Notes under the pieces: generated by a model
Seen by the model: only the letters and a program-made list of their open reading frames with translations
What the model was told of the DNA's origin: nothing
Databases searched by the model: none
Origin: Phycisphaerales bacterium
GTDB lineage: Bacteria > Planctomycetota > Phycisphaerae > UBA1845 > UTPLA1
Assembly (NCBI GenBank): GCA_022360095.1
Contig: JAKSDK010000668.1
Location: forward strand, 1-64,000
Direction of reading: 5' to 3'
Length of the DNA stretch: 64,000 bases
Position numbers and translations under genes: made by a program
Shown here: piece by piece, positions 1 to 64,000 of the stretch
How positions within the stretch are numbered: position 1 is the first letter of the stretch
Layout: the number at the start of each line of letters is the position of its first letter

Positions 1-1
1 C

Positions 2-1555
2 CTCGTCATTACCCGTGCGCACGACAACGCGAAACAGGTGCGTTGTCAGTTCTTCTTCCCACCCGGAACGGCCGCCGGCTTTTGGTCTGTGGTGGTCACC
101 AACCCCGACACCCAAAGCGACACCCTGCCCGACGCCCTGGAAGTCATCGACGACTGCCCCCGCGGCGCTGTGGGGGATCTCTATGTGTGTAATAGCGGTA
201 GGCGCAACATCCTGCAGTACAACGGCATAACAGGTGACTTTGTTTGCGTTTTCGCATGGGAGCGACCTCCTGAGATCGGCCTCGTCCACTACAATCTCAC
301 CGATCTCGCTTGGGCACCCAATGGCAATCTCTGGGCTGTTACAGGATCGGGGATTCCGTCGGGCCCTGACGCAGTCATTGAATTTGACGGCGAGACCGGT
401 GCTTACCTCGGTTACGTTGTTCCACCAAATACCTCAGAGCTACAGGACCCCACATTGGTGCTGCAGAGCCTAAGTTCAGGCGGGCCGAATGGCATCCTTT
501 GCCTCACAGAGGTTAAGGCTGAGAACAATAAGATCCACGGACTGGATCCAGTAACCTTTGATCTAGAGGTCGTCATCCCTGACGCCTCCCCGCCCATGCG
601 GAGTCCAAGATTTGGCCGGTTTACTTCGAACGGCAAATACTTGTTACTTGGTGCAGCACAGCTGTCCGAAGTGCCAACATTTCGCGAATATGATCCCAAC
701 ACCGTGCCATTTCAACTTCTTCAAAACAACCTTGTGGAAACTGCTGCCAGAAAAGTGGGCGTTATCGAGACACCCGATGGCTTCAGTTACTTGCTCAGTG
801 ATATTGACTTCACACGAAACCGGGTCGAGAAATATGAAATTGCCACAGGGAACGTGAGCGTTGTTATCCCTCGTTCATCATGTCTAGACTCGTTTGATCA
901 AAGCACATGCACCGCCGACCCATGTTATTGGGGTGGCTTTGTCAATAGCCCTAATGATCTTGCCTACGGTCCCAACGGAAATCTTTATGTCTGTTCATTC
1001 TCAACGCCCGTGGCCACCAACGTCGTTTGGGCGGAACACGGTCCATGCGCGTTCGACATGGGAGCTGTTTTCGAAATCGATCCGAATACTTACGAGCAAA
1101 TCCGAATCATTGGTCTATCGGGTACCCAAGTGTGGCCATCCGTGGGCGACCGCGAACATCTGCACGGCCCGAGCGCCATCGAGTTCAAACCGTTGCCCGG
1201 CGACTGGGGTAATAGCGGAGCCGCATTCCAGGGCGACTGGATGGTCAACGAAAACGATTTGAATCGTTTTGTGGCCGCAGTCGATGGTACTGCCGAAAAC
1301 CATACCCATGCGGCCAACCTGCTGAGTTTCGATCTGGACCGCGACGGCGTCGTCGCTTGCGCCGACTGGCCGGCTTTCGCCGCAGCCTTCGAAGCCAGCA
1401 GCGGCTTTGTTCCCGAGCCACCGTTGCCTGAACTGCAGGTCTTTATCAACGCTCTATTGGGCGACGAAGGTGCAGCCTGCTTTTCAGACTGCAATGATGA
1501 CGACGTTGTTGACGGGCGCGATATCGGACCTTACGTTCAAGCATTCGTCAACTGA
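2..1555 (+). CDS. Secreted beta-propeller-like protein with dockerin-like C-terminus (5' partial)
   Basis: The reading frame is open to the left window edge, so the gene starts outside; the visible N-terminal part (VVVTNPDTQSD) resembles the end of an IPT/TIG-like domain. The middle, about residues 55-405, has repeated segments such as GDLYVCN, GNLWAV and GNLYVCS typical of NHL/SMP-30-like propeller blades. The C-terminus carries two calcium-loop-like motifs (DLDRDGVVACAD and DCNDDDVVDGRD) like type I dockerins, common at the ends of planctomycete exported proteins. A secreted or surface location is inferred, because the signal peptide is out of view. No substrate can be named. The nearest gene downstream is on the other strand. 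Confidence 0.75.
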   Translation, partial: LVITRAHDNAKQVRCQFFFPPGTAAGFWSVVVTNPDTQSDTLPDALEVIDDCPRGAVGDLYVCNSGRRNILQYNGITGDFVCVFAWERPPEIGLVHYNLTDLAWAPNGNLWAVTGSGIPSGPDAVIEFDGETGAYLGYVVPPNTSELQDPTLVLQSLSSGGPNGILCLTEVKAENNKIHGLDPVTFDLEVVIPDASPPMRSPRFGRFTSNGKYLLLGAAQLSEVPTFREYDPNTVPFQLLQNNLVETAARKVGVIETPDGFSYLLSDIDFTRNRVEKYEIATGNVSVVIPRSSCLDSFDQSTCTADPCYWGGFVNSPNDLAYGPNGNLYVCSFSTPVATNVVWAEHGPCAFDMGAVFEIDPNTYEQIRIIGLSGTQVWPSVGDREHLHGPSAIEFKPLPGDWGNSGAAFQGDWMVNENDLNRFVAAVDGTAENHTHAANLLSFDLDRDGVVACADWPAFAAAFEASSGFVPEPPLPELQVFINALLGDEGAACFSDCNDDDVVDGRDIGPYVQAFVN

Positions 1556-1810
1556 CCACGTCAATTACCTTCTAAACTGACATTCGCGGGCACTTTGGAC
1601 CGCCGGCTAGATCGAGAAAACGGATCAGTCCGGATTTTTTACTTGAGAAGTCATCATCCAGCTGTACAGTCTTCCACTTTACTGATCCGCGCGTGTTTGC
1701 GGCGCGTCCGCAGGCTGGTTACGGACGGCTGCGTCACGCGCGGATCATAAGTCATAACCCGCATCGCTCGGCCCCCTGGCATGCTCGCCAGAGGTTTGTG
1801 AGGGCATCAG
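1556..1810. other. Intergenic region with a 12-bp inverted repeat
   Basis: This is a spacer between two convergent genes. It contains a perfect inverted repeat, GATCCGCGCGTG at 1684-1695 and its complement at 1735-1746, enclosing a smaller CGTCCG/CGGACG pair. Neither side is followed by a T-run, so it is not a standard intrinsic terminator, though a role in ending both transcripts is possible. Confidence 0.4.
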
Positions 1811-3076
1811 CTACGGCGGCATTGGATATGAGCCTGTGGCTGTGAAAACCTTCTCCGCTTCCACTTTGATCGTTCCACCTGTCTGACGATAGCCGCCGTT
1901 GGTCTTAAGGTTCTTCATAAAATGCATCAGCCCTGCTTCGAGACTAAAATCCGCTCCCTTAGTGATCGTACCATCGCCGCCGTGATTGAACACCATTTTA
2001 GAATCTGCATAGATCACCTCGAACAAGCCGGAAGATTCGCTGCTGAGAGTGGCACCAGTGTCAAAGATCACATCGCCTCTGCCGGTCGCCGTGATGGTTC
2101 CGAAGTTAGTCACATTTCCGTCTGAAAAACTAACATTGCCACCATCTGCCGTGATGCTTCCCTTCGTGAAAACAGAACCCGAGAAGTTAATCTTCCCGAT
2201 ATCGGCTGTGATGCTCCCAAGATTGGTGACGTTGTCGTAGAAAACTACATTGCCGCCGGACGCTTCAATAACTCCGTTGTTTACCATCGTGCCCTCAATG
2301 TGAATATCACCGAGCTTGGCGTTTAGGATTCCACCTGAGCCAACGATGGCTGATCCACTGATCGTGAGATTATTATTGCCATCAGTCAAAATGGTTCCAT
2401 TGTTTTCCACCTCGCCAGAAATCGTCACGTCACCACCCGTAGCTCTCACTGTAGCGTTGTTAACGAACGAGCGCGTTATTGAAATACTACCACTTGTGGC
2501 ATCGATGACGCCGTTGTTTTGTAAAATGGGCGAGATCTCGACTGGGCCTGAATCTGAGGTAATGCTGCCACCAGCCAACAAATGAATAGTATGGAAAATA
2601 CTGTCAGAGTCGAACTTGGCGCCAGCGCCTCCTGTTACAATGAACGGCCCACTAATGGTCACGGCATTGCTAACCGCTCTCACTTCCCCCGGAGTCCCGG
2701 CTCCAACAAACTTAAAAATACCGGGGACGGCCAAGTCATATTCCACGTCGATTGCAACACTCACTTGGAGAACAGCTGACGGCCGCATCTCTAGAACGCC
2801 AGCCGTACATTCCAGAGCGTCTTCGACCGTTAGGCTGAAAACGCTTGCGCCGGTCTCGACGTAAACCACGTGACCAGGCTGGATGACTGCGTAATTGGGT
2901 TCACATATAGTGCCTGAACCGTCCCGTTCGGTGTTCCAAGTCTTGGGATCGGCGAAGTCACCACTACGCTGCGAGTAGCACGGCTGTGCGCTTAAGGGGC
3001 CTGGCGTCATAACTGCTACCAACACAGTCATCATCAACCCTGGCACGAAATACTGCGTGTTGTGAAAGATAGACAT
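1811..3076 (-). CDS. Secreted beta-repeat (G8-like) protein, paralog 1
   Basis: A 421-residue exported protein with a signal peptide (hydrophobic MMTVLVAVMT, cleavage probably after LSAQ). The first part reads GDFADPKTWN then AVIQPGHVVYVETGASV, the layout of G8-type beta-helix domains. From about residue 165 on there are many short repeats of the type NNGVIDATSGSISI with roughly 23-residue spacing, which should fold as a right-handed beta-helix. The start at 3076 is preferred over an upstream ATG at 3094 because the paralog at 3249-4223 has a 1-nt deletion between the two ATGs, and GGAGAAC sits 7 nt before the chosen start. No enzymatic motif was seen. A surface or matrix role is inferred. 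Confidence 0.75.
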   Translation of the reverse strand: MSIFHNTQYFVPGLMMTVLVAVMTPGPLSAQPCYSQRSGDFADPKTWNTERDGSGTICEPNYAVIQPGHVVYVETGASVFSLTVEDALECTAGVLEMRPSAVLQVSVAIDVEYDLAVPGIFKFVGAGTPGEVRAVSNAVTISGPFIVTGGAGAKFDSDSIFHTIHLLAGGSITSDSGPVEISPILQNNGVIDATSGSISITRSFVNNATVRATGGDVTISGEVENNGTILTDGNNNLTISGSAIVGSGGILNAKLGDIHIEGTMVNNGVIEASGGNVVFYDNVTNLGSITADIGKINFSGSVFTKGSITADGGNVSFSDGNVTNFGTITATGRGDVIFDTGATLSSESSGLFEVIYADSKMVFNHGGDGTITKGADFSLEAGLMHFMKNLKTNGGYRQTGGTIKVEAEKVFTATGSYPMPP

Positions 3077-3148
3077 TTCAAGTTCTCCCTGCATTGAAAT
3101 GCTCCTTTCGCGGGCTGGTCACGACAGGGGCAGAGTTCTATGTTTCCG
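3053..3148 (-). repeat. Duplicated leader and start region, copy A
   Basis: A 96-nt block covering the start codon, ribosome site and about 70 nt of leader is nearly identical to 4200-4294. The visible differences are one substitution and one inserted G. It includes two AGGAG-like ribosome sites. Confidence 0.85.
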
Positions 3149-3248
3149 ATCGTCATAAAATGAATCATGTTCGCGAGATTAGACCGCGGCGCGATCACCG
3201 TTGCACGTGCTCGCCGTTGTTCAACGCACAGATGGCGTTGATGCAAAC

Positions 3249-4223
3249 TCACGGTGTGGTCCCCGCTGTAGAAAGAAAGGCACCCGTCGCCTCGAAGGAC
3301 TCGTAGGCGTCCACTTGAACCGTGCCGCCGGTCTGTTTAAACCCGCCGGTCGTCGAGTGGGTCCCAGAAAACCGCAACGTGCCGCTCTGAACGTCGAAGT
3401 GCGCTGCCAGATTGCCGGTCACTTCGCTCCCGTCTTTGAATGTCATAGTGTGGTTACTTGATAAGCGGAACATGCCGGTTGAACCCGTGTCCAACTGCCC
3501 GCTGAACGTCATGTTGCCGCCATTGACCAGTGCGAGACCGTCGTTTTCGATCGTTCCACTAACGGTCACTAATCCGCCGGTAGCCGTGAGAATCGCATCT
3601 AAATTGTTGGTGAAACTTCCTATGATTGAGATGTCACTACCGGTGGCGTCGATGACCCCGCTGTTTGCCATAATTGCTGTGATCGTCACTTGGCCTGATG
3701 CCGACGTGATCGTACCATCACTCTGAAGATCGAAGCTGTCGCTATTCAGACCGAAACCGAACTTAGCCCCCACAGTTCCTGTTACCTGAAACAAACCGCT
3801 GAGGGTCACGTTCGTGGAAGTGGCTCTAACTTCTCCCGGAGTTCCGCTTGTTCCGACAAACTTAAAGGCACCGGCGCTGGCTAAGGCGTCTTCGACTTCT
3901 ATCGCGTCATCAATCTGAAGGACACCGGATGGCCGCATTTCCAAAACTCCGGCGCGTCGTGTGTCATCTTCGATCGTCACGCTGCATACGACGTCAGTAG
4001 TGGAATCGACGTGAACAGTGTCGCCGGGCTGGATGATCGCGTCGCCAGGCGTGCAGGAGTAGCCCGTACCGTCTCGCTTGGTGTTCCAGATTTTTGGATC
4101 GGTGAAGTCACCGTCGCATTGGGAGTAGCACGATTGTGCCTGAAGGGAATGTGTTGTCATCAGGACGAGCGTCATCGTCACCGTGAACCCTGGCAGATGC
4201 TGCGTGTTGTGAAAGATAAACAT
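3249..4223 (-). CDS. Secreted beta-repeat (G8-like) protein, paralog 2
   Basis: A 324-residue close paralog of the preceding downstream gene. The signal peptide is MFIFHNTQHLPGFTVTMT and following residues, ending near LQAQS. It has the same order of segments: GDFTDPKIWNTKRDG, GDAIIQPGDTVHVDS, then beta-helix repeats and a C-terminal segment FRLSSNHTMTFKDGSEV shared with paralog 3. The start at 4223 has GGAGAAC 7 nt upstream; the upstream ATG of the leader is out of frame here. No transmembrane anchor, PEP-CTERM or dockerin-like tail was found, so retention on the cell is unexplained. Function unknown; probably a secreted structural or adhesive protein. Confidence 0.75.
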   Translation of the reverse strand: MFIFHNTQHLPGFTVTMTLVLMTTHSLQAQSCYSQCDGDFTDPKIWNTKRDGTGYSCTPGDAIIQPGDTVHVDSTTDVVCSVTIEDDTRRAGVLEMRPSGVLQIDDAIEVEDALASAGAFKFVGTSGTPGEVRATSTNVTLSGLFQVTGTVGAKFGFGLNSDSFDLQSDGTITSASGQVTITAIMANSGVIDATGSDISIIGSFTNNLDAILTATGGLVTVSGTIENDGLALVNGGNMTFSGQLDTGSTGMFRLSSNHTMTFKDGSEVTGNLAAHFDVQSGTLRFSGTHSTTGGFKQTGGTVQVDAYESFEATGAFLSTAGTTP

Positions 4224-4294
4224 TTCAAGTTCTCCTGCATTGAAATGCTCCTTTCGCGGGCTGGTCACGACAGGGGCAGAGTTCTATGTTTCCG
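4200..4294 (-). repeat. Duplicated leader and start region, copy B
   Basis: Second copy of the leader block of 3053-3148, one nucleotide shorter. The deletion puts the first ATG out of frame and so fixes the start of both paralogs at the second ATG. Confidence 0.85.
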
Positions 4295-4330
4295 GTCGTA
4301 ACAAATGATCATTTAATTTAAGGGAGAAAA

Positions 4331-4359
4331 CGGGCGACGGTGAGATTCACCGTCGCCCG
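4331..4359 (-). terminator. Intrinsic terminator after paralog 3
   Basis: Perfect 13-bp stem CGGGCGACGGTGA with loop GAT at 4344-4346. Read on the minus strand it is followed by TTTTCT; on the plus strand a T-run comes about 8 nt later. It lies about 50 nt after the stop of the gene at 4408. Confidence 0.8.
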
Positions 4360-4407
4360 AGTCTCAGTTTTTTAATGCGTCAACCCACTGAAGGGTCGAT
4401 GCGCCGA

Positions 4408-5373
4408 TTAGGTTCCAGCACCGGAGTTGTAAAGGCCCTTCGCCTCGAAGGACTCGTTCGCGTCTACCTGGACCGTTCCACCGGTTTGTTCGAAACCACC
4501 GTCCGTCGAATGACTTCCATTGAATAGCAACGTACCATCCTGGACGTTGAAGTGTGCGGAAATGTCACCGGTCACTTCGCTTCCGTCCTGGAACGTCATG
4601 GTGTGGTTGCTGGTCAAGCGGAACATGCCGGTCGATGCCGTGTCCAACTGGCCACTGATCGTCATGTTGGCGCCGTTGACTTGGTAGATACCGTCGTTCT
4701 CACTAGCTCCACTGACTGTCACGGCTCCTCCAGTGGACCTGAGAATTGCGTCTAGGTTGTTGGTGAAGGTCCCCGTAATCGAGATGTCACCGCTGGTGGC
4801 GTCCAAAACTCCATTGTTCGTGAAGAGCGACGAAATCGTCACATCACCTGAAGCTGTCGAGAGGGTGGCGCCGCTTTGAAAACTGAAGCTGTCGTTGCTC
4901 AAATCAAAACCAAACTTGGCTCCGAGGGCTTGCGGCACAGTGTAGGGCCCGTCCAAAGTCACGCCCGCTGCAGCCGCCCTCAATTCGCCGGGGGTCCCAG
5001 TTGTTCCGACGAACCTAAGAACACCAGGGACTGTCTCCGAATCCTCAACGTCGATACTACTTTCGATCTGGAGCACACCTGAGTCTTGCATCTCTAAAAT
5101 CCCAGGAGTACCTGACGCGATATCACGGATGACGAGACTGTTAACACTCACCGTCATCGAGCCGATGTCAACGCGGTCACCCGTCGAAATAATGGCGTCG
5201 TCGTTTGCGCCGGGATAGTGGGTTCCCTCATCATTGCCCACCAAGCCCCACGTGGCACCCTTATTCCAGTCGCCATCCGTGACTGACGTAAACGTCGCTG
5301 CTGATGTCGTGTTGTTTGCATAGCTAACTGCCAGGATTGCGGCAATGGCCGCTGTCGATTTGAGAAGTTTCAT
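4408..5373 (-). CDS. Secreted beta-repeat (G8-like) protein, paralog 3
   Basis: A 321-residue protein with a clear signal peptide (MKLLKSTAAIAAILAVSYA, cleavage near TSAA). The segment GDWNKGATWG followed by PGANDDAIISTGDRVDI is the best G8-like signature of the family. It is followed by beta-helix repeats and the conserved end FRLTSNHTMTFQDGSEV and GGFEQTGGTVQVDANESFEAKG. Alignment by eye to paralog 2 holds over nearly the whole mature length, but the leader is different from the duplicated leader of paralogs 1 and 2. The gene has its own terminator. No catalytic residues recognised. Confidence 0.75.
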   Translation of the reverse strand: MKLLKSTAAIAAILAVSYANNTTSAATFTSVTDGDWNKGATWGLVGNDEGTHYPGANDDAIISTGDRVDIGSMTVSVNSLVIRDIASGTPGILEMQDSGVLQIESSIDVEDSETVPGVLRFVGTTGTPGELRAAAAGVTLDGPYTVPQALGAKFGFDLSNDSFSFQSGATLSTASGDVTISSLFTNNGVLDATSGDISITGTFTNNLDAILRSTGGAVTVSGASENDGIYQVNGANMTISGQLDTASTGMFRLTSNHTMTFQDGSEVTGDISAHFNVQDGTLLFNGSHSTDGGFEQTGGTVQVDANESFEAKGLYNSGAGT

Positions 5374-5662
5374 GGTTTAGGTTTCCTTTGTTTCGTTCTT
5401 GAGCGTTCGGGCCATCGCCACTGGTCCGATGGGGACCGACGGGGGATGCACCAAAACGCGAAGGTCTTGTGTCAATTCGCCGGCACTCACGCAACGCTCA
5501 GCAAAACAAGCCGAGCACGCACGAGGGGCGAAACTCAAAAAATGTCCAATTCCAGATCCCCGAAAAAAAGGGACCACAAAAAAACAAGCTCGATCCGCCG
5601 AAAAAATCTCAAAAACCCTCACAGGAAGGACCTCCGAAAATACAACGGATCAACACAAACAC

Positions 5663-6817
5663 TTAGTTCGTCGTGATCTCGGCATTCGCGCCCAAGGTCG
5701 GCGTGAAGCTGAGGCTGCCGCTCGAGGGGCCGACGATCTTGAAGCTGCCGACCGTCAGGTCGTCGTTGGCGCCCAAGGTCATGCTGGGAACGCCGTCCTT
5801 GTTGGCGACGTCGCCGCTGATCTTGAACTCGTTCTCGATCGTGACGGCCACGTCGAAGTCGAGGATCGCCTGGCCGATCAGTTCCATGCTGTGAATCGTG
5901 GCCGTGCCGGGGATCGCGCCGATTTCCAGCTTGGCGCTGTCGCCGGTCGAGCTGGTGGCCGTGCCCTCGGTCACCGTGACGAGACCGTCGGCGTCGAGGT
6001 CGCAGTTGTTCATGACGAGCTGGGTCGGCTCATTCGAGGCGTCGCCGCCCTGGATGGTCATCGTGTCCGTCTTGAAGGTGCCGTTGCCGGTAAAGTCAAG
6101 ATCCGTTTCGCCAGCGGGACCACCGATCGTCACGGCGCGTGCGGTAAAGGTCTTGGCGGTCGCGACGTCAAGGGCCACAAATCCGTCGAACGTCGGTGTC
6201 GCACCGGCCGTCAGGGTAACGCTCTCGTCAAAGTTCAAGACCGCTTCCCGGTCAATGCTGTTGCCGCCGTTGACGTCCAGGTCGTTCGCATCGAAGCCCG
6301 TAGCTGCCACGAAGAGCTCGACCTCGGAGTCGGTATCGGTGTCGGCGTCCATGGTGACGGTGCCGTTGATGTCGACCGTGCCTGCACTGTGCTTGAAGGT
6401 GACATGTTTGCCATTGGACGTGGCATTCGTGGCATCAATCGCCATCGTCCCAAAGTCCAGTTCGCCAGCGCTCAGTTTCTCAACATAGCTGCCGTCAGCC
6501 GCTTGGTTTTCGATCGTGTAGCTGCCAGTCCCCGTCAAAGTAACCGAGCTATCCACGGTTAGGGTAAGCGGGGTTCCAAGGGTTCCATCAGACATGGTCA
6601 CGTTCGTGATCGACGCGTTGACATCGACCTGGGGAAAATTCGGGACCGTGTCATCGTCGATAAAGGCGTTATCCGAGGCCCCCGGCTTTCCGGGACCGGG
6701 CCAGTTGCTGGCCGTGCCCCAGATGGTGTCCGTAGCTCCACCCCATGTGCGATCGGCCGCCCCTACTGGTGAACATAGCAAGGCGCAAATTCCAAGTACT
6801 GTTAGAAATCGTTTCAT
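5663..6817 (-). CDS. Secreted repetitive protein with autotransporter-like N-terminus
   Basis: A 384-residue exported protein. The signal peptide MKRFLTVLGICALLCSPVGA is followed by DRTWGGATDTIWGTASNWPG and GASDNAFIDDDT, the pattern that opens many planctomycete beta-helix proteins with stripe-like repeats. The rest is rich in Asp, Thr, Gly and Val, with alternating beta-prone segments. It is longer and diverged from the three paralogs downstream, so it belongs to the same style rather than the same close family. The start is supported by GAAAGG about 7 nt upstream. The high-GC antisense frames over this gene are not coding. No anchor or enzyme motif was seen. Confidence 0.7.
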   Translation of the reverse strand: MKRFLTVLGICALLCSPVGAADRTWGGATDTIWGTASNWPGPGKPGASDNAFIDDDTVPNFPQVDVNASITNVTMSDGTLGTPLTLTVDSSVTLTGTGSYTIENQAADGSYVEKLSAGELDFGTMAIDATNATSNGKHVTFKHSAGTVDINGTVTMDADTDTDSEVELFVAATGFDANDLDVNGGNSIDREAVLNFDESVTLTAGATPTFDGFVALDVATAKTFTARAVTIGGPAGETDLDFTGNGTFKTDTMTIQGGDASNEPTQLVMNNCDLDADGLVTVTEGTATSSTGDSAKLEIGAIPGTATIHSMELIGQAILDFDVAVTIENEFKISGDVANKDGVPSMTLGANDDLTVGSFKIVGPSSGSLSFTPTLGANAEITTN

Positions 6818-7265
6818 TGTCTTGTCCTTTCAACTATCATCATGTCAGTTTCATGTAGGCCCTCGCGGTCGCGTTTCTTAACCGTCTCGCGGCTGCGGAG
6901 GCCTCTTTCTATTTGCGGACTCAGGAATGGCCGATTCTGCCACCCGTCATCTGCGTCGCCTGACGCCACGCGCGGCAGACGAAATTGCTTCCTTTCCATT
7001 TGTTCTCCATGAATCCCACCGGATTTTGCCGCGGATCGCTCAGATACAGCGGCGAGGGTGTGGGTGACTCACCTCAGATGTTGGGTTCCGGTTCACCTCC
7101 TTTCCTTGGTTGAACCTAACCCCCAAAATCGGTTCGTCCGGTAAGAACTACTCATTTTTGGTCTATGTCTGAGACACGCCTTGATTTTCCTTGACCTCCG
7201 ATTTAACATGGATTTATGGTTCCCAGTATCCCTAAGAATGGCCTATCATTTCTCGGAGGACTGTC
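6818..7265. other. Divergent intergenic region
   Basis: No convincing gene. It separates the minus-strand exported protein from the PEP-CTERM gene. It holds an inverted repeat GGTTCA/TGAACC at 7090-7116 enclosing TTCACCTCCTTTCC, which reads as a perfect Shine-Dalgarno complement on the minus strand but has no start codon at a usable distance. Promoter-like hexamers lie at 7181-7219. Confidence 0.4.
7181..7219 (+). promoter_or_regulatory. Candidate promoter(s) of the PEP-CTERM gene
   Basis: Two overlapping sigma70-like pairs are visible: TTGATT at 7181 with TAACAT at 7204 (17-bp spacer), and TTGACC at 7191 with TTATGG at 7214 (17-bp spacer). Both would start transcription about 40-50 nt before the start codon at 7266. 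This is pattern evidence only. Confidence 0.4.
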
Positions 7266-7985
7266 ATGAGTAAGAAGCAGCGTCACGAGCGGAGAAAAAT
7301 CGAGAACGCCCGACGTCAGCGAGCGCGAAATCGACAAGCCGCTGTCCGTACCGGAGCAACAGCGCTGGCTGCTGCTGCCGCAATTGGTGCTGGAACTTCG
7401 GTTTACGCAGTACCTATTCGCTTCGACAACCCGGCCCATGGCGAAGCGGGTCACTTTCATTGGGAGACAATTCAGGGCGATCCGCTCCGTTGGCTGGATT
7501 TCACGCAGGATGCTGCAAGTCAACCGACGACTATTGGGAATAGTGCAAGCGGCGGTCCGACGGAGTTGGCTCATATTGGCAATGCAGGGGGTGTAGGGAG
7601 TGTCATCTCGAACACGTCTTTGAACCCTGTCACCCTTCAAAGTACTGGCTATTTCCTTGAGGGTGTGTCTTCCGAAACGATGATTCCAAGTGGTTTCACT
7701 TGGAACAACCAGCGATATTCCCAGTATGCGGGCTATGGCCCGGAAACACTGCTGCCGGAAGGTACGCCCACCTATCTCGGCCTGCGCTTCAACGGCCCCA
7801 ACTATCAATACGGCTGGATTGGCGTTGTGCGAACGTCCCAACAGCTCGAAGCCTTCGCCTGGGGCTACGAAACCGAGCCCGGCGTTCCCATCGCCGCCGG
7901 GGCCCCTGAGCCGGGCTCCCTGGCCCTTCTGGCCTTCGGCGCGGCCGGTGTGGCCGGTTGCCGACGACGGCGAAACCGAGCGTAG
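7266..7985 (+). CDS. PEP-CTERM sorting domain protein
   Basis: A 239-residue exported protein. The N-terminus is very basic (KKQRHERRKIENARRQRAR) before a hydrophobic stretch TALAAAAAIGAGTSVYA, a long n-region signal peptide seen in planctomycetes. The C-terminus reads APEPGSLALLAFGAAGVAGC then RRRRN: the PEP motif, a single hydrophobic helix and an Arg cluster. By knowledge of the family it should be cleaved and sorted by an exosortase, though no exosortase gene is in this window. The mature middle region has no recognised domain. GGAGG lies 6 nt before the ATG. Confidence 0.85.
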   Translation: MSKKQRHERRKIENARRQRARNRQAAVRTGATALAAAAAIGAGTSVYAVPIRFDNPAHGEAGHFHWETIQGDPLRWLDFTQDAASQPTTIGNSASGGPTELAHIGNAGGVGSVISNTSLNPVTLQSTGYFLEGVSSETMIPSGFTWNNQRYSQYAGYGPETLLPEGTPTYLGLRFNGPNYQYGWIGVVRTSQQLEAFAWGYETEPGVPIAAGAPEPGSLALLAFGAAGVAGCRRRRNRA

Positions 7986-8234
7986 CCCGGCTTCGCCGTG
8001 ACGCCGGCCATGGGCGGGCCGACCGGATTCACGGTCACGATCGGCCCCACTCCACCTTGACACTTGCAGCCTCGGCCCTGCAGGCCCTCCCCGCTCGAGG
8101 TGGAGGGTCTGCTTTTGGGCCGGAGAAGGCGCTTGTAAGCAGGGGTCGCAACTTGAATGCCCCTTCCCCGCGAGACCGAGGCCGACAAACCCCGTCGCCG
8201 CTTTTAGACGACTTCCAATCCAACCGATCATCCT

Positions 8235-8600
8235 CATCCCGGCCGGGCCGGGGACAGCCCCCCGCAGGCTGTCCTCCGAGCCCGTCCAGAGACCTCTGTT
8301 CGGGCGAGCGGCCTTGTGCCGCCCGAAAGAAGGAGAGGAAATAGGCACAAGAGGCCCATGAAAACGAGGGGCGGGCCCGCCCGAATGGCCAGGCCATTGG
8401 GCGGGGAACGTGGCCGGCAGGATCGGTGCATCCTGCGAGTCAGCCATTGCGATCGCCATCGGATCCTCCGGAGAGTTTACAGGCCTTGGGGGGGGACCTG
8501 TAAAAGATTCCGACGCCGTCCCGCAACCGGCCGCGACCACGAGCCCGCCCAAGATTACGAGCGCGCACGTACCATGCGTCAGTGATTCCGCTTTGTTCAC
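8235..8600 (-). pseudogene. Possible remnant of a lipoprotein gene (N-terminus only)
   Basis: From a GTG at 8600, with AGGA about 10 nt upstream, the frame reads VNKAESLTHGTCALVILGGL followed by VVAAGC, a good lipoprotein signal with cysteine at codon 26 (around 8525). The next 50 or so residues look like a normal mature lipoprotein N-terminus (ASESFTGPPPRPVNSPEDP). After about 8300 the composition turns Arg- and Gly-rich and then runs antisense to the PEP-CTERM gene with no stop until 7203. The right boundary given here is a guess. Either the gene is degraded or frameshifted, or the match to a lipobox is chance. Confidence 0.3.
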
Positions 8601-8730
8601 TGAATGAATTTCCTGGTTCCTAGAAGGGATCGGGCCGAGGCCGTTCCACACGGCCCCCGTCCTACCACCGGCGCAGCTTGGTTGCGGGGACGGACAAACC
8701 GCGCCAGGGCCCTTTTTCCGCTCTCCAGTC

Positions 8731-8758
8731 CTTTCAGGCCCAGATCAGGGCCTGAAAG
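8731..8758. repeat. Perfect 11-bp hairpin
   Basis: CTTTCAGGCCC, loop AGATCA, then the exact complement. There is no T-run on either side, so it is not a typical intrinsic terminator; no neighbouring gene explains it. Confidence 0.5.
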
Positions 8759-9466
8759 ACGTCTTAATCAACGTAACTGTCTCGCTGCGTTGGTTGTACG
8801 GATCTGATTCTGTTCATTGCGTCTGGTTCTCCTCTACTCTAGATTCCCGATCACGAGAGGCAAATCTCCGTCTCAGCGGAGATAGACCTTTTGCCTCCAA
8901 ACCGCCAGCCCGAATTTCGTTTTCCCGATCTTAACGGCCCGGTGATTCCTTTCCCCGCAGCCGCTTGCTGCCCCTCCTTAGGTCGCGTCTCGCGCGCCAC
9001 GCTTTCCGTGCGTCTTGCGAGACAGTGGGCAAGCTTCCATGGTGCCAGCCAGGCAGTCTCCACCAACGACCCGTTTCATGTTCTCATGACTTAAATATTG
9101 CCCCATAACTGAAAGAAAGCAAACGGCAATTTTGATAAAAAACGGCTTTAGACTTGACATTTTGCTGAGTGCGCAGGTCAACCGTTCTTGGTGCACTCCT
9201 ATCCGGCACGCGGGGCTGTGTTTTTTGCCGAGACCCTCCGAAAAAAAACTGAAAAATAACAATTGAGTAGTGCGAACGCACAATCGTCCGGCGCGCGGCT
9301 TCATGCCATGCAAACGTGTCGCTCAACCGGCATTCACGGAAACAAATCGGTTAAACGTTTTAGTCGCTTGCGCACTCGACGAAACCCTAGGGGTTTTCCC
9401 TAATAGCATCGTTGCCGAGATGTCGTAGGATGCTTTGAATGCGTGATGCACGTTAACGCGAGTCCG

Positions 9467-9478
9467 TGAAACGTTTCA
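9467..9478. promoter_or_regulatory. Palindrome TGAAACGTTTCA, LacI-family-like operator
   Basis: A perfect 12-bp palindrome with the central CG typical of LacI/GalR-family operators. A second site with the same AAACGTTT core lies at 9351-9362 (TTAAACGTTTTA), 116 bp away. No LacI-family gene is in the window; the nearest regulator is the winged-helix protein at 9739. Confidence 0.35.
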
Positions 9479-9499
9479 CTAACCGCGTCAAAACCGTGC

Positions 9500-9548
9500 A
9501 AAGCGCTGAGCAAGTCTATGTCATGAATGTGCGGCGCTTTTTTTTTCG
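9500..9548 (+). terminator. Orphan terminator-like structure
   Basis: AAAGCGC at 9500-9506 pairs with GCGCTTT at 9534-9540, directly followed by a run of further T residues. The stem is 7 bp with a long loop of 27 nt that may itself fold. No gene on the plus strand ends just before it, so it could end an unannotated small RNA or be a leader element of the gene at 9739. Confidence 0.4.
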
Positions 9549-9738
9549 ATTCTCACTTTTTTTTATGAGCGCTTTGAACGTACATGTTGTTAGGAACTAT
9601 TAGAGGATTTCTAACTTTGCTACGTCATGACGAGATGCATACTATCCATGTGGTCCTGTGCGAGAGGCCGTGAAGTCAGACCAATACGCGATGGATGCGG
9701 GATGACTTTGTTTTCGTCTTAGTCGGGGAGCCGTTCGC

Positions 9739-10641
9739 ATGAGCCAGGTCAAATCGAGCCGGGAGCGCGTCTCGGAGAAGCAGTCGGTGCGCTGCCTGCA
9801 AACGGTGGAACACATCTATCGCGTGGGGGTCGCGTCCATCCAGAGCCTGGTCGAGCTGACCGGGTCCGACGTGGCCACCATCGAGAAGGACGTCGATCTG
9901 CTGCGGCGCGGCGGCCTTCAAATCCATGTCGATGACAAGGTGCGTTACCGTATCGGCCAGGCCATTCCGGGGTTTTCGCTGCGCCTGCGTGCGCCGGAAG
10001 TCACGGTCGCCTGGGCGAAGATCTCCTTTTGCAGCCGTTGCTGGCTGAACGTGGGCCATGATCTCCCCGAAGAGTCGCTGGCCGGCGCACGGGAGGTGCT
10101 GGGGTCCGCGCTTCAGAAGTATTATCCGTCGGAAGAGGTGTATGCGAGGCCCGGCTGCGCGGGGTTCGATCCGTTCGATCTTGAACCCGAGCCGGACGGA
10201 AACGGACTGCATCCTCTGCGAGGAGAAGCGAAGCGGGTCTGCAAAAGACTTCGGATCATCGACCTGGCCGAATCGGGCCACGGCTGCCGGCGCGAGCAGT
10301 TGACCAACCTGCTGGGCGTCAGCGATCGGACGATCGGCTACGACCTTCGCGTCCTGCGCAAGGCCGGTCTGGAGATCTCGTTTCTCCGTGACCGTCACTG
10401 CTACTGGGTCGATACGCTTCACACACACCTGACCCAAGTGTTGTCTCGCCCTGGCGGCGCCGTACACGCCGGGGCCCTATTGAACATTTTCAAGACGGCC
10501 GAGGAAGCCGACCGGCGGGCCAAGCAGGGCCGCTGGTGCAGCACGACGTCGCGGAAGATCCAGCGAAGCATCAAGCTGATCTTCAAAGGTCGCGAGCGCG
10601 AGCTGCAGCCGCTGACCGTGCTTCGCAATACGGCCATCTAA
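9739..10641 (+). CDS. Transcriptional regulator with two winged-helix domains
   Basis: A 300-residue cytosolic protein with two helix-turn-helix units. The first spans about residues 15-75 (VASIQSLVELTGSDVATIEKD then LLRRGGLQIHVDD). The second spans about 168-225 (CRREQLTNLLGVSDRTIGYD then LRVLRKAGLEISFL). Both have the DeoR/HTH_11-like layout in which the second helix gives sequence recognition. The WYL domain often found in such proteins is not recognisable; the region between contains four Cys residues and a Pro-rich linker. The gene is monocistronic, followed by a minus-strand tRNA. Upstream palindromes may be autoregulatory, but that is inference. Confidence 0.65.
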   Translation: MSQVKSSRERVSEKQSVRCLQTVEHIYRVGVASIQSLVELTGSDVATIEKDVDLLRRGGLQIHVDDKVRYRIGQAIPGFSLRLRAPEVTVAWAKISFCSRCWLNVGHDLPEESLAGAREVLGSALQKYYPSEEVYARPGCAGFDPFDLEPEPDGNGLHPLRGEAKRVCKRLRIIDLAESGHGCRREQLTNLLGVSDRTIGYDLRVLRKAGLEISFLRDRHCYWVDTLHTHLTQVLSRPGGAVHAGALLNIFKTAEEADRRAKQGRWCSTTSRKIQRSIKLIFKGRERELQPLTVLRNTAI

Positions 10642-10669
10642 AAGAATGCCGGGACCCAATCGGAGGGAC

Positions 10670-10742
<73 letters not shown>

Positions 10743-10755
10743 GAGCGATCATCAA

Positions 10756-10784
10756 AATCTAATCGACGACATCAGGGATGGCAA
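10756..10784 (-). promoter_or_regulatory. Candidate promoter of tRNA-Ala
   Basis: On the minus strand TTGCCA, a 17-bp spacer and TAGATT, placing the start of transcription about 7 nt before the tRNA. The -35 box matches five of six consensus bases. Confidence 0.5.
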
Positions 10785-10845
10785 GGGAGCCCCGCGGACG
10801 ATGGTGCGTTTGCTTGATTGAAACGTGGATGTGAACTTGCGCGCG

Positions 10846-10890
10846 AAAGCCCCGGTCAGGCAGGCCCTCGGCCTGCCTGACCGGGGCTTT
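10846..10890. terminator. Strong bidirectional terminator hairpin
   Basis: A perfect 21-bp stem, AAAGCCCCGGTCAGGCAGGC plus one C, with a 3-nt loop, ending in a short T-run on each strand. It stands between tRNA-Ala and the prepilin-like gene. The first 16 nt recur in the terminator at 61548. Confidence 0.75.
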
Positions 10891-11095
10891 TAGGGGACGT
10901 CGGTCGTGCGTCGTGCGGGGACGTCCGTGGCGTCGTGACGTTCCCATAATACGGGAGGCGTCCGACCTAAGCCGAGGGGGATTCGTGACGATATAGCTTG
11001 CAACGGTCCGGTTTTGTCGCTTTTTGGTTTCATTCCAGAACCAAATCGTATGCTTGAGTATATCGTCATACTCGTTGTCACAAGGGAGGATAGCG

Positions 11096-11497
11096 ATGAA
11101 CAAACGACGTGCCATCACCTTCGTCCACATGCTGGTCGTGCTCATCACCGCGGCCGTCATCACGGTCGCCGTCGTGGCGATCCAGATCCACCTGAACCGT
11201 CCTGCCGCTGAAGAAGTTGAGCGACTTTATGAGATCCACGTCGGCCCCGGTCTTGGAAAATACCTGAGGCACCACGGCTTCAAACTGGAAGACGCACGGC
11301 GCAAATTCCCCCTGATTCAGACGTACCACAGCTCCGGTTACACGATGGCCCCCGTGCCGGGCGAGTACGGCAAGTCGACCGTGAGCTTTACCACACTCGA
11401 CGGCAAAATGCAGGTCAACGAAAACTACGACGATGCTTTCATTCAGGAGCTCAACCCGCAGGAACGGGATGCGCTGTTGGGTGTTTCGTCGAAGTAA
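11096..11497 (+). CDS. Prepilin-like small membrane-anchored protein
   Basis: A 133-residue protein starting MNKRRAITFVHMLVVLITAA. The N-terminus looks like a type IV prepilin or type II pseudopilin: a short basic leader, then a hydrophobic helix of about 20 residues. In a pseudopilin the cleavage would follow Ala5 and residue +5 would be Glu, but here +5 is His, so processing by prepilin peptidase is uncertain; a plain N-terminal anchor is the alternative. The remaining 100 residues (ending QERDALLGVSSK) match no family known to me. The start is chosen for GGGAGGA 5 nt upstream; an upstream in-frame start at 11024 lacks this. A terminator follows at 11572. Confidence 0.65.
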   Translation: MNKRRAITFVHMLVVLITAAVITVAVVAIQIHLNRPAAEEVERLYEIHVGPGLGKYLRHHGFKLEDARRKFPLIQTYHSSGYTMAPVPGEYGKSTVSFTTLDGKMQVNENYDDAFIQELNPQERDALLGVSSK

Positions 11498-11571
11498 GGG
11501 CTCCCGCCCCGAAGTCAGGTCTCCCCCCTGCCGATTTCCGGTCAACTACTTTGTGCGCAAACGGCGAGAAC

Positions 11572-11593
11572 CCCGGGCATGCCTGCCCGGGGC
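11572..11593 (+). terminator. Intrinsic terminator after the prepilin-like gene
   Basis: A 9-bp stem CCCCGGGCA with loop TGCC, followed by CTTTGG. It lies 75 nt past the stop codon. Confidence 0.55.
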
Positions 11594-11732
11594 TTTGGAA
11601 GAGCGCTTGTTTTGCGTGATCTCCTTGCGATAAAATAGGGTATTTAAGCTATTTCGAACTCCCTGCAGTCGGGACCGGGGTTCGTTGCACGGGCTGTAAC
11701 GAAACGATTCAAACATCGTGGGAGGGCCTGCC

Positions 11733-14700
11733 GTGTACGATTTTGAGAGTTTGCTCATTGCCTTTGACTCCGCGGCGTCGCCTCCGGTCTCGTTTGAGCC
11801 GCTGGCGATTGTTTTGGCCGCGTGCCTGAGCGCTTCGATCTTTTTCTTTCTGGGCCTGAACTTCCGACGTCGGCGAAAAGTGTTGCTGCAACAACTGCAG
11901 TCCAGCGAAGAACGTTATCGCACGCTGGTCTCGAACATTCCGGGGGCCGTCTATCGATGCGCGTGCGACGAGGCGTGGACGATGGAGTTTATCAGCGACT
12001 CGATTCAGGAGATCAACGGGTATCCTGCGTCGGACTTCATCGCGAACAAGGTCCGCTGCTTCGCGAGCACGATTCATGCCGACGACCGGCAAATGGTTCA
12101 GGACACGGTTCATGAAGCCGTTTCTCGAAAGGAACCCTACATCATCGAATATCGGGTTCTCCATTGCGACGGTTGCGTTCGCTGGGTGTACGAGAAGGGC
12201 CAAGGGGTTTTTGATGAGTCCGGCGCGGTCAAATGGCTGGACGGGGTTCTTTTCGACGCGACACAGCGGAAAGAGTCGGAACACGCGCTGCTTCAAAACC
12301 ACGAGATGCTCGAAGCCCGGGTGCGACTACGGACGGAGGAACTGGTGCGGGCCAACGAAAACCTTCGAAGCGAGATTCTGGAGCGCGAAAAGATGGAAAG
12401 CGCCCATCGCGACTCTGAGGAGAAATACAAGGGGCTCTTCAACTCCAGTCGAGACGGGATCGCCGTCACCGACATGGAGGGACGCTTTCTGGATGCGAAT
12501 TCGGCTTACCTGGACATGCTCGGCTACAGCGTGGACGAACTCCGGCGTCTGACGTATCAAGGGATCACACCGCACAAATGGCATGAGAAGGAAGCCCGGC
12601 TCATCGAGGAGCAGGTCCTTCAGCGCGGCTATTCCGAGGAATACGCCAAGGAGTACATCCGAAAAGACGGCACGATCATTGCGATCACCATTCGCGCCTG
12701 GTTGATGCGAGACGCTCTTGGAAACCCTGCAGGCTTCTGGGGTCTCGTTCGAGACGTCACGGAGAAAAGGAAATCCGAAGAGTCCTTGCTTAAAAGCCAG
12801 GAGCGTCTGCGTCGGCAAGACCGTGCACTTGTGGAACTGGCGACGAGCAAGATCGTCGGCCAAGGCGATTTGAAAAAGGCGCTGTCCAAAATCACGGAGG
12901 CGGCGTCTCGCACGCTGGAAGTGGAGCGTTCCGGCGTCTGGCTTTACAACGAAGATCGAACCAAGATCCACTGCTTCGACCTCTATGAACGCAGCCTGGA
13001 GCGACATTCCGACGGCCTGGAACTTGCCTCGGTGAATTTTCCCTCCTATTTCAAAGCCCTGGAGAAGGATCGCGTGATTTCAGCGTCGAATGCACAGTCC
13101 GATCCGAGAACGACGGAATTCTCCGACTCCTACCTGGCCCCGCTCGGTATCACATCGCTTCTTGACGCACCGATCCGCGTGGAAGGTCGCATGGTCGGCG
13201 TCATCTGCCATGAGCACGTCGGGCATCCGCGATCATGGAATATGGAAGATCGTCACTTCGCGGCCTCGATCGCGGACTTCGTCTCGCTTGCTCTCGAAAC
13301 ATCGCAACGAAGACAGGCAGAAGAATCGCTCCGGGCCCAACAGAATCTGCTGCACGACATCATCGAAGGCACGGATGATCGAATTTTTGCCAAAGACGGT
13401 CAAGGGCGCTACCTGCTGCTGAATTCCGCGTATGCCAGCGACTTTCGCATACCGGCGCACGAGGCGATCGGCCTGACGGATCGTGACTTGTGCTCGCCGA
13501 CGGAAGCGGAACAGATTATGAATATCGACAGGCAGATCATCGCCACCGGTGAAAGCAAGTCGTATGAGCAAAAGATCGAAACGGTCACTGACGGAGAAGT
13601 CAGAACGTATTGGGTCGGGAAGTATCCGCAGTTCGACCAAAACAACAACGTCACCGGCGTCCTCGGCATTGCGCGGGACATCACCGAACGAAAACGTGCC
13701 GAGGAGGCCCTCCGGCAGGCCCATGATGAACTTGAGCGACGAGTCCAAGAGCGAACGGCCGATCTTAAAGAAACGAATCGGTGCCTCGAAAAAGAGATCG
13801 CCGAACGCAAAATTGCCGAGGAACGATTGCAGTCGATCCTGGACAACACGACGGCCGTCATCTATTTGAAGAACACGCTGGGACAATACCTTCTTATCAA
13901 CCGGCGCTTCGAACAACTTTTTCACACGACGAGAGAACACCTGGTTGGAAAAACGGACTACGATCTGTTTCCCAAGGAATCGGCTGATGTGTTCCGGGCA
14001 AATGACCGCAAAGTGATCGAGACGGAACAAGCCCTGGAGTTGGAAGAAATAGCACCGCAGGACGACGGGCTCCACACGTACATCAGCATCAAATTTCCGC
14101 TGCGCGACCCGTCCGGGAAAGTTTACGCGTTATGCGGTATTTCCACCGACATCACCGAGCGCAAGCGGGCGGAAGAAACCGTCAGGAATCTGGCGAAATT
14201 TCCGGACGAGGACCCGTCGCCCGTGCTGAGAATCAAGAATGACGGCACAATTCTCTATGCCAACGCCGCCAGTTCACATTTGTTGTCATCTTGGAACTGC
14301 CAAGTGGGTCACATGCTCCCGGCTCCGTGGTATCGGAAGGTCACCCTGGCCGTCGATGCCTGTTCGAATCAGGAACTGGAGATGACGTGTGGGAACCGAA
14401 TCTATTCCATGATCATCACGCCGATCACCGACGCCGGCTATGTCAACCTGTATGCGAGCGACATCACGCGTCGCAAGCGCGCCGAAGAGCAACTGAGCCA
14501 GGCTCAGAAGCTGAAAGCCGTAGGGACGCTGGCCAGCGGTGTCGCACACGAATTCGGCAATCTGCTCACCGCCATTTCGGTACACACGGCGTCGGCCAAA
14601 GAGTCTCTGCTTGAAGGCCATCCTGCAATCCGCACACTGGAGAAACTGGAAGAGACGGCTCGACAGGCACGTGGTGTGACCAGCGCACTGCTTACCTTCA

Positions 14701-15650
14701 GCCATCGGGACGTGATCCGAAAATCAGCCGTCAACGTTTCACGAAATCTTCAGGAAACGATTCGATTACTCCGCCGCGTCTTGCCGTCTTCGATCAACAT
14801 CGTGGAAAAGATCTCGTCGGAAAACGATCTTTGGGTTCGAGCCGACGCGGGACAACTGCAACAAATCCTCATGAACCTGGCGCTGAATTCCAGGGACGCC
14901 ATGCCGAACGGAGGTCGACTCATCATTTCTCTGGAAGTCTGCTTGTCCTCGTCAAACGCGACCGAACCCGGCAGCGATCCTGGATCAGGCAAGGTCGCCG
15001 TCATCACCGTGGAAGACACGGGCTGCGGGATGTCGGAAAAAGTACGATCGCGCGTTTTCGAACCGTTCTACACGACCAAACCTCGCGGGCAAGGCACGGG
15101 CCTGGGCCTATCGATGATTTTGAACATCATTCAAGATCTGTCGGGCAAAATCGACATTCAGTCCAAACTCCATCAAGGAACACGGGTCAACATCGTGCTG
15201 CCCTGCTGCCTCCCACCTCGCCAAACCTCCGCCCGACAATTTCCCGCACGACAACAGGGACAAGGCGAAAGGATCCTCGTGATCGAGCGAAACCAACACA
15301 TTCAGTCGATCATGACGTCGACGCTAAGGTCACACGGCTACGAAGTGATTCCGGCTTCCGGCGTGGAAGAAGCCATTTCGAAGATTCGGGGCCAGGAGCA
15401 ATTCGTGCGTCTGCTCATTCTCGATCTGGATTTGATGGACAAAACCGGCTTAAAATCATTCGATAAGCTGCAAGGACGCTTGAACGAATGGCCCGTCATC
15501 CTCCTGGCCGGGACAATCTCAATCGATCTGAAAATCTATGGCATGGAAAACGGCTATCTGTTGCGCAAGCCGTTCGAAATGGCCGAACTCGCTTCAACGG
15601 TTGTACAATGTTTGGGCGAATCGAAAAACGAAGGGGATGACGTCCAATGA
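11733..15650 (+). CDS. Multi-PAS/GAF hybrid sensor histidine kinase
   Basis: A 1305-residue sensor kinase. It has one transmembrane helix (about residues 20-42, AIVLAACLSASIFFFLGL) and a short extracytoplasmic stretch. It then has PAS (60-175), PAS (235-345), GAF (365-530), PAS (535-660), PAS (695-815), a weak PAS (825-905), a HisKA dimerisation domain with phospho-acceptor His939 in GVAHEFGNLLT, an HATPase domain (N-box NLALNSRDAMPNGG near 1048, GQGTGLGLS near 1118), and a receiver-like domain (1180-1295). The receiver keeps the Asp (LILDLD) and Lys (LRKPF) but has Glu-Arg (VIERNQ) where the Mg-binding acidic pair belongs, so it may be only partly active. The start is GTG at 11733 with GGGAGGG 6 nt upstream. 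It is coupled to the response regulator gene by an ATGA overlap. The signal sensed is unknown. Confidence 0.9.
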   Translation: MYDFESLLIAFDSAASPPVSFEPLAIVLAACLSASIFFFLGLNFRRRRKVLLQQLQSSEERYRTLVSNIPGAVYRCACDEAWTMEFISDSIQEINGYPASDFIANKVRCFASTIHADDRQMVQDTVHEAVSRKEPYIIEYRVLHCDGCVRWVYEKGQGVFDESGAVKWLDGVLFDATQRKESEHALLQNHEMLEARVRLRTEELVRANENLRSEILEREKMESAHRDSEEKYKGLFNSSRDGIAVTDMEGRFLDANSAYLDMLGYSVDELRRLTYQGITPHKWHEKEARLIEEQVLQRGYSEEYAKEYIRKDGTIIAITIRAWLMRDALGNPAGFWGLVRDVTEKRKSEESLLKSQERLRRQDRALVELATSKIVGQGDLKKALSKITEAASRTLEVERSGVWLYNEDRTKIHCFDLYERSLERHSDGLELASVNFPSYFKALEKDRVISASNAQSDPRTTEFSDSYLAPLGITSLLDAPIRVEGRMVGVICHEHVGHPRSWNMEDRHFAASIADFVSLALETSQRRQAEESLRAQQNLLHDIIEGTDDRIFAKDGQGRYLLLNSAYASDFRIPAHEAIGLTDRDLCSPTEAEQIMNIDRQIIATGESKSYEQKIETVTDGEVRTYWVGKYPQFDQNNNVTGVLGIARDITERKRAEEALRQAHDELERRVQERTADLKETNRCLEKEIAERKIAEERLQSILDNTTAVIYLKNTLGQYLLINRRFEQLFHTTREHLVGKTDYDLFPKESADVFRANDRKVIETEQALELEEIAPQDDGLHTYISIKFPLRDPSGKVYALCGISTDITERKRAEETVRNLAKFPDEDPSPVLRIKNDGTILYANAASSHLLSSWNCQVGHMLPAPWYRKVTLAVDACSNQELEMTCGNRIYSMIITPITDAGYVNLYASDITRRKRAEEQLSQAQKLKAVGTLASGVAHEFGNLLTAISVHTASAKESLLEGHPAIRTLEKLEETARQARGVTSALLTFSHRDVIRKSAVNVSRNLQETIRLLRRVLPSSINIVEKISSENDLWVRADAGQLQQILMNLALNSRDAMPNGGRLIISLEVCLSSSNATEPGSDPGSGKVAVITVEDTGCGMSEKVRSRVFEPFYTTKPRGQGTGLGLSMILNIIQDLSGKIDIQSKLHQGTRVNIVLPCCLPPRQTSARQFPARQQGQGERILVIERNQHIQSIMTSTLRSHGYEVIPASGVEEAISKIRGQEQFVRLLILDLDLMDKTGLKSFDKLQGRLNEWPVILLAGTISIDLKIYGMENGYLLRKPFEMAELASTVVQCLGESKNEGDDVQ

Positions 15651-16303
15651 ACGGCGAAGTCAAGCTGTTGCTGGTCGATGATCACGCCCTTTTTCGCGGC
15701 GCCTTGGCAGATCTCTTGCATCACGAAGTGGATTTTGTCGTCGTCGGGAGCGTGGGAACTGCGGACGACGCAGTTAAGATGGCCAAGAAAAGCCAACCCG
15801 ATATCATCCTGATGGATATCGATATGCCAGGCCTGGATAGTTTTGAGGCGGCGAGAAAGCTGAAGGTGCTGACCCCTGAGGCGCGAATCATCTTCGTCAG
15901 CTCGTTCACGAACGACAACTACATTGACCAAGCCCTGAAAGTGAAGGCGCACGGCTACTTGACGAAGTGGGAACCGCCGGAAAAAGCGCTCAAGGCCATT
16001 CGCGAAGTGGCGACCGGCGGAGCCTACTTTTCGGACGAGGTGCAGTCACGAATTGTCGTGGATGAAACAGGGGCCAAGTTGAGGCAAGGCCCCAAGACGC
16101 GCGTGTCAACACTGACGGAGCGGCAACGCGAGATCCTGCGTTACATTGCACAGGGACGCGGTAAGAAGGACATCGCCACAACCATGAACCTCAGCGTCAA
16201 GACGATTTCAAACCATACAACGCACCTGATGAACAAACTCAACATTCATGATCGCGTTGAATTGACGAGATTCGCCATCCGCGAAGGCCTGGCGGAAACT
16301 TAG
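15647..16303 (+). CDS. NarL/FixJ-family response regulator
   Basis: A 218-residue two-domain regulator. The receiver domain holds the acidic pair Asp11-Asp12, phospho-acceptor Asp57 (ILMDIDMPG) and Lys107 (GYLTKWE). The C-terminal LuxR-type helix-turn-helix (about 150-215) contains LTERQREILRYIAQGRGKKD and the recognition helix SVKTISNHTTHLMNKL. It overlaps the kinase stop codon by 4 nt, so the two genes make a cognate two-component pair. The targets are unknown. It ends about 10 nt before a convergent gene. Confidence 0.93.
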   Translation: MNGEVKLLLVDDHALFRGALADLLHHEVDFVVVGSVGTADDAVKMAKKSQPDIILMDIDMPGLDSFEAARKLKVLTPEARIIFVSSFTNDNYIDQALKVKAHGYLTKWEPPEKALKAIREVATGGAYFSDEVQSRIVVDETGAKLRQGPKTRVSTLTERQREILRYIAQGRGKKDIATTMNLSVKTISNHTTHLMNKLNIHDRVELTRFAIREGLAET

Positions 16304-16313
16304 CGCTTCTACT

Positions 16314-16697
16314 TCACGTCGTGGGCGGCGGGGTCATCGGACCGCGGACCGCCTCCACATAGGCCATACGCAACTGATGCAGCATCGTGTCAAGCAGCCG
16401 CTTTTCCTCCGGATCAAGATTGCCCTGGGTCTTCTTGTCCAAGACATCCAGCATGTCGACGTGGTGTTTGGCCAGGTCCAGATTTGGAGGGATGTCCTGC
16501 CCTCCCGGCCCCTTCATGCCGCCAAGTCCCACCATCGCCTGCATGGCAAGCAATTGAACCAGCGCTGCGAAACCGCCCTCCGGCAGCTTTGCATGAGACT
16601 CCTCACCTTCAACGGTCTCGGCCAGCCTTTCCTTCTCTGCGGCGGCCTCGGTTTTCCAATCGTCGTCGATTTGCAGTTTCCGCTCTTCATCGGCCAT
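16314..16697 (-). CDS. DUF1844 protein
   Basis: A 127-residue soluble protein starting MADEERKLQIDDDWK. It carries the family core FAALVQLLAMQAMVGLGGMK, then NLDLAKHHVDMLDVLDKKTQ and PEEKRLLDTMLHQLRMAYVE. The length is normal for DUF1844. A longer frame reaches 16979, but the family signature begins at this Met, and the upstream part has no family similarity. The function of DUF1844 is not known; it is widespread in planctomycetes and often lies near housekeeping genes. Convergent with the response regulator. Confidence 0.85.
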   Translation of the reverse strand: MADEERKLQIDDDWKTEAAAEKERLAETVEGEESHAKLPEGGFAALVQLLAMQAMVGLGGMKGPGGQDIPPNLDLAKHHVDMLDVLDKKTQGNLDPEEKRLLDTMLHQLRMAYVEAVRGPMTPPPTT

Positions 16698-16923
16698 GGA
16701 TATTGCGCTCCCTCGTTGCATGAGTAAACAAGAGGCCAGGGTCCGGCGCGCAGCTGGGGGGAAACTGCGTGTAGCTCCGGAGCGCCTGGCCGGTATTCTA
16801 GTGTATCGCTTTTTCGCGCCAAAACAAGACTTTAAGAGGTTCACCTTCGGCTTTGTTTGTGATGCAATGGAACAATTCGGAGGAAGAGGCAACCGCTGTA
16901 GAACGTTCCCTAAGAAAAACGGC

Positions 16924-18159
16924 TCACACCACGGCCGCGCCGTCGACCCAGACCCCGTCCACTGCCTTTTCTCCGTCAAGAAGATTCAAGACCGGGTCCT
17001 TGTCACCATTCGGATTCACGGGAACCTTGACAAAATCCGCACGCTTCCCTAATTTTAGACTACCGACTATATCATCGAGGCCCAAGCCGACGGCCCCCCG
17101 AAGTGTACCCATCTCCAGGATGACCTCCGGCGGCACGTCCGGATGGTTCCTGCGCACCAGCCTCAACTCATCAAGAATGGAAAGTGATTCATTACTTGCT
17201 GCGCTGTCCGTCCCGACACAGACGTTGACACGCCGGGAAAGCATCGCCCGCCATCGGTGATTGGCATGCCCAAAGAACCGATGGGCTCGCGGGCACCAAA
17301 CCACCGTCGCTCGCGATTCAGCCAACCGATCGAGCTGACGGTCCGAAACATAATTCACGTGAGCCAGGAGGGGCGAGCCCGACAGAACGCCGGTTTGACT
17401 TAGCCACTCCAGAACATCCGTATCGATCACCACATCGGCGTTGGGCAGGCTATGCCGATTCAAGACTTCAGCCACGACCCCCTCGCCACGCGCCAACCAT
17501 GCCACTTCCTCATCGGTCTCCAACAGATGCATCGTCAGCGGCGCGCGCGTGGCTTTCGCCAGCGTGGCTACCGCTGATAATTCCTCTCGCACAACCGAAT
17601 AGACGGCATGTGGAGAGACCCCGATCACTAATCGCTCCGGTTCGGCAAGTTTCGCCATGTGTTCAAAAGCCGTTGCCAAGGTCGATGCATCATTCGGAGG
17701 CCGGCTTGCGCCGCTGATCAACTCCAGAAAACACACCTTGCGAATCGGCGATTTTTTCAAAACCTCCACGGAGAGGCCGGTTCGCGAAATATCGCCGACA
17801 CAGGTGACACCGGCGGCCAGCGACTCCGCGGCCCCAATGCGGACGGCCTCGCGTTCCAAGGGTTCAGCTTCGGACCTGAACCTTAAGGCCGTCAACTGTT
17901 CCAGCCATGTCCACAACGGTCCGGGCGACAATTGGTCGCGATAGCATGTCAATTCGAGATGGGTGTGGGCATTGACGAAACCCGGTAGCAGAATGCTTTC
18001 ACCGAAATCCTGAATCGAAGACGCGGCCGAATCCGTCAGCCCAGGCTTCTCATGAGCCGAGGCGACCTGCACGATTTGCCCATTGTCGACGGCCAGGATT
18101 CCATGTTCAATCGGCGGTCCTTCGATCGGGATGATCCAACGGGCACGATAAATGTTCAT
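16924..18159 (-). CDS. Amidohydrolase of the chlorohydrolase / aminodeoxyfutalosine deaminase type
   Basis: A metal-dependent hydrolase of about 411 residues. The metal site is visible: HTHLE after PGFVNA (first two His), a His in TMHLLETDEEV, a His in LLAHVNYVS and the Asp in VGTDSAASN. The order and spacing fit the SsnA/TrzN/MqnX branch, which deaminates or dechlorinates purine-like substrates. Planctomycetes commonly make menaquinone by the futalosine route, so deamination of aminodeoxyfutalosine is a reasonable guess, but no other mqn gene is nearby. The start is uncertain: MNIYRARWIIPIEG at 18159 fits the family N-terminus, while an in-frame ATG at 18198 has no better ribosome site. Confidence 0.8.
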   Translation of the reverse strand: MNIYRARWIIPIEGPPIEHGILAVDNGQIVQVASAHEKPGLTDSAASSIQDFGESILLPGFVNAHTHLELTCYRDQLSPGPLWTWLEQLTALRFRSEAEPLEREAVRIGAAESLAAGVTCVGDISRTGLSVEVLKKSPIRKVCFLELISGASRPPNDASTLATAFEHMAKLAEPERLVIGVSPHAVYSVVREELSAVATLAKATRAPLTMHLLETDEEVAWLARGEGVVAEVLNRHSLPNADVVIDTDVLEWLSQTGVLSGSPLLAHVNYVSDRQLDRLAESRATVVWCPRAHRFFGHANHRWRAMLSRRVNVCVGTDSAASNESLSILDELRLVRRNHPDVPPEVILEMGTLRGAVGLGLDDIVGSLKLGKRADFVKVPVNPNGDKDPVLNLLDGEKAVDGVWVDGAAVV

Positions 18160-18229
18160 CATTAGGATGCCCGTCAAACGGCAAGCCGGCACGATCATAC
18201 CTGTGACTTGACGCCCGTTTCGGTGGTGC

Positions 18230-18880
18230 CTACAACTTCACGCCGACCCAGCATCCGTCGCCGAAGGGTGCAATGACGCTTTTCAACCTTTTCTCACGGG
18301 CCATGTGTTCGTTGAATTCGCGAACGGCGGGAGCCTCCGGGTCCGTCGGGTTTTCATCGAATAACTGTCCGAATGCAAAGGCGTTGTCCACCATGATCAA
18401 ACCGCCGCGCCGAACGATGCGTAAACTCTCTTCCAAGTAAAGATCGTAACCGGCCTTGTCCGCGTCGAGAAAAGCGGCGTCCGCCGAGTCAGACTCAAAG
18501 GTCGGCAGGATCTCTCTGCCACTTCCGCGATGGATCTCAATTCGGCGGGCCACGTCCGAGCGTTCAACCCATTCTTCGGCGAAGCCGGCGTACTTCTCGG
18601 AGATTTCGATGGTCCGTACGCGTCCGTCCTGCGGCAGAGCCCTTGCCATCACGATGGCGGAATACCCGGCCAACGTCCCGACTTCGATCACTTCCTTTGC
18701 CCGACAGAGCATCAAGAGGATCTGCATGAAACCGGCCTGTGCGGGCGAGATCCAGATGGCGGGAATGTCCGCCGCCACAGCGTGGTCCTTCAGCGAATTG
18801 AGAAAATCATCCTCCTGCGTCGTTCGCGCGGTGATGTATTCAAAATGCCTGGCCGTGACCAACGTAGGATTGGCGGACAT
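18230..18880 (-). CDS. SAM-dependent O-methyltransferase (family 3)
   Basis: A 216-residue methyltransferase of the caffeoyl-CoA/catechol O-methyltransferase type. The SAM-binding motif is EVIEVGTLAGYSAIVMARAL. The acidic residue after beta 2 lies in RTIEISEKYA. The metal-binding motif is FLDADKAGYDLYLEE, and VRRGGLIMVDNAFAFG follows it. Length is normal. The natural substrate cannot be told from sequence; members methylate catechols and other small molecules. It is followed 70 nt downstream by the amidohydrolase on the same strand and may share a transcript with it. Confidence 0.9.
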   Translation of the reverse strand: MSANPTLVTARHFEYITARTTQEDDFLNSLKDHAVAADIPAIWISPAQAGFMQILLMLCRAKEVIEVGTLAGYSAIVMARALPQDGRVRTIEISEKYAGFAEEWVERSDVARRIEIHRGSGREILPTFESDSADAAFLDADKAGYDLYLEESLRIVRRGGLIMVDNAFAFGQLFDENPTDPEAPAVREFNEHMAREKRLKSVIAPFGDGCWVGVKL

Positions 18881-18902
18881 CAGTGCAATATCCCCTCGGC
18901 CA

Positions 18903-19268
18903 TTACCTGACCGACACTTTGAAGTGCCCTAGTGCGGCTGCATCATCGGGGAAAAACTTGAAGATCTTGTCTAAATTGGTGATGGAAAAGACCTTCATCA
19001 AGTCCTTGCGAAGCCCACAAAGCACCATGTTTCCTTTGATCGCCTGGCATTTCTTGTGGAGCGTCAACAGCACGCCCAGCGCCTGCGAAGCCAGGAATTT
19101 GACGTTCGAGAAATCCAGCACGAGCTTCTGCTTGTTCTGCTTGTCCGCCAGTTCGTACAAGTCCTTGCCGATCTGGTCGATGACCGCCATATCCAGAATG
19201 GAGCTGTCTTGAAAAGTGACGACGACCACACCGGCGTAGTTTTCAATCAACAGACGCGAGTTTCCCAT
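18903..19268 (-). CDS. STAS-domain anti-sigma factor antagonist
   Basis: A 121-residue single-domain STAS protein. The core reads VVVVTFQDSSILDMAVIDQI, then KLVLDFSNVKFLASQALGVL and AIKGNMVLCGLRKDLMKVFSIT. In SpoIIAA/RsbV-type proteins the Ser in the D-S-S-G-L loop is phosphorylated; here the loop is LASQALG, keeping one Ser but losing the neighbouring Asp and Gly. It may thus be a phospho-switched partner of an RsbW-like kinase or a constitutive form. No kinase or sigma factor gene is adjacent. The start is the ATG at 19268 with GGGAG about 9 nt upstream. Confidence 0.85.
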   Translation of the reverse strand: MGNSRLLIENYAGVVVVTFQDSSILDMAVIDQIGKDLYELADKQNKQKLVLDFSNVKFLASQALGVLLTLHKKCQAIKGNMVLCGLRKDLMKVFSITNLDKIFKFFPDDAAALGHFKVSVR

Positions 19269-19362
19269 CAAGCCGATCTCCCAAACGGACCATGACGTTT
19301 ACTCAAACATGTGCAGGCCATATCCTAAGCGAAACAGGCTTTGAACGCGACCGGCATTTTCC

Positions 19363-20094
19363 ATGGACCAAGACAGAATCATCGCTATCGAAACATCAGG
19401 TCGTCACGGTTCGGTTGCGCTCGGACAAGGGCCAAAGCTCTTGGCCGAGGTTCGCTTCTCCGCTCACCAGGAACATGCACGGGATCTCATTCCGACGGCA
19501 GACAGGCTTTGTCGCGAGCACGGCTGGTCCCCCGACACCATCAAGCAGTGTTATCTCTCGATCGGTCCCGGCAGCTTCACAGGGCTTCGCGTGGCAGTGG
19601 CGTTCGCACGGCACTTCGCCTTAAGCGTGGGCGTCAAGATCTGCGCCGTTCCGACGCTGGACGTGATCTCTGAGAACGTTTCCGAGTTGGAAAAACCTCC
19701 GCCGCATCTGGCCGTCATCCTGGACGCCAAACGAGGCGAAGTGTTTTCGGCCGTCTTCGCCTTTAAGGACGGATTGTATCGCCGAATCGCCGAACCTCGA
19801 ATGATCGAACCGGCAAAGCTGATTGCCGACGCACCCTCTCCGATCGGCATCGTCGGCGAAGGCATCGACTATCATCGTAACGCCGTCGAGGCCGCCAACG
19901 TCGAAATCCTGGACAATGCATTATGGTGGCCCCGGGCAACCCATGTTCATCGAATCGGATGGCGGCTCGCCCTTCAGGGAGATTTCGTCGATCCAACCCA
20001 TTTGACGCCCTTCTACCTGCGACGGCCTGAGGCGGAAGAATTGTGGGAGAGGCGCCACGGCGCATCATCACCGAATCCGGACAAAGACACGTAA
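19363..20094 (+). CDS. tsaB: tRNA N6-threonylcarbamoyladenosine biosynthesis protein TsaB
   Basis: A 243-residue ASKHA-fold protein. It has the opening IIAIETSGRHGSVAL, the dimer segment HARDLIPTADRLC and the diagnostic LSIGPGSFTGLRVAVAFARH. TsaB forms a complex with TsaD and TsaE that makes t6A37 in ANN-decoding tRNAs. TsaD and TsaE are not in the window. The length is normal for the family (220-245). The start codon has only a weak ribosome site. Divergent from the STAS gene, with about 90 nt between. Confidence 0.92.
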   Translation: MDQDRIIAIETSGRHGSVALGQGPKLLAEVRFSAHQEHARDLIPTADRLCREHGWSPDTIKQCYLSIGPGSFTGLRVAVAFARHFALSVGVKICAVPTLDVISENVSELEKPPPHLAVILDAKRGEVFSAVFAFKDGLYRRIAEPRMIEPAKLIADAPSPIGIVGEGIDYHRNAVEAANVEILDNALWWPRATHVHRIGWRLALQGDFVDPTHLTPFYLRRPEAEELWERRHGASSPNPDKDT

Positions 20095-20107
20095 CCTCAC
20101 TGGGAGA

Positions 20108-20290
20108 TCAGGCAACACTGATGAGGATGTCACGCAGAAGTTGATTAAGGGGAAGTGTGAAAGAGGTGAACAGAGTTCGCAGACCGAACAAGGCAAGGTC
20201 TTCCCGACAGGTCGAAAGTTGGAGCGTCGTGCCACACGTCATAGCGGCCAGCATGATCCATTTTCGCTGTCGATATGCTTTCATCTTCAT
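20108..20290 (-). CDS. Small planctomycete protein with GTTLQLSTC motif
   Basis: A 60-residue protein with a basic N-terminus and hydrophobic stretch (KWIMLAAMTCGTTLQLSTC), then a predicted amphipathic tail (FGLRTLFTSFTLPLNQLLRD). Short proteins with this layout (signal-like helix, GTT-LQ-C, then Leu/Phe-rich end) recur in planctomycete genomes without assigned function; this is from memory, not a search. The Cys could be a lipobox-like site, but the preceding residues (LST) fit only loosely. GGAG lies 9 nt before the ATG. It fills the gap between tsaB and the aldolase on the opposite strand. Confidence 0.5.
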   Translation of the reverse strand: MKMKAYRQRKWIMLAAMTCGTTLQLSTCREDLALFGLRTLFTSFTLPLNQLLRDILISVA

Positions 20291-20415
20291 CCCGGGGGTC
20301 TCCGAGTACTCCTGTCAATCATCCCTTACACCGGGATTGATGCTACCATATCCGTCGACAGGGTAAAGGTCCAGACCAAACCCTTGTCAACCGCCATTAG
20401 AAAGGACCCGACTCG

Positions 20416-21456
20416 ATGAGCACGTTTCCGATCGACCTGTCGAGTGACACACAAACGCGGCCTACACCGGGGATGCGAGATGCGATTGCCAACGCCGAAG
20501 TCGGCGATGAACAGAAGCGCGAAGACCCAAGCGTGAATCGGCTTCAAGAGATGGTGGCCGATTTATGTGGAAAGGAAGCGGCACTGTTCCTGCCCACGGG
20601 CACGATGTGCAACCTGATCGCCCACCATATCCATTGCCGCCCGGGTGACGAGATCATTCTCGATGCCAGTTACCATCCGGTGAACTTTGAAGGGGGCGGG
20701 CCGGCAGTTCATACCGGAGCGGCGATGCGCGTCCTTGAAACGGAGACCGGCGTCTTTACTCCGGAGCAAGTGGCAACAGCGGTACGCCCCAAGGACCCCC
20801 ACTTTCCACAGACGAAACTGGTCTGTGTTGAAAACACGACCAACATTCTCGGCGGTCGCATCTGGACGCTGGATGCCGTCAAAGCCGTCGCTGCCTGCGC
20901 CCGAAAGCACGGACTCTTACTTCACCTCGATGGCGCGAGGCTTCTCAATGCCGTCGCCGCCACGGACACGGCAGCAGCCGAGTATTGTTCACATTTCGAT
21001 TCCTGTTGGATCGACCTGAGCAAGGGACTCGGATGTCCCGTCGGAGCCGTCCTGGCGGGGAACAAGGAATTCATCGACGATGCGTGGTATCAAAAGCATC
21101 GCTTCGGCGGAGCGATGCGCCAGGCCGGCATCATCGCCGCAGCCGGCATCTATGCGTTGGAGCATCATGTCGGCCGGCTGGCCGAGGATCATGCAAATGC
21201 AAAAAAACTCGCCGAAGGCTTGGCAGAGATCAAGGGCATCGGAATCGATGTGGATGCGGTCGAGTCAAACATCCTGGTGTTCGATATCGCGGCCACGGGC
21301 CTGTCACGGTCCGATTTCTTCGATCGCCTCGGGCCGCATGGCGTACGGTTCAGCGGATTGATGAGACCCACGTTGGTTCGGGCGGTGACCCACTTGGATA
21401 TCCCTGTGGACGGGGTCGAACGCGCGCTCGCGGCGGTTCGTCAGACCGTGGAATGA
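20416..21456 (+). CDS. ltaE: Threonine aldolase family PLP enzyme
   Basis: A 346-residue fold-type I PLP enzyme of the beta-eliminating lyase family, cleaving L-threonine or L-allo-threonine to glycine and acetaldehyde. Recognisable parts are DLSSDTQTRPTPGMRDAI at the N-terminus, FLPTGTMCNLIA, CVENTTNILGG, LHLDGARLLNA (PLP ring Asp) and DLSKGLGCPVGAVLAG with the Schiff-base Lys. The C-terminus is typical (ESNILVFDI, then GVRFSGL). Length is normal. The start has AGGA 9 nt upstream. Substrate specificity (L, allo or low-specificity) cannot be read from the sequence. Confidence 0.9.
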   Translation: MSTFPIDLSSDTQTRPTPGMRDAIANAEVGDEQKREDPSVNRLQEMVADLCGKEAALFLPTGTMCNLIAHHIHCRPGDEIILDASYHPVNFEGGGPAVHTGAAMRVLETETGVFTPEQVATAVRPKDPHFPQTKLVCVENTTNILGGRIWTLDAVKAVAACARKHGLLLHLDGARLLNAVAATDTAAAEYCSHFDSCWIDLSKGLGCPVGAVLAGNKEFIDDAWYQKHRFGGAMRQAGIIAAAGIYALEHHVGRLAEDHANAKKLAEGLAEIKGIGIDVDAVESNILVFDIAATGLSRSDFFDRLGPHGVRFSGLMRPTLVRAVTHLDIPVDGVERALAAVRQTVE

Positions 21457-21761
21457 AGCCACCGTTAAGCGAGCTTTGCGGCTTCCGCATGGTATGCGGA
21501 CGTTGGCGGCTTATAGGCTTTTCTACTCATAACCCACATATTCCACAGAATATGACCTGTCTTGGAATATTACCCACCTGAGTTGAGTGCATATAACTAG
21601 AAAAGTTCTAAGGAAGCTTCAAATTGGGGAGGAAAGCTAGTCTTGGGATACAATCATTCTTTATCATGGGTATGTACTGAAGATACCGGTGATTGGGGGC
21701 ATGTCCCACGTCCGGCGAGTTCATAAATAATGACATGGACATGAATTAGGGAGACCAGAAT
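21457..21761. other. AT-richer leader region of the protease locus
   Basis: About 305 bp with no gene. It is visibly richer in A and T than its neighbours. GGGAGA lies about 8 nt before the start at 21762. No clear promoter pair or regulatory RNA was recognised. Confidence 0.4.
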
Positions 21762-23780
21762 ATGCGTTTGTTGATCACTACGGCCGTCATCCTCTTCGGT
21801 GGGGCCATCGAAGTCGGGGCCCAGGAAACGCCGAATCGGCCCTATCCGGAGCCCGAGGCCTATCAACATGACAGCGGTACGAAGGCCAGCCTGATCGCCG
21901 CCACCGCGACGGTCCATGACCATGAAGTGATTGTCGAGGATGCGGTTTGGTTGCGAATCCATTTCAGTGAAGTTCAGCTGGAAAAAGGCAGCTTCATTCG
22001 GATGACCTCCGTGCAGGACGGGGAAGTCCAGGAACTGGATGCAGCCGGATTGGCGATGTGGAGCAATGCCTCGGCTTATTTCAATGGGAATGCCGTGCTG
22101 GTCGAACTGGTCGCCGAACCGGGCACCAGCCGCAACCGATTCGTGATTGACAAAGTGGCGAGCAAACGCACCGGAGCCGTGCAAATCCGCGGCGGCGGTG
22201 GTCAATGCGGCATCTGCGGCGGCTCGGACGATCGCGTTCCGTCAAGTGAGGTTTGGACGGGAAGACTCGCGCCTGGCGGATGCACGGCGTCGGTCTGGAA
22301 TGCGGAAAGCTGTCTGGTCACCGCCGGACACTGTGTGGCCGGGGCCAACGCGGTCCATTTCAATGTGCCGAACTCCAATCCCAATTGCATCGTCAATCAA
22401 CCGCCGATCGCCGATCAGTTTCCGATCACGAATGTGCTTTCGAGCAACTTTGGCCCCGGTGATGACTGGGCCGTGATGACCACCGGCACGAACAACCTCG
22501 GCCAAACGATCTTTCAGCGATATGGGGAATTTCGTCCAATCGCCAGCAGTCCCGGAGTCGTCGGGCAACAATGTGAGTTGACCGGCTACGGCGTGGATCT
22601 GACCTGCACGCTCTCGGAAACACAACAAACGGCCAGCGGTCCGATTACGTCTGTTTTTGCCGCCAGCTACCGCTTCGGGATCGACCTGAGAGGTGGAAAC
22701 TCGGGATCGGCGCTGATGCTCAATGATGAAATCATCGGCATCGCCACCCATTGCCCCTGCAACAACATTGCGACGCGAGTGGATCTTCAGGCTTTTGCCG
22801 ATGCACGAGAGGCATTGTGCCCGACAGATTGCAATTCCAACAGTATTCCTGATATCTGCGACCTCGATTGCGGGCCGGCGGCAGGTCCTTGCGACGTGCC
22901 CGGTTGCGGCCAATCCCTGGATTGCAACGAGAACGACATTCCCGACGATTGCGAGGGGGGCGATCTATGCCCTCCGACACCCAATCCAATGACTTTCGCA
23001 GCGTTGCCTCCAGCGACCATGAGTGATACGCAAATCATGTTTGAAGCCAACGTCGCCACGGATGACACGGCGGGAGTTGAGTATTACTTCGACAAACAGT
23101 TCGGGCCCGGGTGTTGCGGCACGGACAGCGGCTGGATCGCTTCGGATACTCACCTGGCCACCGGACTCTTGGCCAATTCAAGCTATTCCTACAAGGTCAG
23201 GGCCCGGGACACGTCGCCTAATCTGAACGAGACGGCGCTATCCGATCTCTTTGCCACCGGCTCGACGTTCATCGAAACGCCCTTCGACATCGCCCTCGTC
23301 AACGCGCAGGAAACCGAGATTACGGTGATCATTACCTGCAACGACACCGGCGACAGCAATCGTTGCGTTCTCGGCAGCTTTACGAACCTCTTTGCGAATC
23401 CCCCGTCCGGGCTGTTTCTCGACATGGCCCCGCTCGAAGGCAGCGGAAGCAACGCCTGGACCGATCAGCAGACGATCACCGTGACCGGACTGACACCTGG
23501 GACGGACTATACTTTCAAGGCGAAAGCGCGGAACAGGTTGTCGGTGGAGACGGCGTTCAGCGGTGAGTTTATTTTCAGCACGCTCGGGGGTGGTTGCCCG
23601 ACGGTGGCGGGCGACCTTAACCAGGATGGCGACGTGGACGGTGACGACATCGCCGGTTACATCCGCGCGAAGCTGGGTGTTTCGGCGGAGCCGGGTGAGG
23701 AACAGAACTGTGCCGACTTCGGCAACGGACCCGACATCAGTGCCGAAACCGCGGCATTCGTCGCCGCACTGCTGAGCTGA
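21762..23780 (+). CDS. Secreted trypsin-like serine protease with FN3-like and dockerin-like modules
   Basis: A 672-residue exported protease. The signal peptide is MRLLITTAVILFGGAIEVGA. The chymotrypsin-fold catalytic triad is complete: His190 in VTAGHC, Asp235 in GPGDDWAV and Ser314 in RGGNSGSAL. After the protease domain (about 155-350) come two DCNxNxIPDxC-type calcium or cysteine motifs (355-400), then an FN3-like module (about 410-500), a second beta module (505-610) and a dockerin-like motif GDLNQDGDVDGDDIAGYIRA near the end. From 23261 on, the DNA is almost identical to the end of the next gene. It is probably a cell-surface or extracellular protease. It is the first of three protease genes in the same direction. 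Confidence 0.88.
   Translation: MRLLITTAVILFGGAIEVGAQETPNRPYPEPEAYQHDSGTKASLIAATATVHDHEVIVEDAVWLRIHFSEVQLEKGSFIRMTSVQDGEVQELDAAGLAMWSNASAYFNGNAVLVELVAEPGTSRNRFVIDKVASKRTGAVQIRGGGGQCGICGGSDDRVPSSEVWTGRLAPGGCTASVWNAESCLVTAGHCVAGANAVHFNVPNSNPNCIVNQPPIADQFPITNVLSSNFGPGDDWAVMTTGTNNLGQTIFQRYGEFRPIASSPGVVGQQCELTGYGVDLTCTLSETQQTASGPITSVFAASYRFGIDLRGGNSGSALMLNDEIIGIATHCPCNNIATRVDLQAFADAREALCPTDCNSNSIPDICDLDCGPAAGPCDVPGCGQSLDCNENDIPDDCEGGDLCPPTPNPMTFAALPPATMSDTQIMFEANVATDDTAGVEYYFDKQFGPGCCGTDSGWIASDTHLATGLLANSSYSYKVRARDTSPNLNETALSDLFATGSTFIETPFDIALVNAQETEITVIITCNDTGDSNRCVLGSFTNLFANPPSGLFLDMAPLEGSGSNAWTDQQTITVTGLTPGTDYTFKAKARNRLSVETAFSGEFIFSTLGGGCPTVAGDLNQDGDVDGDDIAGYIRAKLGVSAEPGEEQNCADFGNGPDISAETAAFVAALLS
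23261..23779 (+). repeat. Protease C-terminal cassette, copy 1
   Basis: Encodes the last beta module and dockerin-like motif. Long runs are identical in copy 2 at 25884-26402 and very similar in copy 3 from 28462. The identity extends to silent positions, so it reflects recent duplication or gene conversion. Confidence 0.85.
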
Positions 23781-23798
23781 CATCAAACGTCCCCCGGT

Positions 23799-23881
23799 AC
23801 GCGAGCCATTGAGATTTTCTTGTGGGTGGTGGAGTGTCCCTCCTTGTCTTGATTCGGTGGTAGAGGAGTATTCGATGCCTT
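23799..23881 (+). repeat. Shared metalloprotease leader, copy 1
   Basis: The 83-nt leader of the first metalloprotease gene shares long blocks with 26421-26504, including GAGATTnTnTTGTGGGTGGT and the ribosome site TAGAGGAGTATTCG before ATG. The leader was duplicated with the gene. Confidence 0.75.
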
Positions 23882-26403
23882 TTCGTCTAATTTTGGTGAT
23901 TGCGCTTGCCTGTGGATTAAGTCGTCAAGCGCTCCAGGCTCAAACAATCAAGCAACACGATGGGACTACATCATCGATCATTCACCAAGTGGATACTCCG
24001 CCTTCTCAAGTCATCCTTGATCCGGTTTTGTCCGGCGCAGTCAACGAAGCATTTGAATTAGCCGCCAGCGACCTCGTCACGCTCGACGTTCCCGTCACGC
24101 CTGAAAACGCCTTCACAACTCTGATTCCGGTTGACAACCAAGTGTATACCATGGAGTTGGCGCCTCATTCGGTCCGGTCGTCGAAATACCGACTGCTTGT
24201 CCAAGTTGAGGACGGCTCCATCGTCGAACAGGCACCAGGCCCGATTCGCACGTTACGGGGCAAGCTCACCGAACTCGAGGGCAGCTTGGTCGCAGGCACG
24301 CTGTCCGAGACGGGTCTTCAAGCGATGATTATTCTGCCGGACGGCTCTCAACGGTGGGTCGAACCGGTCGCTCGCAAGATCCCTAGTGCAGCCGCCAATC
24401 AATATGTTCTCTATGAGGCTGTGGACACCTTAAGTGAAGGCGGTCTGTGCGGCACGGTGAACGCGACCGCCACGTCCAATGCCGAGGCCGTTGAGGCTGT
24501 CGGGGTAGCGCGCGGTACGGCCTGCGGCGGAACCCTTTGCGAAACGGAACTGGCAAATGACTGTGATTTTCAGTTCTTTCAGGACTACGGCAGCGTCGGG
24601 AACGTCGAATCCCGAGTTGATTTCATCACCAACAGTGTCAACGCCATCTACGAACTCGATGTTCAGATTACGCACGTCATTACGGCCACGATTGTGCGCA
24701 CGGCCGAACCCGACCCCTATTCGGATGAAAACCCGATCGTCAGCAACAGCCTGTTGAGTCAGTTTCGCTCTCAGTGGCTTGCCAACCACGGCGACATCGA
24801 GCGCGACGTCGCCCAATTGTTCAGCGGCAAGAACTTTGTCTCGCCGGTCATCGGCCAAGCCTGGGGAATTGGACGCATTTGCACTTCCGGTTCCTATTGC
24901 ATCAATGAAACGGACTACAATAACAACACGACCTGCGCCATCGCCCTGCATGCGCACGAACTGGGGCACCTATGGGGTGCATTTCACTGTTCCTGTTCAT
25001 CCAATATCATGAACTCCAGCAACACCTGTCAGGATTCCTTCTCGACAGGCAGTATGAACTCAATTACCAATCACCGTAACTCCCGAAGCTGTCTTATGGC
25101 CGTCGAATCCGAGACGGCGTCCCTGCCCTTTTTCGATGACTTTCCTTCTTCAACGATCGACTCGGCAAAATGGACCGGCATCGACGACGCAGTGATCAAC
25201 GGCCTTGGCATCAACGAACCCAGCGGAACACTTTCATTGAATCTAAACGGCGGCAGCTCCACGGGCGGTGACGAGATCCGCTCAGGAATCATGGACTTAA
25301 GCCTGGGCGTCAACACGCCGGTAAGCTATTGGTATCAACGAACGGGCAACGACAACTCACCCGAGTCCGGCGAAGACCTTGTGATTGAATATCGCACCAG
25401 CACCGGAAGCTGGGCCGAGCTCAACCGCCATCTTGGCAGCGGTCCGGACATGACGAACTACGAGCTTGTCGAGTTGACCTTGCCGGCGACCGCCCAGCAC
25501 GACCGATTTCGACTGCGATTCCGGGTGATTTCAAGCAATGAAGGCGCCGATGACTGGTTTATCGATGACGTCAATATCGACCTCGGTGATGTCACGCCCC
25601 CTTCTCCAGATCCCGCGGAATTCGCCGTCCTGCCGCCGGCGACGGTGAGCGACACGGAAATCGAATTCCAGGCGGTCGCTGCGGTGGACCCTTCCGGCGT
25701 TGAGTATTTCTTCGACAAGGTCTTCGGACCAGCATGTTGCGGGACCGACAGCGGATGGATTGCCTCGGAGACCTATGTTGCCGATGAGCTGCTGGCCAAT
25801 TCGAGCTATTCCTACAAGGTCAAGGCTCGGGACACGTCGCCCAATCAGAGAGAAACTGCGATTTCCGATCTCTTTGCGACCAGCTCGACGTTCATCGAAA
25901 CGCCCTTCGACATCGCGCTCGTCGACGCGCAGGAAACCGAGATTACGGTGATCATCACCTGCAACGACACCGGCGACAGCAATCGTTGCGTTCTCGGCAG
26001 CTTTACGAACCTCTTTGCGAATCCCCCGTCCGGGCTGTTTCTCGACATGGCCCCGCTCGCAGGCAGCGGAAGCAACACCTGGACCGATCAGCAGACGATC
26101 ACGGTCACCGGCTTGACGCCTGGGACGGATTATACGTTCAAGGCGAAAACGCGGAACAGGTTGTCGGTGGAGACGGCGTTCAGCGGTGAGTTTATTTTCA
26201 GCACGCTCGGGGGTGGTTGCCCGACGGTGGCGGGCGACCTTAACCAGGATGGTGACGTGGACGGTGACGACATCGCCGGTTACATCCGCGCGAAGCTGGG
26301 TCTTGCGCCGGAGCCCGGTGAGGAACAGAATTGTGCAGACTTCGGCAACGGCGCCGATCTCAGCGCCGAGAATGCGGCATTCGTCGCCGCACTACTGAGC
26401 TGA
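23875..26403 (+). CDS. Secreted metzincin-type zinc metalloprotease with dockerin-like end, paralog A
   Basis: An 842-residue exported protease starting MPFRLILVIALACGLSRQAL (signal peptide to LQAQ). The pro-region is about residues 25-215, and Cys-containing CGGTLCETE precedes the catalytic domain. The zinc site is HELGHLWGAFH at 361-371, the metzincin pattern HExxHxxGxxH; INHRNSR- and SCL-like elements follow. The Met-turn Met is probably in SGSMNSI or NIMNSS. A jelly-roll-like domain (about 395-555, PFFDDFPSSTIDSAKW), an FN3-like module and the shared dockerin-like cassette end the protein. The start is placed at 23875 because GAGGAG lies 7 nt upstream and the signal peptide begins there. 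Resembles reprolysin-like M12/M84-type enzymes; the exact family is not settled. Confidence 0.88.
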   Translation: MPFRLILVIALACGLSRQALQAQTIKQHDGTTSSIIHQVDTPPSQVILDPVLSGAVNEAFELAASDLVTLDVPVTPENAFTTLIPVDNQVYTMELAPHSVRSSKYRLLVQVEDGSIVEQAPGPIRTLRGKLTELEGSLVAGTLSETGLQAMIILPDGSQRWVEPVARKIPSAAANQYVLYEAVDTLSEGGLCGTVNATATSNAEAVEAVGVARGTACGGTLCETELANDCDFQFFQDYGSVGNVESRVDFITNSVNAIYELDVQITHVITATIVRTAEPDPYSDENPIVSNSLLSQFRSQWLANHGDIERDVAQLFSGKNFVSPVIGQAWGIGRICTSGSYCINETDYNNNTTCAIALHAHELGHLWGAFHCSCSSNIMNSSNTCQDSFSTGSMNSITNHRNSRSCLMAVESETASLPFFDDFPSSTIDSAKWTGIDDAVINGLGINEPSGTLSLNLNGGSSTGGDEIRSGIMDLSLGVNTPVSYWYQRTGNDNSPESGEDLVIEYRTSTGSWAELNRHLGSGPDMTNYELVELTLPATAQHDRFRLRFRVISSNEGADDWFIDDVNIDLGDVTPPSPDPAEFAVLPPATVSDTEIEFQAVAAVDPSGVEYFFDKVFGPACCGTDSGWIASETYVADELLANSSYSYKVKARDTSPNQRETAISDLFATSSTFIETPFDIALVDAQETEITVIITCNDTGDSNRCVLGSFTNLFANPPSGLFLDMAPLAGSGSNTWTDQQTITVTGLTPGTDYTFKAKTRNRLSVETAFSGEFIFSTLGGGCPTVAGDLNQDGDVDGDDIAGYIRAKLGLAPEPGEEQNCADFGNGADLSAENAAFVAALLS
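25884..26402 (+). repeat. Protease C-terminal cassette, copy 2
   Basis: Second copy of the cassette at 23261-23779, with only scattered substitutions. Confidence 0.85.
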
Positions 26404-26420
26404 TATCGACCGATCCCAAT

Positions 26421-26504
26421 ACGCGAGCCGTTGAGATTCTGTTGTGGGTGGTGGAGTGTCTTTGTATCTATTTCAATCCAGAATAGAGGAGTATTCGATG
26501 CCTT
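26421..26504 (+). repeat. Shared metalloprotease leader, copy 2
   Basis: 84-nt leader matching 23799-23881, with conserved ends and a diverged middle (about 26460-26485). It includes the ribosome site GAGGAGTATTCG. Confidence 0.75.
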
Positions 26505-29500
26505 GTCGTTCTATTATCGTGATTGCGCTTGCATGCTGCTTGAATAGCCAGGCGATCCAAGCTCAACTCATCATGCAAGAGTCAGCGACACCGAGCTTAC
26601 CCCAGCCCGCCCCGTCGCTCATTCACGACGCGGAGCTGATTGCTCAAGTCAGTTCCGCATTCAACCTCTCGACATGTTGTCTGGTGAACCTCGACGTTGA
26701 CGATTTGCCCGTTGCGTTCAACACGGCCGTTCCCATGGAAGACGAGGTCCTGCTGCTTGAGCTGGCCCCTCATTCGGTGCTTTCGCCGAATTATCAACTC
26801 CTGGTCCAAATCGAGGACGGCTCCATTATTGAGGAAACGCCCGGTCCTGTTCGGACGTTTCGCGGTGTCGTCTCGGGCGCGGACGGTAGTGTCGTTGCCG
26901 CTTCCGTTCAGGAAGAGGGTCTGACCGCCAAAATCGTGATGCCGAATGGCGAAAGAATCTGGGTCGAGCCCGTTCGTCCGAAACTCGCCCATGTCGCCGA
27001 GGGAATGCACGTCGCCTACCGTGACGAGTACGTCATGGCATCCGGAGTCACCTGCGGCACGGAATCTGATAGCGAGAACATCGCTCAGGAGTCCACAGCC
27101 ATGGCCGCCGCGCGAGGGGCCGCCTGCGGAACAGGGTTGTGTTTTGCCGAATTGGCAAACGACGCCGACTTCGAATACTTCAACGACTACGGCAGCGTCG
27201 CCAACGTCGAGGCACGCGTTCAAAGCGTCGTCAATGCGATGAACATCGAGTACGAAAACGATGTCAGCATCACGCACGTCATCACGGCCATCATGGTCCG
27301 AACGTCCGACGCCATGGATCCCTATACGGCAACGGGCAGTTTTGCACTCGTCAACCAAGTTCAATCCGAATGGGAGAACAACCTGGACTTTATCCCGCGG
27401 GATATCACTCAGCTTTTTACCGGCAAGGAGATTGACGGTACGACCGTAGGTCGGGCGTTTGACATCGGTGAAGTTTGCACCTCTGGCTCCTACAGCTTCT
27501 CTCAATCTGATTGTTGCGGGCCCTTCTCCTGTACGACGGATCTTCACGCTCACGAGTGTGGCCACGTCTGGAACGGGATTCACTGCAGCCCATGCGGGAC
27601 GATGACGACGCCGCTTTCCTGCCAGAACTTCTTTGCCGATTTTTCGATCGGTCGAATCTCATCTCATCGAGATTCGCGCTCCTGTCTTGCAACGTCGGGC
27701 GCTCTGACGGTGCCCTTTTCCGACCAGTTTCCGACCGAGACTCTGGACCCCGACAATTGGCGCGACATTAACGGAGCGCAATCCAACACGCTGGGCAACG
27801 GCGAGCCCAGTCCTCCGAATTCGCTCAATGTGGACGGATTCGACACGATCGAATCCAACTTCATGGACACGAGCAATCTACCCAACGGCATCATTTCCTA
27901 CTGGTGGCAATCCGGCGGAAACGCCGAGGTTCCTGACCCGGGGGATGACCTTGTCGTCGAATATCTCAACAATATCAATCAGTGGATACAGCTTTCGATC
28001 CACCTGGGCTCCGGACCTGACGACCAACCCTTTGCGTTTGCGTCTTTTCCAATTCCATTAGACGGGCAACATCCGTTCTTCCGACTTCGCTTCCGAAGCA
28101 CGTCGAACGCAGGCGGAAGCAACGACGACTGGTTTATCGACAACGTCACGGTCGACCCCGGTGATATCACACCGCCGTCGCCCGATCCGATGACCTTCGC
28201 CGTCATACCGCCGACGGTCATGAGCGACACCCAAATCCTCTTCGAGGCGACGACGGCCGTAGACGACCTTTTTGCCGTCGAATATTTCTTTGACAAGCAG
28301 TTTGGTCCTGGATGTTGCGGCACCGACAGCCCCTGGCAGTCATCGGATTCGTATCTCGCGGAGGGCCTGTTGGCCAACTCCAGCTATTCGTACAAAGTGA
28401 AGGCGCGAGACACTGCTTCGACTCCGAACGAGACGGCGATCTCCGCGTCTTTCGCCACAAACTCGACGTTCATCGAAACGCCGTTCAACATCGCCCTGGT
28501 CGACGCCCAGGAAACCGAGATCACGGTGATCATCACCTGCAACGACACGGGCGACAGCAATCGTTGCGTTCTTGGCAGCTTTACGAACCTGGTCGCGAAT
28601 CCTCCGTCGGGATTGTTCCTCGACATCGTTCCATTCGAAGGCAGCGGAAGCAACGTTTGGACCGATCAGCAGACGATCACGGTCACCGGCTTGACGCCCG
28701 GGACAGACTACACGTTCATGGCCAAAGCTCGGAACCGGCTATCCGTGGAGACGGCGTTCAGCGGCCAGTTTGTCTTCAGCACACTGCCAGGCATCGCGAC
28801 GGGGGCATGCTGCCACGGCGACGGGACCTGTACGGTCGAAGCCCAGGCAAACTGCAACGGCCCGAACGACGTGTACCAGGGCGACGACACGACCTGCTCA
28901 CCGAACCCCTGTCCTCAACCGGGTGCTTGCTGCGCCACGGACGGCACGTGCACGCTCGCAACGGAAGTCGGCGGCAGCGATTGCACGACCGGTGGCGGAA
29001 ATTATCAGGGGGACGACACAACGTGTACGCCCAACCCGTGTCCACAACCCGGCGCCTGCTGCTTCGATGACGGATCATGCACCTTCGTATTCGAGACCGA
29101 CTGCGACAGTTCTGGCGGGACGTATCAGGGGGACAACGTGACCTGCATCGCTGCCGGTTGCGCGCAACCCGGCGCCTGCTGTGGCACTGATGGAACATGC
29201 GCCCCAGCTTTGGAGGTGGGTGGAAACGATTGCACCACCGGCGGCGGAAACTATCAGGGCGACGATACGACCTGTTCCCCGAATCCCTGTCCGCAACCCG
29301 GCGCTTGCTGTGCGGACGACGGGACATGCACTCCGGCAGCGGAACTCGGCGGAAACGACTGCACGGTCGGCGGTGGAGCGTATCAAGGGGACGACACGGT
29401 ATGTGTCCCCAATCCGTGCCCGCAGCCCTGCGCGCTTCTGGGCGACATCAATCAGGACGGCAACGTCGATGGAGATGATGTCGCCGGTTTCATTCGAGCC

Positions 29501-29608
29501 AAACTCGGCCTGGCGCCCGAGCCTGGAGAAGATCAGAGCTGTGCCGATTACGACACCGGCATGATGGAAACCGACATGAATCTGTTTGTCGCCGACTTGC
29601 TCAGCTAA
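26498..29608 (+). CDS. Secreted metzincin-type metalloprotease with five GACC cysteine repeats, paralog B
   Basis: A 1036-residue exported protease, paralog of the preceding gene: same signal peptide style (MPCRSIIVIALACCLNSQAI), pro-region (EDGSIIEETPGPVRTFRG) and catalytic domain. The zinc motif is HECGHVWNGIH (352-362), with Asn where most metzincins have Gly. A jelly-roll-like domain and two beta modules follow. Between them and the dockerin-like end (GDINQDGNVDGDDVAGFIRA) sits an insertion absent from paralog A: five repeats of about 37 residues (about 768-975), each starting GACC and containing six Cys, with spacers of NPCPQP type. The repeats probably form disulfide-linked knobs. A strong terminator follows. 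Confidence 0.88.
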   Translation: MPCRSIIVIALACCLNSQAIQAQLIMQESATPSLPQPAPSLIHDAELIAQVSSAFNLSTCCLVNLDVDDLPVAFNTAVPMEDEVLLLELAPHSVLSPNYQLLVQIEDGSIIEETPGPVRTFRGVVSGADGSVVAASVQEEGLTAKIVMPNGERIWVEPVRPKLAHVAEGMHVAYRDEYVMASGVTCGTESDSENIAQESTAMAAARGAACGTGLCFAELANDADFEYFNDYGSVANVEARVQSVVNAMNIEYENDVSITHVITAIMVRTSDAMDPYTATGSFALVNQVQSEWENNLDFIPRDITQLFTGKEIDGTTVGRAFDIGEVCTSGSYSFSQSDCCGPFSCTTDLHAHECGHVWNGIHCSPCGTMTTPLSCQNFFADFSIGRISSHRDSRSCLATSGALTVPFSDQFPTETLDPDNWRDINGAQSNTLGNGEPSPPNSLNVDGFDTIESNFMDTSNLPNGIISYWWQSGGNAEVPDPGDDLVVEYLNNINQWIQLSIHLGSGPDDQPFAFASFPIPLDGQHPFFRLRFRSTSNAGGSNDDWFIDNVTVDPGDITPPSPDPMTFAVIPPTVMSDTQILFEATTAVDDLFAVEYFFDKQFGPGCCGTDSPWQSSDSYLAEGLLANSSYSYKVKARDTASTPNETAISASFATNSTFIETPFNIALVDAQETEITVIITCNDTGDSNRCVLGSFTNLVANPPSGLFLDIVPFEGSGSNVWTDQQTITVTGLTPGTDYTFMAKARNRLSVETAFSGQFVFSTLPGIATGACCHGDGTCTVEAQANCNGPNDVYQGDDTTCSPNPCPQPGACCATDGTCTLATEVGGSDCTTGGGNYQGDDTTCTPNPCPQPGACCFDDGSCTFVFETDCDSSGGTYQGDNVTCIAAGCAQPGACCGTDGTCAPALEVGGNDCTTGGGNYQGDDTTCSPNPCPQPGACCADDGTCTPAAELGGNDCTVGGGAYQGDDTVCVPNPCPQPCALLGDINQDGNVDGDDVAGFIRAKLGLAPEPGEDQSCADYDTGMMETDMNLFVADLLS
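28462..28790 (+). repeat. Protease C-terminal cassette, copy 3 (first part)
   Basis: The beta-module part of the cassette is close to copies 1 and 2. The dockerin-like part (from about 29440) is separated from it by the inserted GACC repeats. Confidence 0.75.
28800..29430 (+). repeat. Five tandem GACC cysteine-rich coding repeats
   Basis: In-frame repeats of about 110-130 nt, each encoding GACC, DGTC-like, Cys and YQGDD/N elements ending in NPCPQP or AAGCAQP. The same unit occurs once in the lipoprotein at 35035. Confidence 0.85.
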
Positions 29609-29646
29609 ACAAACAACCATCGTTGGTATCGTTAGAGCGTCAAACG

Positions 29647-29680
29647 AAGGCCCCTTGATGTTGCCGTCAAGGGGCCTTTT
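29647..29680 (+). terminator. Terminator between metalloprotease B and uvrC
   Basis: A perfect 12-bp stem AAGGCCCCTTGA with loop TGTTGCCG, followed by TTCTC. It lies 39 nt past the protease stop, in the convergent gap, and its symmetry lets it serve uvrC as well. Confidence 0.85.
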
Positions 29681-29718
29681 CTCATGGTTTGTCGATTCGG
29701 ACTCGGCATTCAGCCGGA

Positions 29719-31185
29719 TCAGGGATCGTCAGGGGAATACGGATCCGCTGGAAAAGTCCCCTCGGAAGCAGAGCTTGAACGCTTTCCACGATCACGCGCC
29801 GTTCGTCGTTTTCGTCGCGGAGGCCGCCGCCCGGCCTTGATATCCTCGTCGAATTGCCGCTTGCTGCGCAGGATATGATGATAATGCTGAGCAAAACGGT
29901 GGGCTTCGTCTCGAACCTGCTGAAGCATCCTCAAAGCCGAGTCGTTACGGGCGAGCTTGATCGGTCTTTGACGGGCCTGGCTGTAGATCTCCTCCTCGCG
30001 CTTGGCAAGGGAAACGACCATCGGAGGCTTGACGAACATGTCGCCGCACGCCTCGAGAGCCGCGTGCAATTGACCGAGGCCACCGTCGATCAGAATCAAA
30101 TCCGGGTATAGCTCCTCGGCATCGCCGGCGCGGCGGTAGCGGCGCTGTACGACCTCTCGGATCATGGCGTAGTCGTCCTGGCCTTCAACCGTCCTGATGC
30201 GAAAACGCTTATATCCGCCCTTAAAGGGTTTGCCGTCGATGAAACAGACAAGAGACCCGACAGATTCTTCACCCTGCAGGTTGGCGATATCGATGCCTTC
30301 GATGATGCGGGGGACTTGTTCCAAATCAAGAATCTTGGCCAGCCGTTCCAACCCCTTGGCGGGATCAACGTAGAACACTTCAGGTTGAACGTCCTCGCCT
30401 ACGTCGCCGGACAGCCTGAGGTTCTGGATGGCCTTGATGCGGTCCCGAATCCGGCCTGCTTCTTCAAAGTTCAGGGCGTCGGCGGCCGCCTTCATTTCCT
30501 TCTCCATCTCTCGAAGCACAACGCTTCGCTTGGAGTTCATAAACCGCTTGAGCCTGTCGATGTCCCGCCGATAGTCGTCCCTGCTGATTCGGTCGGCGCA
30601 CGGGGCCGTGCACTGATTGATGGCGTAAAGCAAACACGGTCGAAAATACTTACGCTTGTCGTCGGTTTCCAGAATGTCCAGTTCGCAGGTGCGAAACTTA
30701 AAGACCTTTTGCAGCGCGTTGACCGCGTCGCGCACCCCCCCCGCGGAGGTAAACGGGCCGTAGAGCTTGCTGCCCTTGAGCCTGGGCTGTCTCGTCACGA
30801 AGACGCCGGGAAAATCGTCGCTGGTTGTAATCTCAAGATAAGGAAAAGATTTGTCGTCCTTGAGCCGTTCGTTATACTGCGGCTGGATATCCTTGATCAA
30901 CCGATTTTCCTGAAGCAGCGCGTCCACCTCCGTATCGCATTCGAGGAAATCGACCTCAACGACCTTCGCCGCCATACGTGCAATCTCCGGCCCGCGCGTG
31001 TTGAGCAGGTCGGCCGATTCCTGAAAGTAAGAGGAGACCCGTGCACGCAAGTCCTTCGCCTTGCCGACGTACAAGACGCGCCCCCTGATGTCTTTCATCA
31101 GATAAACACCCGGCGTTTTTGGGAACTGGGCAATCCGTTCGCGAATGCCGTTCAGGCGTTTGGCTTCTTCGGAGAGTCTGTCCAT
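29719..31185 (-). CDS. uvrC: UvrABC system protein C lacking the C-terminal HhH domain
   Basis: A 488-residue excision nuclease subunit. The N-terminal GIY-YIG domain (about 10-95) reads PGVYLMKDIRGRVLYVGKAK. Cys residues near 170-192 (CLLYAINQCTAPC) fit the usual iron-sulfur or zinc position. The UVR motif (about 205-245, ALNFEEAGRIRDRI) and the RNase H-like nuclease domain (EGIDIANLQGEE, LILIDGGLGQLHAA, RDEAHRFAQHYH) follow. Typical UvrC has about 600 residues and ends in tandem helix-hairpin-helix motifs; here these are replaced by a basic, disordered tail (RRPPRRKRRTARDRGKR). Convergent with the protease gene. Confidence 0.93.
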   Translation of the reverse strand: MDRLSEEAKRLNGIRERIAQFPKTPGVYLMKDIRGRVLYVGKAKDLRARVSSYFQESADLLNTRGPEIARMAAKVVEVDFLECDTEVDALLQENRLIKDIQPQYNERLKDDKSFPYLEITTSDDFPGVFVTRQPRLKGSKLYGPFTSAGGVRDAVNALQKVFKFRTCELDILETDDKRKYFRPCLLYAINQCTAPCADRISRDDYRRDIDRLKRFMNSKRSVVLREMEKEMKAAADALNFEEAGRIRDRIKAIQNLRLSGDVGEDVQPEVFYVDPAKGLERLAKILDLEQVPRIIEGIDIANLQGEESVGSLVCFIDGKPFKGGYKRFRIRTVEGQDDYAMIREVVQRRYRRAGDAEELYPDLILIDGGLGQLHAALEACGDMFVKPPMVVSLAKREEEIYSQARQRPIKLARNDSALRMLQQVRDEAHRFAQHYHHILRSKRQFDEDIKAGRRPPRRKRRTARDRGKRSSSASEGTFPADPYSPDDP

Positions 31186-31221
31186 GACTCTATTGTATCG
31201 CGGCGTTCGACCAAGAGCAGG

Positions 31222-32103
31222 CTAACGCGGCGGAGCACCCAGGAATGGATAGAGCGAGGCCTCCAGCTTGCGAACGGCTGAGAAGTAGATGAACACGGCC
31301 GCGACTTGAATAACATGGTAGATAATTGTTAACCAGGCCGGCTGCTGCCCGGCGCCTTGAAGTTTTTGCTGCCACTCGGGGCTGCCCGGCTCAACACCAC
31401 TTGAAGTCATTTCCATCACGAGCTGAATCACCGTCGTGCCGACCATTCCAAAAACGACACACACGGACAAGGCCATGAGGGTTCCCATGACGAAACATAG
31501 CGTCGTGGCATCCACGGCCTTTCTCGCGTCGGGATCACTCTCTCGCTCACCGCTTGCAATGAAACCGGCCAGTTTTTTCATCGTCCATCCGGCCCATGCG
31601 TAATTGAAGACCGGCAGAAAGGAGAGCCCCAACGCAAGCCCCGGAGACACACCCTGGTAACCACCCTCTTTTGCATCTTTATGAATACGATGAATCCACA
31701 TGAGATGCATGACAATTGCGGCCAGACCAACCATGGCCGTTACACAACCGACCAACATGGTTCCGGCCGCAGCGGCCGAACTCGCGCCCGTGGCGGGTTG
31801 GGTCAGTGCAGTGTAAATCGCCGTCAACGCGGCGATAACCGTATAGAGGACCCAGGCGCCCAACATCCAGCTCGTGTAGGCTGGGTATGCAACGGGTTCG
31901 GTGAGTGTCGAAGACGCGTAGGTCATCGCCTCCGTGGGCGGCCCACCGACACCGGGTCCCAGTGGCGGAGTCGGGGGACTTCTGCCGGGCGTAAAAGTGA
32001 CGTTGCAAACAGGGCAAGCGAGGGGTTTGTCGAGATCGGTCTTGAGCGCCTGGAGTTCATGCCCGTTGGGACAGCGAATCAAGACATTGTTTGGGTCAAT
32101 CAT
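31222..32103 (-). CDS. Membrane protein with N-terminal zinc ribbon, DUF4328-like
   Basis: A 293-residue protein starting MIDPNNVLIRCPNGHELQA. A zinc ribbon is formed by CPNGH and CPVC (residues about 11-34), followed by a Pro/Gly linker. Four to five transmembrane helices follow (about 75-105, 115-140, 160-185, 205-235, 255-280). The segment FLPVFNYAWAGWTMKKLAGF resembles the cytoplasmic loop of DUF4328 proteins. Many planctomycete membrane proteins carry such ribbons at the N-terminus. The start at 32103 has GGGAGGG 9 nt upstream. Function unknown. Confidence 0.7.
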   Translation of the reverse strand: MIDPNNVLIRCPNGHELQALKTDLDKPLACPVCNVTFTPGRSPPTPPLGPGVGGPPTEAMTYASSTLTEPVAYPAYTSWMLGAWVLYTVIAALTAIYTALTQPATGASSAAAAGTMLVGCVTAMVGLAAIVMHLMWIHRIHKDAKEGGYQGVSPGLALGLSFLPVFNYAWAGWTMKKLAGFIASGERESDPDARKAVDATTLCFVMGTLMALSVCVVFGMVGTTVIQLVMEMTSSGVEPGSPEWQQKLQGAGQQPAWLTIIYHVIQVAAVFIYFSAVRKLEASLYPFLGAPPR

Positions 32104-32213
32104 AGGGCGACGCCCTCCCATCTTCATCCGGCCCGCCGGAGGACGAGCCTCAATGCAAATCAGTTGCGGATTCTAACAAACCGCCTCGCAAAATCTAGAA
32201 AAGAATCCCGGAC

Positions 32214-32966
32214 TCAGTCGCTGAGCTTCAACCGCATGACGAACAACATGGGCCAGCCGAGGTATTTTCTGGCTCGCGGGGATTGGGTCGCAAGCGACTC
32301 ATCCACGAGGTGCTCGCCGAGGTGATCCGCGCGCAAGCCGGCTCGTGTCGCGGCGATGACGTAATCCGAGATTTGATGACCGGCGCTCTCGGGGCGCGTG
32401 TCACGACCGGTCTCCGGATCCGTGAAGCGTGCCTGGATGCCCAGCAGCGTCATCGCCGGATGCATGTTGGAAATAACCATATGACCGTCGGGACGACAGA
32501 CTCTCCTGAACTCACGATACAAGGGTTCCAGATCGGTCACGTGCTCAAGAACGAGACAACATGTGAGTCGATCAAATGCGTTGTCAGGAAAAGGCAGAGG
32601 GCGAGACAGGTCATGTCGAATGAAGCGAACCCTTCCCGCGCCGGTTTTGGCCCGTGCCTTCTGAAGCATGCCTTCGGAAAAATCGATGGCTGTCACTCGG
32701 GCGCCAACCGAGGCGAGTCGAAGAGACCATCGGCCCGTTCCACACCCCACATCGAGGACTTGCATTCCATTGGTGTCTCCGAGCAGTCCCTCGACGACCG
32801 GGGCCTCAAGCCGAATCAGCGGATTGTCTTCACCATCGTAGATCGTGGACCACCGGTCATACCCTTGCCGCGTTGGGAGAATGTCAGCATTCTGAGGATC
32901 GACCGGACTTCGTAAATCCACGGTCGGACTCGGTCTTCCTTTGTTCGAGCTTCTTTCCGACATCAT
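32214..32966 (-). CDS. Class I SAM-dependent methyltransferase
   Basis: A 250-residue methyltransferase of the UbiE/BioC type (Methyltransf_11). Motif I is QVLDVGCGTGRWSLRLAS, the SAM-ribose Asp is in RVTAIDFSEGMLQKAR, motif II is LPFPDNAFDRLTC and motif III is RVCRPDGHMVISNMHPA. The N-terminal GYDRWSTIYDGEDNPLI is typical of this group. Substrate unknown. There is no strong ribosome site. It lies 110 nt upstream of the zinc-ribbon membrane gene on the same strand. Confidence 0.88.
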   Translation of the reverse strand: MMSERSSNKGRPSPTVDLRSPVDPQNADILPTRQGYDRWSTIYDGEDNPLIRLEAPVVEGLLGDTNGMQVLDVGCGTGRWSLRLASVGARVTAIDFSEGMLQKARAKTGAGRVRFIRHDLSRPLPFPDNAFDRLTCCLVLEHVTDLEPLYREFRRVCRPDGHMVISNMHPAMTLLGIQARFTDPETGRDTRPESAGHQISDYVIAATRAGLRADHLGEHLVDESLATQSPRARKYLGWPMLFVMRLKLSD

Positions 32967-33025
32967 AAAAAAGGGTCACCCTTTGACTGGCAACCCTGAT
33001 CCGAATCAGCATTTGTTCACCGAAA

Positions 33026-33472
33026 TCAACGTCTGGTTTTCTTTGCCTTTTTCTTGGCCCGGTTCACCGCACTTTGGATCTCGGCAAGTTCATCCTTCGT
33101 GGGCTGGTGTGCGTCAAGCAGCGCGGTCACCATGCCCCCGGTGTCCCCTGCAAAAACTCGAGTCACCATGTCCTTGACAAGTTTTTTGTGAATGGAATCA
33201 GGCTTGCGCGTTGTGCGAAAAAGGAATGCCTTTCCGACGGGTCCTTTCTCCTTGGTCACCATCCCTTTGTTTTCGAGACGTGTCAGGAGCGTCACCACGG
33301 AACCATGAGCCATGGGACGATACTTGAGCATTTTCTCACGTATTCGCCGTGCGGTGACCGGCCCCTCTTGCCAAACACAGGCGAGGACATCCAATTCGGC
33401 ATTCGGAATATAATCCGGGGATTTTTCGGAGGCTCTCCTTTTTGTTTTCTTTCTTCGAGTTTTTTTGGCCAT
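33026..33472 (-). CDS. BlaI/MecI-family transcriptional repressor
   Basis: A 148-residue regulator. The winged helix covers about residues 22-85 (PNAELDVLACVWQEGPVTAR, then HGSVVTLLTRLENKGMVTKE), followed by a dimerisation helix (DSIHKKLVKDMVTRVFAGD). Both ends are Lys/Arg-rich (KKTRRKKTKRR and KKKAKKTRR), unusual for the family. BlaI-type repressors usually sit beside a BlaR1-like sensor protease, but none is here. AAGGA lies 7 nt before the ATG. A short dyad GTAATTGTTAC at 33534-33544, about 60 nt upstream, may be its own operator. Confidence 0.88.
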   Translation of the reverse strand: MAKKTRRKKTKRRASEKSPDYIPNAELDVLACVWQEGPVTARRIREKMLKYRPMAHGSVVTLLTRLENKGMVTKEKGPVGKAFLFRTTRKPDSIHKKLVKDMVTRVFAGDTGGMVTALLDAHQPTKDELAEIQSAVNRAKKKAKKTRR

Positions 33473-33649
33473 AGCCTATTCCTTTTACTCCCTATGAAAA
33501 TCTAGACAAGATACGAAAATTGGACGAATTAGAGTAATTGTTACGGGAGTATAGATTATTCTGACACCATGGCGCGATGATGTCAAGCAGCCCATAAACA
33601 ACCGCGTAAAACTACTCATCAGAAGACCCGTGTAACGGCGAGGAGTAAC

Positions 33650-33724
33650 AGGCCGCGGCCGGATTCGAACCGGCGAAATAACGGATTTGCAATCCGTCCC
33701 CTTAAACCACTTGGGTACGCGGCC
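33650..33724 (-). tRNA. tRNA-Cys (anticodon GCA)
   Basis: Cloverleaf: acceptor GGCCGCG/CGCGGCC, anticodon stem ACGGA/TCCGT with loop TTGCAAA (anticodon GCA), T-stem GCCGG/CCGGC with TTCGAAT loop, and U73 as discriminator, the cysteine identity base. CCA is not encoded. Confidence 0.95.
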
Positions 33725-33760
33725 GACCTTACGGGACAGAACCCGCGTATTACGTTTCTC

Positions 33761-33789
33761 TTTTTATCGTCTCGCTGTTTGCGCGTCAA
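33761..33789 (-). promoter_or_regulatory. Candidate promoter of tRNA-Cys
   Basis: On the minus strand TTGACG (33789-33784), about 16-17 bp, then an A/T-rich -10 region (ATAAAA/TAAAAA). It would start about 30 nt before the tRNA. Confidence 0.4.
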
Positions 33790-33960
33790 GTAAGCCTAAC
33801 GCTTTGCACGCGCCCAACCTAGCGATCTCCTTGATTAATGGGGAAAATGCGTCCGAGGTCCACTCCATAGCGCCCGTCGCGAATGAGGCTCGCTGAACGC
33901 GACAGGTGGCGTTATCCTACCGATAATAAAACCCATGTCAATTTCCAAACGGCGAATTTG

Positions 33961-34872
33961 ATGACTTCATTGCCGCAATATTCCATTTCTTCATCCTGTC
34001 CCGAGGCATTCCTGCCGGTTTCCCGCAGCCAAGTTGACCAGGGCACGATTAAGTTCTGCCAGGCAACGAAGGATGGTTTCGAAATCGAATCGGTCATCAT
34101 TCCCATGGGTGCTGAAGATCATGCTTGGAAAACCCTCTGCGTAAGCTCACAAATCGGCTGTGCGCGAGGATGCACCTTCTGCCAAACGGGCAGGATGGGG
34201 TTTATTCGGAACCTGACTGCAAACGAAATCGTAGGCCAGGCCCATGCAGCGCGTGTCCGGTTCGGAGCCCAGATCCGTAACGTCGTCTTTATGGGCATGG
34301 GAGAGCCGTTGGACAACCTGGACCACGTCGTCGCCGCGGTCCGGCTGTTTCATGAAGATCGCAAACATCCTGTGGCCCGTCGTCGCATTACGATCTCGAC
34401 CGTCGGGAAATGTGCCGGCATACGCAGGCTCAGCCGCCTTGGTTGGAAACGGCTGGGCCTGGCCGTGTCATTGAACGCGCCCAATGACGAAATCCGATCG
34501 CAAATCATGCCCATCAATCAAACGGACCCCATGGACCAACTCCATGAAGCCATTCGGTCCTACCCGATTCGCGGAGGCGGGCATGTGTTGATCGAATACG
34601 TTCTGCTGAAAGAGCTCAACGACCAACCGGACCATGCACGAGAACTGGCCGAGTATCTCAAAGGCTTGCGCACATGCGTCAACCTGATTCCATGGAACCC
34701 GTGTGAAGGAATGGCGTTCGAGACTCCTGACGAAGAGACCATCGATCGGTTCCAGCAGATCCTGATGGAGGCGGGCCAGCTCGCGTTTCAACGTCATACC
34801 AAGGGACGTAACGCGATGGGGGCTTGCGGTCAACTTGGAAATCCGGCCCTGCGGCTCGCGAAGAAAGCCTGA
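33961..34872 (+). CDS. rlmN: RlmN/Cfr-type radical SAM methyltransferase, short form
   Basis: A radical SAM enzyme of about 303 residues. The [4Fe-4S] motif is CARGCTFC, preceded by LCVSSQIG. Further family motifs are NVVFMGMGEPLDN, TISTVGKCAGI, LAVSLNAPND, NLIPWNPCEG and the C-terminal methyl-carrier Cys in MGACGQLGNP. RlmN methylates C2 of A2503 in 23S rRNA and A37 of some tRNAs. Usual RlmN is about 350-380 residues with an N-terminal helical RNA-binding domain; here the core begins after about 25 residues, so that domain is missing. The start is uncertain: an in-frame ATG at 33883 would add 26 residues without restoring the domain. No clear ribosome site for either. Confidence 0.85.
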   Translation: MTSLPQYSISSSCPEAFLPVSRSQVDQGTIKFCQATKDGFEIESVIIPMGAEDHAWKTLCVSSQIGCARGCTFCQTGRMGFIRNLTANEIVGQAHAARVRFGAQIRNVVFMGMGEPLDNLDHVVAAVRLFHEDRKHPVARRRITISTVGKCAGIRRLSRLGWKRLGLAVSLNAPNDEIRSQIMPINQTDPMDQLHEAIRSYPIRGGGHVLIEYVLLKELNDQPDHARELAEYLKGLRTCVNLIPWNPCEGMAFETPDEETIDRFQQILMEAGQLAFQRHTKGRNAMGACGQLGNPALRLAKKA

Positions 34873-35034
34873 TCAGGCTGTCCGATAACTCGCGCCATCT
34901 CATCCGCGCGACACGCGGTCATATCGTATGATTAAGTAGAGAAGCAGCCGTTCCGGAAACTTTCCAAACGGCTTTGAGCTGCGACGTGGGCGATTCCAGG
35001 ACCGGACCGCCCACGGCTCTGGAGGGAGCCGGTC

Positions 35035-35301
35035 ATGCCGCGTTGCGATGCATCGGTGGTGTTCCTAACGTTATGTTGCCTGGTGCTGACGGGTTGCAGT
35101 ACGTCCGGCCGTTTTCTATTGAGCAGCACGCTGCCAACCAACAGCGGCGGCCAGTTCAATGAACCGATCGGTGCCTGCTGTTTGCCCTCGGGGGCCTGTC
35201 TGACGGTGCCCGCGTCAGAATGCAATGCTTATTCCGGCATCTTTTTTGGGGAAGGGATCATCTGTGGCATTGCGCCCTGTAGTGATTTATTCACGCCCTA
35301 G
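35035..35301 (+). CDS. Small lipoprotein with one GACC cysteine repeat
   Basis: An 88-residue protein with a lipoprotein signal (VVFLTLCCLVLTGC, lipobox LTGC). The mature part is a single cysteine-rich unit (GACCLPSGACLTVPASECN, then YSGIFFGEGIICGIAPC) of the same kind as the five repeats in metalloprotease B. GGAGGG lies about 6 nt before the ATG. It should be anchored in a membrane as a small disulfide-rich knob. Function unknown; the shared repeat suggests a common binding partner or structural role. Confidence 0.75.
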   Translation: MPRCDASVVFLTLCCLVLTGCSTSGRFLLSSTLPTNSGGQFNEPIGACCLPSGACLTVPASECNAYSGIFFGEGIICGIAPCSDLFTP

Positions 35302-35484
35302 AACTGGGTGATCATCCCCAATCGCGAAGAAAAGCTTTCGGTGAAATTCACCCACCCCAAAAAGGACAAGCTGTTCTGTGAATCGAAATCGCGTCTTTTG
35401 CGATTGGCACACTGATTGTATCCTCAACGAACGGCAATAACGGTTGCTCGCACGCCAGAATACGAAAGCGAAAAACAACAAATC

Positions 35485-35814
35485 ATGACTTCATCATCGA
35501 GTGCACGTGGATTTTGCCACGTGAAACCCCCATCCTTGCTTTATGGCCTGGCATTGACTCTCCTGATGATATCGGGTTGCGAGTTCTGGCCAATCCCCTG
35601 TGGAGACGACGCGGAGTTCTGCCGGATCGGCGAGTTCTGCCTATTTGAAGAAGGAGATTGCGGGAACAGCGATGCCGGGACCTGCACGCCACGCCCCGAT
35701 GCATGCGTTGAAATCTTCGCGCCTGTCTGTGGTTGCGACGGACAAACGTATAGCAATGAATGTGAAGCCTGGACGGCGGGAGTCAGCGTCGCAGCGGACG
35801 GTCCATGCGAATAG
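35485..35814 (+). CDS. Kazal-type protease inhibitor lipoprotein
   Basis: A 109-residue protein with a lipoprotein signal ending LMISGC. The mature part has a Cys-rich segment (CGDDAEFCRIGEFC) and then a Kazal domain: CVEIFAPVCGCDGQTYSNEC followed by spaced Cys at the end. The VCGxDGxTYxNxC core is complete apart from Cys for Gly-neighbour variation. Kazal domains bind serine proteases through the loop before PVCG. The start is the ATG at 35485; an earlier in-frame ATG at 35416 would put 23 extra residues before the signal. No strong ribosome site. Confidence 0.8.
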   Translation: MTSSSSARGFCHVKPPSLLYGLALTLLMISGCEFWPIPCGDDAEFCRIGEFCLFEEGDCGNSDAGTCTPRPDACVEIFAPVCGCDGQTYSNECEAWTAGVSVAADGPCE

Positions 35815-35874
35815 ATTCCCCCTCCATCGCGTGGAGCCATCGACAGAGACGGTCTGGCTCAATGGGAAACGTTT

Positions 35875-36483
35875 TCAGCGACTGTAGTACTCAACAACCA
35901 GGTTGTAGTCGATCTCGAAGGGGATGCGACTGTCTTCGAGTCCCGGCATGCGCGTGATGGTCGCCTCGAACTTATTCTCAGCGCTTTGAAGCCAATCCAA
36001 GTTGAGATGAAACTCAGCCGTCTCACTCATTTCGCGCACAAACTTCGCGCTCTTCTCCTTGACAGTGACTTTGTCCCCTGCCGAGAGATGATAAGACGGC
36101 TTGTTCACCTTGTGGCCGTTCACGAGGAAGTGGCCATGCGAGACCATCTGTCGGGCCTGCCAGATCGTCCGAGCCCAACCCAGGCGACGAACAACATTGT
36201 CGAGCCTTGTCTCAAGAATCTCATGCAAAACAACCGGGGTCGTGCGTCTCGAACTGGCCGCCTCTTTCATGTAACGCCGAAGCTGGCCATCGCGGACGTT
36301 GTAGTAACAGGCCAGCTTCTGCTTCTCACAAAGTTGACGACCGTAGAGGCTCCGCCGACCTCGGCGCACCGGATGCATGCCCGGGGGATTCTCACGGCGC
36401 AATCGCATGTGTTTTGGCGTTTCCGCAATCGGCACGCCCAAACTCCGAGTGAGCCTCACCTTCGGTCCCGAGTAATTACCCAT
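35875..36483 (-). CDS. rpsD: 30S ribosomal protein S4
   Basis: A 202-residue ribosomal protein. It has the S4 N-terminal domain (GPKVRLTRSLGVPIAETPK, Cys-free zinc-less form) and the S4 RNA-binding domain (RLDNVVRRLGWARTIWQARQ, then VSHGHFLVNGHKVNKPSY). It binds 16S rRNA early in 30S assembly. Length is normal. It is alone rather than in the alpha operon with rpsM, rpsK, rpoA and rplQ, at least within this window; single rpsD loci are known in several phyla. Confidence 0.95.
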   Translation of the reverse strand: MGNYSGPKVRLTRSLGVPIAETPKHMRLRRENPPGMHPVRRGRRSLYGRQLCEKQKLACYYNVRDGQLRRYMKEAASSRRTTPVVLHEILETRLDNVVRRLGWARTIWQARQMVSHGHFLVNGHKVNKPSYHLSAGDKVTVKEKSAKFVREMSETAEFHLNLDWLQSAENKFEATITRMPGLEDSRIPFEIDYNLVVEYYSR

Positions 36484-36635
36484 GTCGCGTCTGTCTCCTA
36501 AATCGTAGCATGGCCGACGAAAATCGAGCCCACACGTTCAAAAACGGAGTACAATACACGGAAACGAGCCGGCTCGCAATAGCGCCACCGTAATATGTTG
36601 TTATTCAAGCACTTACTGACACCACTCCGGAGCCT

Positions 36636-36938
36636 TCACGCGATGGCGCTTTCAAGCTCGGAAATCCGTCTTTGAGCCTCAGATCGAGCCGCGAGAATGA
36701 GCTGACTTAACTGTTCCAAACTCATGTTGCTCAAACCCATCCGTGCGGCACTTGCGACTTTTCGTCCCCCAACTTTCCTTGGCCGGCCTAATCGACGAAC
36801 GCCCCGGCGCGCTCGATTTGACTTCTTGTTTGTCTTTTTCCGTTTCCTTCCATGAACCGCATTTTCATGTCGCGCCAAGTGGGCGGCCATGCCGAACGTT
36901 CGAGTGCACTTCGGGCATTTAAATGAGCCTTTTGCCAT
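36636..36938 (-). CDS. C2H2 zinc finger protein with AT-hook
   Basis: A 100-residue basic protein. Residues 6-25 form a classical zinc finger FKCPKCTRTFGMAAHLARHE with the second His four residues further on: Cys-x2-Cys-x12-His-x4-His, with Phe and Leu at the core positions. A Lys/Arg-rich linker (about 30-45) leads to RRLGRPRKVGG, a canonical AT-hook (GRP core). The C-terminus (about 68-100) is a predicted amphipathic helix. The layout suggests a small nucleoid-associated or gene-regulatory DNA-binding protein. The spacing is like the eukaryotic finger, unlike the Ros/MucR finger. AAGGAG lies 7 nt before the chosen ATG. Confidence 0.8.
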   Translation of the reverse strand: MAKGSFKCPKCTRTFGMAAHLARHENAVHGRKRKKTNKKSNRARRGVRRLGRPRKVGGRKVASAARMGLSNMSLEQLSQLILAARSEAQRRISELESAIA

Positions 36939-37256
36939 CAGAATCTCCTTCAATTACGCAATGTTCCTTGACGTACCCCTGCCCATAAAAATAGGCATAA
37001 AAAGAGTAATGAGTCTGGTGATAACTTGCAAGTCCAGACTGCGAAATTCCCCCGACTGGCGCTGCCAAAAACGGGAGGCTTCAAAACCGAAGTGCAAAAT
37101 CAGTGGCACGATCAGACTGTGACTGGACCTCAGAAACGACCATCGCAGTGCGGCCAAATGCCAAAACAACATGCATTCATCCAGTCGCGATCCGTGATTG
37201 GAACGATTTGACGTATACACGTATGAGCCCAGTTCCACTGATCCATAGAAGCCGGG
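36939..37256. other. Divergent intergenic region
   Basis: About 320 bp between the zinc-finger gene (minus) and a membrane protein gene (plus). Several A/T-rich tracts (for example CATAAAAATAGGCATAAAAAG near 36983) and two TTGACG hexamers are present, but no promoter could be assigned with confidence. No gene seen. Confidence 0.4.
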
Positions 37257-38228
37257 ATGAATACGAAAAAATTCGATCCGCCCAAGACGTGCACTGACGC
37301 GTCCGCACAAGCAAACTTCGCATCATTAGGGCGAGAAGGTCAACCAGACTGGGATATCGTCGAATTCGACGTCTTTTGTTCACGCTGTGCGTACAACCTC
37401 CGCGCACTGAGCAAGCCGCGTTGCCCCGAGTGCGGCCTCCAGTTCGACTGGCACGTCGTTCTCGACGAGGCCGCGCGGCACAGTGATTTTCTTTTTGAGC
37501 ATAACTGGGAGACCAGACCGATTCTCTCCTGGTGGACCACATTCCGGCGATCGTTCCGTCCGATTCGATTCTGGAACAATGTTTCCATCCATGATCGCGT
37601 ATGTCCAGGACCGCTGTGGTTCATGCTTGGCGTATCCATTGTGCTTTTCTTCGTCGTTCTTCACGGCACGGCTCTGTGTAGCTGGATCATTCTCGATCAT
37701 ATCTACGACAATCTTTATCCCGTGCCGTGGCGCTTCGGGCCCGGTCCGCCTCCCACGCTCGAACTAGTTATCGCGGAACTTGAAGACATCGCGCAAGCTC
37801 CCGTCTTACTTGGAAGCAAGTATCTATTAGCACTGACGTCCATCATGTCGTTTCTACTGGCCATGTTGGCCGTACCATGTTCGCTCTGGCAAACTCTGGG
37901 AAAATGCCGCGTGCGCACGGTTCAGATTTTACGAACCGTGGCGTACATGCTCCCTCCGGCATTTGTTCTTTGCTCATGGGTGATCTTGTGCTTCATCATC
38001 CTGATGGGCCTTGTTCGCTTCGACAATCCAATGCACGATTTCGTTTTCGCCTTCTCGTTCATCTTCGCCGTGACATTAATCCCTGCCTTCTATGTGGGCA
38101 CCGGACTGAAACGGTACCTTCAATTGCCCAGGGCCTACTTCGTCGCCGTTGTGACGTCGATCATTGCCCTGCTCTTTCTAATGTCAACGAACGTCATCAT
38201 GGCCGCAGTCTTGCGCAGCCTATGGTAG
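37257..38228 (+). CDS. Zinc-ribbon membrane protein of unknown function
   Basis: A 323-residue protein. Near residue 40 a zinc ribbon reads FCSRCAYNLRALSKPRCPEC, typical of planctomycete membrane proteins. Five hydrophobic helices follow: about 120-150, 195-220, 235-260, 270-290 and 300-320. There is no catalytic motif. The ribbon lies on the cytoplasmic side if the usual positive-inside rule holds. The start codon has a poor ribosome site. Convergent with the kamA-like gene downstream. Confidence 0.65.
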   Translation: MNTKKFDPPKTCTDASAQANFASLGREGQPDWDIVEFDVFCSRCAYNLRALSKPRCPECGLQFDWHVVLDEAARHSDFLFEHNWETRPILSWWTTFRRSFRPIRFWNNVSIHDRVCPGPLWFMLGVSIVLFFVVLHGTALCSWIILDHIYDNLYPVPWRFGPGPPPTLELVIAELEDIAQAPVLLGSKYLLALTSIMSFLLAMLAVPCSLWQTLGKCRVRTVQILRTVAYMLPPAFVLCSWVILCFIILMGLVRFDNPMHDFVFAFSFIFAVTLIPAFYVGTGLKRYLQLPRAYFVAVVTSIIALLFLMSTNVIMAAVLRSLW

Positions 38229-38260
38229 ACGTAGGATGAATTGTCCGACCGCCGAAGACT

Positions 38261-39631
38261 CTAGACAATCAAGTTACTTTCTATTGTCAACGGGATCGAA
38301 TTCAGAGATGGCTTCGGCTTGAGGAAAAATGCACGGTCGCGCTCGGTGGCGGGAACAAGTTCATCGAACCAGACCGCTTTCGGATCGAAACGGGCAAAGA
38401 ACGGTTGTCGAACCAAGCGGGGATTGCGCGCCTGTAGGTACTCCAGCACGAACACCGGTTCGTCGTCGATCTCGGACACGCCCAAAACGTGGACTTTGCC
38501 CGGGAACGTCGACATCGACGGCCCTCGAACGCTTCTCGCCAAGCCGGAGACACGCTGATAGGCCCCCTGGAAGACCTCCCAGGCACGAACAAGCGGCACC
38601 TCGAAGTAATGTCGGGCTCCCGTGTCCCGCTCCACGAACATGTAATAGGGTATCGCACCCAATCGCACACCGGTACGCCACATGTCCGCCCAGGTATTCG
38701 GATCGTCGTTCACATAGCGGATGAGCGGGGACTGCATTCGAATGTTCGCTCCCGTTGCTCGAATGCGAAGAAGCGCCTTTTGAGCGATGTCCGTCGATAA
38801 TTCGACGGGATGCGAATAGTGTCCCATCAAAGCCAGGTGCTTGCTGTTATCGACGACCTGCTCAAAAAGCCGCATGAGGTCGTCCGCATCGGGATCGGTG
38901 ACGAAGCGTTGCGGCCAGTATGCAACAGCTTTGGTTCCAATCCTGATCGTCTGGACGTGTGCCAATTCCGGGTCCATCAAGGCTTCCAGGTAACGCCGCA
39001 AGACCTTGGTGCTCATGATCATCGGATCGCCACCGGTCAACAGCACGTCCGTGACTCCGGGGTGATCCTTGAGATAGGCCACGAGCAATTCAATGTCATT
39101 GTTCGCGAACTTCAGCCCCTCGACACCGACAAACTGGGCCCAACGAAAACAGAACGTGCAATAGGCATGACACGTCTGGCCATGGCTTGGGAAGAACAAG
39201 ACCGTTTCGCGATACTTGTGTTGGACGCCGGGGATCGGTCCATCGTTGTATGTTGGAACGTTATGCGTCATTTGTCCGGCCGGATGGGGATTCAGTTCCA
39301 GCCGAATGCGATTCGCTTCTTTCTCAATGAGCTCTCTGGAAGCATCGGCCTGCAGCAGCGACCACATCGTCTCGTAATGTTCCTTCTCGAGCATTCCCTT
39401 TTGGGGAAAGGTGAGTTGGTACATCGGATCGTCCGGCACTTTGTCCCAATTGATCAACTCTCGCATCACGTATGCATTGCTTCGAAACGGCAGAACCGTC
39501 GAGACGACGTTCACCGCTTCCCGCAACTCGGGAGAGAGTAGCGCCCACTCTGGTGTCCGAGCGACGTTCGCTGTCGTGACTGCTCGAAAACGCTCTCGAT
39601 TGACACCATGACCGATGTGGGCTCTGATCAT
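38261..39631 (-). CDS. kamA: KamA-like radical SAM aminomutase
   Basis: A 456-residue enzyme. The radical SAM motif is CHAYCTFCFRW (Cys-x3-Cys-x2-Cys). LLTGGDPMIMSTKVLRRYLE is a strong family signature of lysine 2,3-aminomutases (GGDP binds SAM). PLP-binding is expected through a Lys near the C-terminal third; canonical KamA has a PGGGGK segment, but here the matching stretch is STFPGKVHVLG, so the Lys is kept and the Gly run lost. The long C-terminal zinc-binding tail of clostridial KamA is not evident. The substrate could be L-lysine or another amino acid. The start at 39631 has AAAGGAGG about 7 nt upstream. Confidence 0.85.
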   Translation of the reverse strand: MIRAHIGHGVNRERFRAVTTANVARTPEWALLSPELREAVNVVSTVLPFRSNAYVMRELINWDKVPDDPMYQLTFPQKGMLEKEHYETMWSLLQADASRELIEKEANRIRLELNPHPAGQMTHNVPTYNDGPIPGVQHKYRETVLFFPSHGQTCHAYCTFCFRWAQFVGVEGLKFANNDIELLVAYLKDHPGVTDVLLTGGDPMIMSTKVLRRYLEALMDPELAHVQTIRIGTKAVAYWPQRFVTDPDADDLMRLFEQVVDNSKHLALMGHYSHPVELSTDIAQKALLRIRATGANIRMQSPLIRYVNDDPNTWADMWRTGVRLGAIPYYMFVERDTGARHYFEVPLVRAWEVFQGAYQRVSGLARSVRGPSMSTFPGKVHVLGVSEIDDEPVFVLEYLQARNPRLVRQPFFARFDPKAVWFDELVPATERDRAFFLKPKPSLNSIPLTIESNLIV

Positions 39632-40105
39632 TAGGGACCTCCTTTGCAAATCGCCTCGATTTCGGTCTCGCGAATCTATGCGGACGATGGGGGATGACGA
39701 GGCTTGTTATGTGCCTGGACTCGAACCCACGCAGCGATGTGCTAAAAGCGCCGCGTCTAGGATCACTTCCTTAAACTCATGAAGGCAACTCGTCGAGTAT
39801 AAGCGGTTATGCCTGAATCCGCGACCTTCATTGGCGCTCGACACCCTTCATGGCTTAACAGAACGTCGATTCATGGTTTGATCCACTAGAATTATGGTCG
39901 GCGAAATCGAACGGGTCCATTATAAGCTTATGCAGATATTGGAATTAGCATGAAAGCTGCATAAAAAATCGATCGAAACCCGTACAGTCGCTACGAAAAT
40001 CACATGCTGAGGGGCGTGCCTTAAAGCCCCGATAATCCTTCGAGAACCTGAAAAGGCGTATGCTGAAAACGCATAGGCTGATGTTTCACAACCGGTCACA
40101 TCTAC
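39632..40105. other. Non-coding gap upstream of the KamA-like gene
   Basis: About 470 bp without a gene. On the minus strand 39714-39735 reads GTGGGTTCGAGTCCAGG, which looks like a tRNA T-arm, and CTAGACGCGGCGCTTTTAGC lies just before it, but no complete cloverleaf can be drawn. The rest is A/T-richer DNA. Confidence 0.35.
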
Positions 40106-40543
40106 TCAGGCATCCAAATGATACAGCATGAAATAGACGATCACACCGGTCACGGAAACGTAGAGCCATATGGGAAAGGTCCATCGGGCAATCCTGCGAT
40201 GACTCGCAAAGTCCCCGCGAAAGGCGCGACGCAACGTGATGATCGCCAGCACCGGAACCGTCGCCGCAAGAATGATGTGAGAGATCAACAAAGCGTAATA
40301 CAGGTAGGCCACCCAACCTGTCCCGGCAAATTCAGTATGCCCGACGCCTTCGCGCATCTGCCGTGCCGTGTGATACGTGAGATAACTGATCAGGAACAAA
40401 ACGGACACGGTAAATGCTGCAAGCATACAAGCCTTGTGTCCCGAGACGTGCCGCTTGCGAATCAGCGCGAAGCCGGTGATGAGCAGAACGGTCGACAGTG
40501 CGTTCAGCGACGCGTTGACGTGAGAGAGATCGAGTAGCGTCAC
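40106..40543 (-). CDS. DUF420 membrane protein, oxidase-associated
   Basis: A 145-residue protein with four or five transmembrane helices. It has the DUF420 features NASLNALSTVLLITGFALIR near the N-terminus, SYLTYHTA, YYALLISHIILAA and HRRIARWTFPIWLYVSVTGV. DUF420 proteins (related to CtaM-like assembly proteins) are often coded beside heme-copper oxidase genes. The GTG start overlaps the stop of the SCO gene by one nucleotide (TAGTG), so the two are translationally coupled. It is the last gene of the respiratory cluster. Confidence 0.85.
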   Translation of the reverse strand: MTLLDLSHVNASLNALSTVLLITGFALIRKRHVSGHKACMLAAFTVSVLFLISYLTYHTARQMREGVGHTEFAGTGWVAYLYYALLISHIILAATVPVLAIITLRRAFRGDFASHRRIARWTFPIWLYVSVTGVIVYFMLYHLDA

Positions 40544-41286
40544 TATGCACTCTCTCTCAAGAGGCTGCGAATATCGTTCAGGAGTTTTTGTCGAGTCTCG
40601 CCCGACATGGGCTTGTCAATGACCTCTGCACGCGGCTGCTCCATTTCAGCGTCGGTGACGATCTCATAGTAGCCACGAATCTGCCCTTTCTTGTCGACGA
40701 GAACGAATCGGGGAGAATGGTCGACCTGATCGGAGTCCTCCACATTTTGCGCCGTGAGCATAAATCCCCGCTGGGAAAGGTCGAAAATCTCATCCTGATC
40801 GCCGGTCAGGAAAAACCACGGATAACCGTCCGCCTTGAACATCGTGGCATATTCTCTCAGGACCTTCGGAGTATCCGTCTCCGGATCGACACTGATCGAA
40901 ACCGTTCGGACCTGGTCGAGCTTTTGTGCTTTCAAGGCTTCGTTTAGTTCTCGCATCCGCCGGGTCATGATCGGGCAAGGACCGCCGCAATGGGTGAAGA
41001 TAAAGTCTGCAACCCATACCTCGCCCTTGAGATCCCCCAATGACACTTTTTTTCCGCTGCGCTCAGTCAGCGTGAAATCCGGCAGTTGCCCGAGGACCGG
41101 CAGCGATGTATGCGACGTTGAGACCGATCTTCCTTTTCCGCTACGATCCGCCCGGGCATATTGCAAATAGGCGAGTCCGGAGACGGCGAGTACCGTCACG
41201 GCCGTCAGCACCCAAAAACCCCGGCTTGGCTGCAACTCAGATGTCGAAGATGGGTTGGTCCCGTTGTGCTGATCTTGTCCGGTCAT
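40543..41286 (-). CDS. sco: SCO1/SenC-type copper chaperone
   Basis: A 247-residue membrane-anchored thioredoxin-fold protein. It has an N-terminal anchor (about 24-45, FWVLTAVTVLAVSGLAYLQY) and then the SCO domain. The copper ligands are the CxxxC pair in FTHCGGPCPIM and the His in DQVDHSPRFVLVD. SCO proteins deliver copper to the CuA site of oxidase subunit II. The start at 41286 has GGAG 7 nt upstream; the long frame reaching 41673 is antisense-like and overlaps the next gene. Its position in the oxidase cluster fits the role. Confidence 0.92.
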   Translation of the reverse strand: MTGQDQHNGTNPSSTSELQPSRGFWVLTAVTVLAVSGLAYLQYARADRSGKGRSVSTSHTSLPVLGQLPDFTLTERSGKKVSLGDLKGEVWVADFIFTHCGGPCPIMTRRMRELNEALKAQKLDQVRTVSISVDPETDTPKVLREYATMFKADGYPWFFLTGDQDEIFDLSQRGFMLTAQNVEDSDQVDHSPRFVLVDKKGQIRGYYEIVTDAEMEQPRAEVIDKPMSGETRQKLLNDIRSLLRESA

Positions 41287-41351
41287 GGGGATCTCCACTA
41301 TTCCCGCAACGATTCTAGAATCGTTGCCACCGCGATTCAAACTTAACAAAT

Positions 41352-42182
41352 CTATTGCGATACGTTTGATGTCTTGTTTGTCGCCACCTTGACGGACAGC
41401 CCCAACATGACCGCCGCAAAAAGAACCGAAACTCCGAAAGCGACCGGCAGCCCCACCTGACCTGACAAATGGCCGGGGCCCGAGCCGAAATACATCGCCT
41501 GGCGAATCAGCGCGATGGCGTAAGTCATGGGATTGAGGTTGACGACCCAGCGTATGAGCGTTGCAGAACCCTCGGGTGGAAAAAAGGCCCCCGAGAGCAC
41601 GAGCATCGGCATGAGGACGAGGTTCATGACCGCATGAAAGCCCTGCACGGATTCCATGCGCCATGCCATCCAAAAGCCGAGACTGGTGACGGCCAGGGCG
41701 ACCAGGACCATTGCACCGACGGTCGCAATCACCGAGATCATCGAAAGAGAAATCTCGGCGACCGGCGCGAGTGCAAGGAAGAGAACCGCCTGTGCGACCG
41801 CAAGCGTGGTTGCACCCGATACTTTGCCGAGCACAATCGCTAAACGGGAAACCGGCGCCACCAGAACCCCTTGCATAAAGCCTTCGCGGCGATCGTCGAT
41901 AATGGAGATCATCGAGAAGATGGATGTGAACAGCAGTATGGCGCCGATGGCACCCGGGTAGGTGTATTCGAGGTAGGACATCGAAGCGTCAACACCAGGC
42001 AACTTGAACGAGCGCCCCAACCCACCGCCGATGAGCAGCCAGAACACCAAAGGGGTCCCCAATGCGCCAATCACTCGGCTGCGCTGTCGCAGAAATCGAA
42101 CGATTTCGCGCCGCCAAAGCGTCCAGGATGGCCAGAAAAGCCCGATCGTCGGTGCGGACGCCGTTTCTGTGTTCGGCTTCAT
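41352..42182 (-). CDS. ABC-2 type transporter permease
   Basis: A 276-residue permease with six transmembrane helices. It has the ABC-2 signature near residues 70-115 (YTYPGAIGAILLFTSIFSMI, then DDRREGFMQGVLVAPVSR) and MLVLSGAFFPPEGSATLIRW before the fifth helix. It overlaps the ATPase gene by 4 nt. The pair probably exports a lipid, drug or heme-related compound. Placement inside a cytochrome oxidase assembly cluster suggests a link to oxidase maturation, but nothing in the sequence proves it. Confidence 0.9.
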   Translation of the reverse strand: MKPNTETASAPTIGLFWPSWTLWRREIVRFLRQRSRVIGALGTPLVFWLLIGGGLGRSFKLPGVDASMSYLEYTYPGAIGAILLFTSIFSMISIIDDRREGFMQGVLVAPVSRLAIVLGKVSGATTLAVAQAVLFLALAPVAEISLSMISVIATVGAMVLVALAVTSLGFWMAWRMESVQGFHAVMNLVLMPMLVLSGAFFPPEGSATLIRWVVNLNPMTYAIALIRQAMYFGSGPGHLSGQVGLPVAFGVSVLFAAVMLGLSVKVATNKTSNVSQ

Positions 42183-43126
42183 CTTTCAGGAACCTCATCC
42201 GGAGCATCGGTGTCAAACGAGTGACCCGTTTCGTGCACAAACACGTCTTCGAGCGTCGGCTTTCCGATGGTCACGGCCTTGAGTTCGTCACCGAATCGAT
42301 TCATGACTTCGGTCGCCAAGGCCGTGCCGCGTTCCGTCTCGATTCTCACGGCTCCATTTACGACGGACGGCTCTACGCTAATCTGACTGTTGATTCGGCG
42401 GCTAAGATCGGCCGGTTCATCGCACTCGATCGTAATGCAGTCGCCGCCGATGCGCTGCTTGAGTTCGCTCGGTGTGCCGCAAACCACGAGTCGGCCTCGA
42501 TCCAGAATCGCTAACCGGCTGCACCGCTCGGCTTCATCCATAAAATGGGTGGTCAACAGAATGGTCATGTTCTTTTCCGCTTGTACACGGCTTAGGTGGC
42601 GCCACAACTCCATTCTGGCTCTCGGGTCCAGACCCGTGCTCGGCTCATCCAGAATCAGCAAGGCCGGATCGTGCAAGAGACATTTGGCCAACTCGACGCG
42701 CCGCCGAAGTCCGCCGGAAAGCGTCTTGACAAGTTGCTCCGCACGATCGGCGACGTTCAAGGCTTGCAGCGCCTCGTCAATCCGACCATTGAGTTCGTCA
42801 CCGGCCATGCCATACAGGTGTCCATGATGACGAAGGTTTTCACGAGACGTGAGTTGAATGTCGAGGCTCGGCGCCTGGAAGACGACACCGATCTGCCGAC
42901 GGGCTTCAGAACGCTCCGTGACAATGTCATGGCCGCAGATTCGGGCACGTCCGCCGGAAGGCGTCAGCAGCGTCGTGAGGATTCTGAACAACGTGGTTTT
43001 TCCGCTGCCGTTCGGACCCAACAGCCCGAAGCAATCGCCCGACAACACCTCGAAGCTGACGCCATCCAATGCAACAAACTCACCATATTGATGACGGAGG
43101 TCGATGACCGAGACGATGTCATGCAT
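42179..43126 (-). CDS. ABC transporter ATP-binding protein (DrrA/CcmA-like)
   Basis: A 315-residue ATPase. Walker A is GLLGPNGSGKTTLFR, the signature is LSGGLRRRVELAKCLLHDP, Walker B is LLILDEPSTGLDPRARMELW, and the switch His is in ILLTTHFMDEAERC. The C-terminal extension (about 225-300) is typical for DrrA-type exporters. It pairs with the downstream permease with a 4-nt overlap. Between it and heme O synthase there are 76 nt. Substrate unknown. Confidence 0.92.
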   Translation of the reverse strand: MHDIVSVIDLRHQYGEFVALDGVSFEVLSGDCFGLLGPNGSGKTTLFRILTTLLTPSGGRARICGHDIVTERSEARRQIGVVFQAPSLDIQLTSRENLRHHGHLYGMAGDELNGRIDEALQALNVADRAEQLVKTLSGGLRRRVELAKCLLHDPALLILDEPSTGLDPRARMELWRHLSRVQAEKNMTILLTTHFMDEAERCSRLAILDRGRLVVCGTPSELKQRIGGDCITIECDEPADLSRRINSQISVEPSVVNGAVRIETERGTALATEVMNRFGDELKAVTIGKPTLEDVFVHETGHSFDTDAPDEVPER

Positions 43127-43202
43127 GGCAATTCGGTTTACTCGGTTTACGAGGGACGCACCCCTGATCGTCGGGCTCGATTTCTCTCAAGACAGAAACG
43201 CT

Positions 43203-44159
43203 CTAAGCAAGCCGAGCGACCAGCAGGAGAAACATCAGGAGCGGCAGATACATGATTGAGGCAACCAACAGTGAACGCGCGCTCACCAGAGTCCGGTCAG
43301 CCGCGAAACGAACTGCAACCGCCAAGAGAAGCATCCCCAGGAAGACGGCACCAACGAGATACGCGACGCCTGCAATTCCGATGACCAACGGAGTGAGGGA
43401 GACGCCGAGCAAGACTACGGTGAAAAAAACCGTCTGCCTGGCGATGGCCGCGCCGTTGGAATCCACAAGAGAAATCATGCGATAGCCGGCTCGGGCGTAG
43501 TCTTCGCGGTACATCCACGCGATGGCGAAGAAATGGGGCAGCTGCCAGACGAACAGAATCGCAAACAAGATCCAAGCCGTGGTATCCAACCGACCGCGTG
43601 CCGCGACCCAACCGATCATGGGAGGAATCGCGCCGGGAACGGCTCCTGCAAGCGTATTTAACGAAGTGCGACGTTTCAGAGGCGTATAAACCACGATGTA
43701 AAGCAAGAGCGTCACGACCGCCAGAATGCCGGCCAGGAAATTCACCAGAATCGTGAGGTACACGAAACCAGCGGCCGCGGACACGATGCCGAAGGCAAGG
43801 GCCTCGACGGGCTGCATTCTTCCTGAAGGGATGGGCCGGTCAGCCGTGCGCCGCATAAGGCGATCCAAGTCGCGCTCGAGGTACTGATTCAGAGCATTCG
43901 CGGCAAACGCGACCAAAGCCGTGCCGAGCACGACGTGGAAAAGTCCCATGACCTGGATCGCGGACTCTGCGCCGAGACAGTAGCCAACAGCCGTCACGAC
44001 CAGGACCAGCAGACTCAACCGGAACTTGGCCAGTTCGACATAATCTGCGAGACGGCGCTTGTCGCCCAACTCGATCGCCATTCCTGAAGAAACCAGGACT
44101 TCGGGCGCGACGGCCCCTGATGACAAGCTTCCATCACTCTTTTCAAACGGTTGCTTCAT
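43203..44159 (-). CDS. ctaB: Protoheme IX farnesyltransferase (heme O synthase)
   Basis: A 318-residue UbiA-family prenyltransferase with about nine transmembrane helices. The two Asp-rich motifs are LNQYLERDLDRLMRRTADRP and the second site YREDYARAGYRM. The core TLAGAVPGAIPPMIGW and FVWQLPHFFAIAWMYREDY is diagnostic. It adds a farnesyl group to heme B to give heme O, the substrate of CtaA. The start ATG overlaps the ctaA stop (ATGA). Together with ctaA it points to an A-type heme in the neighbouring oxidase. Confidence 0.95.
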   Translation of the reverse strand: MKQPFEKSDGSLSSGAVAPEVLVSSGMAIELGDKRRLADYVELAKFRLSLLVLVVTAVGYCLGAESAIQVMGLFHVVLGTALVAFAANALNQYLERDLDRLMRRTADRPIPSGRMQPVEALAFGIVSAAAGFVYLTILVNFLAGILAVVTLLLYIVVYTPLKRRTSLNTLAGAVPGAIPPMIGWVAARGRLDTTAWILFAILFVWQLPHFFAIAWMYREDYARAGYRMISLVDSNGAAIARQTVFFTVVLLGVSLTPLVIGIAGVAYLVGAVFLGMLLLAVAVRFAADRTLVSARSLLVASIMYLPLLMFLLLVARLA

Positions 44160-45226
44160 GCGGTTGCCCCGGCAATCGCCATCGAGGTTGTCACGGATTC
44201 TCGCTTGACCACTTGGAGGTACCCATAAACCCGAAGCGTCAAGACCCAACACGTCGCCAGCGTGGCCGCTCCAACGGCGACGTGAACCGTCGCAATCCAG
44301 GGAGTCCTGCCGGACCAAACGGTCCAGGCTCCCAACCCTATTTGCAAGAAAAGAAAAATCAACGCCAGTATTGCGGGACGACGAAGCGGCTGCATTTTGC
44401 CGTGTTTTCGAAAAATCGCGATGGTCGTGATCAGCAATGTCAGAGTCACAAGCACCGCGCCAAGACGATGAAGCAGATGAAAAACAATCTGACGGACCGT
44501 CACCGGCGGCAGGAAATAAGCGAACGCTCGCTCCTGGTTATAGCCCTCGACGGCAATCGGGCTAAGATCGGGCAGGACCTTTCCATAGGCAAGTGGAAAA
44601 TCCGGCACGGCCAGCCCCGACTCGGTGTGGCGCATGAGCGCCCCGAGCAGTAGCTGGATGAATACGACGAGCATCATCAAGACGCACATCTTGTGAACGA
44701 ACCCACGGCTGATTTTGATGGCCTCGGGCCGTCGTTTCCAACCGGGACTCGTGAACACGGCAATGGACACGACGATGCAAAAAAACGTCTGGGCCAAACA
44801 GGCGTGGAAAACGGAGATTTCGGTTGGAAGCTGAAAGCGAACCGTCATTCCGCCAAGAATTCCTTGGAAAATTACGGCCAGCAAGGCGATGCCGCCCAAT
44901 CCTCTCAGCCATGAACGCGACTCGCACAGCCAAAGCCAAAGGGCGAGACCGATCGTTAAGAAGCCAACGGTGGCGGCGATGAGACGGTGGCCGTGCTCGT
45001 AGAAGATGCCTCCGACCCATTTGCTGGGGGCAAAGGTGAACATGTTCTCGCCGAAGGTCGTCGGCCAATCGGGCACTGCCAGGCCGCTGCCTGTGCTGGT
45101 CACCATGCCCCCTGCCACAATGAGAAACAGCGTCGCCATGGCCAGGAAAACGGCGTAACGATGTAGCCAGATGTTTTCGCCCGGTTTGTTCCTGGTTTTT
45201 TCAATGTCGCAATGCTGTACAGTCAT
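44156..45226 (-). CDS. ctaA: Heme A synthase (COX15/CtaA)
   Basis: A 356-residue membrane protein with eight transmembrane helices. It has the paired heme-binding segments: GGMVTSTGSGLAVPDWPTTF, FYEHGHRLIAATVGF and FHACLAQTFF in the first half; LMRHTESGLAVPDFPLAYGK, VFHLLHRLGAVLVT and VHVAVGAA in the second. It oxidises the methyl group of heme O to the formyl of heme A. The repeated TGSGLAVPDWP/TESGLAVPDFP elements show the internal duplication of the family. Length is normal for the eight-helix type. Translationally coupled to ctaB. Confidence 0.95.
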   Translation of the reverse strand: MTVQHCDIEKTRNKPGENIWLHRYAVFLAMATLFLIVAGGMVTSTGSGLAVPDWPTTFGENMFTFAPSKWVGGIFYEHGHRLIAATVGFLTIGLALWLWLCESRSWLRGLGGIALLAVIFQGILGGMTVRFQLPTEISVFHACLAQTFFCIVVSIAVFTSPGWKRRPEAIKISRGFVHKMCVLMMLVVFIQLLLGALMRHTESGLAVPDFPLAYGKVLPDLSPIAVEGYNQERAFAYFLPPVTVRQIVFHLLHRLGAVLVTLTLLITTIAIFRKHGKMQPLRRPAILALIFLFLQIGLGAWTVWSGRTPWIATVHVAVGAATLATCWVLTLRVYGYLQVVKRESVTTSMAIAGATA

Positions 45227-45241
45227 TGGCGTCCAACTTCG

Positions 45242-45466
45242 TCAAATCCGCCCCATCTTGCGAGATCGAACAAACCAGAAGACGGCCGTGCCCGCAAAGC
45301 CGAGAACGACGGTATACGTCACGATGACCATCAGGAGCACGCCGGCCTCCGCACCCTTGGTCAACTCGGAGTCCGGGTCGCCCTGACAGACGGAGCACGC
45401 CCACACGTCTGAGGCGGCGAAGAGGAAAGCGAAAATGAGTACAACCAGTATCACCCGCATGATCAT
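45242..45466 (-). CDS. Small membrane protein with CSVCQGDP motif, oxidase-associated
   Basis: A 74-residue protein with a signal peptide or first helix (MRVILVVLIFAFLFAASDVW), then CSVCQGDPDSELTKGAEAG and a second helix (LLMVIVTYTVVLGFAGTAVF). Short proteins with a Cys-x2-Cys-x-GDP-DS-TKG segment occur in oxidase clusters of planctomycetes and acidobacteria, by memory. The Cys pair lies just outside the membrane and might bind copper or heme during assembly; that is inference. The start chosen is the ATG at 45466 after the upstream stop; an ATG at 45481 is also possible. Confidence 0.7.
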   Translation of the reverse strand: MIMRVILVVLIFAFLFAASDVWACSVCQGDPDSELTKGAEAGVLLMVIVTYTVVLGFAGTAVFWFVRSRKMGRI

Positions 45467-45473
45467 CGGTATC

Positions 45474-45680
45474 CTAGACATAGCTGACGTTTCTAAGTTT
45501 CTTGAGGAACCAAACGCCGTAAACCGCCAGTAGGGCCGCCACGACAAACGAGCCCGTGCCGAGGTAGAGCGAGCTTTGCTTTCCGGCGTCGAGGTAATCG
45601 CGAATCGCCCACACGCCGAAACCCAGTGTCATGAGCAAGGACACCGCCAGGAAAAAGACATGAAACGCCTTGAGTGACAT
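45474..45680 (-). CDS. Small two-helix membrane protein, oxidase-associated
   Basis: A 68-residue protein with two transmembrane helices (about 5-25, AFHVFFLAVSLLMTLGFGVW; about 40-60, TGSFVVAALLAVYGVWFL). The end KKLRNVSYV is basic. It sits between the subunit IV gene (12 nt upstream) and the CSVC protein gene, so it is surely part of the same transcript. No family name known to me; it is probably an accessory subunit or assembly factor of the oxidase. Confidence 0.7.
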   Translation of the reverse strand: MSLKAFHVFFLAVSLLMTLGFGVWAIRDYLDAGKQSSLYLGTGSFVVAALLAVYGVWFLKKLRNVSYV

Positions 45681-45692
45681 CTGCCCCCCCTG

Positions 45693-46010
45693 CTATACAG
45701 CCTCGACCAAACCGCTGTGCGCGGGCTCGAACTGTGTGATGACCGGCAGCAGCAGCAAGACGAAAAAGAAAAGCACACAGATAATCAGTATCCAGAAGAT
45801 CATGCCCCGTTCAGAGATCAGGTGCATGAAGTAACAGGCCACCAGTGAGCCCTTGATGCAGGCGATGAACATCGCGATCGCGACGGCCATGCCGATGCTG
45901 ACCTCCAGGCGCGCAACGGCGACGGTGACGACCGTCAGCACGGCCAGCGCGCCAAACACCATGTAATAGATTTTCAAATGGGCTTTGATCTCTTCGGCGG
46001 ACGATGCCAT
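45693..46010 (-). CDS. ctaF: Cytochrome c oxidase subunit IV (prokaryotic type)
   Basis: A 105-residue protein with three transmembrane helices. The start region is MASSAEEIKAHLKIYYMVFG, then a helix ALAVLTVVTVAVA, the motif ACIKGSLVACYFMHLISERG and the last helix MIFWILIICVLFFFVLLLL. The KxxLVxxYFMHL motif is the signature of the COX4-pro family. The start is the ATG at 46010 with GGAGC about 8 nt upstream rather than the TTG at 46016. It lies 13 nt after the subunit III gene. Confidence 0.92.
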   Translation of the reverse strand: MASSAEEIKAHLKIYYMVFGALAVLTVVTVAVARLEVSIGMAVAIAMFIACIKGSLVACYFMHLISERGMIFWILIICVLFFFVLLLLPVITQFEPAHSGLVEAV

Positions 46011-46022
46011 CGGCAAAAGCTC

Positions 46023-46871
46023 CTACAACAAATAGAGCACGGGAAACAGAAAGATCCAAACAAGATCGACAAAGTGCCAGTAAAGGCCGGTGCACTCGAT
46101 TCGATTAATGTACTTCTCGGGCCTCTTCTTCCAGTCCGACGCTCCAGTCAGTACGAAGTAGAGGATCACGACCATGCCGCCGATCACGTGAATTCCGTGA
46201 AGGCCGGTCAGCGTGAAGTAGGTGGCCAAAAACGTGCTGGCATTCGGCCCCCAACGGGTGGCGCGTTTGATCTTGTCGGCTTCGATCTTCAGCTCATGAG
46301 AATGATCGTGCGATTCGGTCGGGTCGGAATGAATCAGAAGATAGCCGTCTTCCTCCCACGTGCCGAAGTTCTCGGCGTGGCCGTTCACGACGGCGATTTT
46401 TCGTTCACCCTTGTCGGTTTTGCTGGTGATGACTTTTTCGCCGTCGACTCCCAACGGCTCCTTCAAGACGACCTGATGATGGGTGAACTTGCCTTTGTAC
46501 TCAAAGAACTTGATGACGAGGAACACACCGGCCAGGGCAAACGTAATGAACAAGAACATGCGCCCTTTGGCGAAGTTGTTCATTTTAAGAGCCGCCCAGG
46601 ACAACACCATGGTGACACTCGACGTGATCAGCACGAGCGTGTTCACAAAGGCAAGGCTGACATTCAGAATCTGATTGCCGGTGGTGATTTCCTGCCCGTA
46701 CATGGGCCACGTCCCCTCCGGCGCTCCGACTCTAAGCAAGACATAGGTCGAGAAGAGCGCGCCGAAGAGCATGACCTCCGAGGCCAGAAACAGCCAGATG
46801 CCAAACTTGCCGTTGTACATCCCGGTCAGGGGATGCGGCTCCATATCGTGGGGAATCGCGACGTCAGACAA
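46023..46871 (-). CDS. ctaE: Cytochrome c oxidase subunit III with polar insertion
   Basis: A 282-residue protein of the five-helix type. Recognisable parts are KFGIWLFLASEVMLFGALFS (helix 1), ITSSVTMVLSWAALK, FLVIKFFEYKGKF, then FTLTGLHGIHVIGGMVVILY and ECTGLYWHFVDLVWIFLFPV. Between about residues 128 and 205 lies a polar, charged insertion (about 75 residues, with HDHSHELKIEADKIKRA) that most subunits III lack. The start is a TTG with GGAGG 8 nt upstream, located inside the last codons of the subunit I gene, so translation is coupled. Confidence 0.92.
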   Translation of the reverse strand: MSDVAIPHDMEPHPLTGMYNGKFGIWLFLASEVMLFGALFSTYVLLRVGAPEGTWPMYGQEITTGNQILNVSLAFVNTLVLITSSVTMVLSWAALKMNNFAKGRMFLFITFALAGVFLVIKFFEYKGKFTHHQVVLKEPLGVDGEKVITSKTDKGERKIAVVNGHAENFGTWEEDGYLLIHSDPTESHDHSHELKIEADKIKRATRWGPNASTFLATYFTLTGLHGIHVIGGMVVILYFVLTGASDWKKRPEKYINRIECTGLYWHFVDLVWIFLFPVLYLL

Positions 46872-46874
46872 TGA

Positions 46875-48617
46875 CTAGGCCTCCATGACGACGTTCTGCG
46901 GACAATAGTCCGTCTTTTTCTCCGGTACGCTGTACTCGTACGGTCCGCAGTGAACGACGGGAACGGTTTCAAAGTTTCCATGCGGCGGCGGCGACGGAGC
47001 GGCCCACTCCAGCGTGGTGGCCTCCCATGGATTGTCGCCGACCTTCTCGCCCTTCCGAATGCTCCAGAAGAAATTGATGATGAACGGAATCTGGGCCAGG
47101 CCCAGGCCCCAGGCGCCCCAGGAACTCATAATCGTCAGACCGTGGACCACCGCCCCCTGCAATTGTTCCGTCTGATCGAACTGGCGCCGCAACACACCGG
47201 CCATGCCGACGAAAAACATGGGCATGAAGACGGCATTGATGAATACAAATGAGGGCCAAAAATGAAGCTTGCCCATGAATTCGCTCATCTTCCGACCGGT
47301 CACTTTGGGGAACCAATGATAGACGCCGGCGAACAACGCAAAGATCGTTCCGGGAGCGACCACGTAATGGAAATGCCCGATCACATAATAAGTGTCGTGA
47401 AGGTGAATGTCGGAGGCCGTCAAACCAAGAGGCAAGCCGGTGAGCCCGCCGATGGCAAACATCGGAAGGAATGCCAACGCAAAGAGCATCGGCGTGTTGT
47501 ATCGAATGGAAGCGTTCCACAGGCTGATGATGAAGCAGGTCAAAATAATGACGGACGGCACGGAAATGATCATCGTCGTCGCCTGGAAAAAGGTGCTGAG
47601 CGTCGTGCCCATGCCGGTCATGAACATGTGGTGGGCCCAAACGATAAACGACATGAAGCCAAGAAAGATCGCCGAATAAACGAGCGACTTATAACCCCAG
47701 AGCGGCTTCCGTGTGTTACAGGCGATCACCTCTCCGAGGATTCCCATCGCGGGCAAGATTAAAACGTAGACTTCCGGATGGGCCAGGAACCAGAACAGAT
47801 GCTGCCAAAGCAAGGGGCTGCCGCCGCCGCTATAGATGCTCTCCTGCAACTCTCCACTGACCACAAGCCCGGTCGGCATGAAAAAACTGGTGTCTGCGAG
47901 TCGATCCATCAACTGCAAGACGCCGGCCGCCTCCAGAGGCGGGAACGCGAGCAGCAAGAGGAACGAGGTGACGAACTGGGCCCAGACAAAAAACGGCAGT
48001 CGAAAGAAAGACAAACCCTTCGCCCGAAGCTGCACGGTCGTGACAATAAAGTTCACGGAGCCCAACAGGGACGAGGTGATCAGGAGGACCATGCCGAAGA
48101 GCCAGACGGTCTGTCCGGTCGTCGCAATGTTGGCCAGCGGCGTATAAGAGGTCCAACCCGAGTTCGCGGCGCCTCCCGGAACGAAGAAGCCGATCAGCAT
48201 CACAATGCCGCCGACCAGATAGACCCAGTAGCTGGCCATGTTCAACTTGGGAAAGGCCATGTCCGGCGCACCGACTTGCAACGGCAACACGAAGTTCCCG
48301 AACCCGCCGACGGCAAGCGGGACGACGCCCAGGAAGACCATGATGGTCCCGTGCATCGCCCCCAACGCGTTGTAGCCGTCACCGATCAACACACCGTCGG
48401 CATCGACCATGGACTGGCTCAGCCAGGTCCCGATCACCGGAATCGCCTCGAGCGGATAGGCCAACTGCCAGCGCATGATCATCATCAGGCAGAAGCCGAA
48501 GAACAAGAATAACAATCCGGTGACGGTGTACTGGACACCGATGACCTTGTGATCAACGGAAAAAACATACTTCCGCCAGAACGGAAGGTCGTGCTCGTGA
48601 TGATGTTCAGCACTCAT
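46875..48617 (-). CDS. ctaD: Cytochrome c oxidase subunit I, heme-copper A-type
   Basis: A 580-residue catalytic subunit with 12 or more helices. The heme a His is in GAMHGTIMVFLG and its partner in VIGHFHYVVAPG, where the other His binds heme a3. The CuB ligands are His in AHPEVYVLILPAMG (with the cross-linked Tyr) and the pair in VWAHHMFMTGM. The HPEVY Glu and nearby residues fit the A1 subtype, with a D-channel. The N-terminus is His-rich (MSAEHHHEHD). The start at 48617 is chosen over the longer frame (48671) because family similarity begins there. It reduces O2 and pumps protons. Confidence 0.97.
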   Translation of the reverse strand: MSAEHHHEHDLPFWRKYVFSVDHKVIGVQYTVTGLLFLFFGFCLMMIMRWQLAYPLEAIPVIGTWLSQSMVDADGVLIGDGYNALGAMHGTIMVFLGVVPLAVGGFGNFVLPLQVGAPDMAFPKLNMASYWVYLVGGIVMLIGFFVPGGAANSGWTSYTPLANIATTGQTVWLFGMVLLITSSLLGSVNFIVTTVQLRAKGLSFFRLPFFVWAQFVTSFLLLLAFPPLEAAGVLQLMDRLADTSFFMPTGLVVSGELQESIYSGGGSPLLWQHLFWFLAHPEVYVLILPAMGILGEVIACNTRKPLWGYKSLVYSAIFLGFMSFIVWAHHMFMTGMGTTLSTFFQATTMIISVPSVIILTCFIISLWNASIRYNTPMLFALAFLPMFAIGGLTGLPLGLTASDIHLHDTYYVIGHFHYVVAPGTIFALFAGVYHWFPKVTGRKMSEFMGKLHFWPSFVFINAVFMPMFFVGMAGVLRRQFDQTEQLQGAVVHGLTIMSSWGAWGLGLAQIPFIINFFWSIRKGEKVGDNPWEATTLEWAAPSPPPHGNFETVPVVHCGPYEYSVPEKKTDYCPQNVVMEA

Positions 48618-48685
48618 TGAAACTGTCCCTGGTCCTTCGTTTCCTATCGCCGCCGGCTTCTGGCAACTCAATCCAACCCCAAAAC

Positions 48686-49693
48686 CTAGAAATCTTCGAA
48701 CATCTCCGATCCCGCGGTACGATCCTCGATCATTTCCTGAACCCAGGCATCAAAGTCCGCAGGCTCGTGTGTGATGAGCTGGGCCTTCATCGTATAGTGG
48801 TTATTCCCGCACAGTTGGGCGCAAATCACTTCAAGCGGATTCGCCGGCTGCAAGACGAGTTCCGTGTGCCCCGACTCTCGCAACGTGTTAATGAGCTTTT
48901 CACCTTGTTCAAGGTTGTTGCCCAACGGAGCCCCCTTGGCCAGGACCACCTGACCGCTCCTGTCCTGATAATCCTCCACCGCCACATGATGACGGATGCG
49001 ACGCCATTTGATCTTGTCGATCGGGTAGGTCTGCGTCATCGATTCCTTGAGCTTGGCGGTCGTGGCGTCCTTCTTGACCTTGAACCAGACCGGAATCTCC
49101 ATGCCGGGAATCGAATCCTGTTTGACGCGCATCGTCGGAATGGCAAACGAATGAATGACGTCCTTGGAAGTGATCCGCACGTAGATGTCCTTGCCGACAG
49201 GCAGATGCATCTCCTGAGAAAAAACGTCATCCTTGGCATCCTCGTTTTCCCAATCGATGCCCAGAGGATTGGTGGCCGTGTCGATCAGGGCGGCGTCTGT
49301 CCGACCGAACTTGCCGTCGGGACCGGGATAATGGAAGTTCCACTGAAACTGCTCGCCCACGACGCGGATCTCACACCGATCCGCCCCCGCATCGGGCGGC
49401 TCGTTCTTGTACCAATCCCAAACCGGCATCGAGAGTCCAACGAGGAGGAATGCCTCGAACACGCCTACGGCGATCTCAACATACTTGGAGATCTTGCCTT
49501 TGACTGGATTGTAAACAGCCTTGTGGCCGCCTCGTTGTCGGAAACGGACGAGGCAGTACACGAAAAAAATGCCCCACCCGACAAAGAGCGCGAGCATAAA
49601 CCAATGCACGACTGAAATCAGATGGTCGATTTCGCCGCCATGCTCCGAGAGCATCGGCGGAAACCAAGCCCCATAGGTAGACTCCGCAAGCAT
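48686..49693 (-). CDS. ctaC: Cytochrome c oxidase subunit II with CuA site
   Basis: A 335-residue protein. Two transmembrane helices (about 25-50 and 70-95) are followed by the periplasmic cupredoxin domain. The CuA ligands are His in DVIHSFAIP and the cluster CAQLCGNNHYTM (Cys, Cys, His, Met, with Gln at the position often Glu). Residues about 190-280 hold an insertion between the beta strands (IKWRRIRHHVAVEDYQDRSG) longer than usual. There is no cytochrome c domain at the end, unlike caa3-type enzymes, so electrons must come from another carrier. First gene of the oxidase block; it lies 68 nt upstream of subunit I. Confidence 0.95.
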   Translation of the reverse strand: MLAESTYGAWFPPMLSEHGGEIDHLISVVHWFMLALFVGWGIFFVYCLVRFRQRGGHKAVYNPVKGKISKYVEIAVGVFEAFLLVGLSMPVWDWYKNEPPDAGADRCEIRVVGEQFQWNFHYPGPDGKFGRTDAALIDTATNPLGIDWENEDAKDDVFSQEMHLPVGKDIYVRITSKDVIHSFAIPTMRVKQDSIPGMEIPVWFKVKKDATTAKLKESMTQTYPIDKIKWRRIRHHVAVEDYQDRSGQVVLAKGAPLGNNLEQGEKLINTLRESGHTELVLQPANPLEVICAQLCGNNHYTMKAQLITHEPADFDAWVQEMIEDRTAGSEMFEDF

Positions 49694-49725
49694 GCGTTAG
49701 AAACTCCCACTCGCCTTAGATTGAA

Positions 49726-49751
49726 AGGCCGTCCCATGATCGGGACGGCCT
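49726..49751 (-). terminator. Terminator-like hairpin between cupredoxin and oxidase genes
   Basis: A perfect 10-bp stem AGGCCGTCCC with a 6-nt loop. Read on the minus strand it is followed by TTTCAATCT. It may divide the 20-kb cluster into a bc/multiheme transcript and an oxidase transcript, or attenuate read-through. Confidence 0.6.
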
Positions 49752-49766
49752 GATACTTTCGATATC

Positions 49767-50654
49767 TTATTCAGACGCGACGGCAGCTTTCTCGTCGCCC
49801 ATGGTGTCCGACGATGCATCACCGGACTGGACCGACGACGCCAAAATCGTTCGAGAAGGCTGTGCGGCCGAGGCCGACTTCTTGCTCATCTTAACCTCGA
49901 TCTCTTTAGTTTCGCCGTCGCCGACTTTGACTTTCTGGCTGACCGTGCCGAGCTTCTCGTGCCAGGCCACGATTTCATATTCGCCTGCCGGAAGTTCCTT
50001 GATCTCGAAGCAGCCGCGCTTGGACTTGTCGCCACCGTCCGACTCGTGCGAAACCGTCACATCGAAAAACGGATGGGGCATCACGTGACACCAGGCGTTC
50101 ATCCAGGGATGGACGTCGCATTTGATCTTGATCGCCATCTCGGGGCGAGTGAACGTCTGGGCTCCTTTTCTTTGCAGGACTCCCATTTTCGGCTGGCTGA
50201 TGTTGAACTCGGAGTTTTTCTTGGGCAAGGCGTGAATGTTGTGAGCGGTCGGGTCGCTGCTCTTGATGTGCAACTCCTGACCCGCCACCATGCCGAACAC
50301 ATGGGGGTAGTACACGCAACCCTTCTGATCGATCAAGGCCGCGTCCTTCGGCGGATCATACCGGTCCTTGATGTTCTTGACATAAACGAAGGCGTACGGG
50401 ACTGCGTTGCCCTGGCCTTTGTAAATGATCGTGCCTTGATCCGGAACTTTCTTTTTCGTCTTCGCATGGGCGTTCTGGCAGAACTGGTCCTTGTTGACGG
50501 GAATCACGCCGGTCTTTCCGGGATCGCCTTCCAAAACAACCTTACCCTTGATGACCGCAGTTCCCTTCGGCCCGTCGGCAGCAGCCGACCTTGGAAGCAG
50601 CGCTAAGACGAGCCCGGCGGCCACAACACCCAGTAAAAACCTTTTTGCAATCAT
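49767..50654 (-). CDS. Exported cupredoxin-like copper protein
   Basis: A 295-residue exported protein (signal MIAKRFLLGVVAAGLVLALL, cleavage after SAAA). A cupredoxin-like domain (about 30-200) shows possible type 1 copper ligands: His in PTAHNIHALPKK, and Cys, His and Met in IKCDVHPWMNAW. The C-terminal part (about 200-265) looks like a carboxypeptidase regulatory-like beta domain (RGCFEIKELPAGEYEIVAWH). The tail is Ser/Ala-rich. It resembles planctomycete methylamine-utilisation-like proteins. Lying between the multiheme cytochrome and oxidase genes, it may carry electrons to CuA, or have a copper delivery role. AAGGAG precedes the ATG. Confidence 0.75.
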   Translation of the reverse strand: MIAKRFLLGVVAAGLVLALLPRSAAADGPKGTAVIKGKVVLEGDPGKTGVIPVNKDQFCQNAHAKTKKKVPDQGTIIYKGQGNAVPYAFVYVKNIKDRYDPPKDAALIDQKGCVYYPHVFGMVAGQELHIKSSDPTAHNIHALPKKNSEFNISQPKMGVLQRKGAQTFTRPEMAIKIKCDVHPWMNAWCHVMPHPFFDVTVSHESDGGDKSKRGCFEIKELPAGEYEIVAWHEKLGTVSQKVKVGDGETKEIEVKMSKKSASAAQPSRTILASSVQSGDASSDTMGDEKAAVASE

Positions 50655-50813
50655 GGGTCACTCCTTAATAATGCCCGGGCGCTATTTTTCGCGCCCTCAC
50701 GCGCAACAGTTGTATCACCCACGGCCTCAAATGCAAGCCGTTTCTATGTAACTTAGACACCGTCAGGCGTCCGCCGATAGCCCCATAAGCCGGGCACTCG
50801 CAGATGAGTTCAA

Positions 50814-53800
50814 CTACTCAAAATCGAACTCCACAGCCTCTTCTTCCTCGCCTTCAGAGCCTTCCGAATCGAAGTCGAATTCGACGTCGCCCTCCTGTGT
50901 CTTTTCCTGTGTCTTCTCTGCCCCCCCGGGCTGAATCGCAGTGTAGTTCCGCTCACCGAGCCAATAGATGAAATCAAGCAAGAGATCGGCCTGCTCACGG
51001 TTGGTTTTGCCGTACTTGGCCTCCTTCTCCTTGCGAGCCTCTTCGTCGCCGAACGTCGCAAACGCACTCTTTCCGTCGGGGAAAATCTGGGGCATGTTGG
51101 CACCCGGTTGAATCGCCTGAGGATCGTGGACCCAGTTGTAGACCCAGTCCCGACTCAGCCGTTTGCTCGTCAACGCAAAATTCGGAGCCAGAATGACCTC
51201 GGACGTGCCGGGAACGCTCGGGTCACCGGCCACGTGGCACGCCAAACATCCCTGCTCATAGAACAATTCCTCGCCCAGCTTGAACCGTTCTTCGCTGAAC
51301 GGCCTGACACCGCTCTCGGCAAACGGATAATCCGCGTCGAAGGCTGACGACAGAAACCGGCTTCTGTTCATGATCTTCGTAAACGTCGGCGCGAGCGTCT
51401 CCGCCTCCTCTGCTTCCGTCCGAGCATAGGATGTATCGAAGTCGTACTGACCTACCTGATTATGTGCCAGGGCGTACCGCTTGAAAAACGCGGCCGAGTC
51501 CGCAAGTTTCTCATCAGCGAACCAGTGAGTTTCCGCCGCCGAATCACCCTCAGCATGCACTTGCTTCAGATACTTCACAACAGGGGTCATTTTCTCTTCG
51601 AGCAACCCGGATTCGTACTGGCTCAATCCCGCAAAGTATTCCACGAGCGTCGTCGCGTCCTCCGTATCAAGATAGAAACTAGGCATCCGTGCATTGAGCC
51701 AAGGCCGTAACATCTCGACATTGTTCAGGAAATTAAACAGCCAGGCGTGCTGAATCTTCGCCCCTTCTCCCCACAACAGCGGCGGCTTAAATCGCGGACC
51801 GTAAGGGAAATTGTCATCGACGCTCTTATCCGTGGAGTAATACTGGTGAATGGCCGCTTCGCGATTACCCTCGATCGTATGGCAACCGATGCAGTTCAAC
51901 TCATGAGCCAGGGCGCGCCCTCGGGCGATCCGCCCGACGTCCGTATCCTGGTAGTTGACTTTGATGTCCTCGCGAACATTGGCGGCGCGCCGACTCAACA
52001 AGTACGTCGTCAGAGCCCGGGCTTCCTTTTCGGTTAAGAAGAAATTGGGCATCTTCAGCTTTTCATAGGGTTTCTTGATCTTGTCGCGATCGTAGATGCG
52101 AGGATTGCGCATCTTGTGGTAGGCGAAGGCCGCATGGTTATGAAGAATCTCCTGCGGGGTCAGTTCCCCGGAACCTTCCGACAGGTGCCTGGACTCTTCG
52201 CTGACGTCGCGCCGAAGATGTTTGTATTCATCTTCCGGACGATAGATGTAGGCGAATTTCTCCTTCTTGTCCTTTTCTTCCCGTTCGTGCTCGAACACAT
52301 GCGAATAATAGGCAAAATCGAGCTGGCTCAGGAATTTCTGGGCCCACAGGCTCAGATCCGTGCCGACAGGTGTGGAATCCTCAAACCCGGCGATCTTGTG
52401 ACACGAAAAGCACCCGTAGTGAGCGATCATTTTCATGCCGAAAAAGAGTTGCTGGCGATCATGCAGGCTGTCGGATTTCGACCTGATCAGTGCGGCCACC
52501 TTTTGCCGACCGTCGTCTCCACCGCCAAACGAACGATACGTCTGTGCGACGATGGACCGTGTCAACGGACCGTAGGGCTCGGACGGGTCCATCTTTTCAT
52601 CGTTCAGGATCTTCTTGGCGACCTTTTCCGTATTCTGCCCGCCAAGCAACTGCAGAATCAGCCGTTTCATCTCGCTATCGTGCTCCGGCGTGGATTCGAT
52701 CGGCTTCGGATCGAACGTGTCGTGACGTAGCGTCAGAAGGTAGGCCGCCATGTCCATCATGTCCTGATCGTTCTTCAGAACACGCTCTTCCGGCGGGAGA
52801 TCCTGATAATAGTTCTCCCTGAACATGCGTGGCATGACCGTATAAGACGAATAATGCCTCGGGTCCTTGAACCAGCTGTACAGCCAGCGATTTGCATGTT
52901 CGATCTGCTTCGTGTCCTCCTGATCAGGAACCAGCTTCGTGCCGATGCCAGACAACTCAGGACCATGCCGCACGAACTCCGGCGGAACATAGAGCTTGAA
53001 AGGATCGGGATCGCGCTGCTCGATGTCGGCGAGAAAGGTCTCCGTCTTCTTGACGGTCATCGCCTCGTCACGGCGTTCCCGGGTGAAACGACGCACGGCA
53101 TATCGCACGCGCTCGTTCTGGGACATTTCCTCGTATGCCGCCTTGGCTTCCGTCAAACTCTCATCCAATAACGCCTGCCTGTCTGTGCCGGACGGCTTGT
53201 CCTGGCGCTCGTCCGCCTTGGCTTTCGCCTTTTCATGGGCAATGTCCGCGACAATCCATTTTTGGCCAAAGGTGCGACCCTCATCGTCCAGCGGATCACG
53301 GGCATCCAGATTGACGTGGCAGGCCAGACAACCGATCGACCTGAACAATTCCTCGCCTCGCTCAGGGTTGCCCTCGATCCCTTCCGGCAACGACAAGGCG
53401 GCATAGGGTCTGGAGAAAACCTCTAGATAGTGAGCAATCGCTTTGACTTCGGCCTCGGTACGAATCTCGGGATGGTTGTCAAACGACTCTCCCTCGTGGG
53501 CGCTGGAATTCAGATTATTCTCTTGCCTAAAGAAATGCGGCATTCGCGTGGACGGCCGGAACTCCGCGGGGTATTCGATCCACCGTTCCATGAAGCCGGT
53601 CGAAAGTTTGTCTGCAACGTGGGTCAGATCGGTGCCGACCTGGCGAGCGCCGGTCAGGCCGTCGACATTGTGGCAGTTGATGCAGCCGACACGCGTAAAC
53701 AGCTCGCGGCCTTTGACAATGTTATCCGCTTCAGGCAACGGCTCGGTGTGATAGCGTTCGAGGTCATAGATCTGATCATGACACTTGGCACAGCTCGCCG

Positions 53801-55388
53801 AAACGTATTTCGGCTGGAGCATCGGCCGCTCCCAGAACTCTTCCACCGTATGAAACGTCGCGAGCGGAAGACCGGCTTCCGTGTCGTAGTATTTTTCCTT
53901 CCACTCCTCTTTCTCATCGTGACTCTTCGGCGTATGCGCCGCGAGAACGAAATCCGTCTCCTGGCCGCTCCCTTCGTGACAAACCGTACAGCCCATTTTC
54001 TTCATCGGATGCGGTGAGTTCGGTGAAACGAAAAGATCCAAACGAGGATGGGCGGAATAGACTTCCGAGAAATCGACCGTCGGCCGGCCTTCGTGATCCA
54101 GGTACAGATTCATGGCCGCCGAGAGGCTCTTGAAATAGTCCTCTCGCTGCTCGCGACTCATGGCGGCGTAATCCAAAGGCTTGCCATCCGGATTATCTTC
54201 CGGCCTCGGCGCCGCGGCCGCGAGAATGGAGCGAAACTCGAGTTCAATCGCGGACTGAAGGGTCCCGCGATCGAGAGCCTTGCCTTTTACGCTTTTCAGA
54301 ATGTTCTTGGTTTTCACGCCCGGACGGTCAATGTCGTTGAGAAGCACATTCGCAGCGTGGACGAACAGATTGATATACTTTCTGCGGACATCCGTCTCGG
54401 TGCCGTCCTCCGTCGGAGCCAACACGGCGTCCGCGAAATCGGACGTATCCTGAGCCGCCAGGCGTCCGGCCATTTTTCGAACGAGCTTCTCATTTCCGTC
54501 GCGTAGGATGTTTCGAACCCGGTCTGTTTCCAGCGCCGCTTTGGCCTGTTTGACGAAGTTCTTCTTGCTGAAGACCGGGTCATCGATGGACACATGACAC
54601 GTGATGCAACGGTCGGTGACATAGGAATCGATAAAGTTGAAGTCGAAACGGACACTCGGCATGAAAACCTGCTTGACTTCCTGCCGACCCGGCACGCCTT
54701 TCGGCGGTGCATATTCGATGATCGGAAAGTTGAGGGTCCCCCGCACCAGGCCGGGACCGAACATCGCATCCCGGTTCTTCGCGTCGTTCAGACCCTTCTC
54801 ATAGGCGGCCAACTTCTTCTGGGCCGCGTTGCGCTCGGCGTAGAAGCGCTTGAGCATGCCCTTTTTCTCGCGCAGCGCGTCTTCGAGATCGTCCTTTTCG
54901 ACTTTCTTGGCCGCCACGGCCTCGGTGTCCGCTTCGTATTTCTTTTTAAGTTCCACGGTCTTGGGGTGTTCCGGACCGTGAATCATTTTCTCCTCGTCAT
55001 ACATGAAGAGCGTGACGCCCAATTCGGCATTCATGTTGCCGTAAGCCAGGGCGACGCCTTCATGCTTGCCCTTCAGCTCCGCCACTTCCCGTTCAAGACT
55101 CTCGATTTCGCTTTTTGTTTCCGGTGCATCGAGCTCTTCTTTGGCGTCCGCCACGGCCTTCTTCAAAGCGTCGTGCTTCTCTTTTTCCTCAGGGCTTTCG
55201 TACGACAAGGCCGTGAAATGCGCCAAGGCGGAACGAAGATTGAAATAGCCGGTCTGAACCTTGCGCCAATCGCGGCTGTAGTCATGCCACATCATCCACA
55301 TCAACGACGCCAGCCCGATCGCGGACGTGACTGCAAAAACGATGTTGAGCCGCTTGGTGTTTCTGAAAGTGTCGGTCGGTATGGGCAT
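50814..55388 (-). CDS. Giant octaheme cytochrome c, membrane-anchored
   Basis: A 1524-residue protein. One N-terminal transmembrane helix (about 14-34) is followed by a coiled-coil (60-200) and a long multiheme region. Eight CxxCH heme sites occur at 261, 467, 533, 569, 687, 993, 1166 and 1381. Five Met-Pro motifs (RMPHFF 615, VMPRMF 852, KMPNFF 1113, RMPSFY 1234, NMPQIF 1432) look like distal Met ligands of class I cytochrome c domains, so the protein seems to be a chain of fused mono-heme domains. The end is strongly acidic (GEEEEAVEFDFE). It takes the place of cytochrome c1 or f next to the cytochrome b genes, and likely passes electrons to the copper protein and oxidase. Confidence 0.93.
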   Translation of the reverse strand: MPIPTDTFRNTKRLNIVFAVTSAIGLASLMWMMWHDYSRDWRKVQTGYFNLRSALAHFTALSYESPEEKEKHDALKKAVADAKEELDAPETKSEIESLEREVAELKGKHEGVALAYGNMNAELGVTLFMYDEEKMIHGPEHPKTVELKKKYEADTEAVAAKKVEKDDLEDALREKKGMLKRFYAERNAAQKKLAAYEKGLNDAKNRDAMFGPGLVRGTLNFPIIEYAPPKGVPGRQEVKQVFMPSVRFDFNFIDSYVTDRCITCHVSIDDPVFSKKNFVKQAKAALETDRVRNILRDGNEKLVRKMAGRLAAQDTSDFADAVLAPTEDGTETDVRRKYINLFVHAANVLLNDIDRPGVKTKNILKSVKGKALDRGTLQSAIELEFRSILAAAAPRPEDNPDGKPLDYAAMSREQREDYFKSLSAAMNLYLDHEGRPTVDFSEVYSAHPRLDLFVSPNSPHPMKKMGCTVCHEGSGQETDFVLAAHTPKSHDEKEEWKEKYYDTEAGLPLATFHTVEEFWERPMLQPKYVSASCAKCHDQIYDLERYHTEPLPEADNIVKGRELFTRVGCINCHNVDGLTGARQVGTDLTHVADKLSTGFMERWIEYPAEFRPSTRMPHFFRQENNLNSSAHEGESFDNHPEIRTEAEVKAIAHYLEVFSRPYAALSLPEGIEGNPERGEELFRSIGCLACHVNLDARDPLDDEGRTFGQKWIVADIAHEKAKAKADERQDKPSGTDRQALLDESLTEAKAAYEEMSQNERVRYAVRRFTRERRDEAMTVKKTETFLADIEQRDPDPFKLYVPPEFVRHGPELSGIGTKLVPDQEDTKQIEHANRWLYSWFKDPRHYSSYTVMPRMFRENYYQDLPPEERVLKNDQDMMDMAAYLLTLRHDTFDPKPIESTPEHDSEMKRLILQLLGGQNTEKVAKKILNDEKMDPSEPYGPLTRSIVAQTYRSFGGGDDGRQKVAALIRSKSDSLHDRQQLFFGMKMIAHYGCFSCHKIAGFEDSTPVGTDLSLWAQKFLSQLDFAYYSHVFEHEREEKDKKEKFAYIYRPEDEYKHLRRDVSEESRHLSEGSGELTPQEILHNHAAFAYHKMRNPRIYDRDKIKKPYEKLKMPNFFLTEKEARALTTYLLSRRAANVREDIKVNYQDTDVGRIARGRALAHELNCIGCHTIEGNREAAIHQYYSTDKSVDDNFPYGPRFKPPLLWGEGAKIQHAWLFNFLNNVEMLRPWLNARMPSFYLDTEDATTLVEYFAGLSQYESGLLEEKMTPVVKYLKQVHAEGDSAAETHWFADEKLADSAAFFKRYALAHNQVGQYDFDTSYARTEAEEAETLAPTFTKIMNRSRFLSSAFDADYPFAESGVRPFSEERFKLGEELFYEQGCLACHVAGDPSVPGTSEVILAPNFALTSKRLSRDWVYNWVHDPQAIQPGANMPQIFPDGKSAFATFGDEEARKEKEAKYGKTNREQADLLLDFIYWLGERNYTAIQPGGAEKTQEKTQEGDVEFDFDSEGSEGEEEEAVEFDFE

Positions 55389-55430
55389 GTCAACGCGATT
55401 CCTGTCGCACTACGAAAAAACCTGTCGTCA

Positions 55431-56606
55431 TCAAATGTTGACGAAATACTCGGTGACGGCAACGAAGTACTTCAAGTTAAACATCCACCGAAGCACCATC
55501 TTGATCGGTACGATGAACATCCAGCTCATCAACAGCCAGAAAACGCAGAAACGCGTAAACCCGATCTCATGATAGATTTTTCGGAAGATCGTTTTCGCCA
55601 GAAGCACGGGCAAAACGAAGAAATAACCGGACAGCAGAACAATCCCGGGCGCCTCACGAATCAGGAAGGCCGGCATGTAGCCGCCCAACGCAGCCTTGGT
55701 CGGCAAACCCGGTTTCCACCACTCGAAGCCCAGCCAATCCGGAGTGATGACCCAAAAGACATCGGAAATATTGATGTTCAACAGCGCCGCAGGCCGGTGC
55801 GGGTCCCAGGTTTCGTAAGGACCGAAGATGTTCCAGTTCGGCCCCCGCAGGAATGTGCCGAGCACGATGAGCACGATCCACATGATCATCCAGCCGAACA
55901 TGAAGGTCGAGATGACGAACGGGCGCTGTTTGAAGGTGTAGTAACCGTTCCCCCGAGGATTCTTGTCAATAAAGGGCAAGGCGATCAACCCGACGATGAT
56001 CAGACTGGGCAAGAGCACACCGGCGATCCAGGGATCGAAATAGACCAACAGTTCCTGGAGCCCCAGGAAGTACCACGGGGCTTTCGAAGGATTCGGGATG
56101 TTGGTCGGATTCGCAGGCGGTTCGAGCGGCGCTTTCAAAACAATCGCCCAGACCACCAACACGACCGTGCAAAGCACCATCGCGATGAGTTCCGTATAGA
56201 CGAGATCGGGCCAGACCAGGACCTTGTCGTCGGCCCCGCTTTCGATCAGGGGCTCCCCCTTTTCAAGACGCGCATCGTTGATCGCCGCCTGCCTGAAGGC
56301 GACCCAGGTCACCAAAGCCGTAAAGACGATCATCATGGTGATCGGGATATTGTCCGGCTTGGTGATGATCTTGAAGAAATTTTCATCCAGTGCGCTCCAG
56401 ACATAGAACGCGATGAACAGAAGCGACAATGTGACCGCCACCATCGGCCGAGTCCATTGCCGGTAGGTCAGCAGCCCGATGATCAAAAGAACGACGGTGA
56501 TGGACACGAAATATTCCGGAACGCTCAAGGCATTCAGGGTGTCCTTGATCGTGTCGGAGATGCCCGACTCAGCGGCGGCGAAAACGCTGTGAATGCTGGT
56601 TGTCAT
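55431..56606 (-). CDS. Extended cytochrome b C-terminal (subunit IV-like) protein
   Basis: A 391-residue membrane protein with about eight helices. Residues about 130-250 correspond to cytochrome b6f subunit IV or the C-terminal half of cytochrome b: DLVYTELIAMVLCTVVLVVW, PPANPTNIPNPSKAPWYFLG and LLPSLIIVGLIALPFIDKNP. The quinol-site motif PEWY is replaced by APWY (176-179), losing the Glu. Three extra helices precede this core (30-105) and two or three follow (310-375), which normal subunit IV (about 160 residues) lacks. It works with the b6-type gene just upstream. Confidence 0.88.
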   Translation of the reverse strand: MTTSIHSVFAAAESGISDTIKDTLNALSVPEYFVSITVVLLIIGLLTYRQWTRPMVAVTLSLLFIAFYVWSALDENFFKIITKPDNIPITMMIVFTALVTWVAFRQAAINDARLEKGEPLIESGADDKVLVWPDLVYTELIAMVLCTVVLVVWAIVLKAPLEPPANPTNIPNPSKAPWYFLGLQELLVYFDPWIAGVLLPSLIIVGLIALPFIDKNPRGNGYYTFKQRPFVISTFMFGWMIMWIVLIVLGTFLRGPNWNIFGPYETWDPHRPAALLNINISDVFWVITPDWLGFEWWKPGLPTKAALGGYMPAFLIREAPGIVLLSGYFFVLPVLLAKTIFRKIYHEIGFTRFCVFWLLMSWMFIVPIKMVLRWMFNLKYFVAVTEYFVNI

Positions 56607-56677
56607 CGAAGTGATCTTGACCTCGCGCCATCCGGCGTCATGTTCTTCCTATGAAAACCCAAGCGGGCTTTTTCCGC

Positions 56678-57463
56678 TTACAACGGGCCCGAAATCGCGC
56701 CATCCTTGCGAACTCGCCAGAAGTGCAGGGCAATCAGCACGGCTGCGACCAGCGGGATGAAAATACAATGCAACACATAGAAACGCAGGAGCGCGCCGGG
56801 ACCGACCGCCGTGCCGCCCAGAAGCAGGAACCTCGCGTCCGAACCTGCATGAATCAAAGGCACTTCGCCGACGAACATCATCGCCGCGCCAGGACCTTCA
56901 TGACCGAGGACCGGCGTAGCGCGAGCCATGTTCGAGCCGACGGTAATCGCCCAGATCGCCAACTGATCCCAGGGCAACAGATAACCCGTGAAAGACAGAA
57001 GCAGCGTCAACACGAGCAGAATCACACCCACGCTCCAATTGAACTCCCGAGGCGGCTTGTAGCTGCCCGTGAGAAACACGCGAAGCATGTGAAGCCAGAT
57101 CGCGATGACCATCGCGTGGGCGCCCCAGCGATGAATCTCACGCAGCAGACCAAGCGTCACGTGCGCCCGCAGGCCAATGATGTCCGCGTAGGCATACTCC
57201 ACGACCGGCCGGTAGTAGAACATGAGCAGGACACCCGTGATGGTTTCAGCCAGGAACAGGAAAAACGTCAATCCGCCCATGCACCAGGTAAAGGACAACC
57301 GAATGCCGCTTTTGCGAACGGCCACGGGATGCAGGTGAAGAAAGACATTGCTCAGGACCGCCATCGCCCGGGTACGCCGATCTCTCGGAACGCCGTGGCG
57401 GAAGACCGAGCCCCAAATCTGACTCTGACGAACGTAATTACCAACCGAATCAAACAGACTCAT
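56678..57463 (-). CDS. petB: Cytochrome b6-type cytochrome b with putative heme ci cysteine
   Basis: A 261-residue four-helix cytochrome b. The heme ligands are His111 and His125 ([15 protein letters not shown]) and His232 and His247, the second pair separated by 14 residues as in cytochrome b6f rather than 13. Cys61 in [10 protein letters not shown] aligns with the b6 Cys that binds heme ci covalently (b6 has FYCLGG), and [12 protein letters not shown] follows as in b6 proteins. It oxidises menaquinol with the Rieske protein and the split C-terminal protein. The gene is followed 71 nt on by the subunit IV-like gene. The b6/IV split is typical of Firmicutes, cyanobacteria and some planctomycetes. 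Confidence 0.92.
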
Positions 57464-57508
57464 GTCAAAACCTGTCGAAATCTCATAATCCCAATCCGTG
57501 GCTTTCGG

Positions 57509-58585
57509 CTAAACCGGAATCGAGGCCTCCGGATCATTCCACTTGGCCGTATCGTTCGGCCCCATCGCCAGGAATTTCTTGGACCGATCCACAATCACAT
57601 CATCCCCGTCGAGGTAAATCTTGAACCGCTCCAACGGACGCGGCGCAGGACCTTCGAAGTTCACACCGTTCGGCTTGAAGCCGCTGCCGTGACACGGACA
57701 CTTGAACTTCCGATCATTGGGCAGCCATGATGGTATACATCCGAGATGAGTGCAAATGATCGACACGGCGGCGATCCGCTCTTCCTCACGGACAATCCAG
57801 AAGCCGCTGGGCTTGACCGGTTTGTAATCCTCATTGACCTCGCCGGGGGCCATCGCAAGATACTTCGCGAGAGAGCCGCACCGCACCTTCGGGTCCTCAA
57901 CCTCCAGCACATTGGGAGCCATGAAACGGGCAAAAGCCAGCGTACTGACCCCACCTGCCGCCGCCACCGACCCCCAACCGACCGTCAGCGCGCCAAGGAC
58001 GACAAAGTCCCGGCGGCTGGTCTCGTCCTTTTTTGGGCTGCTTTTCTGCAGAACCTTCTGATGTCGGGCATCCGGAGGCAGCTTGTCGGGCGACAGCTTG
58101 GACATGTGCTTGATCGAATCGGGCAAGTCCTGGATACCCTGGTTGATGACGGCATGGCCGCCCCGAACCGTCGTCGCCGCCAACAAGGCCTGGATGGCCG
58201 GATCGACGACCTTCGGCTTGGGTGGTGCGGCGACCTTGGACGCGGGCTTCTCAGGCGAGGCCTTCGCCGCGGCCGTCGCGGGTTCACTTGCGTCCGCCGC
58301 GCCTGCGGCAGGTGCAGCGGCAGGTTTCGGCGCTGCCGGGACGTCCGCCGCGTCCACCTCGACCGTATCAAACTTAATCACATCCACAGGGCATTCTTCC
58401 GCAGCCTCGATGATGGACTCGGTCAGGGGCTTGTTAAATTCGGCATCCAACGCTTCGGGGCGAATGATGCATGTTTCATTGTCATGCTGCACCTCGAAGA
58501 CTTCCGGGCAGGTCGTTTCGCAAGCGTCACAAACAATGCAGCCCGGATCAATCCAAACTTTGGTCACCAGTGCTTTGGTCGCCAT
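57509..58585 (-). CDS. Ferredoxin::Rieske fusion protein
   Basis: A 358-residue fusion. Residues 8-72 are a mono-cluster ferredoxin: Cys16-x2-Cys19-x2-Cys22-x3-Cys26 (CIVCDACETTCPEVF) with the distal Cys65-Pro, matching the Desulfovibrio gigas type. An Ala/Pro-rich linker (75-130) and a polar stretch follow, then an internal twin-arginine motif SRRDF (190-194) and one helix (195-220). Residues 235-335 are a Rieske domain with CTHLGC (278-283) and CPCHG (296-300). The Rieske cluster faces the periplasm; the ferredoxin would stay in the cytoplasm if the internal Tat signal remains uncleaved. GGAGG precedes the ATG by 9 nt. Confidence 0.93.
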   Translation of the reverse strand: MATKALVTKVWIDPGCIVCDACETTCPEVFEVQHDNETCIIRPEALDAEFNKPLTESIIEAAEECPVDVIKFDTVEVDAADVPAAPKPAAAPAAGAADASEPATAAAKASPEKPASKVAAPPKPKVVDPAIQALLAATTVRGGHAVINQGIQDLPDSIKHMSKLSPDKLPPDARHQKVLQKSSPKKDETSRRDFVVLGALTVGWGSVAAAGGVSTLAFARFMAPNVLEVEDPKVRCGSLAKYLAMAPGEVNEDYKPVKPSGFWIVREEERIAAVSIICTHLGCIPSWLPNDRKFKCPCHGSGFKPNGVNFEGPAPRPLERFKIYLDGDDVIVDRSKKFLAMGPNDTAKWNDPEASIPV

Positions 58586-58619
58586 TCAACGACACCTCCA
58601 AGCAAAAGCCGCGGACTCT

Positions 58620-59744
58620 TCAGCCCGTGCGGCCCAACAGGTCGGGAGCGGCTTCAAATGCCTGCTCGTCGCTCTTCTTTACCATCGCTTCCAGCGCTGC
58701 TCTCGCGGCCTCACGTACAACATGGGACTTATCGTCACGACTCAGCTTGACGATCAAATCCCTCAAGTCCAAATCATCCAAAAAAGCTGCCGATTTGATC
58801 CCCGCACACAGCCGAGCCTCGATTTCAGCTTCAGTGAGGCGGCGGCGGATACGCGTGCCGCCCGTTTCCTCATAATCCAATTCGCCACCTCGCCCCTCCC
58901 AAAAGGGTCGATCAAGCATATTCATCAAAACCAGTTTTCCGCGTTTGCTGCCCAAACGGGCCAATGCCATGGCCGCATTCCATCGGATTTCGGGATCCGA
59001 CTCCAGCTTTTCAGCCACGCCGCGGATGGCGATAGGATCACCCCGATCGGCCAGCGCCGCAACCACCAAAGAGGCTACGATTTGAACCGCCGGATCCGGA
59101 TCATTGAGCAAAGGATAAACCTTGCCGACCGCTTTTCGAGCCTCGGGCACGCTCGCCATATCCGCAAGCGCCCGCAATGCAAACTGTCGCGTTTTCGCGT
59201 CCGAATCTTCCAGAAAACCTGCCAAGGGCTCGACTGCGCTCGGCGTCTCCAATCGGCCGAGCGCCGTGAGCAAAAACAGTTTTCGAGCATGGCCGCGCTC
59301 CTGGTCGCGACTTCCCTGCCCCTCGCCGCCTGCCTGACGACTCTCATCGAGAATCGTGATGATGCGCCGAGCCAACGGCTCGACGTCTTCGGGAGCAAGG
59401 TACTTCTCTTTTTGCTCCAGTCGCCTCGCAAGTTCCTGAGCGGCCTGCCACGTCTCTTTGGCGGCGGGAAACAACAGCATCCCTCCGGCCTTGTCCCCCG
59501 TATCGACTTCGATTCGGGAGAGGAGATCCTGCATGGTTTCAGGCTTTTCAATACTGGAAGAACCGAACAGAACGACGACCACCGCCACTCCAAGCAGCAC
59601 ACAAACAACCAGGGCAGGGACGACAAAAAGCCGCCCCATGAGCGTGGCCGTCATCGGCGGAACTTGATTTGAATCGGAAACGCCCGTCTGATGGCCGTCC
59701 GCGACGGCAGCGGTGTTTTCCGATGAACCCTGTTGGCTCGACAT
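58620..59744 (-). CDS. HEAT-repeat membrane-anchored protein at the head of the respiratory cluster
   Basis: A 374-residue protein. One transmembrane helix (about 37-60, LFVVPALVVCVLLGVAVVVV) is followed by helical repeats (about 140-360) of HEAT/PBS-lyase type: SAVEPLAGFLEDSDAKTRQF, ALRALADMASVPEARKAVG and IRWNAAMALARLGSKRGKL. HEAT repeats usually hold protein complexes together. Being first in the cluster and 35 nt before the Rieske gene, it may be an assembly scaffold of the bc-type complex. There is no heme or metal motif. A CRP/FNR-like palindrome lies 45-60 nt upstream. Confidence 0.75.
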   Translation of the reverse strand: MSSQQGSSENTAAVADGHQTGVSDSNQVPPMTATLMGRLFVVPALVVCVLLGVAVVVVLFGSSSIEKPETMQDLLSRIEVDTGDKAGGMLLFPAAKETWQAAQELARRLEQKEKYLAPEDVEPLARRIITILDESRQAGGEGQGSRDQERGHARKLFLLTALGRLETPSAVEPLAGFLEDSDAKTRQFALRALADMASVPEARKAVGKVYPLLNDPDPAVQIVASLVVAALADRGDPIAIRGVAEKLESDPEIRWNAAMALARLGSKRGKLVLMNMLDRPFWEGRGGELDYEETGGTRIRRRLTEAEIEARLCAGIKSAAFLDDLDLRDLIVKLSRDDKSHVVREAARAALEAMVKKSDEQAFEAAPDLLGRTG

Positions 59745-59788
59745 CGTCGGTGGCCGTTTCGGTGCTTAAGAAATCCCACCCCAGGCTT

Positions 59789-59804
59789 TGTGAATAAATT
59801 CACG
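59789..59804. promoter_or_regulatory. CRP/FNR-family-like operator
   Basis: TGTGAATAAATTCACG: half-sites TGTGA and TCACG with a 6-bp centre, 9 of 10 bases matching the CRP consensus. It sits between the divergent respiratory cluster and DegT genes, 45 nt from the HEAT gene start. The regulator is not in the window. Confidence 0.5.
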
Positions 59805-59956
59805 AAGTCTGGCGATAAAACACGGCGATCCGCCTCACGGCCGCCGTATACGTAAAGAAACTGCTGTCTGCCGAACCGGATGGTACAACACCGGACGGCA
59901 ACTGTTAGTATCAAGGGGATTATTTGTAGATGAAGTCAGGCTGTCAAGGGAAATCC

Positions 59957-61066
59957 ATGAGTATTGATCTATCGGGACCCGACATTACGCAAGCGGAAAT
60001 CGATGCCGTGATCACAGTACTGAAAAGCGGCCGTCTCTCTTTGGGCCCCAGGGTCGAGGCGTTCGAGCAGGCCCTTGCCCGTTACGTCGGTGTGGAACAC
60101 GGCATCGCCGTCTCCAGCGGGACGGCAGCGCTCCATTTGCTGATGCGGGCCATTGATCTTCGCTACGGCGACGAAGTCGTCAGCACGCCGTTCTCTTTCA
60201 TCGCTTCGACGAATTGCATTTTATTCGAGCGCGCCAAGCCGGTGCTCGTGGACATCGATCCTGAGACATGGAATCTCGATCTGAACGGCATCGAAGCGGC
60301 GATTACATCACGAACCAAGGCCATCATCCCGGTCGACGTCTTCGGCGTGGTGCCGGACATGGATGCCATCGATCAGATTGCCGAGCGCCATGGACTTCGC
60401 GTGATCGAAGACTCCTGCGAGGCCCTTGGCAGTAAGCTTAAAGGGCGCAAAGCCGGCAGCTTCGGGGATGCCGGTGTCTTCGGTTTTTATCCAAACAAGC
60501 AAATCACGACCGGTGAAGGCGGTATGATTACAACCCACGACGCGGAGATCGCCAAGCTCTGCCGCTCCATGCGGAACCAGGGACGCGACACCGGCATGGG
60601 TTGGCTTTCACATGAGCGCCTTGGCTACAACTACCGCCTCAGCGACATCGCCTGTGCGATCGGCGCCGTCCAGATGAGCCGAATTGATGACATCCTGGCC
60701 AAGCGTGGACAGGTGGCGGGCTGGTATCGAGAGCGTCTGACGGACGAGCCTCGCATTTCCATGCAGAGAATCCCGGACGAATGCGAGATGAGCTGGTTTG
60801 TTTTCGTCATCAAGCTCGCCGACGACTACAGCGAAGCGGACCGGGGCAACAAGATCGCCCAACTCCGCGAGCGCGGCATCGGGTGCAGCAATTACTTCGC
60901 CCCCATTCACCTCCAGCCGTTTTACCAAGAGCAACTGGGCTACAAACAAGGCGACTTTCCGGTTTGCGAACGTGTCGCGGCACGAACGATCGCCCTGCCG
61001 TTTCATTGCGGTCTGACGGAATCAGATGTGGACAAAGTCTGCCAAACGCTGAAAGAACTGCTCTAA
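59957..61066 (+). CDS. DegT/DnrJ/EryC1/StrS-family sugar aminotransferase
   Basis: A 369-residue PLP aminotransferase of nucleotide-sugar biosynthesis. It has LARYVGVEHGIAVSSGTAAL near the N-terminus, TPFSFIASTNCILFERAKPV, VDVFGVVPDMDAI, VIEDSCEALGS, the PLP Lys in FGFYPNKQITTGEGGM, and NYRLSDIACAIGAVQM. The family aminates keto-sugars for surface polysaccharides. The start is the ATG at 59957 with AGGG 7 nt upstream; a 9-residue longer frame from 59930 lacks a ribosome site. No sugar nucleotide genes are adjacent, so the pathway is unknown. Confidence 0.92.
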   Translation: MSIDLSGPDITQAEIDAVITVLKSGRLSLGPRVEAFEQALARYVGVEHGIAVSSGTAALHLLMRAIDLRYGDEVVSTPFSFIASTNCILFERAKPVLVDIDPETWNLDLNGIEAAITSRTKAIIPVDVFGVVPDMDAIDQIAERHGLRVIEDSCEALGSKLKGRKAGSFGDAGVFGFYPNKQITTGEGGMITTHDAEIAKLCRSMRNQGRDTGMGWLSHERLGYNYRLSDIACAIGAVQMSRIDDILAKRGQVAGWYRERLTDEPRISMQRIPDECEMSWFVFVIKLADDYSEADRGNKIAQLRERGIGCSNYFAPIHLQPFYQEQLGYKQGDFPVCERVAARTIALPFHCGLTESDVDKVCQTLKELL

Positions 61067-61097
61067 TAAGGGCGATCCAGAGTGAGCTGAGTACCAC

Positions 61098-61511
61098 GTG
61101 TCGCGATCAATCACGTTAATCGAGCTTCTCTTCACGATCGTGGCCCTTCTTTTCGGCATTGCAGGCGCCACTCTTTTCGCAAACCGATTCGACGGCAACT
61201 GGGCGCGCCCGTTGGGCTGCTTCTCGGGATGTTTCGTTTTCGTCCTGCTCGTATTCCTGTTATCGTTTCTAAAAACGCGCCTGGTCGATGGCATCCCATA
61301 CATTCCTATCTGCCGAAACGGCCAATGTCACCGCGATGACTATCGCATCGACACCAAAGAAGACCGAGCCTGTTGGACCTGCAAATGCGGAGATTCGTAC
61401 GAGCGCGTCGGCCGCCGATTCGTGTTACTCGAAGAAAAAAATGAGAGGCACTATTTGATCTGGCATCCCATGAAGGGCTGGATTGCCGACGAAAAGCACA
61501 ACGAGGCGTAA
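61098..61511 (+). CDS. Small membrane protein with Cys-rich C-terminus
   Basis: A 137-residue protein from a GTG start. There are two transmembrane helices: about 5-27 (LIELLFTIVALLFGIAGATL) and 38-60 (GCFSGCFVFVLLVFLLSFLK). The C-terminal domain has CRNGQCHRDDY and CWTCKCGD, which could form a zinc site, and ends WHPMKGWIADEKHNEA. It follows the aminotransferase by 31 nt and is likely cotranscribed. No family recognised. Confidence 0.6.
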   Translation: MSRSITLIELLFTIVALLFGIAGATLFANRFDGNWARPLGCFSGCFVFVLLVFLLSFLKTRLVDGIPYIPICRNGQCHRDDYRIDTKEDRACWTCKCGDSYERVGRRFVLLEEKNERHYLIWHPMKGWIADEKHNEA

Positions 61512-61547
61512 CTTCACGAAAGAGAATGAACAAGAACAAACGTTGGC

Positions 61548-61582
61548 AAAGCCCCGGTCAGGCGTGCCTGACGGGGCTTTTC
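61548..61582 (+). terminator. Terminator after the small membrane protein gene
   Basis: AAAGCCCCGGTCAGGC pairs with GCCTGACGGGGCTTTT, with one bulged G and a 2-nt loop. It shares its first 16 nt with the hairpin at 10846. Also placed to end the minus-strand DUF1501 transcript. Confidence 0.8.
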
Positions 61583-61628
61583 GCGTTGCGACAGGCACAC
61601 CTCTGATCGAGCCCGCGAGGCCATCGTT

Positions 61629-62918
61629 CTACATCACGATTCCTTGGAACGTCGGCGCATAGCCCGGAAAAACCAAGTCGAGGTTGGGGTTCGCAGCACG
61701 TTTGATCAAAATCTCGGACAGGATGTCGCGATAGTCGGTGGTGATCGCCAGATCTCGCTGATCGTCCAACACGTCGGGATGCAATCCGGGCCAGTCGGCG
61801 TACACCTGTCCTCCATTCACATTCCCACCAAGCACGAATAGCGCGTTGCCGTGACCGTGATCGCAGCCGAGGCTGCCGTTCTCCGCCACGCGGCGTCCGA
61901 ATTCGGACATCACGAGAATCGTGAGCGAATGCATGCAATCCTGCATGTCCGTGTGAAACGCGGTCAGGCCGGCGCTGAACTCCGTCATCAGATTAAAAAG
62001 GTGACCGTCCAACGTCCCCTGGAATGCATGGGTGTCCCAACCGCCGAGATCGATGCACGCCACTTCCAGACCGACCTGCGCCTTGGCGATTTGCGCGATT
62101 GAGCGGAGGCCGACGCCCCAGTCGCTTTCCGGATAAATCGCGCCGCCGGTTGGGGTGTAGCCGTTCGCGCTGATCTGAGCAATCAAGTCAATCGTATCGA
62201 TGACGTTGGCCGCCCCGGTCTTGACGGGCTCAACGGAGCCTTCATAGAGGCTGCCGAGCAGACTCTGTCGTTCCGCAGTGGTCTGTCCGCGACCGACAAG
62301 ACCGTATTGATCGATGTTCGGCACTGCAACCGTCGAGGGCGCACCGCCCAGTGATCGGGGGATCGCCTCCGACGCCGCCATGGCGCGAAGCTTGATTTCT
62401 TCCGGCGCCGTAACGCCGAAGAGATGACGGGCCAGCCATCCTGCCGTGTCAACGGCGGCGCTGGTCCCGGTCTCCATCAAGTCCTGGGCTTCAAAATGAG
62501 AACGGGTCGGATGATTCAGGCCCGTGGCATGAACGACGGCAAGCTGACCGGTGTCATAAATCGGTTTGAGCCCGGCCAGCGCAGGCGGAAGACCGAAGAA
62601 GCCGTCGAGGTCGATCGCCTTGTTCGGCCCTGAATCATCCGGGCGCGGGACGGCGATGGTGTTTCGCGCGTTGTAATATTCTCCGTCACCATGAGGCACA
62701 CAGGTGGTCAGGCCGTCCGCCCCACCCCGAAGAAAGACACAGACCAGCAGATCACGATCGGAGTTTTCGTCTGCGGCGAAGGCCATCCTCGGCAACCATG
62801 CCGGCGCGGAGACCACAGCCGCGGCCCCTGCCTTCCAAGCCGCACGCAGCAGCGCACGACGTTCCAACTGCACGTATTCATCACAACCACAGCGCGTGCT
62901 CGTTTCGATTCTAGTCAC
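61629..62918 (-). CDS. DUF1501 exported protein
   Basis: A 429-residue protein with a twin-arginine-like N-terminus (LERRALLRAAWKAGAAAVVS) and the DUF1501 core. Key parts are LVCVFLRGGADGLTTCVPHG, VVHATGLNHPTRSHFEAQD, CIDLGGWDTHAFQGT, VMSEFGRRVAENGSLGCDHG and HGNALFVLGG. These resemble the metal-binding residues of the alkaline phosphatase/sulfatase fold. The GTG start at 62918 has GGAGG 9 nt upstream. DUF1501 and DUF1800 genes are commonly paired in planctomycetes; their substrate is not established. A long antisense frame upstream of the GTG is not part of the gene. Confidence 0.9.
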   Translation of the reverse strand: MTRIETSTRCGCDEYVQLERRALLRAAWKAGAAAVVSAPAWLPRMAFAADENSDRDLLVCVFLRGGADGLTTCVPHGDGEYYNARNTIAVPRPDDSGPNKAIDLDGFFGLPPALAGLKPIYDTGQLAVVHATGLNHPTRSHFEAQDLMETGTSAAVDTAGWLARHLFGVTAPEEIKLRAMAASEAIPRSLGGAPSTVAVPNIDQYGLVGRGQTTAERQSLLGSLYEGSVEPVKTGAANVIDTIDLIAQISANGYTPTGGAIYPESDWGVGLRSIAQIAKAQVGLEVACIDLGGWDTHAFQGTLDGHLFNLMTEFSAGLTAFHTDMQDCMHSLTILVMSEFGRRVAENGSLGCDHGHGNALFVLGGNVNGGQVYADWPGLHPDVLDDQRDLAITTDYRDILSEILIKRAANPNLDLVFPGYAPTFQGIVM

Positions 62919-62937
62919 GTCGACATTCCTCCAGAGA

Positions 62938-64000
62938 TCAATACCATTGAAACTCGGGCGAGGACATGGCGAGGGCAAACGACTCGGCGAATTTTCGGCG
63001 GTTGTCGTTCGGGGCTTCGTTGATGTAATCAAGTAATGCCTGCCGCAATCCGTCGGGCATTTCACTTCCGAAGAACATCTGGTCCCATAGCGCGACGACG
63101 CCTTCGGGATCGGCGACGCCGTTCACGTCAGCGATTTGCCGCGGATCGATTCGGGCTTCAGGAAGTCTGCCGTCGGAATAATTCGTGGCGAAATTCCAGC
63201 GCGACAGCAAACCGGGCGCCCAATACGTGGCGACGTCGGGATATCCGTTGGGCGCCGGCCATTGAAACGGCACCTGTCCCATGATCTCCATGGAACGTGC
63301 CAGTCGCGGCACGATACGCAGGTCGGCCCCGACGCGGCGTAAAGCATCCACATAAAGATGAAACGGGCGCTTGAACTTGGGTCCGGCCTGTGCCATCGCC
63401 GATTGCGAGAGCAAAACGCGCAGTGTCGCGCGAATGTCACCATCAGAGTCGGAGAATGCCTTGGCCACTTCGCTCACAAGGCCGTCGGGAGCGTTTTCGG
63501 AAATGAATCGCTGCACCAACTTTGTCGCAATGAAGCTGGCCGTGCTCGGATGACGGGCGAGATAGTCCAGAGCCAGCTCACCGTCGCCAATTCCTCCACC
63601 AGCGGGAAGGCTGAGGTCCAAAATCTGCTTGGGTCCGTCGTCGTGATTCTCAGGACGAAAAATAAACCGACCACGGTCGCGCCCCTCCTCGACGACCGTC
63701 CAACCGGTCAGCGCACGGGACAATTCCTCAACATCTTGTTGCGTATAGTTTCCGTTGACACTGAGGGTGTGAAGCTCCATCGCCTCGCGGGCGTAGTTTT
63801 CGTTCGGCGCGCCGGCGACGTTCGAATTATTGTCGAGGTAAAGCAGCATCGCCGGGCTCTTGGCCGAAGCCCGCAACAGCTCGCGGAAATACCCCAGCGC
63901 ATGGGTACGGATCACCTCGCGATCGTCGATGGTCTTGAGATATCGGAGTTCGTTGCCGGCGGACTGATTGATGCTGAAATGGTCCGTCCAGAATTCGACC
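62938..64000 (-). CDS. DUF1800 protein (5' partial)
   Basis: The gene is cut by the right window edge; the frame stays open to base 64000, so 354 C-terminal residues are visible. DUF1800 motifs present are FWTDHFSIN near the edge, APNENYAREAMELHTLSVNG, YTQQDVEELSRALTGWT and FQWPAPNGYPD. It ends 19 nt before the DUF1501 gene and is the upstream member of the pair. Function not established. Confidence 0.92.
   Translation of the reverse strand, partial: VEFWTDHFSINQSAGNELRYLKTIDDREVIRTHALGYFRELLRASAKSPAMLLYLDNNSNVAGAPNENYAREAMELHTLSVNGNYTQQDVEELSRALTGWTVVEEGRDRGRFIFRPENHDDGPKQILDLSLPAGGGIGDGELALDYLARHPSTASFIATKLVQRFISENAPDGLVSEVAKAFSDSDGDIRATLRVLLSQSAMAQAGPKFKRPFHLYVDALRRVGADLRIVPRLARSMEIMGQVPFQWPAPNGYPDVATYWAPGLLSRWNFATNYSDGRLPEARIDPRQIADVNGVADPEGVVALWDQMFFGSEMPDGLRQALLDYINEAPNDNRRKFAESFALAMSSPEFQWY

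Follow-up and report, generated by a model that had tools for sequence, protein, structure and literature searches.

A large octaheme cytochrome c as the probable c subunit of a b6f-like Rieske/cytochrome b complex in Phycisphaerales

In a 64,000-nucleotide stretch of a Phycisphaerales genome (assembly GCA_022360095.1, contig JAKSDK010000668.1, positions 1 to 64,000; hereafter the window), the gene at 50814..55388 encodes a 1524-residue octaheme cytochrome c that very probably acts as the membrane-anchored c subunit of a b6f-like Rieske/cytochrome b complex, replacing cytochrome c1 or f and passing electrons from the Rieske protein to a copper protein, to a CuA centre or to both. We assign it to a b6f-like complex, with a heme ci site and an APWY motif, because its relatives are linked to Rieske and cytochrome b genes at 102 of 108 loci and because the genome contains no cytochrome c1 or f above cut-off. 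This genetic evidence gives good support to the c-subunit role, and we infer the heme order, the docking and the direction of electron flow set out below. All features of the window described here lie on the minus strand.

The open reading frame begins with an ATG at 55388, and its stop codon ends at 50814. A motif scan of the protein finds eight CxxCH sites, at residues 261, 467, 533, 569, 687, 993, 1166 and 1381, and these contain all 16 cysteines of the chain; 2000 residue-shuffled versions had a mean of 0.003 CxxCH and a maximum of 1. An N-terminal membrane anchor helix (residues 11-37; 55278..55358) is indicated both by hydropathy, in which the best 19-residue segment, at residue 16, has a mean of 1.81, and by an AlphaFold2 helix with pLDDT mostly above 90. 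Long helices or coiled coil follow (residues 40-210; 54759..55271), modelled by AlphaFold2 as helices at 40-62, 66-86, 89-137 and 142-210. The C-terminal tail (residues 1495-1524; 50817..50906) is strongly acidic, with Asp or Glu at 15 and Lys or Arg at 1 of its 30 positions, has low pLDDT and is disordered in the AlphaFold2 model; such a tail occurs in several close relatives and is not a family-wide feature. The gene starts 42 bp behind a petD-like gene on the same strand. A preliminary description made from the sequence alone had already named the protein length, the eight motifs, the anchor, the coiled coil, the acidic tail and the position directly after the cytochrome b genes, and our analysis bears out each of these. 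It had also counted five Met-Pro ligand motifs: the protein has six Met-Pro pairs, start excluded, five of which are invariant ligand positions across 122 aligned octaheme proteins, and the sixth, at M243, is not conserved.

Conservation across these 122 proteins, which had to contain eight motifs to enter the alignment so that their motif count is no test, identifies candidate axial ligands for every heme. Three histidines are kept almost throughout (H447 in 121/122, H460 in 121/122 and H485 in 122/122), and M616, M852, M1113, M1235 and M1432 are each retained in at least 120 of the 122. The simplest reading of this pattern is that three bis-His hemes at the N-terminal end are followed by five class I His/Met domains, with a presumed pairing of each distal histidine to a particular heme. 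The N-terminal triheme region spans residues 225-555 (53724..54716) and holds the CxxCH sites at 261, 467 and 533 together with the three candidate distal histidines. Behind it, PF00034 (Cytochrom_C) recognizes five separate domains, each on its own above the 21.3-bit cut-off at 23.0-29.2 bits. These comprise the domains of heme 4 (CxxCH 569, Met 616; 53409..53732; 28.4 bits), heme 5 (CxxCH 687, Met 852; 52704..53381; 23.4 bits), which has an insertion and structurally resembles SoxX and Aquifex c1, heme 6 (CxxCH 993, Met 1113; 51969..52466; 23.1 bits), heme 7 (CxxCH 1166, Met 1235; 51594..51941; 29.2 bits) and heme 8 (CxxCH 1381, Met 1432; 50934..51311; 23.0 bits), the last lying in a C-terminal model whose top structural matches are cytochromes c.

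AlphaFold2 models of the two halves of the protein are confident (pLDDT 89.4 and 89.1), and the predicted folds are compatible with cytochrome c. When the C-terminal half is aligned by structure, nearly all matches are cytochromes c, with modest Z scores that include 5.9 for yeast bc1 cytochrome c1 and 5.5 for Corynebacterium cytochrome cc (7q21_C), the latter a weak single-domain similarity, and Foldseek searches with the same model likewise return cytochromes c, with weak E-values throughout. For the N-terminal half, Foldseek and VIA-align gave generic coiled-coil matches alone, which left the triheme part unmatched by structure. A phmmer search of the octaheme protein against PDB sequences gave no significant match, and the QcrC model NCBIfam NF050122 scored 30.2 bits, below its cut-off of 200. 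Other assignments were discarded. An identity as an HAO/OCC octaheme protein is not supported, as the family-model search gave no HAO-type match and five of the hemes sit in His/Met class I domains; HAO-type catalysis was dropped because, by conservation, all hemes appear six-coordinate; and an outer-membrane conduit was dropped because nothing within the operon points to one.

The octaheme gene lies in the middle of a compact operon with the order HEAT-repeat protein, Rieske protein, PetB, PetD-like protein, octaheme cytochrome, cupredoxin-like protein, CoxB, CoxA, CoxC, small subunits, CtaA and CtaB, with intergenic gaps of 3-159 bp from the HEAT-repeat gene through coxC. At its head, the HEAT-repeat protein has an N-terminal hydrophobic segment (58620..59744; Pfam HEAT_2, 54 bits) and occupies the same position in many relatives; this place at the operon head is conserved across several phyla. 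PetB is cytochrome b6-like (56678..57463; Pfam Cytochrome_B, 134 bits) and has Cys61, in the sequence TWCMGG, at the heme ci (cN) position. The PetD-like subunit of 391 residues (55431..56606; Pfam Cytochrom_B_C, 27.5 bits) has the Qo motif APWY, which we take to indicate menaquinol as the probable donor. A motif survey found both the heme ci cysteine and APWY in nearly all relatives.

Downstream of the octaheme gene come, in the same operon, the genes for a type-1 copper protein and a CuA-containing aa3 oxidase, an arrangement that is new. The copper protein is an exported cupredoxin-like protein with a CarboxypepD_reg-like part (49767..50654) and the type-1 copper ligands H138, C179, H182 and M185, arranged in an amicyanin-type C-x2-H-x2-M loop. 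This ligand set is kept in 70-71 of 71 cupredoxin homologs and the gene lies between the octaheme gene and coxB at 28 of 41 loci; the protein is a candidate electron carrier. Oxidase subunit II (CoxB; 48686..49693) carries CAQLCGNNHYTM as its CuA motif and lacks a fused heme; the CuA motif occurs in 40/41 CoxB proteins and a fused heme in 0/41. Subunit I (CoxA; 46875..48671) scores 430 bits with Pfam COX1, and the subunit III-like CoxC (46023..46871) is named from its operon position and from relatives that share the order. In Schlesneria-like planctomycetes (L065, L067, L115 and similar loci), diheme proteins of about 490-510 residues are encoded between the cupredoxin and oxidase genes and are a possible alternative carrier.

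Of 294 sampled Planctomycetota genomes, 79 had a match. We read the neighbours at 40 loci from these 79 and at 80 named loci obtained by scanning a collection, the latter with Acidobacteria, Omnitrophota and one Desulfobacterales among them. The linkage count combines both locus sets, in which some genomes are represented twice, with the anammox loci and requires at least 3 kb of upstream sequence; in it, same-strand linkage to Rieske and/or petB/petD extends over Planctomycetota, Acidobacteriota, Omnitrophota and Desulfobacterales. At nearly all loci the octaheme gene is the sole c-type gene beside Rieske/petB/petD, and among uncut ORFs with at least five motifs, 119 of 121 have exactly eight CxxCH and the other two have seven. 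Where enough downstream sequence was present (97 loci), cox genes lie near in 42 and a cupredoxin gene in 70. At six loci the octaheme gene stands apart from Rieske/petB; petB is found elsewhere in the four genomes searched for unlinked loci of this kind (those of L031, L078, L100 and L129), and at one further locus, L102, petB was not found in the assembly. Within the stretches read at L079, L100, L102 and L117, octaheme homologs occur with no Rieske, petB or petD gene; for L079, L100 and L117, petB is present at another place in the genome. A family designated f53 keeps its Rieske and octaheme genes together and has petB/petD about 10 kb off, and in a Phycisphaerae-like genome (G185) petB/petD are on another contig than Rieske and octaheme.

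We searched the assembly, which is 94% complete, for conventional partners of a Rieske/cytochrome b complex. Cytochrome c1 (PF02167) had no match above cut-off in the genome, with one sub-threshold match elsewhere and none listed for the octaheme protein, and neither cytochrome f (PF01333) nor a small class I cytochrome c of less than 200 residues was found above cut-off. The genome does encode a few other multi-domain cytochromes c (C119, C1146 and C1338). A second Rieske/cytochrome b set, in which cytochrome b has PEWY, is present in the same assembly (L203:1246-9150, on G000:C1828), on a different contig that could be a contaminant; its neighbours, named by sequence reading with no family search, are a 540-residue HAO-like octaheme protein, a Nap-like oxidoreductase and a tetraheme protein. 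A cbb3-type oxidase (L204), named in the same way, also occurs in the assembly. The cbb3 oxidase and the second complex are possible further partners of the octaheme protein.

The octaheme subunit belongs to an already known kind. Genomes that encode hydrazine synthase have eight-heme homologs in operons that match. According to the 2013 genome paper on Nitrospina, the one cytochrome c encoded beside its bc-like operon is an atypical octaheme c, and Kuenenia and Methylomirabilis share this arrangement (PMC3578206). In 2025 Kuenenia complexes were reported, with models, to carry a hexa- or octaheme c in the place of cytochrome f, including a large Kustd1485 whose long helices surround the complex (PMC12954380). 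In hydrazine synthase genomes, whose anammox identity we inferred from HZS-alpha, the homologs have about 940-950 residues, eight hemes and corresponding Met-Pro sites, in operons ordered Rieske-petB-oxidoreductase-petD-octaheme. The window protein matches those of most such genomes with profile E-values of 1e-27 to 1e-34 and tblastn scores of 93-120 bits, in the same heme pattern. Like Kuenenia stuttgartiensis Kustd1480-1485, which combines b6-like PetB, a PetD-like protein, Rieske and a multiheme c in place of cytochrome f, the window encodes eight c-type hemes on one membrane-anchored chain, together with Rieske and a split b6/SUIV-like cytochrome b and with sequence homology to the anammox octaheme subunit as identified through HZS-alpha; Kustd1485 itself is likened by description. 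The two arrangements differ in that the window lacks the NAD(P) oxidoreductase gene of the anammox subset and instead has a ferredoxin domain on Rieske, and in that the window operon, unlike those of anammox genomes, runs on into copper protein and aa3 oxidase genes. The window protein is also much longer, at 1524 against about 945 residues, with much longer insertions between hemes, and its extra length consists of insertions between otherwise shared heme modules. A second, shorter octaheme paralog of 849 residues occurs with Rieske/petB/petD and without the oxidoreductase in one hydrazine synthase genome (L192:6930-9476; G153).

Other systems share parts of this organization. Nitrospina gracilis and Methylomirabilis, likened by annotation alone, also have a split b/b6-type cytochrome b, Rieske and an octaheme c as the sole adjoining c-type gene. 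In the actinobacterial bcc-aa3 supercomplex, as in the window, a multiheme c replaces c1 and the aa3 oxidase lacks a heme c of its own; there the diheme cytochrome cc, QcrC, bridges to the oxidase with two hemes, whereas the window protein has eight. Cytochrome b6f resembles the window complex in its split cytochrome b and in the heme ci cysteine of PetB, and differs in having cytochrome f and a Qo PEWY rather than APWY.

The window Rieske protein has a further feature that is new, a ferredoxin domain fused to its N-side end in Phycisphaerae. This 358-residue protein (57509..58585) consists of a [4Fe-4S] ferredoxin domain (residues 12-71; 58373..58552; Pfam Fer4_13, 32.6 bits), a Tat/membrane segment and a Rieske domain (Pfam Rieske, 36.3 bits), and C16, C19, C22, C65-P66 and R191-R192 are invariant in 23 aligned Phycisphaerae-type sequences. 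We place the ferredoxin domain on the N side because the invariant RR precedes the membrane segment and we assume the usual Rieske topology. In a PetB tree, the fusion is limited to one supported group, whose lone member lacking it (L084) has a Rieske ORF of only 260 residues, possibly truncated, on a short contig. Three genomes of another planctomycete family have a flavodoxin at the Rieske N-terminus in octaheme operons (L070:15927-17213, L208:4911-6188 and L209:16420-17721; Pfam flavodoxin, 70-74 bits), and anammox operons have an NAD(P) oxidoreductase gene for 566-570 residues between petB and petD, a position with no such gene in the window operon. The ferredoxin, flavodoxin and oxidoreductase labels fall on separate branches of the tree. 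Cysteines ahead of the Rieske domain were rejected as further domains in L041, L120, L137 and L057, which appear to be over-extended ORFs, and in L049, where they are zinc-ribbon-like. A literature search, partial and thus weak evidence, found no publication on ferredoxin- or flavodoxin-Rieske fusions. These N-side modules suggest a further function at the opposite face of the membrane. We tentatively propose that octaheme-c Rieske/cytochrome b complexes repeatedly gained an N-side carrier module that might exchange electrons with heme ci/bN, coupling quinol oxidation to ferredoxin, flavodoxin or NAD(P) chemistry, by bifurcation or ferredoxin-to-quinone cyclic flow, in place of a plain Q-cycle.

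With the octaheme protein as c subunit, quinol, probably menaquinol, would be oxidized at Qo, and one electron would travel via hemes bP, bN and ci to the quinone site on the N side while the other passed to the Rieske cluster. The Rieske head would then swing to an octaheme heme, most likely in the membrane-near, bis-His triheme part, and the electron would move along the five His/Met domains toward the C-terminus and be handed to the adjoining type-1 copper protein, straight to CuA of the same-operon aa3 oxidase, or to both, with the long helices tethering the chain to the complex. It is possible, although we consider it doubtful, that the chain forms a continuous wire docking directly on aa3 in a III-IV supercomplex, as actinobacterial diheme cytochrome cc does, and that the copper protein has another job. 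Such a wire is consistent with the great length and eight hemes of the chain, the operon shared with an oxidase whose CoxB has no fused heme, and the absence from the genome of a small soluble class I cytochrome c above cut-off. Against it stands the conserved-ligand copper protein so often encoded between the octaheme gene and coxB, and contact with the oxidase cannot be the general octaheme role because many relatives, including anammox operons, have no nearby aa3 genes. The preliminary description had proposed a cytochrome c1/f substitute that works as a built-in electron wire rather than a small mobile cytochrome. The substitution is well supported by the linkage, the genome content, the predicted folds, the anammox homologs and the published replacement of cytochrome f (PMC12954380), and homologs do adjoin petB-like genes; an uninterrupted wire is an unproven extrapolation, and the conserved copper protein between octaheme and CuA oxidase is the reason for caution. 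The presence of this protein suggests that the path still needs a small carrier or a separate copper subunit to be complete. Nor does the heme number call for the size of the protein, since anammox homologs hold the same eight hemes in about 940 residues.

Readings in which the octaheme protein is not the Rieske acceptor fare worse. Multiheme proteins often reduce terminal acceptors and six loci are unlinked to bc genes, as might be expected of a parallel respiratory conduit, for example a nitrite or extracellular reductase, that shares the operon by chance; we regard this as improbable, given that all eight hemes appear doubly ligated, by the CxxCH histidine and by three His or five Met, with no open catalytic heme, that the protein has a single membrane anchor, and that linkage to Rieske/petB recurs in four phyla. 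Less probable again is an accessory or assembly subunit beside a true c1/f that is a different, unlinked cytochrome c. The very large insertions, the coiled coil and the few other multi-domain cytochromes c in the genome would fit that role, but the genome has no c1 or f above cut-off, and nearly all loci encode no other c-type protein beside Rieske/petB/petD.

The octaheme subunit makes plain how widespread the loss of the small cytochrome c1 or f is among bc complexes beyond those of proteobacteria, actinobacteria and plastids, and its three bis-His and five His/Met hemes provide a fixed pattern for recognizing octaheme bc complexes. The Rieske fusions bear on whether heme-ci b6f-like complexes can trade electrons with soluble N-side carriers, a question that a covalently attached ferredoxin makes testable in a purified complex.
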